Shown here: piece by piece, positions 1-41,464 of the stretch
Layout of the letters: every line of letters starts with the position of its first letter
How positions within the stretch are numbered: position 1 is the first letter of the stretch
Assembly (NCBI GenBank): GCA_001552775.1
Contig: KQ959271.1
Coordinates: 102,462 to 143,925, forward strand
Length of the DNA: 41,464 nt
DNA from: Bacteroidales bacterium KA00251
Lineage (GTDB): Bacteria; Bacteroidota; Bacteroidia; Bacteroidales; Porphyromonadaceae
Reading direction: 5' to 3'
Program-made: the position numbers and the translations under genes
Notes under the pieces: generated by a model
Databases searched by the model: none
The model's input: only the letters and a program-made list of their open reading frames with translations
Told to the model about the DNA's origin: nothing

Positions 1-186
1 ATAAAACATGATGTCTCATATAGTACATCTGAAAATTATTATGAGGTGATGATCGTCAGTGCTCTCAACATCTATTATATGATAGCCAGCCAAGGCGGTC
101 GCTACACCAAGCATATCTACATCGGTAGTCAAAGAATCGTTTCTATTCGTTGGTTCAAATGGTCATATCTTGATAGGTTCTTTTAG
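1..186 (+). pseudogene. 3' remnant of an rhs gene, cut by the window edge
   Basis: The frame is open from base 1 to a TAG at 184-186. Its residues GGRYTKHIYIGSQRIVS match residues 84-100 of the Rhs protein encoded at 488-2050 almost exactly. After that block the reading turns into an unrelated tail (IRWFKWSYLDRFF) and stops. This looks like a displaced rhs end or recombination scar rather than a working effector. The start lies outside the window, so a longer rhs gene upstream is possible. The rhs identity is clear from the shared block; its status as a broken piece is inferred. Confidence 0.7.
91..144 (+). repeat. Direct repeat shared by the two rhs pieces
   Basis: This 54-bp stretch recurs at 734-787 with five mismatches by eye. 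It encodes the same Rhs segment (YTKHIYIGSQRIVS) in both copies. Such conserved core blocks are the natural substrate for homologous exchange of rhs tips. Confidence 0.75.
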
Positions 187-224
187 AATAAGTCAAGATA
201 TGACCGTATTAAAAGACAAATAGC

Positions 225-488
225 ATGACATATAAGAATTTTTCTATACTAACTAAAGTTGTTATAACCTTGATTCTAACATATTCTGTATTTATGATAC
301 TGTTCATGTCGATTTTTGACTTGCTCTCTATGTCGACATCAGTGAGTTTTACAACATTCTTTATCGAAAAGATGATTCCTAATATTTCAGCTGTAATTGC
401 ACTTATTTTTCTTATTAGGTATCTTTGGATTACAGATAAGAACTCCAATACTTCTAAAAAAGATTCCATTGAAAGAAACAATCGCTAA
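225..488 (+). CDS. Small two-helix membrane protein, possible orphan Rhs immunity protein
   Basis: An 87-residue protein with two predicted membrane segments, about residues 11-33 (VVITLILTYSVFMILFMSIF) and 51-69 (MIPNISAVIALIFLIRYLW), and a polar lysine/asparagine-rich tail. I do not recognise a family. It sits directly after an rhs remnant, and its stop codon shares a base with the start of the next rhs frame (TAATG). That position and its AT-rich composition fit an immunity gene left behind after its cognate toxin tip was replaced. The function is inferred from context only. Confidence 0.5.
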   Translation: MTYKNFSILTKVVITLILTYSVFMILFMSIFDLLSMSTSVSFTTFFIEKMIPNISAVIALIFLIRYLWITDKNSNTSKKDSIERNNR

Positions 489-2050
489 TGATGATCGACG
501 GACATAAAGACAGTACAGTCGGAGAGCGCAAGCTAACATGGGACGAGGAGAACCGCTTGCTGGCAGTCGATGAGAACGGTTTTGTGAGCAACTACTGGTA
601 CGATGCAGACGTTGAGCGCACGGTGAAGACCAGCTGTGAAAACGAAGCTATCTTTGTCAACTCCGAGTTCTCTGGTGGTAACACTGGTACGGCACGCTTC
701 TCACTCTATGTCAACCCATACTTGGTGGCAGGGCAAGGTGGTAAGTACACCAAGCACATCTACATCGGTAGTCAAAGAATCGTTTCTAAATTGGGCGACT
801 TGTCATCTTATGGTGCAGACCCAAGACGAATACCGTATGCAGGAAATGAGGCTGATGGCTTGACTATCAATTACAAGGACAAGTATGCACAGCAACTGCA
901 ATCTATCAAGGATAACTATAAGACGTTTGACATCCCTTATACTGGAAAGGATAATAACGACTATGTAAACGGTCAAGGGTTCTGTTGTGATGATGGTACA
1001 CCAGAGGCTACTCAAGCAAGGTTGATGGCTCGTGCTGCTACTGATGGTAACATCAAGCCGAATGAAGAGTACGAGAAGATGCAGTTCTACTACCACCCTG
1101 ACCACTTGGGTAGTAGTAGCTATATCACGAACCTCGATGGCGAGGTGTCGCAACACATCGAGTATGTGCCGTTCGGTGAGGTGTTCATAGAAGAACGCAA
1201 TAACACTTGGAACACGCCTTATCTCTTCAACGCCAAGGAGCTGGATGAGGAGACAGGTATGTACTACTATGGAGCACGGTACTATGATCCAAGGGTGAGT
1301 CTGTGGATATCTACTGATCCTAAAAAAGACAAATATCCCAACATATCAGCATATTGTTTTACAGCAAACAATCCAGTTATACTTGAGGATATTGGAGGTG
1401 ACTCAATTAGATTGACGGGCAGTATAGAGGGAATAAATATTTATCTGGATTTTCTATACAAAACTACTGGAAATAGATATTTGGTCATCGACGGTTTCTT
1501 AACCTTAAGAAACGAAGACGACACTATTAAGGGTGCAAAATCTTCTACTTTATCGAATGTAATCAATTCGGGCATTGCCTCTCCTAAAGAATATTCATTA
1601 AATATAGTTGGGGAAAAAGAGGACGACATAAACGTTTTTATAGATAGCTATACAGAGAGGAAGATAGACGTATCTGATTTGAAAAAGTTGGGGGAAGCAA
1701 GCAAAGCTCTTCAGGGTGCTCTCATCGGTCATTATTTAAAAGAAATACAAGTTGGAGGCATCTTCGAGGATGCGCATTCAAAGAGCTTGCAAATCGAAGG
1801 AATTATCTATGATGAACTCATTAAAGATAGCTCCATAACAGGTAGGACTGAACACGCACAAGATGAGCCTCGAGATGGATTTCAGATTATAATATTTGAA
1901 TATGGGCCCAGGGATAAATTTCAATTAGAACAGGGCGCAACGTCTGAGAAGATAGGAACTGGAATTTTCTTACCTAACTCCAAAGAAATCCAAACGATAA
2001 TAATAAACTCTACTGGAGAGCTAAGATCTGTAGAAAAAATTCCACAATGA
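488..2050 (+). CDS. Rhs core with variable C-terminal tip (5'-truncated effector)
   Basis: A 520-residue frame that opens inside an Rhs repeat (KLTWDEENRLLAVDENG, residues 15-31). It continues through the Rhs core: YHPDHLGSSSYITNLDG at 202-218, YVPFGEVF at 226-233, and ELDEETGMYYYGARYYDP at 251-268 followed by WISTDP. Intact Rhs proteins are usually far longer and carry many YD repeats, so this frame lacks its N-terminal part and has no visible signal or secretion domain. Residues from about 304 (after NNPVILEDIGGD) form a 217-residue tip with much lower GC, typical of exchangeable toxin tips. The tip has a histidine/glutamate patch (GHYLKEIQ at 414-421, AHSKSLQIEG at 429-438) but no HExxH motif, so I do not assign an activity. 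The start codon is nominal. Confidence 0.8.
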   Translation: MMIDGHKDSTVGERKLTWDEENRLLAVDENGFVSNYWYDADVERTVKTSCENEAIFVNSEFSGGNTGTARFSLYVNPYLVAGQGGKYTKHIYIGSQRIVSKLGDLSSYGADPRRIPYAGNEADGLTINYKDKYAQQLQSIKDNYKTFDIPYTGKDNNDYVNGQGFCCDDGTPEATQARLMARAATDGNIKPNEEYEKMQFYYHPDHLGSSSYITNLDGEVSQHIEYVPFGEVFIEERNNTWNTPYLFNAKELDEETGMYYYGARYYDPRVSLWISTDPKKDKYPNISAYCFTANNPVILEDIGGDSIRLTGSIEGINIYLDFLYKTTGNRYLVIDGFLTLRNEDDTIKGAKSSTLSNVINSGIASPKEYSLNIVGEKEDDINVFIDSYTERKIDVSDLKKLGEASKALQGALIGHYLKEIQVGGIFEDAHSKSLQIEGIIYDELIKDSSITGRTEHAQDEPRDGFQIIIFEYGPRDKFQLEQGATSEKIGTGIFLPNSKEIQTIIINSTGELRSVEKIPQ

Positions 2051-2532
2051 ACTTTATTTTACTAAGCATAGCTGTGCTACTATCCTACTCCGATAGTTTG
2101 ATTTTAGATCTGACAGATTTGCGATATGTTGGATATCAATTCGAAGAGACAAAGAACCAGAGTTTTCTAAATAAGAAAATGATATTTCTCGACGAATTAG
2201 ATACGTTAATTGTAAATCTTCGGCTGCCCTACAACATCAAAACGCACACCGTTATAGATAAAGGAGTTTTTTATAATTGCCACCTAGTTAAAGATGCCTT
2301 CTATTCTATTAGATTAAGAAGAATACATATACACGACATTCCAAAAGAACTAAATTACTACTACAATTCCAATGCGCTTCCAAATGAAGCTGATTCTTCT
2401 AGGTTCATTGAAATAGAAAAAGACACAGATTTTAGTTATTGCGGGGAGTATGGCATGTACGTAGACATCAACAATACACTGTATAAGATTGTTGGGTTAT
2501 TTCCTGACTGCAACTGTTTCTATCCTCCCTAG
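2047..2532 (+). CDS. Probable immunity protein for the Rhs tip
   Basis: A 161-residue protein whose ATG overlaps the rhs stop codon (ATGA at 2047-2050), so translation is probably coupled. The first 14 residues (NFILLSIAVLLSYS) are hydrophobic, consistent with a signal peptide or membrane anchor. The rest is acidic and AT-rich, with a cysteine-containing C-terminus (DCNCFYPP). No family was recognised. Rhs effectors are normally followed immediately by a small specific immunity gene, and both position and overlap match that pattern. Confidence 0.55.
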   Translation: MNFILLSIAVLLSYSDSLILDLTDLRYVGYQFEETKNQSFLNKKMIFLDELDTLIVNLRLPYNIKTHTVIDKGVFYNCHLVKDAFYSIRLRRIHIHDIPKELNYYYNSNALPNEADSSRFIEIEKDTDFSYCGEYGMYVDINNTLYKIVGLFPDCNCFYPP

Positions 2533-2744
2533 GGTTAAGACGGGGATTTTTTGTTCCCTTCCGCTCTTTCAGAGCGAAGCTTCATACACTCCACTGCGCT
2601 ATACGGCACACCTGCAGTATGAGCGTGGTCTCCTTGAGGAGACTATGAGGTTCATCCGAGATTTTGTGTGATAACCTAACAGCGGGATAAGAAAGAAGCT
2701 GGCTCTATCTTTAGTACCATTGAAAAAGTTAACCAATACTATTC
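2533..2744. other. Noncoding junction between the rhs locus and the mobilisation remnant
   Basis: No convincing gene is visible. There are short hairpins (CGCTCTTTCAGAGCG near 2559 and CTCCTTGAGGAG near 2631) and the left arm of the inverted repeat described at 2687-2779. A 60-codon plus-strand frame crossing the end of the preceding gene has no supporting features. Confidence 0.4.
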
Positions 2745-2779
2745 TTAGTACTTATGATAGAAACCAGCTTCTTTCTTAT
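2687..2779. repeat. Inverted repeat with perfect 16-bp arms
   Basis: ATAAGAAAGAAGCTGG at 2687-2702 is exactly complementary to 2764-2779. The similarity continues imperfectly inward (TCTATC and AGTAC blocks on both sides). The right arm lies inside the residual relaxase frame, so the repeat marks the point where that gene is destroyed. It could be a tiny insertion or a deletion join. Confidence 0.6.
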
Positions 2780-2846
2780 ACACCTTCTTGAAGTTGTAGC
2801 CGAGTGCACCTCCGAGGTTCTCCGTTGCTGAAATCTTGGCAATCAT
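2745..2846 (-). pseudogene. Relaxase (MobB-type) stub, first 33 codons only
   Basis: The minus-strand frame starts MIAKISATENLGGALGYNFK, the typical N-terminus of Bacteroidota mobilisation relaxases. It then runs into the inverted repeat and stops after 33 residues at 2745-2747. Its ATG overlaps the TGA of the upstream mobilisation gene (ATGA), the usual mob gene coupling. The catalytic histidine triad and the rest of the roughly 300-residue protein are absent, so the mobilisation function is lost. The N-terminal match is strong despite its length. Confidence 0.7.
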
Positions 2847-3256
2847 TGCTTGCGGTAATCAATGGTCAGAGAGATAGCCTGCTCCTGCAAAGCAATAATC
2901 TGAGTTGATAGTTGCTCCAGCTTCTCAAGCAGTATCTGAGCAGTCTTCACGCTATGATAGCTGTTGATGGCTCGTACAGCTTGGTTATACAGCACGTCTA
3001 TCTTATGTATCTGGGCAGTCAATTCGGATAGCTTACGATAGTACTCCACGGCAGACTTATCTACCGTTATCACCTTGAAATGCTCTCCCAATATCCTTGC
3101 CCGCACGAAGTCGGACTTCGTTTCCGCACCTGATTTATGGAACAACTCAATCGCCCGTTGCTGGTCTTTTGGGTTAGGCAAGCGTACGTGCCAGTTGTCC
3201 CAGCGAGGTTTTTCTGCCACTTTTCGTTCAGAACGATGCTCCTCTTTCTTATCCAT
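2843..3256 (-). CDS. Plasmid mobilisation relaxosome accessory protein (MobC/MobA-like)
   Basis: The protein has 137 residues from the ATG at 3256 (MDKKEEHRSERK). A longer open frame reaches 3370 but runs through the candidate oriT, so the internal ATG is preferred. The N-terminal half (WHVRLPNPKDQQRAIELFHKSG followed by TKSDFVRARILGEHFKV) looks like the ribbon-helix-helix DNA-binding region of Bacteroidota mobilisation proteins. The C-terminal half is helical and coiled-coil-like. In mobilisable elements this protein binds oriT and helps load the relaxase. The relaxase gene overlaps its end but is reduced to a stub. The gene appears intact and is probably a relic of an integrated mobilisable element. 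Confidence 0.75.
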   Translation of the reverse strand: MDKKEEHRSERKVAEKPRWDNWHVRLPNPKDQQRAIELFHKSGAETKSDFVRARILGEHFKVITVDKSAVEYYRKLSELTAQIHKIDVLYNQAVRAINSYHSVKTAQILLEKLEQLSTQIIALQEQAISLTIDYRKQ

Positions 3257-3307
3257 ATCTATTTGTTTTCTAATTACGACTTTGGAGTGATTTACCCCCC
3301 TCCTCGG

Positions 3308-3362
3308 GGCAAGGGTCTTTGTGGTACAAATGGCAATTTGTGGTACAAAGACACACCTTGCC
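3308..3362. other. Candidate origin of transfer (oriT) upstream of the mobilisation gene
   Basis: The 55-bp structure has outer inverted arms GGCAAGG (3308-3314) and CCTTGCC (3356-3362), and inner arms GTCTTTGT (3316-3323) and ACAAAGAC (3345-3352). It also holds two direct copies of TTTGTGGTACAAA at 3318-3330 and 3337-3349, 19 bp apart. It lies 52 bp upstream of the mobilisation gene start, where oriT is usually found in Bacteroides mobilisable elements. It could instead be the operator of the mob promoter. No nick site can be assigned by eye. Confidence 0.5.
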
Positions 3363-3486
3363 AATATCAAGAATTGATGCCACCCACTTAGGGGCGATTG
3401 GAAATTAGCTTTTGACTTTCTGAGCTAAGTTTTGAGTCTGGTTAAGACTTTGGTCAATTTTGACTTGACTCAGCTCTGCTTTTTGA

Positions 3487-4689
3487 TCAATCCTCAGACA
3501 CATCTTGCGTAAACTGGTCATAACGTTCGTAGCCGTTACGACAAAAGTCTATTTTATATGTAGCTGGCTTCTCTAAGCTCTCCACCTTTCTTACCAAGAT
3601 GCTGTCCATCCCATACTTGTTGAGCGTATCCATAGTTACTAGCTCACCTTCTTTCAGCTGTAGCACATCTCTTAGGATCCACTTGCCTAGGTCTTGATTC
3701 GGATTTGACATTAAGGCTTTTCCGCCAGCCTGACACACTTTAGCCAAGAGACTTATTCCATTTGGCAGTATTAAGGTAAAGGAGGTGTCTCTATCTGGGA
3801 AGAAGTCTGGATAGGATCGATGGATCTGCTTCGGTATTGGTATATACACCTCATTCGGCTGGCGTGGTCGTCCTCCTGCATTCCACTGATTGAGTCCGCT
3901 CTTGGCAGGGACATATTTACTGCCCCTGCGCACTCCATAGAGAGGCAGTACTACGTAGCGACTCCCCTTGGCAAGATGCTCTTGTGCAGGTGTAGTTGTG
4001 TCGAGGTCCAGTATCAAGCGCTCTAGTAGAGAGAATGGATCTTGAAGTATCTCTATCGGGACAACCTTATGCTCTGATGGTGTAACAAACCGCATCATGA
4101 GTACAGACTTGCTATTGTTAAATGAGTAGTCGTGATGCCCATCTGTAAAAGAGATGCTCCCCGCATTCCCCTCCTTGACAGAGTTAATAGCATCTACATC
4201 AATCAGTGGATAGGGGTGATTAAATATCTCTAGTTGCTCCTCCCGTCGCCCTACTATATGGTATAGGCTATCTGTCAATCCATAGGTGCGCTGAGAGAAT
4301 AGAATCCGCTCATTTCTAAACTGAGCCAGCTGTCTTGCCAAGTCTATTCCTTTGTACTTATTTAGTTCAGCTCGGAGGGAGTTAAACTCCGCAACTTTTT
4401 CTAACTTGTGACTCTTGCCTAAGATAAAAGTCTTTATTCCGATGCCCAGTTGACCAATACGGGCATCATAAGCCGTACATAGCCGAGCATCGTTGATAGC
4501 ACTATAGTAAGTACAAAAGAGATTTTCGACCAGTCGATAATCAATGTAAGGGGTGCTACTCTCTGAGAATAGACGCGACAGCTGAGAAACCACTGCAAGC
4601 ATCTTGAAGTAGCGATCGTTGCCTTGCCAACTCTGTTTGAAGCTGGCTAGATCTACCGAGTGGGTAGGATCTTGACTATTTGCTGACAT
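3487..4689 (-). CDS. Type II restriction endonuclease, probable B3-like recognition domain
   Basis: A 400-residue protein encoded directly after a DNA cytosine methyltransferase, with the two frames overlapping by 37 bp. The N-terminal third contains D75 followed by GIGIKTF (82-88), a possible PD-(D/E)xK active site. The C-terminal part (about 275-375, with FFPDRDTSFTLILPNG and NQDLGKWILRDVL) resembles the B3-like DNA-binding domain of EcoRII-N, BfiI and NgoFVII-type enzymes. The role would be cleavage of unmethylated sites recognised by the partner methylase. The recognition sequence cannot be read from the sequence. Endonuclease identity rests largely on gene order plus the domain resemblance. 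Confidence 0.7.
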   Translation of the reverse strand: MSANSQDPTHSVDLASFKQSWQGNDRYFKMLAVVSQLSRLFSESSTPYIDYRLVENLFCTYYSAINDARLCTAYDARIGQLGIGIKTFILGKSHKLEKVAEFNSLRAELNKYKGIDLARQLAQFRNERILFSQRTYGLTDSLYHIVGRREEQLEIFNHPYPLIDVDAINSVKEGNAGSISFTDGHHDYSFNNSKSVLMMRFVTPSEHKVVPIEILQDPFSLLERLILDLDTTTPAQEHLAKGSRYVVLPLYGVRRGSKYVPAKSGLNQWNAGGRPRQPNEVYIPIPKQIHRSYPDFFPDRDTSFTLILPNGISLLAKVCQAGGKALMSNPNQDLGKWILRDVLQLKEGELVTMDTLNKYGMDSILVRKVESLEKPATYKIDFCRNGYERYDQFTQDVSED

Positions 4690-5930
4690 ATCTTCGTAAC
4701 TAAGGGGACAACAACCGAATTACCTGCCTGCTTATATTGAGCCGATAGCGCCAACCCACCAGGGAAGGTGTACTCTGCAGGAAATCCTTGGAAGTTAAGA
4801 CACTCGCGAGGAGAGAGCTTGCGGATGCCATCATTCGTAAGGATAAGTGGCACATTGTGTCCTCCAGTCCCCATATTGGCTGTCAGCGTAGGGCAGACTC
4901 CGCTTTTATTTTCTCGCACATAGCGACGTCGCCACTGATAGATAGTGTCTTGAGAGGTTATTTCACTCTCAAGAGTCTCGTAGTGAGACATTGACTCAGG
5001 CGTATAATACATAGCCTGCGTTGCCGAGCTATGATCTAGGCAATCGTGGATAGACCTTGTCAGTGGCTCTGGTTCGGGAAAAGTAAAAGAAACGTAAGCT
5101 GGCACCTGCTTAGGATCTATCGCTACGATAAAGATGCGCTCTCGATTTTGCGGCACATTAGCATACTCTACAGGGTTGAGTACCTTAGAGTATACGACAT
5201 ACCCAAGCTCCTCTAGCGTCTGCTTGATAACCGCAAAGGTACGCCCCTTATCATGAGTGCGAAGGTTCTTGACGTTTTCCAGTAGTAGCACCTTAGGGTG
5301 ATGCTTTGAGGCAATCTCCGCTATATCAAAGAAGAGCGTACCTCGAGTATCCTCAAACCCCTTGCGATAGCCCGCTATAGAAAAGGCTTGACAAGGGAAG
5401 CCCCCACACAGCACATCAAAATCCTTAGGAATAAAAGACTTCGTGACTGGGGAGGTGATGTCACCAAAGGGGAGCTCGCCAAAATTAGCTAGGTAGGTTT
5501 GCTGAGCTTGCTTGTCCCACTCACTAGAGAAGAGACAGGTGCCACCGACCGACTGCATCGCAAGGCGTATACCTCCGATACCAGCAAACAGATCTATAAA
5601 CGTAAAGGCTCCGTCAAGTTGACTAGGGAAGGGTACGGTCTGCAACTCAGGGAATAGACCATAGCTCGGCATAGGCTCCGAGACAAGAGCCTCCCTATGG
5701 TGCTCTGACGATGAAGACTCTGCAAAGGCACTAATTATCTCCTCTGCCACATCCTTGTAGTACAAGTATCGACCTCCTAGTTGCAGATGATGAGAGACTA
5801 TAGACATTTCCATCATCGGGGTGAGATGTCCAGTCACACCTTGAGTGCGCTCTGCTAGTGCCCATAAACTAGTCGCATGCTGTGATACGCTCTTTGATTG
5901 GGTCTGATGATCCATAGTCTCTTTGCTCAT
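4653..5930 (-). CDS. DNA (cytosine-5) methyltransferase of a restriction-modification system
   Basis: All hallmark C5 motifs are present (numbering from the ATG at 5930): motif I FIDLFAGIGG near 111-120, motif IV GGFPCQAFS with catalytic Cys about 180, motif VI ENVKNL near 218, motif VIII QNRERIF near 262, and motifs IX/X LSPRECLNFQGFP and QAGNSVVVPLV at the end. The N-terminal extension of about 110 residues before motif I is longer than in minimal enzymes and of unknown function. A TTG start at 5939 would lie inside the -7 promoter box, so the ATG at 5930, or the one at 5915, is more likely. Acting with the endonuclease, it protects host DNA. The operon sits beside a mobilisation remnant, suggesting horizontal arrival. 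Confidence 0.93.
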   Translation of the reverse strand: MSKETMDHQTQSKSVSQHATSLWALAERTQGVTGHLTPMMEMSIVSHHLQLGGRYLYYKDVAEEIISAFAESSSSEHHREALVSEPMPSYGLFPELQTVPFPSQLDGAFTFIDLFAGIGGIRLAMQSVGGTCLFSSEWDKQAQQTYLANFGELPFGDITSPVTKSFIPKDFDVLCGGFPCQAFSIAGYRKGFEDTRGTLFFDIAEIASKHHPKVLLLENVKNLRTHDKGRTFAVIKQTLEELGYVVYSKVLNPVEYANVPQNRERIFIVAIDPKQVPAYVSFTFPEPEPLTRSIHDCLDHSSATQAMYYTPESMSHYETLESEITSQDTIYQWRRRYVRENKSGVCPTLTANMGTGGHNVPLILTNDGIRKLSPRECLNFQGFPAEYTFPGGLALSAQYKQAGNSVVVPLVTKICQQIVKILPTR

Positions 5931-5936
5931 ACTAGG

Positions 5937-5944
5937 CAAAGTTA
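5937..5944 (-). promoter_or_regulatory. Bacteroidota -7 box for the restriction-modification operon
   Basis: TAACTTTG on the minus strand fits the TAnnTTTG consensus. Transcription would start around 5930, so an ATG at 5930 would be nearly leaderless and the ATG at 5915 would have a leader of about 15 nt. No clear -33 TTTG was seen. Confidence 0.5.
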
Positions 5945-6097
5945 ACCGAATATCCTAGATTCCGCAAACATCGCAACTTCCTTTATCATAGTTGACGCAT
6001 TAGAAATGACAAGCTGATTGTGATCTTGAGGGGAGAATGAAGAGCCTAAAAAGTGGACTCAATATAGTCGCAAAAACTCTTTGATTATGCCCACAAA

Positions 6098-6185
6098 AAA
6101 TCTCTCGGTACTTTTTCCAAAATCTCTCGGAACTTTTTCCAAAATCTCTCGGTACTTTTCCATAAATCTTCAGGAACTTTTCTTT
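6098..6185 (-). repeat. 22-bp tandem repeat array 1 (four units)
   Basis: TCTCTCGG recurs at 6101, 6123 and 6145, and as TCTTCAGG at 6167, an exact 22-bp period. On the minus strand the unit core reads TTCCGAGAGATTTT, the same core as the arrays at 27262 and 41227. Degenerate units in the opposite orientation follow at about 6190-6235 (GTTCAGGAAGATTT, GTCTCGGAAGATTTTT). The array occupies the gap between the divergent restriction-modification operon and the next gene. Confidence 0.85.
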
Positions 6186-6283
6186 TAAAGTTCAGGAAGA
6201 TTTAAGAAAAAGTCTCGGAAGATTTTTTTCCAATTTTCAAGTAAAAGCGCATGAAGCAACATGCATCTTTTTGTAAGAATGCT

Positions 6284-6291
6284 TATCTTTG
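6284..6291 (+). promoter_or_regulatory. Bacteroidota -7 box upstream of the mini secreted protein
   Basis: TATCTTTG matches TAnnTTTG and lies 46 bp before the ATG at 6338, giving a leader of about 40 nt. It is in the right place for the next gene. Confidence 0.6.
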
Positions 6292-6337
6292 TAGCGAAGG
6301 GAAAACAAAGTAACCATACTCCTTCTCAGAAAAAAGT

Positions 6338-6703
6338 TTGAAAGCTATGCTAAAACATTGTTTCATCTATATATTACCCTTGCTACTCCTTATAGGTGGA
6401 TCCCTTGGGGCTACTCCTATCATAGAGCAGCCTAGAGAGACTGTTGTAGAGAAAACCAATCTCGTCCAACCCGAAGAGATATCCATCTCTGTAACGTCTA
6501 GTGACTTAGTTTTGGATTTAAAAACTTGTGCCACCGAGGTGGCTATATTTGACATCACGGGGAGAGCTGTATTCAAAACAAGTCGTCTTGTAGCTGGTCA
6601 GCTCTTCATTGCTCGCGAAAGGCTACCTCAGGCACCTGCATTACTCCTCATACGTATTGTCTATGAAGGAGGCGTCGTAAAAACCTATAAAGTGAGACTA
6701 TAA
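6338..6703 (+). CDS. Small exported protein resembling a stand-alone T9SS sorting domain
   Basis: A 121-residue protein with a signal peptide of about 25 residues (hydrophobic run YILPLLLLIGGSLGA). Residues 55-121 have the layout of a type IX secretion C-terminal domain: hydrophobic start, VAIFDITGRAVF, a G-turn, then LLIRIVYEGGVVKTYKVRL. Normal T9SS substrates carry this domain after a large passenger; here only about 30 linker residues precede it. DUF3244-type small periplasmic proteins of Bacteroidales look similar and are the main alternative. An ATG at 6347 is an equally good start. It is monocistronic, with its own promoter and a terminator downstream. Confidence 0.55.
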   Translation: MKAMLKHCFIYILPLLLLIGGSLGATPIIEQPRETVVEKTNLVQPEEISISVTSSDLVLDLKTCATEVAIFDITGRAVFKTSRLVAGQLFIARERLPQAPALLLIRIVYEGGVVKTYKVRL

Positions 6704-6804
6704 CCTAGAAAAGTTGAGATTGTAATTAATTTGTATAGAAGGTTGTTTCCTAAGCAAACACCACAATCAAATCGTGCCGTCTCGACCAATCACCAAATAC
6801 AGAA

Positions 6805-6848
6805 AAACTCCTGCAGAATCTAAAACAGAGCTCTGCAGGAGTTTCTTC
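6805..6848 (+). terminator. Rho-independent-type terminator
   Basis: Perfect 13-bp arms (AAACTCCTGCAGA at 6805-6817 and its complement at 6832-6844) with a 14-nt loop, followed by TTTCTT. It ends the mini secreted protein transcript. Confidence 0.75.
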
Positions 6849-6887
6849 GTTAAATTCTATCCCCTTTGAGGCTACTCAAAAACTCTT

Positions 6888-7814
6888 ATGGCAAATACTA
6901 TCAAACCCCATGTATGCAACGAGACGGATTCTCTCCACTGTGTAGTAGTTGGTCTCCCTCATTCTTTAGGTACACCTCCTACACTCGAAGAGACCTATGA
7001 TGCACGAAGTTATCGTGCGGTTGAAGAAGGTAATTATCCTATCGAAAGTGATATTGTAGAGGAAATGGAGCAACTAGCGACCACTCTAGAGAGAGAAGGC
7101 ATAGAAGTGCTTCGCCCTACTCTTATCCCCGATTACAACCAACTCTTTGCTCGAGATGTGGCATTTACCATTGACGAGGAGCTATTTATCGCCAATATGA
7201 TCCCTGAGAGAGAAAAAGAGATTTTAGCCTACCGCGAGGTCTTTTCTCGCATTCCCGACGAGCAGATCGTCCATCTCCCGAAAGAAGTACATGCCGAGGG
7301 AGGCGACATTATGCTTTACAACGACATTCTCTTTATGGGAGTTACGCCCGATAAAGATTTTGACCATTACAAAATGGCGCGCACCAATGAAGCTGCAATT
7401 CGCTACTTCACGTCACACTTTCCCCAAAAAAAGGTCATCCCTCTTCAACTGAAAAAGCACGACTCCAATCCAGAAAAAGGAGTCCTTCATCTTGATTGTG
7501 CTTTTCAGCCTGTAGGCCGTGGCAAAGCACTCTATTATCCTCAAGGATTTGCTCGCCAAGAGGAGGTAGAACTCATTGAGTCTATCTTTGGCAAAGAGAA
7601 TCTTTTTGCCATTACTGCAGAGGAAGCCTTTAACCTTACGACCAATATTTTTTCGATTTCTCCCAATCGAATAATTGTAGAAAATGAGTTTCATCGACTT
7701 CGCGCGCACCTGGAAAATGAATGGAATATTAGCACAATCTCCATTCCCTACTACGAAATATCCAAACAGGGAGGACTACTTCGATGCTCTACCTGCCCAC
7801 TGATTCGCCAATAA
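6888..7814 (+). CDS. Arginine deiminase/amidinotransferase-superfamily hydrolase
   Basis: A 308-residue member of the guanidino-group modifying superfamily (arginine deiminase, DDAH, amidinotransferase). Visible catalytic elements are an Arg-Asp pair (FARD, 87-90), EGGD (137-140), HLD (201-203) and the nucleophile Cys300 in GGLLRCSTCPL near the C-terminus. Members attack guanidinium carbons of arginine derivatives and release ammonia, an amine or a transferred amidino group. The exact substrate cannot be told from sequence. It lacks a signal peptide, so it is cytoplasmic and not a secreted peptidylarginine deiminase. radA starts 17 bp downstream, so the two are probably co-transcribed. Confidence 0.82.
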   Translation: MANTIKPHVCNETDSLHCVVVGLPHSLGTPPTLEETYDARSYRAVEEGNYPIESDIVEEMEQLATTLEREGIEVLRPTLIPDYNQLFARDVAFTIDEELFIANMIPEREKEILAYREVFSRIPDEQIVHLPKEVHAEGGDIMLYNDILFMGVTPDKDFDHYKMARTNEAAIRYFTSHFPQKKVIPLQLKKHDSNPEKGVLHLDCAFQPVGRGKALYYPQGFARQEEVELIESIFGKENLFAITAEEAFNLTTNIFSISPNRIIVENEFHRLRAHLENEWNISTISIPYYEISKQGGLLRCSTCPLIRQ

Positions 7815-7830
7815 AGGTTTTTATCTTTCT

Positions 7831-9225
7831 ATGGCAACGGTAAAAAAGCAGTTCGTCTGCAAAGAGTGTGGGGCTACATATCCTAAGTGGCAGGGTCAAT
7901 GTGGGGTGTGCAAAGCATGGAATACTCTTGAAGAGGAGCTTCCCCTACCCCAAGTTTCCAAGCGCGAAGCTCTAGCTTCGCAAGCTATTGGTTCCTCTAA
8001 AAAGTCAAAACCGCGACATCTTGCAGAAATTAATAGCAGTGAAGAAAAGCGGATCATCCTATCCGATAGGGAACTCAATCGCACCCTTGGCGGAGGATTA
8101 GTGGAAGGTTCCTTTGTACTACTGGGAGGGGAGCCTGGGATCGGCAAGTCTACCCTCATCCTTCAGACTGTATTGCAAACGAAAGGATTACACACCCTTT
8201 ACATTTCCGCAGAGGAGAGTGAGCAGCAACTCAAAATGCGTGCTGATCGTATTGGCGGAGACAATGAAGATCTCCTTATTCTGTGCGAAACCGACCTGGA
8301 AACCATCCTAGCATACGCCACTCAGATACAGCCAAAGCTACTTGTAATAGACTCTATTCAGACGATCTCCACTTCCCTTTCTGAAAGCTCTCCTGGTAGC
8401 CCTTCGCAAATACGTGAATGTGCCAACCTACTCCTTCGCTTTGCCAAGCAACACGCCATATCTGTTGTAGTTATTGGACACATCACCAAAGATGGCACCA
8501 TTGCTGGTCCTAAAGTATTGGAGCACACCGTAGACACAGTTCTCCTTTTTGAAGGCGACAAACACTTCTTCTACAGGATTCTCTGTTGCCAAAAGAATCG
8601 CTTTGGGAGTACCAACGAACTTGGTATCTACGAAATGCGAAATGAGGGACTACGGGGGATAGAAAATCCCTCAGAACACTTTGTATCGCAAAATGATGAA
8701 GCTCTAAGTGGTCGCTGTATTGCAGTTACACTTGAGGGAGTGCGTCCTCTTCTAGTGGAAACACAAGCACTGGTAAGTAGTGCTGTATATCCCAACCCCC
8801 AAAGAAGTGCTACAGGCTTTGACCAAAGGAGACTAGATATGCTCTTGGCTGTACTAGACAAAAGAGCTGGCTTTAAGCTAGCTCGACAAGATGTCTATCT
8901 CAACATTGCTGGCGGTCTTCGCATCAACGACACTGCACTAGATTTATCTATTGCCGTAGCTGTTCTCTCCTCTACCCTCGACCGTGCAGTTTCCACCTCT
9001 GTATGCTTTACTGGAGAAATAGGACTTTCTGGAGAAATAAGAGCTGTTAGTCGCATTGAAGCTCGCATAGGAGAAGCAGATCGACTAGGATATAAGGCAA
9101 TCGTAATTCCTCAAGCTAATAAACTTTCACTTGCCGAGAGTACAAATAAAATGGCAATAAAAGTACTTGCTGTAAAAAACATTTCAGAATTAGCTCGTCT
9201 TGTCTTTAAAAACTCCACTCAATAA
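7831..9225 (+). CDS. radA: DNA repair protein RadA
   Basis: A 464-residue protein of normal RadA length. It has an N-terminal C4 zinc finger (Cys10, 13, 24, 27), a Walker A motif GGEPGIGKST (99-108), a Walker B strand LLVIDSI (170-176), the RadA-specific KNRFG motif (255-259) and a C-terminal Lon-protease-like domain (DVYLNIAGGLRI, then ELS/GEI segments). RadA is a RecA-like helicase that promotes branch migration during recombination repair. It follows the guanidino-hydrolase gene closely, and no terminator is visible between them. Confidence 0.97.
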   Translation: MATVKKQFVCKECGATYPKWQGQCGVCKAWNTLEEELPLPQVSKREALASQAIGSSKKSKPRHLAEINSSEEKRIILSDRELNRTLGGGLVEGSFVLLGGEPGIGKSTLILQTVLQTKGLHTLYISAEESEQQLKMRADRIGGDNEDLLILCETDLETILAYATQIQPKLLVIDSIQTISTSLSESSPGSPSQIRECANLLLRFAKQHAISVVVIGHITKDGTIAGPKVLEHTVDTVLLFEGDKHFFYRILCCQKNRFGSTNELGIYEMRNEGLRGIENPSEHFVSQNDEALSGRCIAVTLEGVRPLLVETQALVSSAVYPNPQRSATGFDQRRLDMLLAVLDKRAGFKLARQDVYLNIAGGLRINDTALDLSIAVAVLSSTLDRAVSTSVCFTGEIGLSGEIRAVSRIEARIGEADRLGYKAIVIPQANKLSLAESTNKMAIKVLAVKNISELARLVFKNSTQ

Positions 9226-9321
9226 CTTTCCTCAAAAACAATCGCTAAAAAAACACTGTAAAAGCAAGGAAGTGCGGAGTTTCTGAGAAGGGTATAAAAA
9301 GGTTAGCTCAAACAAAATGCT

Positions 9322-9329
9322 TACTTTTG
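9322..9329 (+). promoter_or_regulatory. Bacteroidota -7 box for the lipid acyltransferase operon
   Basis: TACTTTTG fits TAnnTTTG. It is followed by a leader of about 95 nt up to the ATG at 9432, which contains the hairpin at 9392-9415. Confidence 0.55.
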
Positions 9330-9391
9330 CGGAAAGAATGCAAGGTATCACTTTCTAATAAGGGCTGATTGAAAGATCTAAGAATAAAACA

Positions 9392-9415
9392 AAAGCACTC
9401 GATGAGGAGTGCTTT
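9392..9415 (+). promoter_or_regulatory. Leader hairpin just before the acyltransferase start
   Basis: AAAGCACTC (9392-9400) and GAGTGCTTT (9407-9415) form a perfect 9-bp stem with the 6-nt loop GATGAG, ending 16 nt before the start codon. There is no U-tract, so it is not a standard terminator. It could affect translation or mRNA stability. Confidence 0.5.
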
Positions 9416-9431
9416 ACGGAAAAAGGGATAA

Positions 9432-10334
9432 ATGGAAGCAGGAGAAACAGCTAACAAAATAATCTTACCACAGGGGGCAGATAGCCAAGAGGAGTCAACT
9501 CTTTGTACGCCTCAGCAAATCAATGTGGGCGAGGTTATCAGTAAAAAGTTTCGAAAGAGACTTCCCCGAGTGGTTATCCGTCTGCTCGAAAGGCTTATCT
9601 GCCAAGATGAGATCAACTACGTACTGCGTGAATATGGTCAGTATGAGGGGATGGAGTTTGTGGAGAAACTGATGTACTACTTTGGTATAAAACTGGAGAT
9701 CCTAGGTGAGGAGCGTCTTCCACAAAATCCACGTGCTCTTTTTGTATGCAACCATCCACTAGGAGGACTAGATGGCATCTGTCTCTCCCACCTCATCGGG
9801 CAGCATTATCACAGCGATATTCGCTACATCGTCAATGATATGTTGCTTTTTCTACACCCCTTTAGGAATATTTTTGTACCAGTAAATACACTTCATGGAC
9901 AATCGAGAGATTCGGTTAAAAGAGTAGGAGATGCCCTTTCATCAGATTACCCAGTAATCTCCTTTCCTGCGGGAATATGCTCAAGACTTATTGATGGAAA
10001 AATACAAGATCTTCCTTGGAAAACTAGCTTCGTAAAGCAAGCCCTGAAAAGCAAACGCGATATAGTTCCCCTCTTTTTCTACGGATACAATTCTCGCTCC
10101 TTTTACAAGATAGAACAACTCAGAAAAAAAGTAGGCATAAAGTTTAATATCGGTACTGCTCTACTGCCAAAAGAAATGTTTGCCGCCAAAGGCTCTTGCT
10201 TCGCGATAGCTGTGGGAGAGCCACTCCAATACCAAAATCTTATAGACTCAAAGCTCAGCGTTAATGATATATCTGCCCTTGTCCGTCACAAAGTATACCT
10301 TCTCGGGGAAGAATTCCATCTTAAAACAAGATAA
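9432..10334 (+). CDS. glsA: Lyso-amino-lipid O-acyltransferase (PlsC family, GlsA/OlsA-like)
   Basis: A 300-residue PlsC-type acyltransferase. The acceptor motif NHPLGGLDG is at 107-115, with FPAGICSR further on in the place of the usual FPEGTRSR block. In Bacteroides, GlsA adds the second acyl chain to N-acyl glycine to make glycine lipids, and OlsA does the same for ornithine lipids. The gene immediately downstream encodes the partner N-acyltransferase, which supports this assignment over a plain 1-acylglycerol-phosphate acyltransferase. The head group (glycine, ornithine or a serine-glycine dipeptide as in Porphyromonas) cannot be read here. It acts at the cytoplasmic membrane. Confidence 0.75.
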   Translation: MEAGETANKIILPQGADSQEESTLCTPQQINVGEVISKKFRKRLPRVVIRLLERLICQDEINYVLREYGQYEGMEFVEKLMYYFGIKLEILGEERLPQNPRALFVCNHPLGGLDGICLSHLIGQHYHSDIRYIVNDMLLFLHPFRNIFVPVNTLHGQSRDSVKRVGDALSSDYPVISFPAGICSRLIDGKIQDLPWKTSFVKQALKSKRDIVPLFFYGYNSRSFYKIEQLRKKVGIKFNIGTALLPKEMFAAKGSCFAIAVGEPLQYQNLIDSKLSVNDISALVRHKVYLLGEEFHLKTR

Positions 10335-10363
10335 CCCAATCCTATAACTAGCTGCTTAATAAT

Positions 10364-11308
10364 ATGGAACCTATTATTGCTCCAGTAGATAAAAAACTCC
10401 TACAAGAAGAGCTCAGCGAAAAGCTTCTCCTCAGGCTTACCAATAGACAACACAACGAAATCTATGTATTTGATGGCAATGAATGCCCTAATACAATGCG
10501 TGAGGTAGGACGTCTCCGCGAGGAGGCATTTAGAATGGGAGGAGGAGGAAGTGGAAAGTCGTGCGATATTGATGAGTACGACCTCGGCCCAGAGGCTTAT
10601 AAGCAGCTTGTAGTATGGAGTCCAGAACACAAGACCATCATCGGCGGGTATCGGTTTATCAATGGAAGTGATGTAGTAAACTCTTCTAAGGGTACCGATG
10701 CTCTAGCTACTTCTCATATGTTTAACTATAGCGAGAAGTTTGTCAAGGAGATTCTTCCAGTAACCCTAGAACTAGGGCGTTCGTTTGTATCTGCGGGTTT
10801 TCAATCTACCACTTTAAAAACCCTCTCTATTTATGCACTAGACAATCTATGGGATGGTCTTGGAGCTCTTACCGTAGTGCACCCAGACATCAAATACTTC
10901 TTTGGGAAAGTAACGATGTATTCCAATTACAACCGTCGTTGTCGCAATCTCATTCTTCACTTTATGGAGATTTATTTCAACGATACGCACGAGCTAGTTT
11001 CTCCCAAATGCCCCCTCCCAATAGAGCTAAGCGAAGAAGACCGCTCTCTCTTTAGTGGCACCAATCTCACCGCCGACTACCAGCTACTAAAAAAAGAGGT
11101 GAGAAAGATGGGGATCAATATTCCTCCACTCTTCAATGCATATATATCCCTAAGCCCAGATTTGATTAAGCTTGGCACCGCTATCAATGAAGAGTTTGGT
11201 GATGTTGAAGAAACTGGTATCCTCATCAATATAGACCAAATCCTTGAAGAAAAAAAACATCGCCACATAAGCACCTTCAAGCCCCACAATCATGGCAAAG
11301 ACCTATGA
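10364..11308 (+). CDS. glsB: Amino-lipid N-acyltransferase (GNAT fold, GlsB/OlsB-like)
   Basis: A 314-residue GNAT-family protein of the OlsB/GlsB type. Residues 46-61 (MREVGRLREEAFRMGG) and 130-145 (LPVTLELGRSFVSAGF) are typical of the hemolysin-like acyltransferase group. In Bacteroides, GlsB transfers a 3-hydroxy acyl chain to the amino group of glycine, the committed step of glycine lipid synthesis. It starts 30 bp after glsA, and its last 17 bp overlap yraN, so the three genes form an operon. Head-group specificity is unknown. Confidence 0.75.
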   Translation: MEPIIAPVDKKLLQEELSEKLLLRLTNRQHNEIYVFDGNECPNTMREVGRLREEAFRMGGGGSGKSCDIDEYDLGPEAYKQLVVWSPEHKTIIGGYRFINGSDVVNSSKGTDALATSHMFNYSEKFVKEILPVTLELGRSFVSAGFQSTTLKTLSIYALDNLWDGLGALTVVHPDIKYFFGKVTMYSNYNRRCRNLILHFMEIYFNDTHELVSPKCPLPIELSEEDRSLFSGTNLTADYQLLKKEVRKMGINIPPLFNAYISLSPDLIKLGTAINEEFGDVEETGILINIDQILEEKKHRHISTFKPHNHGKDL

Positions 11309-11684
11309 TATAGGCAAAGAAGGAGAGCGTGTTGCCTTTCGGTATCTAATCGGGAAAGCCTATCGAATACTTGCCCAAAATTGGTTTTTCCAGCACAAAG
11401 AACTTGATCTCGTGGCGACAGATGGTCAGTGGGTGGTGGTAGTTGAGGTAAAGACTCGTGTAGAAAATAGTCTTCAAAAGCCTATTGAGGCTGTAGATCG
11501 GGTAAAGCAGCGAAATATCTGTGTTGCAGCGGATGCTTTTGTTCGTCAGTTTCGTTTGAATATGCCTATCCGCTACGATGTACTCTCTGTAATATTCCAT
11601 CCAGTTTCTCATACTTTTGAGGTGGAACACCTAGAAAATGCCTTCTACCCCGAGCTTAACCAGTCAAGAAGAAGAAGGTATTGA
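11292..11684 (+). CDS. yraN: YraN family (UPF0102) nuclease-like protein
   Basis: A 130-residue protein of normal family length. It starts with GKEGERVAFRYLIGKAYRILAQNW and has the signature KELDLVATDGQWVVVVEVKTR (about 36-56), which has a PD-(D/E)xK-like arrangement (ELDLV...EVK). The YraN family has a restriction-endonuclease-like fold, and its role is not well defined. Its start overlaps the end of the N-acyltransferase gene by 17 bp, so translation may be coupled. Confidence 0.9.
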   Translation: MAKTYDIGKEGERVAFRYLIGKAYRILAQNWFFQHKELDLVATDGQWVVVVEVKTRVENSLQKPIEAVDRVKQRNICVAADAFVRQFRLNMPIRYDVLSVIFHPVSHTFEVEHLENAFYPELNQSRRRRY

Positions 11685-11759
11685 TCCTAACTCAATCCTT
11701 GTAGCAAGCTTATCGACGAGTACCGCTATACTTCCTCAACTATATCCATAGAATTGCTC

Positions 11760-11767
11760 TATCTTTG
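11760..11767 (+). promoter_or_regulatory. Bacteroidota -7 box for the glycosyltransferase-pyrC operon
   Basis: TATCTTTG, a consensus match, lies 50 bp before the ATG at 11818. It sits in the gap after yraN. Confidence 0.6.
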
Positions 11768-11817
11768 TATAGGAGATATAGAATTAGAGCTTTAAGCATC
11801 CCATAGACTTCGCTTTT

Positions 11818-12579
11818 ATGTCCAATAGTTTGATAATCATTCCGACCTTCAACGAACGAGAAAATGTGGTTGAGCTATGCAAGCAAATAATGCTTCTTCA
11901 AGAAGATTTTCACATTCTTTTTGTAGACGACAGCTCGCCAGATGGTACAGCGGGAGTAATAAAAGCTCTCATGCCTCAATATCCTCAGCGAATTCATCTA
12001 ATTGAACGCGAAGGAAAGCTAGGATTAGCCTCGGCATACATTACGGGATTTAAGTGGGCTCTAGCACACGAGTACTCCTATATCTTTGAGATGGATTGTG
12101 ATTTTAGCCACCCTGTCTCAGCTCTTCCTCGTCTATACCGTACTGTTGCAATGGAAGGATATGACCTAGCAGTGGGATCGCGCTATGTAAAAGGAGGAAA
12201 GGTGAAGGACTGGCCTCTAGGAAGAATCCTCATGAGCTACTTTGCCTCTGTCTATGTACGTGCGGTCACTTGGCTCCCAGTCCACGATACTACAGCAGGC
12301 TTTGTCTGCTACCATCGGCGAGTACTAGAATCTATAAACCTCGACAAAATCCATTTTCGAGGCTATGCCTTTCAGATAGAAATGAAATATGCTACCTACC
12401 TGCTTGGCTTTTCAATTAAGGAGCTTCCAATTACCTTTACAGATCGCAAGTTAGGCACTAGTAAAATGAGTTCGTCCATCTTTGGAGAAGCCTTTTCTGG
12501 CGTGCTCAAACTACGACTTTGGAAGGAACAAAAAAAGTTTCCTCAAGGCACACCTAAACCAGAGGCAACAAAGAAATAA
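11818..12579 (+). CDS. Polyprenol-phosphate mannosyltransferase-like GT2 glycosyltransferase
   Basis: A 253-residue family 2 glycosyltransferase of the DPM1 type. It has IIIPTFNERENV at the N-terminus, the nucleotide-binding VDDSSPDGT (36-44), EMDCDFSHP (the DxD equivalent, about 91-99) and VGSRYVKGG. No C-terminal membrane segments are present, as in soluble polyprenol monophosphomannose synthases. It would load a sugar, probably mannose, onto a lipid carrier on the cytoplasmic face for glycan or protein glycosylation. pyrC follows after 27 bp, likely in the same transcript. Confidence 0.85.
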   Translation: MSNSLIIIPTFNERENVVELCKQIMLLQEDFHILFVDDSSPDGTAGVIKALMPQYPQRIHLIEREGKLGLASAYITGFKWALAHEYSYIFEMDCDFSHPVSALPRLYRTVAMEGYDLAVGSRYVKGGKVKDWPLGRILMSYFASVYVRAVTWLPVHDTTAGFVCYHRRVLESINLDKIHFRGYAFQIEMKYATYLLGFSIKELPITFTDRKLGTSKMSSSIFGEAFSGVLKLRLWKEQKKFPQGTPKPEATKK

Positions 12580-12606
12580 AAAGAAACGAACTAAACAAGA
12601 CATAAG

Positions 12607-13968
12607 ATGAGCCGAATATTGCTACACAATGCCCAAATTGCCAATGAAGGTGAAGTCTATATAGGCTCTGTACTGATCTGTGGCAATCGCATTGAGGCTA
12701 TTCTAAAGCAAGAGTCTACTCTAGACTCTCTCCCCCCCCTTTTTAGCGTATCAGACAAGGTAATGAACTGCCAGGGACTTCTTCTTATTCCTGGAGTAAT
12801 TGATGACCAAGTTCACTTTAGAGAACCTGGACTCACCCATAAAGGCAACATTGAGAGTGAAAGCAAAGCAGCCGTTGCAGGTGGGGTAACTTCCTATCTA
12901 GAAATGCCTAACACAAAGCCACCTACTACGTCTTTGGACGCTCTTCTAGAGAAACGCGAACGTGCGGCTTGTACGTCTTGGGCAAACTACGGCTTTTTTG
13001 TAGGAGGCACAAATAGCAATGCCCAAGAGGTCTTTCGTATAGACTCCTCTCTATTTCCTGGATACAAGCTCTTTTTAGGCTCTTCCACAGGAAATATGCT
13101 AGTGGATAGTCCCAAGGCTCTCGATGAGTTCTTTGCGGAAAGCCCTAAGGTAATTGCTATTCATAGCGAAAGCGAGTCCATTATCGCTAGCAACAAGGCA
13201 AAGTTTATTGACCAATATGGAGAAGATCCTCCCCTTTCTTGTCATCCTCTAATTCGTAGCGATGAAGCTTGCTACCGATGCACTTGTGAAGCCATGGAAA
13301 GAGCTACAAAGTGGGGCACAAATCTCCATATACTTCATCTCTCTACAGCTAGAGAAGCCAATCTTCTCCACACTTCAACGCCCTTTGAAGAAAAAAAGAT
13401 TACAGCTGAAGCCTGTGCCCACCATCTCTGGTTTAGCGACGACGACTATGCTACCAAGGGTTCGTTGATCAAGTGGAATCCTGCAGTTAAGACAAAAGAA
13501 GACCGTGAAGCACTCAAAGAAGCTCTACGCTCTAGCGCAATTGATATCATCGCTACTGACCATGCCCCTCACCTATTGAGCGAAAAAGAAGGAGGAGCAC
13601 TAAGAGCTGCCAGTGGTGGTCCTCTTATTCAATACTCTCTTCTTGTAATCTTGGAACTTGTGCGAAGAGGAGAGCTTGCTCTTACGGATATGGTTCAAAA
13701 GATGTGTCACCATCCAGCTCAGCGTTTTGGCATCCAAAAGCGAGGATTTCTTCGCGAAGGGTACTATGCAGACCTTACACTAATTGACCCCAACTGCCCC
13801 ACCTCCGTAAGACGCGACGCCTCCATACTATCAACATGCGGATGGTCTCCTTTTGAGGGGGAAACCTTCACGCATGCCATACACACGACCTTTGTAAATG
13901 GAGAGGTTGCCTATAGTAAAGGTCAACTTACGAAGCGACCTTCCGTAGAACCCTTACTCTTTGCCTAA
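12607..13968 (+). CDS. pyrC: Dihydroorotase
   Basis: A 453-residue class I-type dihydroorotase that cyclises carbamoyl-aspartate to dihydroorotate in pyrimidine synthesis. Visible motifs are GVIDDQVHFREPGLTHKG (63-80), GVTSYLEMPNTKPPT, YKLFLGSSTGNM (the carbamylated lysine region), HILHLSTA and ATDHAPH. The first histidine of the canonical HxH metal pair is Gln68. I believe the same replacement is common in Bacteroidales dihydroorotases, so I treat it as a family variant rather than damage. It is preceded closely by the glycosyltransferase gene. Confidence 0.93.
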   Translation: MSRILLHNAQIANEGEVYIGSVLICGNRIEAILKQESTLDSLPPLFSVSDKVMNCQGLLLIPGVIDDQVHFREPGLTHKGNIESESKAAVAGGVTSYLEMPNTKPPTTSLDALLEKRERAACTSWANYGFFVGGTNSNAQEVFRIDSSLFPGYKLFLGSSTGNMLVDSPKALDEFFAESPKVIAIHSESESIIASNKAKFIDQYGEDPPLSCHPLIRSDEACYRCTCEAMERATKWGTNLHILHLSTAREANLLHTSTPFEEKKITAEACAHHLWFSDDDYATKGSLIKWNPAVKTKEDREALKEALRSSAIDIIATDHAPHLLSEKEGGALRAASGGPLIQYSLLVILELVRRGELALTDMVQKMCHHPAQRFGIQKRGFLREGYYADLTLIDPNCPTSVRRDASILSTCGWSPFEGETFTHAIHTTFVNGEVAYSKGQLTKRPSVEPLLFA

Positions 13969-13997
13969 AACTATCCCCAAGAGTCGTTTTTTTTGCT

Positions 13998-14005
13998 TAC
14001 TTTTG
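13998..14005 (+). promoter_or_regulatory. Bacteroidota -7 box upstream of ilvE
   Basis: TACTTTTG fits the consensus and implies an unusually long ilvE leader of about 200 nt (14010-14214). I found no recognisable attenuator peptide or riboswitch in that leader, so a second promoter nearer the gene is possible. Confidence 0.45.
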
Positions 14006-14214
14006 TAAGAGGAGACTGATAGAATGATTCAACCTTCCAAGGAGTTTATTTTACAAGTTAGGAGCACATACCCCATCAGCCAAAAGTTGCAAAGGGGAAA
14101 GAGAGACAGATTGCTCCAATAGATCTTATATGCTCTATGAATCTTTCACACTTCTCCAAATAAAAAGAGATAGAAACAATACAAACAATAAGTTAGTTTA
14201 TCAACAAACAAGCT

Positions 14215-15231
14215 ATGCAAATTGACTGGTCAAACCTAGGTTTTGGGTACTTCAAAACCGATTACAATGTAAGATGCTACTTTCGCGACGGCAAATGGGG
14301 CGAAGTAGAAGATTCAACAAGCGAAGAAGTAACCGTACACATGGCTTCTACTTGTCTACACTATGGACAGGAAGCTTTTGAAGGGCTTAAGGCCTTCCGT
14401 GGCAAAGATGGTAAGATACGTATCTTCCGTATAGACGAAAATGCAAAGCGTCTTATCCGCTCTGCAGAAGGAGTAGTCATGCAGCCCGTTCCCGAAGAGC
14501 TCTTTACCAATATGGTAAAGCGTGTTGTAAAGTTGAATGAAAAGTTTGTGCCTCCTTATGAAAGTGGAGCCTCTCTCTACATTCGTCCGCTCCTTATTGG
14601 TCTTGGCGCACAAGTAGGTGTAAAACCAGCTCCTGAATATCTATTCCTCATCTTTGTTGGTCCTGTTGGTCCATACTTTAAAGAAGGGTTTAAGCCTACA
14701 CCAATGGCTATTATGAGAGGATACGATCGTGCTGCACCTCTTGGTACAGGTACCCTTAAAGTAGGTGGTAACTATGCTGCTGGTATGGTACCTACTGTAC
14801 TCGCTCACGAAAAGGGTTACAGTGCTTGTCTCTTCCTTGATGCCAAGGAAAAGAAATACATTGACGAGTGTGGTCCTGCCAACTTCTTTGGTATTCGAGA
14901 CAATACCTACATCACACCTGAGTCTACCTCTATTCTGCCTAGTATCACCAACAAGAGCCTTATTCAGCTCGCAAAAGATATGGGATTAAAGGTTGAACGT
15001 CGTCACGTACCAGAAGAAGAGCTCGCTACTTTTGAAGAAGCTGGTGCATGTGGTACAGCTGCTGTGATTAGTCCTATCCTTCGCATTGACGACCTTGATG
15101 AAAACAAGAGCTATGTAATCTCTAAGGATGGCAAGCCAGGTCCTATCAGCGAAAAGCTTTACCACAAACTTCGTGCAATCCAGTACGGCGATGAAGAAGA
15201 TCCATACGGTTGGGTTACTATCCTCGACTAA
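14215..15231 (+). CDS. ilvE: Branched-chain amino acid aminotransferase
   Basis: A 338-residue class IV PLP aminotransferase. The PLP lysine is Lys182 in GTLKVGGNYAAG. Other family blocks are LHYGQEAFEGLKAFRG (48-63), SLYIRPLLIG (120-129) and ECGPANFFGI. It interconverts valine, leucine and isoleucine with their 2-oxo acids. It stands alone between its promoter and a strong terminator. A minus-strand riboswitch transcript faces it from downstream. Confidence 0.95.
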   Translation: MQIDWSNLGFGYFKTDYNVRCYFRDGKWGEVEDSTSEEVTVHMASTCLHYGQEAFEGLKAFRGKDGKIRIFRIDENAKRLIRSAEGVVMQPVPEELFTNMVKRVVKLNEKFVPPYESGASLYIRPLLIGLGAQVGVKPAPEYLFLIFVGPVGPYFKEGFKPTPMAIMRGYDRAAPLGTGTLKVGGNYAAGMVPTVLAHEKGYSACLFLDAKEKKYIDECGPANFFGIRDNTYITPESTSILPSITNKSLIQLAKDMGLKVERRHVPEEELATFEEAGACGTAAVISPILRIDDLDENKSYVISKDGKPGPISEKLYHKLRAIQYGDEEDPYGWVTILD

Positions 15232-15280
15232 AATAGCGTATATTCTCTACTAATTGTAGAGGACCTTCCTATCCCCAAAC

Positions 15281-15322
15281 AAAAGGGAACCTTTGTAAAA
15301 TACAAAAGGTTCCCTTTTTTAT
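15281..15322 (+). terminator. Strong intrinsic terminator after ilvE
   Basis: The arms AAAAGGGAACCTTTGTA (15281-15297) and TACAAAAGGTTCCCTTTTTT (15301-15320) pair with a single bulge, and the stem ends in a T-run. It ends the ilvE transcript. The reverse orientation also has a purine/T-rich flank and might stop minus-strand transcripts. Confidence 0.85.
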
Positions 15323-15333
15323 TTTCATCCATG

Positions 15334-15508
15334 GAGACTGTTGCAAAAGTCAACAGCCTCACAATGTTGCTTGCAAGATTGTCCTGACTTTGCAGAAAGG
15401 ATGAAGCGCAAGGCGCTGGGGGTGAGGTCTGAAGGGAGCATACCTCCGTATTGAGACAAAGCCGAATCCCGAAAGCAACACAGCGATTCGCCTTTATGCA
15501 ACAGTCTC
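15334..15508. mobile_element. MITE-like element, copy 1 (about 175 bp)
   Basis: Terminal inverted repeats GAGACTGTTGCA (15334-15345) and TGCAACAGTCTC (15497-15508) bound a noncoding 175-bp segment. The left end is itself a near-perfect hairpin (GAGACTGTTG paired with CAACAGCCTC). The first 30 bases recur at 41435-41464 with one difference, so this is a dispersed element. It codes for nothing and would need a transposase in trans. No target duplication is obvious. Confidence 0.75.
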
Positions 15509-15547
15509 CAATGAAAGGTGAAGAGAATGAGAAAAGTATAAAATAGA

Positions 15548-15608
15548 ATCCCGCTCTGTCGTATTGATAGTAAAGGAGCTCATCCCTTTGCTATAGACAG
15601 AGCAGGAT
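15548..15608. repeat. Long imperfect hairpin downstream of the riboswitch
   Basis: The outer arms 15548-15560 and 15596-15608 match at 12 of 13 positions; the inner arms 15567-15576 and 15585-15594 match at 9 of 10; the loop is 8 nt. On minus-strand RNA the outer mismatch becomes a G-U pair. There is no T-run, so it may be a structural element of the riboswitch transcript or a mobile-element scar. Confidence 0.6.
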
Positions 15609-15711
15609 AACTACCCGGAGCGTAGCGTTTACCCACAAAGGCAACAAAAGGGGTATACTACGCTTTACGCATTATAAATCCATCTGCGCTTGGATCATGC
15701 GTACTCGGTGC

Positions 15712-15810
15712 TTACAAGGGGAATTGTAATGAAGAAGCAGAGAAAACCTCTAATAGGAACCAACTACCGCAAAGAGTGTGTTCCTTTCTCTGGGTAGTAC
15801 TCGCGACCAT
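15712..15810 (-). CDS. Possible 32-residue peptide after the cobalamin riboswitch
   Basis: This is the first ATG frame of any length downstream of the aptamer (MVASTTQRKEHTL...). It starts about 90 nt after the aptamer and 18 nt after a short palindrome (CCAGAGA-C-TCTCTGG at 15828-15842). It has no recognisable family, signal peptide or membrane segment. It could be a leader peptide or chance. It is listed because nothing else occupies the regulated position. Confidence 0.2.
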   Translation of the reverse strand: MVASTTQRKEHTLCGSWFLLEVFSASSLQFPL

Positions 15811-15899
15811 ATGGAAACGAGATTACACCAGAGACTCTCTGGGTAGATACTAAACAAGTCTTTCCGCCTCTCAGCCGTCCTCGAAGCCGCAGAAATGCT

Positions 15900-16157
15900 T
15901 TGCAGGTCTTCTGACTTATCCCAATGATCCTGCACCTTCCCAAGCTTTTTTCAGATGAAGCTCAGTGGTCAGCTCATCGCCACCTTAGTAGCAATGTCCT
16001 CACAGGTCACAACAAGAAGTTTCGTCCTATTCCACGATCAGAATAGCAAACTCAACTCTTAGGGAAACACAGCAGCGGGACTGTTCGGGATTCACACCCG
16101 ATTCCCTTTTAATTGACGTGAAAGCCCTTTCCTACACGAGGAGGGGAGGTCCGTCAA
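15900..16157 (-). promoter_or_regulatory. Cobalamin (B12) riboswitch, apparently orphan
   Basis: On the minus strand the conserved aptamer core is plain: GGGAATCGGGTGTGAATCCC (16106-16087), then CAGTCCCGCTGCTGTG (16083-16068), and at the 3' end AGTCAGAAGACCTGC (16916-type box at 15916-15902). An upstream stem TTGACG/CGTCAA (16157-16152 with 16118-16113) precedes the core. These elements match the cobalamin aptamer in order and spacing. In Bacteroidota such riboswitches normally control B12 transport (BtuB-like) or synthesis genes. Here the roughly 570 nt downstream hold only a 32-codon frame, a hairpin and a MITE-like element before the convergent ilvE gene. The regulated gene has either been lost or is a noncoding or antisense RNA. 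Confidence 0.9.
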
Positions 16158-16168
16158 ACAAAGCACCG

Positions 16169-16176
16169 CAAAGTTA
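16169..16176 (-). promoter_or_regulatory. Probable promoter -7 box of the riboswitch transcript
   Basis: TAACTTTG on the minus strand fits TAnnTTTG and lies about 12 bp before the first stem of the aptamer. It overlaps the stop codon of the upstream GH3-family gene, so the riboswitch can be transcribed independently of it. Confidence 0.6.
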
Positions 16177-17712
16177 ATATAAGTTTTTGATTTTCGTGAT
16201 TCCTTCTCGAAGAAGAAGTTTTTCAATGAGGTTTCTATCGTTTTTTAGCCTAGGCACTTTATGCTGCCCTCCGGCTTTTCCTTCTTCTTCCAAAAAAGCA
16301 GCAAAGAAACCCTCTGGCACGATATATAGCTGTAAGGGAAGGAGTGTCATATTGGTATAGCGCTTGGCATCATAATCACTGTTGAGTTTGCGAAGTTCCT
16401 CGTCAAGCATAGTTGCAAACTGAGCGTAGTCTTTGGGAACTCTAGAAAATTCCACTATCCAATCGTGTCTACCCTTGCCCACATCTGAAAGTACAAGTGG
16501 GGCTGCTGTGTACTCAGCCACATCACAGTGCAACGCATGACTTACGGTAGCGATAGCCTTATCGGTATTGGCCACCATTAGCTCTTCTCCAAATGCATTG
16601 ATGTAGTGAGTAGTGCGCCCTACTATCGTGAACTTGTAGGGATTGCGAGAAGTAAAAAGAATCGTATCGCCTAACTCGTAACGATATAGTCCCCCGAGCG
16701 TACTGATTAGCATAGCATAGACAATACCTGTCTTAACCTCAGAAAGAGGAACCACAGTGGGGTTTTCTTCATGCAACTCATCAAGAGGTATAAACTCATA
16801 AAAGACACCATAGTCCAGCATCAACAAAAAGGCTGGATCATGAGGATCATTTTGAATGCCAAAGAAACCTTCTGAAGCGTTGTATGTCTCGCGATACTGC
16901 ATCCTTTCGGATGGAATAATTCGCTTGTATTCTTCACGGTAAGGAGCAAAGCTTATTCCTCCATGAAAGAAAACCTCCAAATCAGGCCATAGCTCGGAAA
17001 GATCACTCTTACCACTCTCTTGTAGCAGTTTTTTTATCATAACCAGCATCCAAGAAGGCACTCCCGATAGGCTACCTACATTTTCATGCATCACACTGGC
17101 TACGATAGCGTCCATTTTTGCATTCCACTCATCCATCAAAAGGATACTCTTTGAAGGCACACGGATAATATTTCCCAAAGCTGGCATTTTCTCAATAAGT
17201 ATAGAGCTTAAGTCGCCTTGCAATATTTCATTTCCACAAGAGACAGGAGCGCTGCTTCCCCCCAACACAAGACCTTTTGTGCGAAAAAAACGACTATCTG
17301 GACGAGTAGAAAGGTAAAGCCACAAAGCATCGGAGCCTCCACGAAAGTGACAATCCTTGAGATGTGCAGTATTTACAGGTATGAATTTACTTCTTCCTCC
17401 AGAAGTTCCGCTTGACTTTGCAAAGCGGTCGCACCCTCCATGGAATAAAACATCACGCTCTCCCTCCAACATTTTATTAACAAAAGGTCGAATCGTTTCA
17501 TATTCCACGACTGGAATTGCTTTACAGTACTCTATATAGCTACCACTTTTATCGGTATATCCATGCGCTTCGGCATAGCGAGTACCCTTTAAGTTGCCCA
17601 GCACGACAGCCAGTTGTTGGCTTTGTATCTCCTCAGCATGCAGTGCATATTGCTCTATACGGCGCAATCTAAAAGAAGAAAGCCTGTGAATAACAGCAGT
17701 AAATAGATCCAT
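16174..17712 (-). CDS. GH3 (auxin-responsive promoter) family adenylating enzyme
   Basis: A 512-residue bacterial GH3-family protein. Visible blocks are the ATP-binding loop FAKSSGTSGGRSKFIPV (97-113), YNASEGFFGIQ around 270-285, LGGLYRYELGDTILF and the hinge VGRTTHYINAFGEELM. Plant relatives (JAR1 type) adenylate acyl acids and conjugate them to amino acids. Bacteroidota members are widespread, but their substrates are not established. The gene ends just where the riboswitch promoter begins. The T9SS plug gene lies 27 bp upstream on the same strand, so the two probably share a transcript. Confidence 0.88.
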   Translation of the reverse strand: MDLFTAVIHRLSSFRLRRIEQYALHAEEIQSQQLAVVLGNLKGTRYAEAHGYTDKSGSYIEYCKAIPVVEYETIRPFVNKMLEGERDVLFHGGCDRFAKSSGTSGGRSKFIPVNTAHLKDCHFRGGSDALWLYLSTRPDSRFFRTKGLVLGGSSAPVSCGNEILQGDLSSILIEKMPALGNIIRVPSKSILLMDEWNAKMDAIVASVMHENVGSLSGVPSWMLVMIKKLLQESGKSDLSELWPDLEVFFHGGISFAPYREEYKRIIPSERMQYRETYNASEGFFGIQNDPHDPAFLLMLDYGVFYEFIPLDELHEENPTVVPLSEVKTGIVYAMLISTLGGLYRYELGDTILFTSRNPYKFTIVGRTTHYINAFGEELMVANTDKAIATVSHALHCDVAEYTAAPLVLSDVGKGRHDWIVEFSRVPKDYAQFATMLDEELRKLNSDYDAKRYTNMTLLPLQLYIVPEGFFAAFLEEEGKAGGQHKVPRLKNDRNLIEKLLLREGITKIKNLY

Positions 17713-17738
17713 AAATGTGTCTTTCTTAGTTTTAACCT

Positions 17739-19016
17739 CTATGGTATGCGAAGCTCTTTTACAGCGACCATCTTATCGATCCTCTCGTTCATACCACGAA
17801 AATAAGCCACCACAGTATAACTATTGGAGGTCTGGTAGTGACTCCCTACAGTTGGTGCACTTCGCAACGGTGTCGTGCACGAAGAGTCCCCCCAAAGATA
17901 TTGGTAGGAATAATAGCCAGCCTTTAGTAGCCACACTCCATCATACGCTCCTCGGACTGCATCGTAGCTCATTTTTCTCTCAGAACATGGAAGTGGATCA
18001 AAAGCAGCTCCCGACAAAAAGAGTGAGCTTCCTAAATAGGGGGAAAGAAAAGTAAACTCAACCTCGTAATAGTCAGCCTCAGTAGCTCCATTTGCCGAAC
18101 CATATGGAGCCCGAATCACCTGCCTACCATCGGCATCTGCACTAGTCTGATAGCGTTGTTTAGAGCTATTCTTGTGAGGAAACAATACAGCATACGAAGG
18201 GGTCACCTTGGTATCTAATTGCTTTACCCCCATGTTGCTCTCTGTATCACCCAAAATTTCAAAAGAGAAATATTCGTTTCCTCCTTCAAAGAGGGCGGCC
18301 TCTTGATAGGCAAACTCAATGTAGTCCAAGCCAACAAAAGAAGGCTTGCGCAGAAGTTGGGCATTGTCACTTCTTCCATTTTGAGCGACAAAAAGCGTTA
18401 TTCCTTTCTCTAAGTATCCCGCTGTGGTACCACTAGATCGCACGGTGGCAGAAACTTCTTGGTTGCTTCTGTAGATCCCCTCTTGGGTATTGCCACTTGC
18501 AGCTACTTCTAGCTTAAATACAGGATCTACAAGACCAAAAGAAACCTCTACAAGAGGGGCACTTTCATTCCCCTCTTCAAAGAAAACAATTCGCCAATTA
18601 CCCGATAGTTTTGGGGTAGGGTCCGAAGAGGGAGAAAGAGTAAATGAATAGTGCCAATAATGCACCTTGGTCGCAATACTAGGCTCTGGATACGGAACTA
18701 GGCCAGTGGGAATACCACTCTGCACTTCTGAAGTAAGCAATGGAGAAGGACTCCAATCTGCATCGTAATACTCCAAGCGATAGCGTAGGACACGGGGCAC
18801 CTCTTCTAAAAGATCAAAAGAAAAAGTAATCCGCTCTCCCTGAGAGGGAATATAGTAAGGGAAAGGGCGATACTCCTCCGCTTCAGGTACAGAGACAATC
18901 AAGCTATTGACACGGCTATCGTAATAACTAGACCGAAAAGGTACTCCAGCCGATAGCAAACAGCCTCCTCCCCATAACAAGAACAGACCGACAAGCAGTC
19001 CCAACCTTTGCATCAT
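17739..19016 (-). CDS. Type IX secretion system plug protein (DUF5103)
   Basis: A protein of about 425 residues with an N-terminal signal peptide (LGLLVGLFLLWGGGCLLSAG). Family hallmarks of DUF5103 are ITFSFDLLEEVPRVLRYRLEYYDADWSPS, HYWHYSFTL, LSGNWRIVFFEEG, LFVAQNGRSDNA and FEGGNEYFSFEI. The plug closes the periplasmic side of the SprA/Sov translocon pore in type IX secretion. The first in-frame ATG (19031) lies directly after a -7 box and would give an almost leaderless mRNA. The ATG at 19016 or 19013 gives a better signal peptide start, so 19016 is used. The GH3-family gene follows after 26 bp. Confidence 0.87.
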   Translation of the reverse strand: MMQRLGLLVGLFLLWGGGCLLSAGVPFRSSYYDSRVNSLIVSVPEAEEYRPFPYYIPSQGERITFSFDLLEEVPRVLRYRLEYYDADWSPSPLLTSEVQSGIPTGLVPYPEPSIATKVHYWHYSFTLSPSSDPTPKLSGNWRIVFFEEGNESAPLVEVSFGLVDPVFKLEVAASGNTQEGIYRSNQEVSATVRSSGTTAGYLEKGITLFVAQNGRSDNAQLLRKPSFVGLDYIEFAYQEAALFEGGNEYFSFEILGDTESNMGVKQLDTKVTPSYAVLFPHKNSSKQRYQTSADADGRQVIRAPYGSANGATEADYYEVEFTFLSPYLGSSLFLSGAAFDPLPCSERKMSYDAVRGAYDGVWLLKAGYYSYQYLWGDSSCTTPLRSAPTVGSHYQTSNSYTVVAYFRGMNERIDKMVAVKELRIP

Positions 19017-19038
19017 CTTACATGCATCCATCTCTCTG

Positions 19039-19046
19039 CAAAGGTA
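19039..19046 (-). promoter_or_regulatory. -7 box for the T9SS plug/GH3 operon
   Basis: TACCTTTG on the minus strand. It lies only two bases from the plus-strand box at 19049-19056, so the two divergent promoters share the same DNA. Transcription would start near 19033. Confidence 0.55.
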
Positions 19047-19048
19047 GC

Positions 19049-19056
19049 TATCTTTG
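19049..19056 (+). promoter_or_regulatory. -7 box for the THUMP-like methyltransferase gene
   Basis: TATCTTTG, a consensus match, ends 7 bases before the ATG at 19064, so the mRNA would be leaderless or nearly so. It overlaps the control region of the divergent plug gene. Confidence 0.55.
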
Positions 19057-19063
19057 CAAGAAG

Positions 19064-20320
19064 ATGGACAAGAAACTGACTTTAGAAATCATCCAAGAAG
19101 TGATGCAGTGGGCAGAGCAATACAAAGATTGCTCTGTGGATCGATTATTACTAGGGAGCAACGAGGTGCCACAAGAGCTCAAATCTCTTGTGGCGACCCA
19201 AATTGAAGTGGGAAAGAAATGGAAAAGAAAGTATCCTTCTCTTAGCGAAAAACCCTTCTTTTTCCCAAAAGGAGTAAACTTTGAGCAAGCTTCTAGCGAA
19301 GCAACAGCACTCTTCAAAAGTCATTTTGTAGCCTCTTCGGATACTCTTGTGGATCTTACTGGAGGAGCTGGAATAGATTTTCTAGCGATGAGTGCCAATG
19401 CCCAAAAGGCCTACTACATAGAAAGAGATCCTTCGCTGGCAACCGCTCTTAAATTCAACCTACAACCTTTTGTTCAGCGCTTACCACCACTTTCTATCTG
19501 CACAAACGATGCCGTAAACTTCCTCGATTTGGTAGATACTGGCGAGCATACCCTACTCTATTGTGACCCTTCAAGAAGAACAGATAGTGGCAGACGCACT
19601 TTCCTTTTAGAAGAAATCTCGCCCAACCCTCAGGAAATTCTAAGAAATCTCCAAGACAGTAACAAAAGTTTTTCCCTACTTCTCAAACTTTCGCCACTTA
19701 TTGATCTGCAGGCTCTTATGGAGAGTCTTCCCTCTATTTCAAAAATTTATATCCTTGCTGTCCAAGGAGAGGTCAAAGAAATTCTCGCTTTTATACCAGA
19801 TGTCCACTCTCCCCTAAAACTCCCAGCTGAGGAGATAGCCCTCGAAGCTGTAGAATTATCGGCTACGGGTGAAGCTCAAAAAAACTTCTCGCTCACCTTT
19901 GCCGAAGAGAAAAAGGCTTGCATACATTACACAGACACCATAAAAAAATACCTCTACTACCCTGCTCCTTCTCTGCTCAAGATAGGTGCTTTTAAAAGAG
20001 TGGCAGAGTACTACGGGCTAGATGCTCTTCACCCCAACAGCCACTTATACACAGGAGATCACTTCGATGGTGACTTTTATGGCTCTATATTTCTTGTTAA
20101 AGAAACGCTACCCTACTCAAAAAGTAAGCTAAAGCAACTCCGGCAGGCTTATCCAAAAGCAGATTTTACTGTCCGCAACTTTCCGCTTTCTGCACCCGAG
20201 CTTTGTCGTCGAACTGGCATCTCTTCCAGTACTACGACTCGTATTTTTGCGACCACCATTATGCCAGCCAAGCCTCTCTTTATCATTACAGAGCCCATCA
20301 CAAACCAGACACTTATATAA
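19064..20320 (+). CDS. THUMP-like class I SAM-dependent methyltransferase
   Basis: A 418-residue protein from the ATG at 19064 (MDKKLTLEIIQEV). The open frame extends to 19022, but that start precedes the promoter box. The Rossmann methyltransferase centre shows motif I VDLTGGAGIDFLAMS, the acidic motif II YYIERDP and motif IV LLYCDPSRRTDSGRR. The C-terminal part carries the THUMP-like domain found in this Bacteroidota family, ending in a segment rich in basic residues. An RNA target is likely from the domain type, but the modified base is unknown. Confidence 0.85.
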   Translation: MDKKLTLEIIQEVMQWAEQYKDCSVDRLLLGSNEVPQELKSLVATQIEVGKKWKRKYPSLSEKPFFFPKGVNFEQASSEATALFKSHFVASSDTLVDLTGGAGIDFLAMSANAQKAYYIERDPSLATALKFNLQPFVQRLPPLSICTNDAVNFLDLVDTGEHTLLYCDPSRRTDSGRRTFLLEEISPNPQEILRNLQDSNKSFSLLLKLSPLIDLQALMESLPSISKIYILAVQGEVKEILAFIPDVHSPLKLPAEEIALEAVELSATGEAQKNFSLTFAEEKKACIHYTDTIKKYLYYPAPSLLKIGAFKRVAEYYGLDALHPNSHLYTGDHFDGDFYGSIFLVKETLPYSKSKLKQLRQAYPKADFTVRNFPLSAPELCRRTGISSSTTTRIFATTIMPAKPLFIITEPITNQTLI

Positions 20321-20473
20321 GTACCTATAAGAGAAGGGACCAACAAGAGAAGAGAAAGTAAACGTAGCAGAATAAGCGTAAAGATTTCTCTTTCTTATAG
20401 GGACTTTCAGATAAGTGGGTAGTCACTTTTGCCCCCTTGTCTATTCTTTATTTCTCCTAAAGTATGGGCTAAA

Positions 20474-20595
20474 TCAAAAACTATATTTCAGTTTTATCCA
20501 AGCTTCATCATTGTGACTAAATGGAGAAAATAATCCCCTTTTACCATAGAAATAATCGTATCCAGCAATGACCGTAACTTGGTCGGTAAGCGAGT
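20474..20595 (-). pseudogene. C-terminal remnant of an outer-membrane beta-barrel protein
   Basis: About 40 residues on the minus strand (AYSLTDQVTVIAGYDYFYGK...EAWIKLKYSF, then TGA). Alternating aromatic strands and a terminal phenylalanine are the signature of outer-membrane barrel C-termini. Upstream of residue AYSL the sequence changes into transposase DNA, so an insertion has removed the rest of the gene. The junction is placed near 20596 by eye. Confidence 0.6.
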
Positions 20596-21003
20596 ACGCA
20601 GCCAGCACTATTGCAGCACTATATCGCTCACGTTGGAAGATTGAGATCTTCTTTAGAAATCTCAAGCAAGACCTGCACATCAAGAGTTTTCTAGGGACCT
20701 CTCAAAACGCTGTCGAGATTCAGATTTGGACGGCTCTGATTACGATTCTCCGACTTCAATATCTCAAGCGAATAGCAAAACACCCCTGGTGTCTCTCCAA
20801 CTGAACAGCATCTTTGAGACTCAACACTTTCACCGAAATCGACCTCTTTCAGTGGATAAATGAGCCGTTTTCACCGCCTCCAGACGAGCCCGAAATGGCA
20901 TAGGGGGGATACCCCCGTTTTTACCGCAAATGTCAAGGGGCGATTGACCCGCTTGACAGCTATCTTCCACCCTTCGCCCGCCAAAAACGTTTAGGACACT
21001 ATT
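20596..21003 (+). mobile_element. 3' end of an IS4-type element (copy 1)
   Basis: The fragment holds the C-terminal transposase region with the IS4 Y-(2)-R-(3)-E signature (ALYRSRWKIEIFFRNLKQD). An in-frame TGA at 20802-20804 interrupts it, and the residual frame runs on to 20903 (NTFTEIDLFQWINEPFSPPP). The right end follows (ACGTTTAGGACACTATT, ending at 21003). The 5' half and left end are missing. The right end matches the ends of copy 2 at 26383-27035. Not functional. Confidence 0.8.
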
Positions 21004-21061
21004 GGTCGCCACCCATTATGCAGTTCTTCCTGTATTGCCAGAGAAATTCAATCTCTGTCAT
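21004..21061 (-). pseudogene. 5' end of a third gene of the helicase/DUF262 operon, cut by the IS
   Basis: The minus-strand ATG at 21061 begins MTEIEFLWQYRKNCIMGGD, and then the frame meets the IS end at 21003. The ATG overlaps the stop of the preceding 32-codon frame (ATGA), typical of coupled operon genes. The product is unrecognisable from 19 residues. It suggests that the operon once continued further. Confidence 0.45.
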
Positions 21062-21156
21062 ATCACTGGTTCCATATACGATGGGGACGACTTCACTACC
21101 ACATACTGGACCTTCTGTGGCTTACGGTACACATCAATTATTCTCGTCTGTATCAT
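21058..21156 (-). CDS. Possible 32-residue protein overlapping the DUF262 gene
   Basis: The frame begins at an ATG inside the last codons of the DUF262 gene and reads MIQTRIIDVYRKPQKVQYVV...MEPVI. It ends in an ATGA overlap with the next start. The overlaps at both ends argue for a real small operon gene. There is no family match, and the length is close to what chance can give. It might also be the shortened remains of a longer gene after deletion. Confidence 0.35.
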   Translation of the reverse strand: MIQTRIIDVYRKPQKVQYVVVKSSPSYMEPVI

Positions 21157-23002
21157 TGGCTGGACTTGTTTGTGGATTAGTAAGAGACTGACCATAAGCC
21201 TCAATGGTTTCCTGTGAATCACGACCAGCCACAGATTTGCCAGTGGCTTGCTCTATGCTGTCAAGTAGTTTCATTGCACGGTCATTGATAAACTCGTCAA
21301 ACTTGTCTGCGTTCAGCAAGTCGAAGTCAATCTTATGAGTACCAATTGCCTTGACAACAGAGTCTGTATCGTTATTCTTGCGGAATAACTTCTGTATGTA
21401 TTCACTTGGAGCAACACCACCGATTGTCCGGTTGGTCGTTGCGCTTATCATTGTCTTGTTTACCACGGAGTTCCATTTCTTAGACGGCAGGCCAGCCTTC
21501 TCGCAGTGGTTTGCGGGGAATATGTGGTGGATGTCTATGCTGTCGTTTGTGTAGGTAGCAATCGACATCTTTTCAGTCGTAGCAAAGTCCAGAGGCTCGT
21601 CTTGCAGTATCAATGCCATGATGCCCTTGTAGGCGGCACTGTTTCGCGTCTGCAAAGACAGTAGGCGCGTAGCTTGGAAGTTGGAGCGAGCCACGGTATC
21701 AGGAATAGCCGAATCGTCCTCCACCCAAGCAAAGAAGTCTCTGATATCCGACGCATATCTGGTCTCATTAGCGGCCCCATAGAGTTCACCAAGAACACCA
21801 CACCAATACCATCTACTCAGTTTGTTGATGACCATCTGGCAATTGTGAAGTAATCTTCTATGTCTGTTGTCATAGGCATAGATGGCAGCCAGCGGTATGT
21901 ACTGAGTGTTGTATGGGAGGTTTGCGGCAGAAAAGATGCCCTGCCCAATGAGGAAGCGAGCAGCCTCCATAAAGGCATCAGTTAATCCCTCTTGTTTCGC
22001 AACAAACACAGCTCTGCGTAGGTTCATCACATCTTTCTTCTTGCACTTCACGCCGATCGCCTTGCCGTCAGTGCGTGGAATGAGAGACTGCTCATAGCTA
22101 TCCCAAAGCGTCATGGCTGTAATGAAGTCTGTTCCACTCACCTCATTCAATAGGTCGTGGTTCTGTGAGGTGAAGACAGCCCTGATTTTATTCCATTCTT
22201 GACGAAGTTCTACACCCTCGGCAGCCAACGATGCCGTCACCAGTTCAAAGACGTTCAATGGCACACCGCCACGATTGACATTCTCGAAAATCTGGCAAAC
22301 GGAAGACTGTGAAGTGGACTTCAAAACCGTAATGACCGGCAACTTGTATGAGTTCACGACATTAACAATCTTATCATAGAAAGCGTCTATCAAGTCCGTT
22401 ATCTCAGGGGAATTGTCGTAGTATCTGCTCAGACCTCGCTCCCAATTTCTGTAATCATTTGACGAAAACATCAGATTCAGAGGGAACATGAGATTCTTGT
22501 ACTCATCTTCACGGGTACGCAGGTCAAGGTCTATGACTTTGCCAATGTCCGACGTTTTAATCTTCTTGTCAGATATGGATATGATGGCTTCCTCTCGATC
22601 CTCGGTCTCGTTAAGAGCCTTCTTGATGTCAAGATAGTAATATCTGTAGATTGTCGTATTCTTGTTCTTCTCGAAGCAGGTCTCAACGGCATTCTTACCC
22701 ATAAACACCTGGAACAAGGTGGTCAGGCGTTGCTGGCCATCGAGCACCAGATATTCAGGAGCTACATTCTTATACTGCTCATCCACACCTGTAAATAGGC
22801 GAGGCTTATAATTCACCTCTCCACCTGTTTCAAGAAACATCACAGCTCCCATAGGGAAGCCCATAGTGATGCTCTCTATGAGTTTGCATATCTTGCCATC
22901 GTCCCACACCCACGAGCGTTGGAACTCCGGAAGTTGCAGCTCTCCCTTGCAGACCTGTGCTAGCAAGTCCTTTAAATCTCTATCGTATGATTGTACTGCC
23001 AT
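21134..23002 (-). CDS. DUF262 (GmrSD/SspE-type) protein with C-terminal HNH-like motif
   Basis: A 622-residue protein. The N-terminal DUF262 domain has LPEFQRSWVW (24-33), FPMGAVMF (49-56) and the diagnostic VLDGQQRLTTLF (86-97). This domain hydrolyses nucleotides and senses substrates in GmrSD, SspE and BrxU-type defence proteins. Near residues 488-525 the segment IDIHHIFPANHCEKAG followed by NKTMISATTNRTIGG resembles the DUF1524/HNH nuclease motif of the same group. The last 30 residues are polar and probably disordered. It follows a large SF2 helicase gene after 54 bp, and both lie between IS copies. A role in restricting foreign DNA is plausible. The exact target is unknown. Confidence 0.88.
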   Translation of the reverse strand: MAVQSYDRDLKDLLAQVCKGELQLPEFQRSWVWDDGKICKLIESITMGFPMGAVMFLETGGEVNYKPRLFTGVDEQYKNVAPEYLVLDGQQRLTTLFQVFMGKNAVETCFEKNKNTTIYRYYYLDIKKALNETEDREEAIISISDKKIKTSDIGKVIDLDLRTREDEYKNLMFPLNLMFSSNDYRNWERGLSRYYDNSPEITDLIDAFYDKIVNVVNSYKLPVITVLKSTSQSSVCQIFENVNRGGVPLNVFELVTASLAAEGVELRQEWNKIRAVFTSQNHDLLNEVSGTDFITAMTLWDSYEQSLIPRTDGKAIGVKCKKKDVMNLRRAVFVAKQEGLTDAFMEAARFLIGQGIFSAANLPYNTQYIPLAAIYAYDNRHRRLLHNCQMVINKLSRWYWCGVLGELYGAANETRYASDIRDFFAWVEDDSAIPDTVARSNFQATRLLSLQTRNSAAYKGIMALILQDEPLDFATTEKMSIATYTNDSIDIHHIFPANHCEKAGLPSKKWNSVVNKTMISATTNRTIGGVAPSEYIQKLFRKNNDTDSVVKAIGTHKIDFDLLNADKFDEFINDRAMKLLDSIEQATGKSVAGRDSQETIEAYGQSLTNPQTSPANDTDENN

Positions 23003-23056
23003 AATTCTTCATAAAACTGAGGTTGTTTTTTCTGTCCAATATGAGAACACTTACAC

Positions 23057-26000
23057 TTATTCGCTACAGATGATTTCCAAATCTACATTGGATACGTCTT
23101 TTATGTACCCACTTACAGCTCCTAGTAACAGTCGAATAGGCTCGCTTGCCTGTGTCTTTGAAAGTCCTGGTTGAACAATTGAGATTCTGAAATCTAATGG
23201 TAATTGATAAAGTAGTATCTTCTGTAAATCAAGGACACCTTCCATTTCTCCTTTGAGAAAACGAGATGCTTCATTCCCATATTTTTCAATTCGCAAGTTC
23301 TCTCTTTGAGCTATACGCTTTATAAAAGAAGGTATGCGATTTAATTCTTTCCATTTAAGCGATTTTAATGCCTGGCCACATACTTCGTACAAATTGCCTA
23401 TTGACGCACCGACCTTTCCCTTATGTGCATATTTGAGATGAAAGAGGTGAATTGTAACGCTTTCCTTCTCTACTTTTATACCGATTAAATCTGCAATCTC
23501 TCCACTGCCGTCATCGTCAATCAGAAAATCGAAACTTTCCATCAATGTTTGGGCAAAGTTGTACTGAATAGAATCGGTGCGCCGATTGATGCCTTGGGAT
23601 TCTTTAGACAAATCAATCCCTGACCAGTCAATCGTTCTTAGACAATTTGTATCGTATAGCGGAGCATCACAGTTTTGGATAGTATAAACATTGCCCATCA
23701 TAATGCCGCCATTAGAAAAATAGATGACAGGCGCGTTGTTGTTTGCATTGAAGTAGTCGACCAGGCTAACTGGAGAGCCAATGTTATATATCGTTATAAT
23801 TGGTCCGTTCAACTGCTTGACTTTGTAATTAAGGAAACCGTCGCCGTGCAGAGAATACTCCAGAGAAAACACACCAGATATTTCCTCGGTGAGTACAACA
23901 GAGAAATCTATGCGAGTTTTGGTCGATGAGTCAATTATTAGGCCAACGTCCCATATGCCTACACTTGTGCCATCTGCACGAAGGGATATGCCTTGTACAT
24001 TAGTATTTGCCACTATGTCCTCATCCCAATCGAGTGCAAGAGGTGTTGCATCGGGCCATTCCTTGATTGACCCAATTTTTAGCGTATATTTGAACAATTT
24101 GTCTGGGTTTATACTTTCATCCTCCACTAAAGCGCCAACCATACGGCACCATTTTTGGAAGTCGAATAAGTTGCCACGTTTAAAGCTCCATATTTTGCCT
24201 TTTATAGAGCAACCGATGCTGTCTCGATTACCGTCCCGGAAACCATGTCCAAAGATATTGTTTTTGATCAGTTCTCGCTGTTCCGTGAGCGACAAACCTT
24301 CTTCTACATCCTTGCCGTAGTATGCCTTATAGGTTATATTTCCAGCACGACCCTTACGGCCTCCGAAATTTGGTATCGTAATTCGGTGAAGTCCCTCAAA
24401 GACACGGAACAACTTTTCCCCTGCACATAGTGTGGGTTCCACGCCAAGTATTTTCTCTGCCAATCTATTCTTATCAACCTCTCCAGTTGATGAGTAGATA
24501 TGCAGATGGTTGTATTTAGGCGTAATGTGGCGATGAACCACCACTATGTGCCATTCCAGATTTTGAATAGCACTAGTGTTACCCCATGATATATTTACAA
24601 CCTTACCTAAGATGACAACTAATGTATTTCCATCTTGCGCTACAGAGGAATATACGTATTCGAAATTTTGAGCATTGATTGCCTCTTGCCACTTTGATGG
24701 CTGCCACGTATTTGTGTCACTTGCATACAATGTGCAGCTGAGCGGAAATTGAATGGTCTCAAATGGAATTTTGCATTCATCCAAATTACTAAAGTTTTTT
24801 AGGAACTCAGCGAAGTCAATTTCTGATCTGGTCGCTCCATCATTTTTCTTAGGAAGAAGAACATTCCAATCAGCATCTTTGGCATAAAGGTCTTCTATCG
24901 CTTCAGCAGTAGGATGATCTGCTAAGTTGGCAATAAAACTGGCGTTGCCCAAATCCTTGTCATGGGAAGTTCGAGTAAAACGGCCGATGAATTGCAAGGT
25001 AACTGGAAGACTTTGTCGCGCATCGTGAAGAGCTGCAATTTTTAGTTCAGGCATATCAAATCCTTCTCCTAGCATATTGACGCATACGATGATTTTGTGG
25101 TTCTTTCCTTTTATGCTCTCAAGCGTCTTTGTATAGTTACGTATGCCGCTATATATCATGACTGGATTATACTCTGGCCATTTCTCTGCATATATATCAA
25201 AAATCTCTCTGGCTCGAGACTTACTATCACAACGAGCCATTAATATGTGTGGCAGTCCTGAGTCAATGTCCATTTTTAGACGTGATACCGCCTTTGTAGC
25301 AATCGCTTTGTCTGCCTTTTTGCTATCCCATTCTATTATGGGCAGAAAATCGATTGGTTTATAGTATCCTTGCTCTTGAGCTTCCTTCAAAGAGAATGAA
25401 TATATATATTTGCCAGAGAGTTTTTTCCCGTCGTTCCTAAAAGGTGTTGCCGTAAATAGCGTTATGCAACGAGCATTGAAGCCTGATAAGAAATCAGACC
25501 ATGTTCTAGCCTCCGTATGATGAGCTTCATCAACGAACACTTGTGTGATATTGTTATATATTACTTCTTTGCATGATGCATCCAACTGGCTAAGAATAGT
25601 CATTGTGGTTACAATCACATTTGATTCTAATATAATCTGCTTCCATTGTTCCCTATCGAGATGGTTGTTGCGCACAATACCAACGTATGGAAGTTGCGTT
25701 TTCGGAGAAACTAGATTAAATTTTGGCAATACACCTAATGTAGCATACTTCTCGGCTATTTGATTTCTTAATGCATCAGAAGGCACTATACATAACAACT
25801 TCTCGCAGGGCAGGGCCACCAATGCGGCTAACATTGTTTCTGTTTTTCCAGTACCAGTCGGCATGACAATAACGCTAGTCTCTTTCGGACTTATCGCATT
25901 GCCTAAAAAACAATGTAGTGCTGCAATTTGAGGTTCCCTGAATCCAGGTTCACGCTTGTCGGGATTTTCTTTTTTGAATATAAGACTGCCATCCCAACTT

Positions 26001-26329
26001 TTCAGAACCTTATCGGGAGAGGATTCTATAAATGATGGATGCTTGCGCCAACCAATCAAAGGAAGTGTCCCATTAATGAGCTTCTGCAATGTCGGCTTAT
26101 ACTTACAATCCACCACATACTGATAATCATCGGAGACCATATCTCCGATTTTCATAAAACAGACATCCTGTTCTCCATTAGAAAGTACCAATGGTGAGGT
26201 GCATAGGATTCTACTATCAATTGGGAGTTCAATCCCTTGTTGACAATCTATGTGTATTATTTCGCTGTCTCCGACAATCTTTTTTCTGCGGATGACCTTG
26301 GGTAGAGTTATATTCCGTTGGGCATTCAT
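23057..26329 (-). CDS. Large SF2 DEAH helicase with nuclease-like C-terminal region
   Basis: A 1090-residue protein. SF2 helicase motifs are plain: Walker A MPTGTGKTE (156-164), DEAH (267-270), TATPF (293-297), GEGFDMP (421-427) and motif VI QFIGRFTRT (446-454). The 600 residues after the helicase core match no domain I can name, except around 938-985. There DDDGSGEIADLIGI, then HLFHLKYA and LYEVCGQALKSLKW, have the D...(E/H)xK spacing of a PD-(D/E)xK nuclease. This suggests a helicase-nuclease fusion like those of several restriction and anti-phage systems. It is the first gene of the minus-strand operon, starting 54 bp inside the IS copy at 26383. Base composition is AT-richer than the neighbouring core genes. 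Confidence 0.87.
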   Translation of the reverse strand: MNAQRNITLPKVIRRKKIVGDSEIIHIDCQQGIELPIDSRILCTSPLVLSNGEQDVCFMKIGDMVSDDYQYVVDCKYKPTLQKLINGTLPLIGWRKHPSFIESSPDKVLKSWDGSLIFKKENPDKREPGFREPQIAALHCFLGNAISPKETSVIVMPTGTGKTETMLAALVALPCEKLLCIVPSDALRNQIAEKYATLGVLPKFNLVSPKTQLPYVGIVRNNHLDREQWKQIILESNVIVTTMTILSQLDASCKEVIYNNITQVFVDEAHHTEARTWSDFLSGFNARCITLFTATPFRNDGKKLSGKYIYSFSLKEAQEQGYYKPIDFLPIIEWDSKKADKAIATKAVSRLKMDIDSGLPHILMARCDSKSRAREIFDIYAEKWPEYNPVMIYSGIRNYTKTLESIKGKNHKIIVCVNMLGEGFDMPELKIAALHDARQSLPVTLQFIGRFTRTSHDKDLGNASFIANLADHPTAEAIEDLYAKDADWNVLLPKKNDGATRSEIDFAEFLKNFSNLDECKIPFETIQFPLSCTLYASDTNTWQPSKWQEAINAQNFEYVYSSVAQDGNTLVVILGKVVNISWGNTSAIQNLEWHIVVVHRHITPKYNHLHIYSSTGEVDKNRLAEKILGVEPTLCAGEKLFRVFEGLHRITIPNFGGRKGRAGNITYKAYYGKDVEEGLSLTEQRELIKNNIFGHGFRDGNRDSIGCSIKGKIWSFKRGNLFDFQKWCRMVGALVEDESINPDKLFKYTLKIGSIKEWPDATPLALDWDEDIVANTNVQGISLRADGTSVGIWDVGLIIDSSTKTRIDFSVVLTEEISGVFSLEYSLHGDGFLNYKVKQLNGPIITIYNIGSPVSLVDYFNANNNAPVIYFSNGGIMMGNVYTIQNCDAPLYDTNCLRTIDWSGIDLSKESQGINRRTDSIQYNFAQTLMESFDFLIDDDGSGEIADLIGIKVEKESVTIHLFHLKYAHKGKVGASIGNLYEVCGQALKSLKWKELNRIPSFIKRIAQRENLRIEKYGNEASRFLKGEMEGVLDLQKILLYQLPLDFRISIVQPGLSKTQASEPIRLLLGAVSGYIKDVSNVDLEIICSE

Positions 26330-26382
26330 TCTTCGTTTTGATTTGCGGGATATTATTCAATATACACTATACTTTGGCACTA

Positions 26383-27035
26383 ATAGTGTCCTAAACGTTT
26401 TGCAGGATAAAGAGAAAAGGGTAGGTTTGTAATTGAAACAAAGCACAGCTAGTGAAAGCTGTCACGAACTACCCTTTTCAATGGCAAATATAACACTATT
26501 CGCACAAGTAATCTGACTCATACCTCGAGAAATCATCCAACGATTAGTCAAGAAGCATGGCTCAGACAAGCATGCAAAGGGCTTTAACTCGTGGAGCCAT
26601 TTGGTGACTATGATCTTCAGCCAATTCTCAGGTAGCGTGTCGCTACGTCAAATCTCAGAGGGGCTACAATCTGCTACGGGCAATCTCAATCATCTAGGTC
26701 TATCACGAGCTCCCTCCAAATCCAATATCAGTTACCAAAACGCCAATAGGACTTCTCTGTTCTTCGAAGATGTCTTTTATGCCCTCTTCCAGTATTTGGG
26801 ACAGCATGGAGAGCTCAAGCAGATGAAGAAACGACTAAAGGCGAAGGTTTGTCTTCTAGACTCAACCCTAATGTCTCTCTGTCTAGAGATGTACGACTGG
26901 GCTCTTTATACTCATACTAAAGGAGCTGTCAAGATGCACACAGTGCTTGATTTTGAGACACTTCTGCCTGAATTCGTCTGTATAAGGACAGCTATCTTAC
27001 ACCCTTCGCCCGCCAAAAATGTTTAGTACACTATT
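26383..27035 (+). mobile_element. Internally deleted IS4-type element (copy 2, 653 bp)
   Basis: The left end AATAGTGTCCTAAACGTTTT (from 26383) and the right end ATGTTTAGTACACTATT (to 27035) are inverted repeats of each other. Between them lies a transposase N-terminus from ATG 26481, interrupted by TGA at 26514-26516. It continues as LIPREIIQRLVKKHGSDK...LVTMIFSQFSGSVSLRQIS, the DUF4372 N-terminus of IS4 transposases. The frame jumps directly from about residue 170 into the right-end sequence, so the catalytic half is deleted. Not autonomous. It has the same orientation as copy 1. Confidence 0.82.
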
Positions 27036-27645
27036 GTAATAATGCTGATTTTCGCGATAGTATCTGAACAACTTTTATTAAAAGGCTCCTATGCAGAGGA
27101 ATTTCTGCACAATTCCTTCAGCAACCTCCTTTCAAGAGTTCTCAAGTTACTCACTTTGGGGAAAGTGATTTCATAGATTCCTCTTCGATCTGTCCATGAC
27201 CAAAAGAGGAAAGGAAAGCACTTTTTCTCCTCTCAAAAAAAGATAAGTATGTTTTTTGGAAAAATGTTCCGAGAGATTTTTGGAAATGTTCCGAGAGATT
27301 TTTGGAAATGTTCCGAGAGATTTTCTGAAATGTTCCGAGAGATTTTCTGAAATGTTCCGAGAGATTTATTGGAAAGATCTGGAGCTTTTCTGTAAAGAGA
27401 AAATAAGCGTCTAAAAAAACGACTCTTACGATTAGTCTCTAGCATTGTCTGTACTGCAAAATCAAGGGAGGGATGATGTTTTGGGAGAACATCCGTCCTT
27501 CCCTTTTTGCAACAATATGCTCTTTCTTTCGTCTTTTAAGCGAGGAGAAGACAGAAAGACAGAGTAGCATTGGAAACACTCTAGTTGGAACGCTTTTTGT
27601 ACTTTCTCCTTAAGGAATAGCAATAAAAAACAAAAAAGAAACTAT
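27036..27645. other. Intergenic region with a repeat array upstream of the HtrA gene
   Basis: No gene is supported. The region contains the 22-bp array at 27262-27371 and small hairpins (CACTTT-GGGG-AAAGTG near 27156 and GGATG...CATCC near 27473). The htrA promoter must lie near the end, but no TAnnTTTG box is convincing. The minus-strand open frame across the array is a product of the repeat. Confidence 0.5.
27262..27371 (+). repeat. 22-bp tandem repeat array 2 (five units)
   Basis: Five units start at 27262, 27284, 27306, 27328 and 27350. The consensus is AAATGTTCCGAGAGATTTT plus three variable bases (TGG, then CTG). The core is shared with the arrays at about 6.1 and 41.2 kb. Confidence 0.95.
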
Positions 27646-29172
27646 ATGAAGAGATTTTGGCAATACGCACTAATCGTTGTACTCACATTTGGAGCTAGTA
27701 GTGCAGTAGCTGCACTCGTATCCAAAACTGTGATAAAAAACAAATTGGAAGAAGTAGGCCTCAATACGACTTCTTCTTCGAGCGAAGGTTATGCTTCACT
27801 CAACCCCAATGAATATGGGTTTCAGAATACTTCAATGGCCTTTGACACAAGCCGATCTGTTGGCTCTGCACCAGACCTCATCCCTGCTGCCGAAAGAGCC
27901 GTTCACTCGGTGGTACACATTCGCGTACAAGGGGAACAAACAGTGAGTGGAGGCTTTATGGATCCATTTGACTTCTTTTTTGGAGGAGGCGACGGCTTTA
28001 GTCGCAATTCTGTACGACCTGTAGTAGGCTACGGCTCGGGGGTTATCATCTCTAATGATGGATACATTATCACAAACAATCACGTCGTGGACGCAATGGA
28101 TAAAATAGAGGTGACGCTCAATGACAATCGCGTTTTTGAAGCGAAAAAAATAGGAAGCGACCCTGCTACAGATATTGCCCTTCTCAAGATTGAAGCCAAG
28201 GACCTACCAACGCTTCCCTTCGGAAATAGCGATGCACTTCGTGTAGGCGAATGGGTACTTGCAGTGGGTAATCCTTTTAACCTCACAGGCACTGTAACCG
28301 CAGGGATTGTAAGTGCCAAAGCTCGTCCCGCAGGACAAACTCAAGATGGCGACAATAAGATAGGAGGATTCATCCAAACCGATGCCGCTGTAAATGCCGG
28401 CAATAGTGGCGGTGCCTTAGTCAATGCACGTGGAGAGCTAGTAGGGATCAATACTATGATTTACTCCCAAACAGGCTCATACTCGGGGTACTCCTTTGCA
28501 GTGCCTATCAATACCGCAGCAAAAGTTGTAGCCGACATCAAAAAGTATGGTACTGTGCAACGTGCTGTCCTTGGTATCATGGGAAGTGATGTAAACAGCG
28601 ACCTCAAAGAAAAATACAACCTAAAGGTAAATAGTGGAGCTTTTGTAGCAGACTTTTCGGAAGTGAGTGCCGCCTATGCAGCAGGTATGGAAAAAGGTGA
28701 CGTAATTACGGCTGTGGATGGTAAAGCAATCAATAGCTTTGCCGAACTACAAAGTATCATTGCGATGAAAAACCCTGGCAATAAGGTAAAAATGACTGTA
28801 AATCGCAAGGGTGAAACAAAGGTACTAACCGTAACTCTAAAAAATACGCAAGGAAGTGAAGGCATCGTAAAAGGAAGCACAGGCAACAAGTTCCTAGGGG
28901 GTACCCTCAAAGAACTTCCAGCTGACGCACGTCGTAGCTATGGGATCTCTTATGGCATACAAGTAACTAGTGTAGGAAAAGGGAAACTCGCTAAAGCTGG
29001 TATAAAAGAAGGATTTATTATTCTCTCGATCAACAATGTCGCCATGAGAAAAGTATCTGATGCACATCGTGTAGTGAATGCTCTAGAGAATGTGCCCAAA
29101 GGGCGTCGCACTCTCGTGCTACGTGGTTTCTATAGCGGAAGTCGCATTGTGAATATCCCCATTGATTTATAA
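27646..29172 (+). CDS. degP: Periplasmic serine protease/chaperone of the HtrA (DegP/DegQ) family
   Basis: A 508-residue protein. The N-terminal hydrophobic stretch (YALIVVLTFGASSAVAALV, 7-25) acts as signal or anchor. The catalytic triad is visible: His146 in TNNHVV, Asp176 in SDPATDIALL, Ser254 in AGNSGGALV. Two PDZ domains follow (about 310-395 and 415-505, with the carboxylate-binding-loop-like AVLGIMG). It degrades or refolds damaged envelope proteins. It is preceded by a repeat-rich intergenic region and followed by a GC-rich hairpin, so it is probably monocistronic. Confidence 0.94.
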   Translation: MKRFWQYALIVVLTFGASSAVAALVSKTVIKNKLEEVGLNTTSSSSEGYASLNPNEYGFQNTSMAFDTSRSVGSAPDLIPAAERAVHSVVHIRVQGEQTVSGGFMDPFDFFFGGGDGFSRNSVRPVVGYGSGVIISNDGYIITNNHVVDAMDKIEVTLNDNRVFEAKKIGSDPATDIALLKIEAKDLPTLPFGNSDALRVGEWVLAVGNPFNLTGTVTAGIVSAKARPAGQTQDGDNKIGGFIQTDAAVNAGNSGGALVNARGELVGINTMIYSQTGSYSGYSFAVPINTAAKVVADIKKYGTVQRAVLGIMGSDVNSDLKEKYNLKVNSGAFVADFSEVSAAYAAGMEKGDVITAVDGKAINSFAELQSIIAMKNPGNKVKMTVNRKGETKVLTVTLKNTQGSEGIVKGSTGNKFLGGTLKELPADARRSYGISYGIQVTSVGKGKLAKAGIKEGFIILSINNVAMRKVSDAHRVVNALENVPKGRRTLVLRGFYSGSRIVNIPIDL

Positions 29173-29246
29173 GGGGGGGCTTTAAATAGCTGAGAAAAGA
29201 GTAAGTATTATAGTTGCTCGTCCACTCTATTAAACTCGGAATGAGA

Positions 29247-29278
29247 AACGGCACGACTTCATACGAAGCCGTGCCGTT
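29247..29278. terminator. GC-rich hairpin after the HtrA gene
   Basis: AACGGCACG-A-CTTC and GAAG-C-CGTGCCGTT pair around the 4-nt loop ATAC, an almost perfect stem. No U-run follows, so it may act as a Rho-type or mRNA-stabilising 3' end rather than a standard intrinsic terminator. Confidence 0.5.
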
Positions 29279-29458
29279 GCCTTCATCACATCTCCATATT
29301 ATGCCAAAGAAACTACTTAAAGAGATGGAGTAATCTATAATTGGTAAGAAAGAAGATATTTCTGCGGTGAACTTTTTCGCCCATTTAGTCGTTATATATT
29401 AGAAGGAGGAATAAGGAGATTCCCTTTTCTCCTTCAAGAAATAGAAAACAGAAAAAGC

Positions 29459-30322
29459 ATGAGACAACTAAAGATCTCACGATCCATTACTAATAGAGAG
29501 AGTGCTTCTCTTGACAAATTCCTTCAAGAGATAGGTCGTGAAAGCCTTATTTCCGTAGACGAAGAAGTAGAGCTAGCTGCCGCCATAAAGAAAGGCGATG
29601 AGCAGGCTCTGTCGAAACTGGTGCGTTCCAACTTGCGCTTTGTAGTATCAGTAGCCAAGCAATACCAAAACCAAGGGCTAAGCCTTCCCGACCTTATCAA
29701 TGAAGGAAATATAGGACTCATAAAAGCGGCTAAAAAATTTGATGAAAAAAAAGGATTCAAGTTTATCTCCTACGCCGTATGGTGGATTAGACAATCTATC
29801 CTCCAAGCTCTCGCTGAGCAATCTCGTATCGTGCGCCTTCCACTGAACCAAGTAGGCAGCCAGGCTAAGATAAAAAAGGCCGCTGAAATCTTTGAGCAAG
29901 AACATGAAAGGAAACCTTCTGCAGCCGAGCTTGCCATTATCCTTGAAGAAAATGAAGATCGCATAAGCCTTACCCTAAAGACTTACGGCAAGCATGTATC
30001 TATAGATGCCCCCTTTGTAGAAGGAGAAGACAACAACCTCTTGGATGTACTGGTAAACGAGGATGCTCCCAGTGCAGACAAAGACCTAATGACCTCCTCT
30101 CTGATTACAGAGATTAATCGTGCGCTTTCTACACTTCCCGACCGTGATGCCGAAATTGTAAGGATGTTTTTTGGGATTGGAGAATATCCTGAAATGACTC
30201 TTGAAGAGATCGGCACCAAGTATGGATTAACTCGAGAACGGGTACGTCAGATCAAAGAGAAGGCTATACGCAAGCTACGCCAAGACAATACTTGTCAGCA
30301 ACTGAAGAGTTTCTTGGGATAG
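29459..30322 (+). CDS. rpoD: Primary sigma-70 factor RpoD (Bacteroidota type)
   Basis: A 287-residue sigma factor of the short Bacteroidota primary type without the long region 1.1. It starts [26 protein letters not shown]. Region 2 is [30 protein letters not shown] followed by [17 protein letters not shown]. Region 3 follows, and the region 4 helix-turn-helix is [27 protein letters not shown]. It directs RNA polymerase to the unusual -33/-7 promoters of this phylum. The nspC frame begins near its 3' end, so the two genes are probably co-transcribed. Confidence 0.96.
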
Positions 30323-30369
30323 CACCACATTTCCCCAGTTTAGTTTCCACCTTTAGCGAAAGAAGAGCA

Positions 30370-31518
30370 TTGTCCAATCAATACCCCTATTCTCATCCTG
30401 CCTATGTAGCAGAAGAAGCTCTACTAAGAAAAAATCTTCGTCTCATAAAGCGTGTAGAAGAGGCTACAGGAGCAAAAATTCTTGTAGCGTTTAAGGCATT
30501 TGCCCAGTGGCGACTCTTTCCTATCTTCAAGGAGGAAGGCTTTGACGAAGCAGCGGTAAGTTCACTTTTTGAAGCACGCTTGGCCTACGAAGAACTGGGC
30601 AAGCAAGGTCATGCTTTCTCCCCAGCCTATACGGTAGAGGACTTCCCTTATTGGAAGCAATATTGTAGCACGATTACTTTCAACTCATGCTCTCAGGCGA
30701 CACAGCTCTTAGCGCACTATCCCGATAGCGACAGACATTACAACCTTCGCATCAACCCTGGCTATTCGCCTGTAGAGACAGCTCTATACAACCCAGCGAT
30801 GCCTGGGAGTCGCTTTGGTGTGCCGGCAAAAGAGCTTCAAGATAGCCTGCCACAAGGAGTTGATGGGCTTCACTTTCACCTTTTATGCGAAGGCAACAGC
30901 TTTCAATTGGAGAAGATTCTTTCTATTGTGGAGAGAGACTTTGAAGGTATCCTAAAGAAAGTAAAACGTCTCAACATGGGTGGTGGACACTTTGTCACAC
31001 ATCCTGAATACAATCTTGACCATTTGGTATCGGTGCTAAGGTGTTTTTCGCAAAAGTATCCGTGGATAGAACTTACTATGGAACCTGGTAGTGCTTTTGC
31101 TCTTGGCACAGGCTACCTTGTATCGCACGTTGTAGATCTTGTGAAACACGATGGTATAGCAACTGCCATTCTTGATGTCTCTTTTACATGCCACATGCCA
31201 GACTGTCTAGAAATGCCCTACCAGCCAGCAGTAAGGGGAGCAGAAAGCCTTCCTCTTTCGTTCTCTTCAGAAAAAGGCGTTTACCGCTTGGGAGGGAATA
31301 GCTGTCTGAGTGGTGACTACCTAGGATGTTGGCGTTTTGAGAAGCCTCTTTCCATAGGAGATGAAGTGATCTTTGAAGACATGCTGCACTATACCATGGT
31401 AAAAACTACCATGTTCAATGGTATTGCACACCCCGATCTTGTGCTGCATAAAGAGGATGGTAGCTACCAACTACTTCGGCATTACGACTACGATGATTAC
31501 AAACAAAGAATGAGCTAA
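30370..31518 (+). CDS. nspC: Carboxynorspermidine decarboxylase
   Basis: A PLP-dependent fold III decarboxylase, 382 residues from a TTG at 30370 (LSNQYPYSHPAYVAEEALLRKNL). An earlier TTG at 30292 lies inside rpoD and would add 26 residues unlike the family. The PLP lysine is in LVAFKAFAQW near the N-terminus. Further family blocks are RINPGYSPVETALYNP, GLHFHLLCEGNS, MGGGHFVTHP and GGNSCLSGDYLG with the active-site cysteine. It converts carboxynorspermidine or carboxyspermidine to norspermidine or spermidine. The usual partner, carboxyspermidine dehydrogenase, is not in this window. ftsY follows after 17 bp. Confidence 0.93.
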   Translation: MSNQYPYSHPAYVAEEALLRKNLRLIKRVEEATGAKILVAFKAFAQWRLFPIFKEEGFDEAAVSSLFEARLAYEELGKQGHAFSPAYTVEDFPYWKQYCSTITFNSCSQATQLLAHYPDSDRHYNLRINPGYSPVETALYNPAMPGSRFGVPAKELQDSLPQGVDGLHFHLLCEGNSFQLEKILSIVERDFEGILKKVKRLNMGGGHFVTHPEYNLDHLVSVLRCFSQKYPWIELTMEPGSAFALGTGYLVSHVVDLVKHDGIATAILDVSFTCHMPDCLEMPYQPAVRGAESLPLSFSSEKGVYRLGGNSCLSGDYLGCWRFEKPLSIGDEVIFEDMLHYTMVKTTMFNGIAHPDLVLHKEDGSYQLLRHYDYDDYKQRMS

Positions 31519-31535
31519 GATATAGGAAGCATAAG

Positions 31536-32492
31536 ATGGCACTATTTGGACTATTCAACTCAAAGAAAAAAAAGAAACTTGACGATGGACTTGCCAAGTC
31601 AAAAGAGAGCCTGATGGGCAAACTGCAGCGTGCAGTAGTCGGAAAAAGTAAAGTAGACGATGAGGTACTCGATAAACTAGAAGGAATACTTATCGCTGCA
31701 GACATAGGCGTAAATACTACACTCAAGATAATTCGCCTACTCGAAGAGCGTGTAGCACGTGATAAATATGTAGGGACTGCCGAGCTGAATAAAATCTTGC
31801 AAGAGGAGGTGGCCTCTCTTCTTATGGGCAACAGCGTACCTGATGGCGAGGCCTTCTCAATTGATGAAACCGATAAACCCTTTGTAATTATGGTGGTGGG
31901 CGTAAATGGCGTGGGAAAGACTACAACCATTGGCAAGCTAGCTCATCGCTTTAAAGAAGCAGGCAACAAGGTAGTGGTAGGGGCTGCAGACACCTTCCGT
32001 GCGGCCGCCATAGAGCAACTTGAAGTGTGGGCAGAGCGAGTAGACATACCGCTAGTAAAGCAAAAAATGGGGGCTGACCCTGCGTCTGTAGCCTTCGATA
32101 CTCTCACCTCAGCTGTGGCTCAGAAAGCCGATGTAGTACTCATTGATACGGCAGGAAGACTACACAATAAGATAAACCTGATGAATGAACTGAGTAAAAT
32201 AAAACGTGTGATGCAAAAAGTAGTACCTAATGCTCCACAAGAAGTTTTACTTGTTCTAGATGGGTCTACTGGACAAAACGCCTTTGAACAGGCGAAACAA
32301 TTTACTGCAGCAACAGACATCAATGCCCTTGCCATTACCAAACTTGATGGTACAGCAAAGGGAGGTGTGGTTATAGGAATCTCCGATCAGTTCCAAATTC
32401 CTGTAAAGTATATTGGTCTCGGTGAAGGTATAGATGATTTACAACTCTTCAGAAAGGAGGAGTTTGTAGAGTCTCTCTTCCGCGGAGAATAA
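31536..32492 (+). CDS. ftsY: Signal recognition particle receptor FtsY
   Basis: A 318-residue SRP-family GTPase. A short lysine-rich N-terminus (KKKKK) replaces the long acidic domain of enterobacterial FtsY, as is usual in Bacteroidota. The NG domain shows the P-loop GVNGVGKTT (122-130), GAADTFRAAAIEQL, DTAGRLHN and TKLDGTAKGG. It docks ribosome-SRP complexes to the SecYEG translocon at the inner membrane. It lies in a tight row nspC-ftsY-rimO. Confidence 0.97.
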   Translation: MALFGLFNSKKKKKLDDGLAKSKESLMGKLQRAVVGKSKVDDEVLDKLEGILIAADIGVNTTLKIIRLLEERVARDKYVGTAELNKILQEEVASLLMGNSVPDGEAFSIDETDKPFVIMVVGVNGVGKTTTIGKLAHRFKEAGNKVVVGAADTFRAAAIEQLEVWAERVDIPLVKQKMGADPASVAFDTLTSAVAQKADVVLIDTAGRLHNKINLMNELSKIKRVMQKVVPNAPQEVLLVLDGSTGQNAFEQAKQFTAATDINALAITKLDGTAKGGVVIGISDQFQIPVKYIGLGEGIDDLQLFRKEEFVESLFRGE

Positions 32493-32514
32493 ATTCTGTT
32501 GAGCACTCTATAGC

Positions 32515-33831
32515 ATGCGACAAGGCGAAGTAAACGTCATCACTCTAGGCTGTGCCAAAAACCTCATCGATAGCGAGCAATTGATGAAAATGTTTGCTTC
32601 TGCAGGCTATCAAGTAAGGCACGACCCACGACGTGTAACAGGCGAAATCGTAGTGGTAAATACTTGTGGCTTTATCGCTGCAGCCCAAGAGGAGTCTATC
32701 AATATGATTCTTTCTCTAGTACAAGCGAAGAACAAAGGGCAGATCCGGAAATTATTTGTCATGGGCTGTCTTAGTGAACGCTTTCGAGGAGATTTGGAAA
32801 AAGAGTTGCCCGAGGTGGATGCCTTTTATGGAAAGTTTGATTGGAAAAAGATCCTTTCTGAGTTGGGGCATGGTCATAAAGCTATGCTGGGTGATCGTTT
32901 ACTTACCACGCCTCGGCATTACGCCTATGTAAAGATTTCCGAGGGGTGTAACCAGCACTGCTCATATTGTGCCATTCCTCTTATCACAGGCGCTATGAAG
33001 TCGCGTTCTATACAAGAGATTGTACATGAAGTAAAGGAACTCGTCTCAAAGGGATGTAGAGAGTTTCAACTTATTGCTCAAGATCTTACTTCGTATGGTA
33101 GAGATATCAAAGGGCACTCTCTTCTTCCCGAACTACTTCTTCGTCTAAGTGACCTACAAGGAGTCCAGTGGATTCGTCTTCACTATGCTTATCCGACCCT
33201 CTTTCCTCTAGAGATCCTTCCCATAATTAGGGAACGTGACAACTTATGCAAGTATCTTGACATTGCGCTTCAGCATGGAAGCGATCATATACTTCGCTTA
33301 ATGAGAAGAGGCATTACCCAACAGGCAACAAAAGCCCTCATCCAGCAGATTCGCGATGAAGTGCCAGGGATTGTACTTCGTACTACCTTTATGGTGGGAC
33401 ATCCCGGAGAGACAGAGCAAGACTTTGAAGAATTGCTTCATTTTGCAGAGGAGGTTCGTTTTGAACGTATGGGGGCATTTGTCTATTCGCACGAAAAAGA
33501 TACCTATAGCTACCAGCACTATCAAGACGACATCCCTATGAAGGTGAAACTAAGTAGATATGAACGTCTGATGGATCTCCAGCTCGCCATAGGCGAATCA
33601 TTTAGTAAGAGCCTAGTGGGCAAGGAGCTAGAAGTGGTGATAGACCGCCATGAAAAAGGCTACTATGTGGGACGTACCCAATACGACTCCCCTGAAGTAG
33701 ACCCTGAGGTCATCGTCTACGAAAAAGAGGGTTCCAAACGGCTACAAGTGGGGAGCTTTTACCCTATGGAAATTATGGGTACAGAGAGTTTCGACTTAGT
33801 GGCTCAACCAATTATTTCCACAAAACATTAG
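32515..33831 (+). CDS. rimO: Ribosomal protein S12 methylthiotransferase RimO
   Basis: A 438-residue radical SAM methylthiotransferase. The N-terminal UPF0004 domain provides cluster cysteines Cys13, Cys51 and Cys85. The radical SAM motif EGCNQHCSYC has Cys145, 149 and 152. The C-terminal TRAM domain (about 370-435) holds VGKELEVVIDRHEKGYYVGRTQYDSPEVD, and the segment after CxxxCxxC fits RimO rather than MiaB. It adds a methylthio group to an aspartate of ribosomal protein S12. ftsY lies 22 bp upstream and the HU/LysM gene 22 bp downstream, suggesting one operon. Confidence 0.96.
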   Translation: MRQGEVNVITLGCAKNLIDSEQLMKMFASAGYQVRHDPRRVTGEIVVVNTCGFIAAAQEESINMILSLVQAKNKGQIRKLFVMGCLSERFRGDLEKELPEVDAFYGKFDWKKILSELGHGHKAMLGDRLLTTPRHYAYVKISEGCNQHCSYCAIPLITGAMKSRSIQEIVHEVKELVSKGCREFQLIAQDLTSYGRDIKGHSLLPELLLRLSDLQGVQWIRLHYAYPTLFPLEILPIIRERDNLCKYLDIALQHGSDHILRLMRRGITQQATKALIQQIRDEVPGIVLRTTFMVGHPGETEQDFEELLHFAEEVRFERMGAFVYSHEKDTYSYQHYQDDIPMKVKLSRYERLMDLQLAIGESFSKSLVGKELEVVIDRHEKGYYVGRTQYDSPEVDPEVIVYEKEGSKRLQVGSFYPMEIMGTESFDLVAQPIISTKH

Positions 33832-33853
33832 GCTCAAAACAAATCCTCTTGCT

Positions 33854-35356
33854 ATGATAGAAGGGCAACAGTGGCTAGCACTTATTGGCGAAAAAACTTC
33901 CATTAACTATGAAAGTCTTCTGAAGCTACAGCAAGACTTTGTTATCCTTATCACCAACCGTCTTTCAAAAGGCGAAGAGGTAATTATTCCCAATATAGGT
34001 AAGCTCGAACGCGACCTCCAAAAGGCGTATATTGCCACTGTAAACAATGGAGAGAAATACATTATTCCTCCTCGAATAAGACTAGTACTATACAAAACAG
34101 AGTCGAGCATATGGGGCGAATTGGAAAAAGTACTCAAAGAGTATTCCACGCTTACCCCCAGCAACGTAGAGAGCTATCTCAAAGCTTTTGAGGAGGTAGT
34201 TAGGGAAAGCCTCTCTCGAGGAGAATCCATTTCATGGCAAGATTTAGGAAAGCTCTCTCCCTCTAAGCACGGAACTGATGGCTTCACTTTTACACCTTCT
34301 GACACACTAATGAAAAGTGTCAACAAGGTATTTTCGTTTTACGAGCCAATGCCTCTTGCCGAAGGAAAAGACTTTCCTCAGCTTGAGCACCGCTCCTTTC
34401 AAACTATTGAGGAAGCCCTTATTGACTCTCCCCTCGAGCCTCTTAGTACACCCCATCCAAGTCGTGAAAGCAAGAAAAGCTTGCAAGAAGACACGACACC
34501 GATCCAAGTTAAAACTGTAATAAGCAGCGAAAAAACAGTCGCTCCACCTTTCTTAGTAGAGCACCATATAGCAGACGAAAAAGAGCCGTCAATTCCAACT
34601 CCTCCACCGCTTTCATTGGCTTGTCAGAGTAGTACTCCACCCCCATTACCAACAAACAATGAGGACATCATCGCTCAAGAGGAAAAGGTCCTTCCTATTT
34701 TTACGCTACCTCCTACCACCAGTTCAAACACGCACGCTGTACCCCAAGAAGGTAAATTGAAGCGCAGAGGCAAAAAACACCTTTGCCTTCTTCTGGTCTT
34801 ACTTGTTGCAATGGCATCATTAGTGGCTTTTTTCATCATAAATAGAGCTAATACAAACCATTCTCAAGTGAAGCGCAACGAAGGAAACGCACCTCAGAAA
34901 GAAGAAACTCTTGTAGACTCCCTAGAATATGCAGAAAAGTCGTTGCACTCTTTGTCGCAAGCCTCCAAAGACTCCTCCGCTGTAAATAAATTGACCTCAG
35001 ACCCCAGCATGGGAAAGGACAGCCTCTCCATGCCCTCAATACCCGATCACATAATAATTGATAAGGGGACGACCTTAACTTCTATTGCAAAAGAAATTTA
35101 TGGCAACAAAGTCTTTTGGGTCTACATATACGAAGAAAACAAAGCACACATCAAAAACCCCAACAACATTGCTCTGGGCACGCAACTTGCGCTTCCCTCC
35201 CCTTCAAAATATGGTATAGACGCCAAAAGCAAGACCTCCATAGCTCAAGCAAAAGAAATTGAGAAACAACTCAATACTCAATTTAAAACCTCGTCTTCTC
35301 AAAAGCCACAAAAAGAGACGCCTCGGTTTCCTTCCCGAGAAGAGCTTTACGACTAA
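33854..35356 (+). CDS. HU/IHF-like DNA-binding protein with transmembrane segment and LysM domain
   Basis: A 500-residue protein with three visible parts. Residues 1-82 and about 100-165 are two HU/IHF-like units (VILITNRLSKGEEVIIPNIGKLERDL is the typical HU start; VVRESLSRGESISWQDLGKL repeats the pattern). A proline-rich linker runs from about 170 to 305. One membrane segment (309-331, CLLLVLLVAMASLVAFFII) follows a basic stretch KRRGKK, which places the HU part in the cytoplasm. The C-terminal LysM-like domain (399-449, IDKGTTLTSIAKEIYGNKVFWVYIYEENKAHI) would lie in the periplasm and bind peptidoglycan. The layout suggests a tether between nucleoid and cell wall. DNA binding has not been shown by the sequence alone. 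Confidence 0.85.
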   Translation: MIEGQQWLALIGEKTSINYESLLKLQQDFVILITNRLSKGEEVIIPNIGKLERDLQKAYIATVNNGEKYIIPPRIRLVLYKTESSIWGELEKVLKEYSTLTPSNVESYLKAFEEVVRESLSRGESISWQDLGKLSPSKHGTDGFTFTPSDTLMKSVNKVFSFYEPMPLAEGKDFPQLEHRSFQTIEEALIDSPLEPLSTPHPSRESKKSLQEDTTPIQVKTVISSEKTVAPPFLVEHHIADEKEPSIPTPPPLSLACQSSTPPPLPTNNEDIIAQEEKVLPIFTLPPTTSSNTHAVPQEGKLKRRGKKHLCLLLVLLVAMASLVAFFIINRANTNHSQVKRNEGNAPQKEETLVDSLEYAEKSLHSLSQASKDSSAVNKLTSDPSMGKDSLSMPSIPDHIIIDKGTTLTSIAKEIYGNKVFWVYIYEENKAHIKNPNNIALGTQLALPSPSKYGIDAKSKTSIAQAKEIEKQLNTQFKTSSSQKPQKETPRFPSREELYD

Positions 35357-35439
35357 AGCAATAAAACGCCTCTCGTTGAGACATTTTCCAACTCCGTAAG
35401 AGAGCGTGTATACTCCCCTATTAAAAGGAAATAAATTTG

Positions 35440-35447
35440 TACATTTG
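35440..35447 (+). promoter_or_regulatory. -7 box upstream of the CoA-transferase gene
   Basis: TACATTTG fits TAnnTTTG and lies 89 bp before the ATG at 35536, giving a leader of about 80 nt. Confidence 0.55.
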
Positions 35448-35535
35448 TAAGAGACTCAAGCTTCAATGGGAGAGGTATACTCCCTCATCAGGTACTGATA
35501 GCTAGGGCTACACAAACCCACAGCATACAGCGAAA

Positions 35536-37029
35536 ATGAAAAACAGACTAAAGGATAAACTGACCACTGCAGAGGAAGCAGTGAAAATCGTAAAAAATGG
35601 CGACACGATAGGACTTAGCGGCTTTACGCAAGCAGGATGCCCACAGCTCCTTTCGGGAGCTCTTGCTAGGCGAGCAACTGAAGAACACAACAAAGGACGC
35701 AACTTTACCGTATCGCTCCTTACAGGAGCCTCTACCAACGAACATATAGATGGTGCCTTAGCACGAGCTGAAGCTATCTCTCGAAGAGCTCCCTACCAAA
35801 GTACCAAACAGCTAAGAAATGCGATCAATGAGGGCAAAGTATGCTATTCTGATGTGCATCTCTCACATTTTGCTCAAGAGATTAGTTCGGGTATATGGGG
35901 CGATGTGGATGTAGCCTTTATCGAAGCAGCTGATGTAACTGAAGATGGCGAAATACTACTAACTGCAGCTGTGGGTATTTCTCCCACTTTGGGTCGAGTA
36001 GCGAAAAAGATTATCATAGAGCTCAATGCTGCTCACCCTAAAAAGATCCAAGGGCTACACGACATATACGAAGTTGCACAACCTCCTCACCGCCGTGAGA
36101 TCCCAATATACAAGACGAGCGACCGTATCGGTACACCACGTCTTAAGGTAGACCCAGATAAGATCGTAGCCATTGTAGAAAGCAACCTTCCCTATATTGA
36201 TAATCCCTTCACACCACTAGACGAAGTTACAGAGGAGATCGGCAAAAATGTATCTGACTTCCTCCTTGCAGAGCTACAATCTGGACGCCTTCCAGATGGG
36301 CTTCCCCCTATTCAAAGTGGTGTAGGCAATGTAGCCAATGCCGTGCTGGGGACTTTGGGTAATAATCCACTTACCCCCACTTTCGAGGTTTACACGGAGG
36401 TAATACAAAATGCTGTCATTGACTTGATGAAAAAGGGGAAAGTATCCTTTGCCAGTGGCTGTTCGCTTTCTGTAAGCCATGCGGTACTCCAAGATATATA
36501 CAACCATTGGGAAGACTTTAAGGACAAGCTTCTCTTGAGGCCCGAAGAAATAAGCAACAACCCAGAAGTGGTAAGACGTCTTGGACTTATTACAATCAAT
36601 ACAGCAATAGAATTTGACCTCTTTGGCAATGTCAATTCCACGCACCTTTTTGGCAATAAAATGATGAATGGCATTGGCGGATCTGGTGACTTCACGCGCA
36701 ATGGCTACCTATCCATCTATACAGCTCCATCTGTAGCAAAGGGAGGAGTAGTTAGTGCAGTAGTACCGATGGTGAGCCATACTGACCACTCCGAGCACTC
36801 TGTAAAAGTGGTCATTACTGAGCAAGGAATTGCTGACCTTAGAGGGCTCTCCCCTCGAGAGCGTGCAGAGGCAATTATTGAGCAATGTGCTCATCCCGAC
36901 TATCGCCCCCTACTTAGAAAGTACCTCTCGCTCCAGCATGTTGGGCAGACACCTCACAACCTATACAAGTGTTTTGCGATGCACATAGCAGCTATGGAGG
37001 AAGGCGACATGCGTAAAGCTAAGTTTTAG
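35536..37029 (+). CDS. Succinyl-CoA/acetyl-CoA transferase (acetyl-CoA hydrolase family, Cat1-like)
   Basis: A 497-residue class I CoA transferase of the Cat1/ScpC/AarC type. Visible landmarks are the N-terminal NGDTIGLSGFTQAGCPQ, the catalytic glutamate Glu288 in FEVYTEVIQN, and the C-terminal GGSGDFTRNGYLSIYTAPS and GIADLRGLSPRERAE. It moves CoA between acyl acids, for example succinyl-CoA plus acetate. In Porphyromonas-type fermenters it serves amino acid degradation to acetate, propionate and butyrate. pckA is 53 bp downstream, a metabolically sensible neighbour. The donor/acceptor pair cannot be fixed from sequence. Confidence 0.9.
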   Translation: MKNRLKDKLTTAEEAVKIVKNGDTIGLSGFTQAGCPQLLSGALARRATEEHNKGRNFTVSLLTGASTNEHIDGALARAEAISRRAPYQSTKQLRNAINEGKVCYSDVHLSHFAQEISSGIWGDVDVAFIEAADVTEDGEILLTAAVGISPTLGRVAKKIIIELNAAHPKKIQGLHDIYEVAQPPHRREIPIYKTSDRIGTPRLKVDPDKIVAIVESNLPYIDNPFTPLDEVTEEIGKNVSDFLLAELQSGRLPDGLPPIQSGVGNVANAVLGTLGNNPLTPTFEVYTEVIQNAVIDLMKKGKVSFASGCSLSVSHAVLQDIYNHWEDFKDKLLLRPEEISNNPEVVRRLGLITINTAIEFDLFGNVNSTHLFGNKMMNGIGGSGDFTRNGYLSIYTAPSVAKGGVVSAVVPMVSHTDHSEHSVKVVITEQGIADLRGLSPRERAEAIIEQCAHPDYRPLLRKYLSLQHVGQTPHNLYKCFAMHIAAMEEGDMRKAKF

Positions 37030-37082
37030 CAAAACTGCAGAACAACATTGAGAAGAACAAATAGCTTAGATATTATTGTAAA

Positions 37083-38699
37083 ATGAAAACACCCGATTTA
37101 ACTAAGTATGGAATATCCAATTCCACTGAAATCATTTACAACCCCTCTTATGAAACACTCTTTGACGAAGAGATGAAACCTCATCTCCAAGGATACGAAA
37201 AGGGCCAACTCACCGAGCTAGGAGCCGTAAATGTAATGACTGGTGTCTACACAGGTCGATCTCCTAAGGACAAATTCATTATCCTAGATGATACTACACG
37301 AGACACCATGTGGTGGACTAGTGAGCAATACAAAAACGATAATAAGCCACTCTCTCCCGAAACTTGGAAGGAACTCAAGAAGCTTGCCACAAGTAGTCTC
37401 TGCAACAAGAGACTTTTTGTGATGGACACCTTCTGTGGAGCCAATAAAAACACCCGATTGAAAGTTAGGTTCATTATGGAAGTGGCTTGGCAAGCTCACT
37501 TTGTAAAAAACATGTTTATAAGACCCTCCGAAGAGGAACTAAAAAACTATGGGGAGCCCGACTTTGTTGTGATCAATGCATCTAAGACAAAGGTTGAAAA
37601 CTTTAAGGAGCTAGGTCTTAATAGCGAGACTTGCATCGCTTTCAATCTTACAGAAAAGATGCAGATCATCCTCAATACATGGTATGGTGGAGAAATGAAG
37701 AAAGGTATGTTTTCTTATATGAACTACCTCAACCCACTGCGTGGAATTGCCTCTATGCACTGCTCTGCCAATACAAGCCTCGATGGAAAGGAAACCGCAA
37801 TCTTTTTTGGCCTCAGTGGTACGGGAAAGACTACCCTCTCTACCGATCCCAAGCGCAAACTAATCGGAGACGATGAGCATGGATGGGACGATGATGGTGT
37901 TTTCAACTACGAAGGAGGTTGCTATGCTAAAGTAATTAATCTTTCCAAGGAAAGTGAACCCGACATCTACAACGCCATTAGAAGAGATGCTCTACTTGAA
38001 AATGTAACAGTTGATAAAGAGGGAAAAATTGACTTCTCAGACAAGAGCGTCACAGAAAACACTCGCGTTTCCTACCCTATCTACCACATTGAAAATATTG
38101 TTAAGCCTATCTCCAAGGCTGGACATGCCAATAAAGTGATCTTCCTTTCGGCTGATGCCTTTGGGGTACTTCCTCCAGTATCAATACTTGATCCAGAGCA
38201 GACACAGTATTACTTCCTCAGTGGCTTCACAGCTAAGCTAGCTGGTACAGAAAGAGGAATTACAGAGCCTACCCCCACTTTCTCTGCTTGCTTTGGTGCA
38301 GCATTTTTGTCGCTACATCCCACAAAGTATGGAGAAGAGCTCGTAAAAAGGATGAAAGCATCAGGGGCAAAAGCCTATTTAGTCAATACAGGATGGAATG
38401 GATCGGGCAAGCGTATCTCTATCAAAGATACACGTGGTATTATTGATGCCATTCTTGATGGTAGCATAGACAAGGCTCCCACGAAACGCATTCCCTACTT
38501 CAACTTTGAGGTTCCCACAGCATTGCCAGGAGTAGATCCTGCCATACTTGATCCTCGAGATACCTACAAGGAAGTCAACGAGTGGGAAAAGAAGGCTGAA
38601 GACCTTGCGAAACGCTTCATAGACAACTTCCACAAGTTTACGGGCAACGAAAAAGGCAAATCGCTCGTCGATGCTGGTCCTAAGCTTGAGAAGAAGTAA
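37083..38699 (+). CDS. pckA: Phosphoenolpyruvate carboxykinase (ATP)
   Basis: A 538-residue enzyme of standard length for the ATP-dependent type. Visible motifs are [12 protein letters not shown] (54-65), the P-loop [11 protein letters not shown] (243-253), the metal site [11 protein letters not shown] (260-270) and [11 protein letters not shown]. It interconverts oxaloacetate and phosphoenolpyruvate. In Bacteroidota it mostly runs toward oxaloacetate to fix CO2 and make ATP on the way to succinate. A terminator follows directly. Confidence 0.97.
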
Positions 38700-38724
38700 C
38701 AATACACAAAAGAGTGCACCACAT

Positions 38725-38755
38725 ACCCCCAGTTAAATAGTAAAACTGGGGGTTT
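38725..38755 (+). terminator. Terminator after pckA
   Basis: CCCCCAGTT (38726-38734) pairs with AACTGGGGG (38744-38752) around a 9-nt loop and is followed by a short T-run (TTTC). Confidence 0.75.
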
Positions 38756-38800
38756 CATATTAAAAAATACTATTTTACCTCACAATAAGTTTATAATACT

Positions 38801-39703
38801 ATGAAAGGAAAACAAATCACCACTCTTCTTACAACAGTATTTATCCTCCTTGCAAGCACAATGTTTGTAGAGGGGCAAAATACCTCTACCAAGACTCTCA
38901 AGTGGAAAGTAGCTATAGGTCGCTTTTCAAATGAGACCCAATATGGCAAAGGCATTTTTTACGACCGAGAAAACGACCCCATAGCTAAGCAAGCCACAGA
39001 CATTCTATCGGCAAAGTTAGTAGCCTCAGGTAAGTTTATCCTTCTTGAGCGATCCGATGCCGAAACACTTGCAAAAGAGATCAAAGAGGGAACACCAACA
39101 AATAATGTAAAGGCAGACTACGTGATACTAGGATCAGTAACTGAGTTTGGTCGTAAAACCACAGGAAAGTCAGATCTTTTTACCGCAGAAAAGACTCAGC
39201 AGGTAGAGGCTGGAGTGAGTTTGCGACTCGTTGATGTAGCTACAGGTATAGCCATATACTCTGAAGAGGCAAAAGGTTCTGCCAATACAGTCAGCAAAAG
39301 TACGTTGGGCTTTGGAGGAAAAAGCGGGTACGATGCATCTCTTGGAGACAAAGCCATATCGGCTGCTGTTGATCAGTTGGTAGAAAATATCCTCAACAAA
39401 TGCTCCGACAAGCCTTGGCGTACCTACATTATTTCAATGGACGAAAATGGTACCATCATTGCTGGTGGGGTCTCGCAAGGACTAGCTGTAGGAGACAAGT
39501 TTGAGGTCTTCTTAAAAGGGAAAAAAGTGGTAAATCCTCAAACGGGGGTAGAAATAGAATTACCTGGCAAAAAAGTAGCCTCTGTGGTGGTGGAGGCAAC
39601 CTTAGGAGAAAGTCCACTTACAGAATTTTCAGTAGTCAATGTAATAGAGGGAAGTATAGATGCCACCGACCTCTCTAAGTATTATATTCAAGAAATAAAA
39701 TAA
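38801..39703 (+). CDS. CsgG/HfaB-family outer-membrane protein
   Basis: A 300-residue protein with a signal peptide (ITTLLTTVFILLASTMFVEG). The CsgG/TolB-like fold is indicated by VAIGRFSNETQYGKG, DILSAKLVASGKFILLERSDAETLAKE and YVILGSVTEFGRKTTG. Unlike E. coli CsgG, no lipobox cysteine is visible at the signal cleavage site. CsgG forms a nonameric export pore for curli subunits, but no csgA/B/E/F gene is nearby. Together with the next genes it forms the CsgG-DUF4810-GNA1162 type operon seen in many Gram-negative bacteria, whose function is not settled. Confidence 0.88.
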   Translation: MKGKQITTLLTTVFILLASTMFVEGQNTSTKTLKWKVAIGRFSNETQYGKGIFYDRENDPIAKQATDILSAKLVASGKFILLERSDAETLAKEIKEGTPTNNVKADYVILGSVTEFGRKTTGKSDLFTAEKTQQVEAGVSLRLVDVATGIAIYSEEAKGSANTVSKSTLGFGGKSGYDASLGDKAISAAVDQLVENILNKCSDKPWRTYIISMDENGTIIAGGVSQGLAVGDKFEVFLKGKKVVNPQTGVEIELPGKKVASVVVEATLGESPLTEFSVVNVIEGSIDATDLSKYYIQEIK

Positions 39704-39714
39704 CGATTACCCAA

Positions 39715-40065
39715 GTGATGAAAAAAAAGACCATACTTCTCCTACTTTTTACCGCACTTATTTCTCTTTTAGCTGCTTGCGGTACAGTCAATAGTGCTTA
39801 TGGAGGGCTTACTGATGAGGGGTTCATAAAAATCTCTAGCGAAAACAGTCAACTCCTTGAATCTTCTGTCTATGTAAGCATCAATGGGAATCAATCAACG
39901 ACCGTCACCCCTCTTGCCCAAGAGGAAATAGCCAGTAGTAGACCACACTTCATTCTCAAGCCTGGCACCTACAGCATAGTTGTAACAGACAGTAAAGGGA
40001 ACGTATTATACAACAGTAAAGTGTTCCTCTCCACTAGAAAAACAAAATTGATAGAACTTCATTAA
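39715..40065 (+). CDS. Small lipoprotein of the CsgG operon
   Basis: A 116-residue protein with a clear lipoprotein signal (LLLLFTALISLLAAC, lipobox LAAC). The mature part of about 95 residues looks like a small beta-domain (VYVSINGNQSTTVTP, PHFILKPGTYSIVVTD, VLYNSKVFLSTRKTKLIEL), similar to PEGA-type repeats. It lies 11 bp after the CsgG gene. I do not recognise a named family. It could be a periplasmic or outer-membrane partner of the CsgG-like pore. Confidence 0.75.
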   Translation: MMKKKTILLLLFTALISLLAACGTVNSAYGGLTDEGFIKISSENSQLLESSVYVSINGNQSTTVTPLAQEEIASSRPHFILKPGTYSIVVTDSKGNVLYNSKVFLSTRKTKLIELH

Positions 40066-40083
40066 CCTATAACTAATAATACC

Positions 40084-40440
40084 ATGAAAAACTTTTGCAA
40101 AGTATTCCTCGCAATCGGACTAGTTTCTCTGCTATTATCGAGTTGTGGAATATCATCCAATCTCTACGCTTGGCAAGATTACGATAATTCCATCCACACG
40201 TATACCAAAGAGCATACTCCGCAGAGCGAAGAAAGAATCATTAAAACCTACCAAACACTAATCAACACCCCTGGAGGAACTCGCCAAGCAATTCAGCCAG
40301 GGATCTGCGCTGAATACGGCTTTTTACTCCTCAATATGGGGAAAAAAGAGCAAGGCCTGGAATTGCTTAAGAAGGAAATCAAGCTATATCCAGAAAGCTC
40401 AGTTTTTATTACACGGATCATTAAACAATTTGAAAAATGA
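40084..40440 (+). CDS. DUF4810 lipoprotein
   Basis: A 118-residue lipoprotein with signal and lipobox LLSSC. The mature part has LYAWQDYDNSIHTYTKE and a TPR-like helix pair (GICAEYGFLLLNMGKKEQGLELLKKEIKLYPES) typical of DUF4810. This family is regularly encoded between CsgG-like and GNA1162-like genes. The stop overlaps the next start (ATGA at 40437-40440). Confidence 0.85.
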   Translation: MKNFCKVFLAIGLVSLLLSSCGISSNLYAWQDYDNSIHTYTKEHTPQSEERIIKTYQTLINTPGGTRQAIQPGICAEYGFLLLNMGKKEQGLELLKKEIKLYPESSVFITRIIKQFEK

Positions 40441-41132
40441 AAAAGAGCAAGATATTATTTAATGCATTAGCCTTGTTTGCTATGCTTCCTCTTATTTCTT
40501 CGTGTGGACTGTTGCAAAACAACTCTATGACTAGAGAAGAAGCTTATCCTGAGCTCTATGCACAAAAGCCCTTGAGCATTGTGATAATGCCTCCTATCAA
40601 TCAAACCAATAAGGTAGAAGCGAAAGAGGCTGTTTATGCATCGCTCTACAAACCTTTGGTAGAAAGAGGATACTATGTATTTTCTCCTATGCTAGCACAA
40701 GAGCTACTTCAGAGCGAAAGCGCCGATGATGCTGAATTATTTCTAGAGGGTAATTTAAAGCCGTTTCAACAAGTATTCTCAGCCGATGCGGTACTTTTTA
40801 CCATCATAACAAAATGGCAAAAGATGTCCGTACTATCCACCATTGATGTGGGAATAGAATATATCCTTAAGTCCACTCGCGACAATAAGGTATTGTTTCA
40901 GCGCTCAGCAAATATTACTGTTGACTGCAAAGTAGTCTCCACGAGCAACCCCTTATTGAATCTACTTGCCAATACAGTTGCGACAGGCCTTACCGATAAT
41001 ATCGTAGCCGCTAGACGTGCCAATATATTCGTACTTTCCGACCTCCCTGATGGCAAGTACGCCCCCAACTATGATAAGGACCGCAAAACCTATGCAGGGT
41101 CTAAAAATATTACTGGGACGGTAAGTCGGTAG
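40437..41132 (+). CDS. GNA1162/DUF799-family lipoprotein
   Basis: A 231-residue lipoprotein (lipobox LISSC). It contains the family core PLSIVIMPPINQTNKVEAKEAVYASLYKPLVERGYYVFSP, then QVFSADAVLFTIITKW. The N-terminal half has a TolB-like fold in the meningococcal homologue GNA1162. It is translationally coupled to the DUF4810 gene and closes the four-gene operon; a terminator follows. The operon probably builds an outer-membrane complex of unknown cargo. Confidence 0.87.
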   Translation: MKKSKILFNALALFAMLPLISSCGLLQNNSMTREEAYPELYAQKPLSIVIMPPINQTNKVEAKEAVYASLYKPLVERGYYVFSPMLAQELLQSESADDAELFLEGNLKPFQQVFSADAVLFTIITKWQKMSVLSTIDVGIEYILKSTRDNKVLFQRSANITVDCKVVSTSNPLLNLLANTVATGLTDNIVAARRANIFVLSDLPDGKYAPNYDKDRKTYAGSKNITGTVSR

Positions 41133-41154
41133 GAAATACTTCCTATCAATAAGT

Positions 41155-41193
41155 AAAGGGATAGAAGGGTATATACCCTTCTATCCTTTTTTT
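41155..41193 (+). terminator. Terminator of the CsgG operon
   Basis: AAAGGGATAGAAGGGTAT pairs with ATACCCTTCTATCCTTT with one bulged G, followed by a T-run (CTTTTTTT). Confidence 0.9.
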
Positions 41194-41226
41194 ATACCTC
41201 AAGAAAAGGAGGCGGGAAAGATTTCT

Positions 41227-41336
41227 AAAAATCTTCCGAGAAATTTTTCAATTTCTTCCGAGAGATTTTTCAATTTCTTCCGAGAGATTTTTCAATTTCT
41301 TCCGAGAGATTTCCCAATTTCTTCCGAGAGATTTCC
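41227..41336 (+). repeat. 22-bp tandem repeat array 3 (five units)
   Basis: TTCCGAG recurs at 41234, 41256, 41278, 41300 and 41322. The unit is AATTTCTTCCGAGAGATTTT plus two bases, with small changes (AAA in unit 1, CCC in unit 4). The orientation is the same as array 2. It fills the gap between the CsgG-operon terminator and the MITE-like copy; no gene is visible in 41194-41464. Confidence 0.95.
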
Positions 41337-41434
41337 ACAAGCTACAATACCACCCACTCGACTAGCATATCACAAAAGGAACTGTAGAGAATGAATGTGA
41401 ATAGGCAACGTCCTGTGCTACTTATATACTTTAT

Positions 41435-41464
41435 GAGACTGTTGCAAAAGTCAACAGTCTCACA
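41435..41464. mobile_element. MITE-like element, copy 2 (cut by the window end)
   Basis: The 30 bases match 15334-15363 with one difference and start at the same terminal base. Here the end hairpin is perfect: GAGACTGTTG, 7-nt loop, CAACAGTCTC. The rest of the element lies outside the window. Confidence 0.7.

Follow-up and report, generated by a model that had tools for sequence, protein, structure and literature searches.

The window, that is the whole stretch of 41,464 nucleotides analysed here, carries on its minus strand a cobalamin riboswitch whose putative promoter box overlaps the stop codon of a GH3 gene, and beyond which lies the convergent ilvE gene, with a product matching Aminotran_4. 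The span to which the preliminary description had drawn attention, 15510-16176, extends from the edge of a MITE to the -7 box. The features of the locus are as follows.

16169..16176, minus strand: -7 promoter box TAACTTTG, which follows the Bacteroidota pattern TAnnTTTG and overlaps the GH3 stop codon
15884..16178, minus strand: cobalamin riboswitch aptamer (RF00174, 75 bits, gathering threshold 31.5)
16072..16083, minus strand: L5 loop region CAGUCCCGCUGC, from sequence reading
15969..16068, minus strand: peripheral segment of the aptamer, expanded so that 100 nt separate GCTGCTGT from CCACT, and folding into hairpins
15872..15888, minus strand: P13/L13 hairpin region GGCUUCGAGGACGGCUG, with the CGAGG loop kept and the stem altered relative to congeners
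15712..15729, minus strand: hairpin with AAUUCCCC, a possible counterpart (by eye) of the congeners' AUUCCCC element
15619..15664, minus strand: hairpin B, with UUGCC in the loop and followed by UAGU (by eye)
15548..15608, minus strand: terminator hairpin, with 13-nt outer arms that are 92% complementary and an inner stem (inverted-repeat reading and fold)
15575..15586, minus strand: conserved apical loop GGGAUGAGCUCC, identical in nine of 23 Porphyromonas members, on a covarying closing stem
15529..15547, minus strand: U-rich tract UCUAUUUUAUACUUUUCUC after the terminator, from sequence reading
15332..15510, no strand assigned: MITE with 17-nt terminal inverted repeats, outside the RNA and beyond the terminator
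15281..15318, no strand assigned: terminator-like hairpin at the 3' end of ilvE, with a perfect 14-bp stem, a 10-nt loop and U-rich sequence on both sides

A covariance-model scan (cmscan, Rfam) assigned 16178-15884 of the minus strand to RF00174, the score of 75 bits exceeding the gathering threshold of 31.5 and the match covering the full model (1-189); this was the sole Rfam family matched in the window. The aptamer had been described as well preserved and furnished with its own -7 box, and both statements were borne out: the score lies well over the cut-off, all three motifs quoted are present, and TAACTTTG was found at 16176-16169. We take TAnnTTTG to be the Bacteroidota-type -7 motif; the 5' start of the RNA would lie at about 16162. 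The spacing between GCTGCTGT and CCACT is 100 nt in the window versus 25-54 nt in the remaining 22 members of the sub-family described below, and the P13 stem of the window is weak (z -1.03, with 33 of 200 shuffles equally good). Structures of cobalamin riboswitches show a kissing contact between L5 and L13. If the region at 16072..16083 is L5, as we assume, its UCCCG could pair with CGAGGA of L13 when one A is bulged, and the window L13 is still complementary to L5. In favour of such a contact, both partners are swapped (U to A and A to U) in G004 and L252, whereas the U opposite U in five members of the G001 clade speaks against it. The source genome (1.86 Mb in 34 contigs) contains one further B12 riboswitch (L115, G000:C34:172638-172884), located 153 nt upstream of a 2207-aa open reading frame. 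DUF4465 is the only Pfam match of this frame, its start resembles a signal peptide by eye, and it would be an unusual output for B12.

Between the aptamer and ilvE the longest minus-strand open reading frame has 61 aa, and neither the 32-codon frame (15810-15712) nor the other frames of the tail had a convincing relative among 279 other loci, which agrees with the earlier statement that no transport or B12 gene follows the riboswitch. A gene remnant in the tail (15884-15532) was rejected after six-frame tblastn against 279 loci, where the best match had an E value of 0.016 and 36% identity over 56 aa with stops. An origin of the tail from a repeat or MITE was dismissed as well, no second copy of 15511-15884 being present anywhere in the genome. 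Nucleotide similarity between this tail and those of congeners was absent beyond short motifs. Hairpin B folded with a z of -2.85 (3 of 200 shuffles were equally good), and the terminator hairpin together with its tail reached an MFE of -28.4 kcal/mol and a z of -5.38, a value equalled by none of 200 shuffles. Judged from these signals, the RNA most likely extends from about 16162 to about 15535, a length of some 630 nt. A consensus scan found no excess over chance of either sigma-70 promoters (one versus 1.7 expected) or terminators (one versus 1.6 expected); it admits only loops of 3-8 nt and excludes Bacteroidota promoters, and neither of the two terminator-like hairpins named above is listed by it. 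No Rfam family matched the 3' module, and at a loose threshold the region 15230-15890 gave four sub-threshold matches, all overlapping the hairpin on the ilvE side. Inspection by eye revealed no conserved early terminator; an antiterminator formed between P13 and the 3' arm of the terminator, considered in the same manner, was rejected as short, distant and absent in the window.

The same kind of riboswitch recurs throughout the genus. Among 26 Porphyromonas genomes, 23 gave matches to RF00174 (85 in total, 84 above the cut-off), and G003, G007 and G020 (54% complete) were without any B12 riboswitch. Inspection of 83 of the 85 matches (G010:C13:108903 and the sub-threshold G012:C1:1801254 were left out) delineated a sub-family with exactly one member in each of the 23 riboswitch-bearing genomes, and 60 matches outside it. 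In this sub-family the aptamer ends in ACCTGCAA (22 members) or ACCTGCAT (G004) and is then followed, in the window too, by a hairpin with a CGAGG loop, GCUUCGAGGAAAGC or a variant of it. The pattern based on this hairpin motif was composed after the sequences had been viewed, and it fits none of the 60 other riboswitches, which end mostly in ACCTGCC or ACCTGCT; ACCTGCA occurred in none of those read (60 minus five). The sequence TAnnTTTG was found within the flank from -45 to +16 in 21 of the 23 members; the other riboswitches have it there in 50 of 60 cases, and shuffled flanks contain it in 104 of 2000. Members thus defined usually have their own -7 box and possess the P13 hairpin, in most cases a terminator hairpin, and no conserved downstream gene. 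They share the aptamer family with the cis-acting RF00174 riboswitches of Porphyromonas, from which they differ by their aptamer end, the CGAGG L13, the terminator that is mostly their own and the lack of a fixed gene, whereas each of those 60 has a same-strand open reading frame next.

Two further groups of riboswitches were noticed in these genomes. A second Porphyromonas set (L127, L129, L169, L177, L182, L187, L188 and L200) has the L13 hairpin CAATCTCGGGAATAAGATTG and 730 to 1308 nt before the first open reading frame of at least 120 aa, with no small frame common to all; it is possibly a long leader or another RNA. In several congeners, B12 riboswitches (L120, L122, L125, L126 and L134) precede frames to which we assign, from their sequence, a presumable resemblance to 4-hydroxybutyryl-CoA dehydratase.

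The genes that follow the sub-family are strikingly diverse. In 6 of 21 members (G000, G001, G012, G016, G023 and G024), and after none of the 60 other riboswitches, the nearest downstream open reading frame of 120 aa or more is convergent (Fisher p = 1.7e-4). The denominator comprises members with a frame in reach, as the sequences of G021 and G022 end too soon; the raw output was 7 of 21, and a 149-aa minus-strand frame overlapping the RNA in G004 was judged spurious and replaced by metG. This gene, encoding methionyl-tRNA synthetase, comes after the RNA in G004 (L102). The remaining members have a same-strand frame at very different distances, encoding, according to Pfam, an M3 peptidase, Asp-Al_Ex permease, carbohydrate phosphorylase, M20 peptidase, radical SAM protein, methionyl-tRNA synthetase, HlyD-type protein, acyltransferase, ICMT, SprA, GH20 or Lon. 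With the 60 other riboswitches some of the gaps to the same-strand frame are also long, up to 2.6 kb. Among the congeners in which the downstream gene could be read, none has a B12 gene first after the RNA, except that in G009 a TonB-receptor gene comes next, with a second riboswitch between the RNA and the receptor gene. Because it has its own terminator, is followed by no protein gene and exists in copies with unrelated neighbourhoods, the RNA looks like a B12-controlled regulator.

Two simpler explanations of the locus had been put forward, namely that the RNA reaches the 3' end of ilvE as an antisense transcript (compare AspocR and pocR), and that a regulated B12 gene was deleted, perhaps with the arrival of the MITE-like element. 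The convergent orientation of ilvE is in line with the former. The latter can refer to a MITE that is real and repeated: counting the element at 15332-15510, with its 17-nt terminal inverted repeats, the genome contains no fewer than 26 copies with a length of at least 160 nt, 40 of 94 candidates having been scored. However, the terminator precedes the MITE and a further hairpin precedes ilvE, and therefore neither explanation fits. The predicted end of the RNA falls about 300 nt short of ilvE, and the terminator (15608-15548), the MITE and the hairpin at 15281-15318 all intervene. In none of the 24 congeners having GH3 and ilvE do the coordinates place these two genes and the riboswitch side by side, and the closest ilvE-RNA pair, in G008, is 7 kb apart; we consider the antisense arrangement very improbable. 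Against a deletion stand the position of the MITE past the terminator, the lack of a protein remnant in the tail, and the next genes of congeners, none of which is a B12 gene save the receptor gene of G009 with a riboswitch of its own (the sequences of G021 and G022 being too short to count). A deletion is hardly a credible account of the locus. In G023, a MITE copy 94% identical to that of the window lies about 0.7 kb past the aptamer of that genome's own member of the sub-family (L112).

The most characteristic part of the RNA is the tip of its terminator. The 12-mer GGGAUGAGCUCC is identical in the nine members mentioned above, the window among them, where about 0.001 would be expected by chance, and the hairpin that bears it is located 143 to 758 nt 3' of the aptamer. 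In most of the nine, it is preceded by a GCC-loop hairpin and a UUAGUG-like sequence, as judged by eye. None of the 60 other riboswitches has GGATGAGCTC within 2500 nt downstream. The exact 12-mer is absent in 14 of the 23 members, nine of which still fold a strong near-end hairpin, with short U-tracts in several; in the clade of G001, G021, G023, G024 and G025 no strong terminator was found nearby, and those listed included weak candidates only. The possibility that the tip is a generic sequence was rejected: GGGATGAGCTCC gave 33 matches in 26 genomes, nine of them the RNA itself, and the 24 elsewhere compare with 22 for the reversed control. Conservation of the loop sequence is unnecessary for termination by such a hairpin, so that the invariant tip points to another job.

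The RNA is not confined to Porphyromonas. An order-wide search with TGCC..GGGATGAGCTCC matched 14 of 393 genomes (one for the reversed control), of which only G000, G141 and G323 had a riboswitch-like motif upstream. A different signature pattern matched 6 of 393 genomes of the order and led to G141, a member of a second family; a signature match in G264 was discarded as an ordinary riboswitch, 31 nt ahead of a frame resembling a TonB receptor by eye. In this second family, TGCC..GGGATGAGCTCC matched in 27 of 123 genomes, and the reversed pattern in none; the match in G455 lay inside an open reading frame and was not the RNA, which leaves 26 genomes with the RNA. When 20 of 27 second-family loci were compared with Rfam, RF00174 was upstream in all 20 and no other family was matched. 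The search with the complement of the UUGCC hairpin (see below), in which the tip was not imposed, added G462, G478 and G486, again with the aptamer upstream in each, and their tip, GGGAUGAGCGCC, is one letter off. These three members form a small independent test of the tip, which it passed with one substitution. The second family thus contains the RNA in at least 29 of 123 genomes, with the aptamer in 23 of 23 loci tested. Its module consists of UUAAUUAUUUUGCCAUAAUAAUUAG and a terminator; TGCC and the 12-mer were imposed by the search pattern, the rest of the UUAAUUAUUUUGCCAUAAUAAUUAG module was not. In G454 (L234 and L256), two identical modules lie 2.2 kb apart beside a repeated open reading frame.

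Among the second-family loci listed, inspection by eye showed an OMP-like and then a priA-like gene next in many, with other genes, one of them convergent, also occurring. Since these genes often come next, a cis role is possible in the second family. A rival reading makes the RNA a cis attenuator in general, the conserved terminator being its expression platform and B12 deciding on read-through into whatever gene lies downstream. Classical cobalamin riboswitches do work in cis, and the recurrent OMP-like gene would suit such a function; moreover, transcriptional B12 riboswitches occur in ten of 15 Gram-negative taxa, according to an excerpt of PMC12121620. In Porphyromonas, however, the downstream genes differ, the next frame is convergent in more than a quarter of the members with a frame in reach, and the next gene of G009 comes with a riboswitch of its own. 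Conservation of a tip that termination does not need argues in the same direction, and we regard general attenuation in cis as unlikely.

Covariation supports the terminator stem of the module. In 26 second-family modules, 49 both-side changes were counted versus 20.8 (sd 4.0) in shuffles, and the covariation score was 0.204 versus 0.132, neither value being attained in 500 shuffles; the best score with slid partners was 0.107. Both-side changes affected 10 of 19 pairs in the terminator helix but only 1 of 10 in hairpin B, which thus hardly covaries. The tip stem, analysed in 36 sequences from both families (32 distinct, with two of the four pairs varying), was 97.7% paired and scored 0.421 versus 0.206 (sd 0.031) in shuffles, again 0 of 500. 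With a covariance model built from the second family only, the module of the window was missed (12.0 bits, E 2.7, the eighth of 17 hits); on 42 Porphyromonas loci, the best E value of the same model was 0.11, and four of six hits were at the expected place, with two misplaced. No consensus pairs emerged when RNAalifold was applied to 15 tails aligned plainly with MAFFT.

The failure of this model to find the window module is one of several observations compatible with a real regulatory RNA family whose copy in the window is decaying and no longer functional. Because of the 100-nt insert, the largest of the 23 aptamers, and the weakened P13, the window copy may indeed be drifting, and its tail resembles those of congeners in short motifs only. 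Furthermore, B12 riboswitches are missing from G003, which has the best congener match to GH3, and from G007, whose GH3 identity is the highest (68%, in pieces). Nevertheless, the aptamer of the window scores well above the cut-off and the -7 box is retained; the 12-mer of the tip is intact on a compensated stem within a strong hairpin, and L13 remains complementary to L5. Loss of function in the window is, in our judgement, quite unlikely.

If the RNA acts in trans, it should have a target. Pattern searches of Porphyromonas and of a second genus found no target. In the second genus, 51 sites spread over 38 genomes match TATTATGGCAAAA, the complement of the UUGCC hairpin; 17 of them are the known RNA, and the 34 elsewhere exceed the 15 of the reversed control. 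Thirty of these loci were read: 13 were the known RNA, three (L263, L276 and L282) were the further members mentioned above whose tip differs by one letter, and the remaining 14 were all unlike one another, hence no recurring target emerged from the 30. No viral contigs were found.

The nearest known systems are found in the Firmicutes and demonstrate that RNAs of this kind exist. Targets of ANTAR proteins are dual hairpins with A1/G4 hexaloops, and neither the terminator tip nor hairpin B of the RNA described here shows this motif: read as the hexaloop AUGAGC, the terminator tip has A at position 1 and A, not G, at position 4, and the loop of hairpin B differs as well. In EutX and Rli55 of Enterococcus and Listeria, as portrayed in excerpts of PMC5821096 and PMC8079631, a noncoding RNA transcribed separately from a promoter of its own begins with a B12 aptamer, and EutX could in theory sit anywhere in the genome. 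The likeness would lie in a B12 aptamer on a stand-alone RNA, for which a promoter box and a terminator are predicted here. EutX and Rli55 carry a binding element for EutV, an ANTAR protein; the Bacteroidota RNA has another 3' structure with the GGGAUGAGCUCC tip, and no eut gene was seen beside it. AspocR of Listeria is a long noncoding RNA governed by a B12 riboswitch (excerpt of PMC8079631). It is antisense to the neighbouring regulator gene, while the predicted end of the Bacteroidales RNA falls short of the adjacent gene, which varies between genomes. Since its tip lacks an ANTAR-type loop and it has no antisense arrangement, we do not file it with either EutX/Rli55 or AspocR. For Porphyromonas, an excerpt of PMC3764172 describes a riboswitch ahead of PGN_0704, which in P. 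gingivalis is a homologue of btuB, and PMC7160235 reports an up-regulated transcript in which a cobalamin riboswitch precedes a hypothetical protein. A description of this RNA was found neither in the open-access literature searched nor in Rfam 15.

On the basis of this comparative evidence we propose, with a probability of roughly 0.6, that the riboswitch heads an autonomous B12-controlled noncoding RNA which would act in trans via its 3' module. The suggestion of such an RNA in the preliminary description gains support from a sub-family that appears to lack a conserved downstream gene in 23 Porphyromonas genomes and recurs in the second family. The parts of the RNA, their order, their presence in unrelated gene contexts and the covarying stem of the terminator emerge from sequence comparison. 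From 5' to 3', the transcript would comprise a promoter, an adenosylcobalamin-type aptamer, the P13 hairpin, a variable middle, the UUGCC hairpin and an intrinsic terminator tipped by GGGAUGAGCUCC. Transcribed from its own box, it would respond to B12, whose binding to the aptamer could set either the amount of full-length RNA or the exposure of the 3' module; the controlled step may be early termination of the Rli55 kind, access to the tip or RNA stability. The 3' module might then act by pairing with mRNA or by binding a protein, in the way of EutX/Rli55 and AspocR in Firmicutes. We infer a target in trans from the lack of a cis gene together with the conserved tip that termination does not require. 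Even odds could be given to the more specific proposal of a trans-acting, B12-sensing RNA family, common to Porphyromonas and the second family, that would unite sensor and effector in a single molecule, the aptamer sensing B12 and the near-invariant tip GGGAUGAGC(U/G)CC, with the UUGCC hairpin, contacting mRNA or a protein.

In the literature found, as far as the accessible excerpts extend, B12-controlled noncoding RNAs come from a few Firmicutes only. Recurrence of the present RNA in Porphyromonas, probably with P. gingivalis among its carriers, as well as in a second Bacteroidales family would make it a B12-sensing regulator central to organisms that depend on cobamides, and one offering a concrete target for deletion and probing. 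Orphan B12 riboswitches should therefore not be dismissed as remnants of lost genes.
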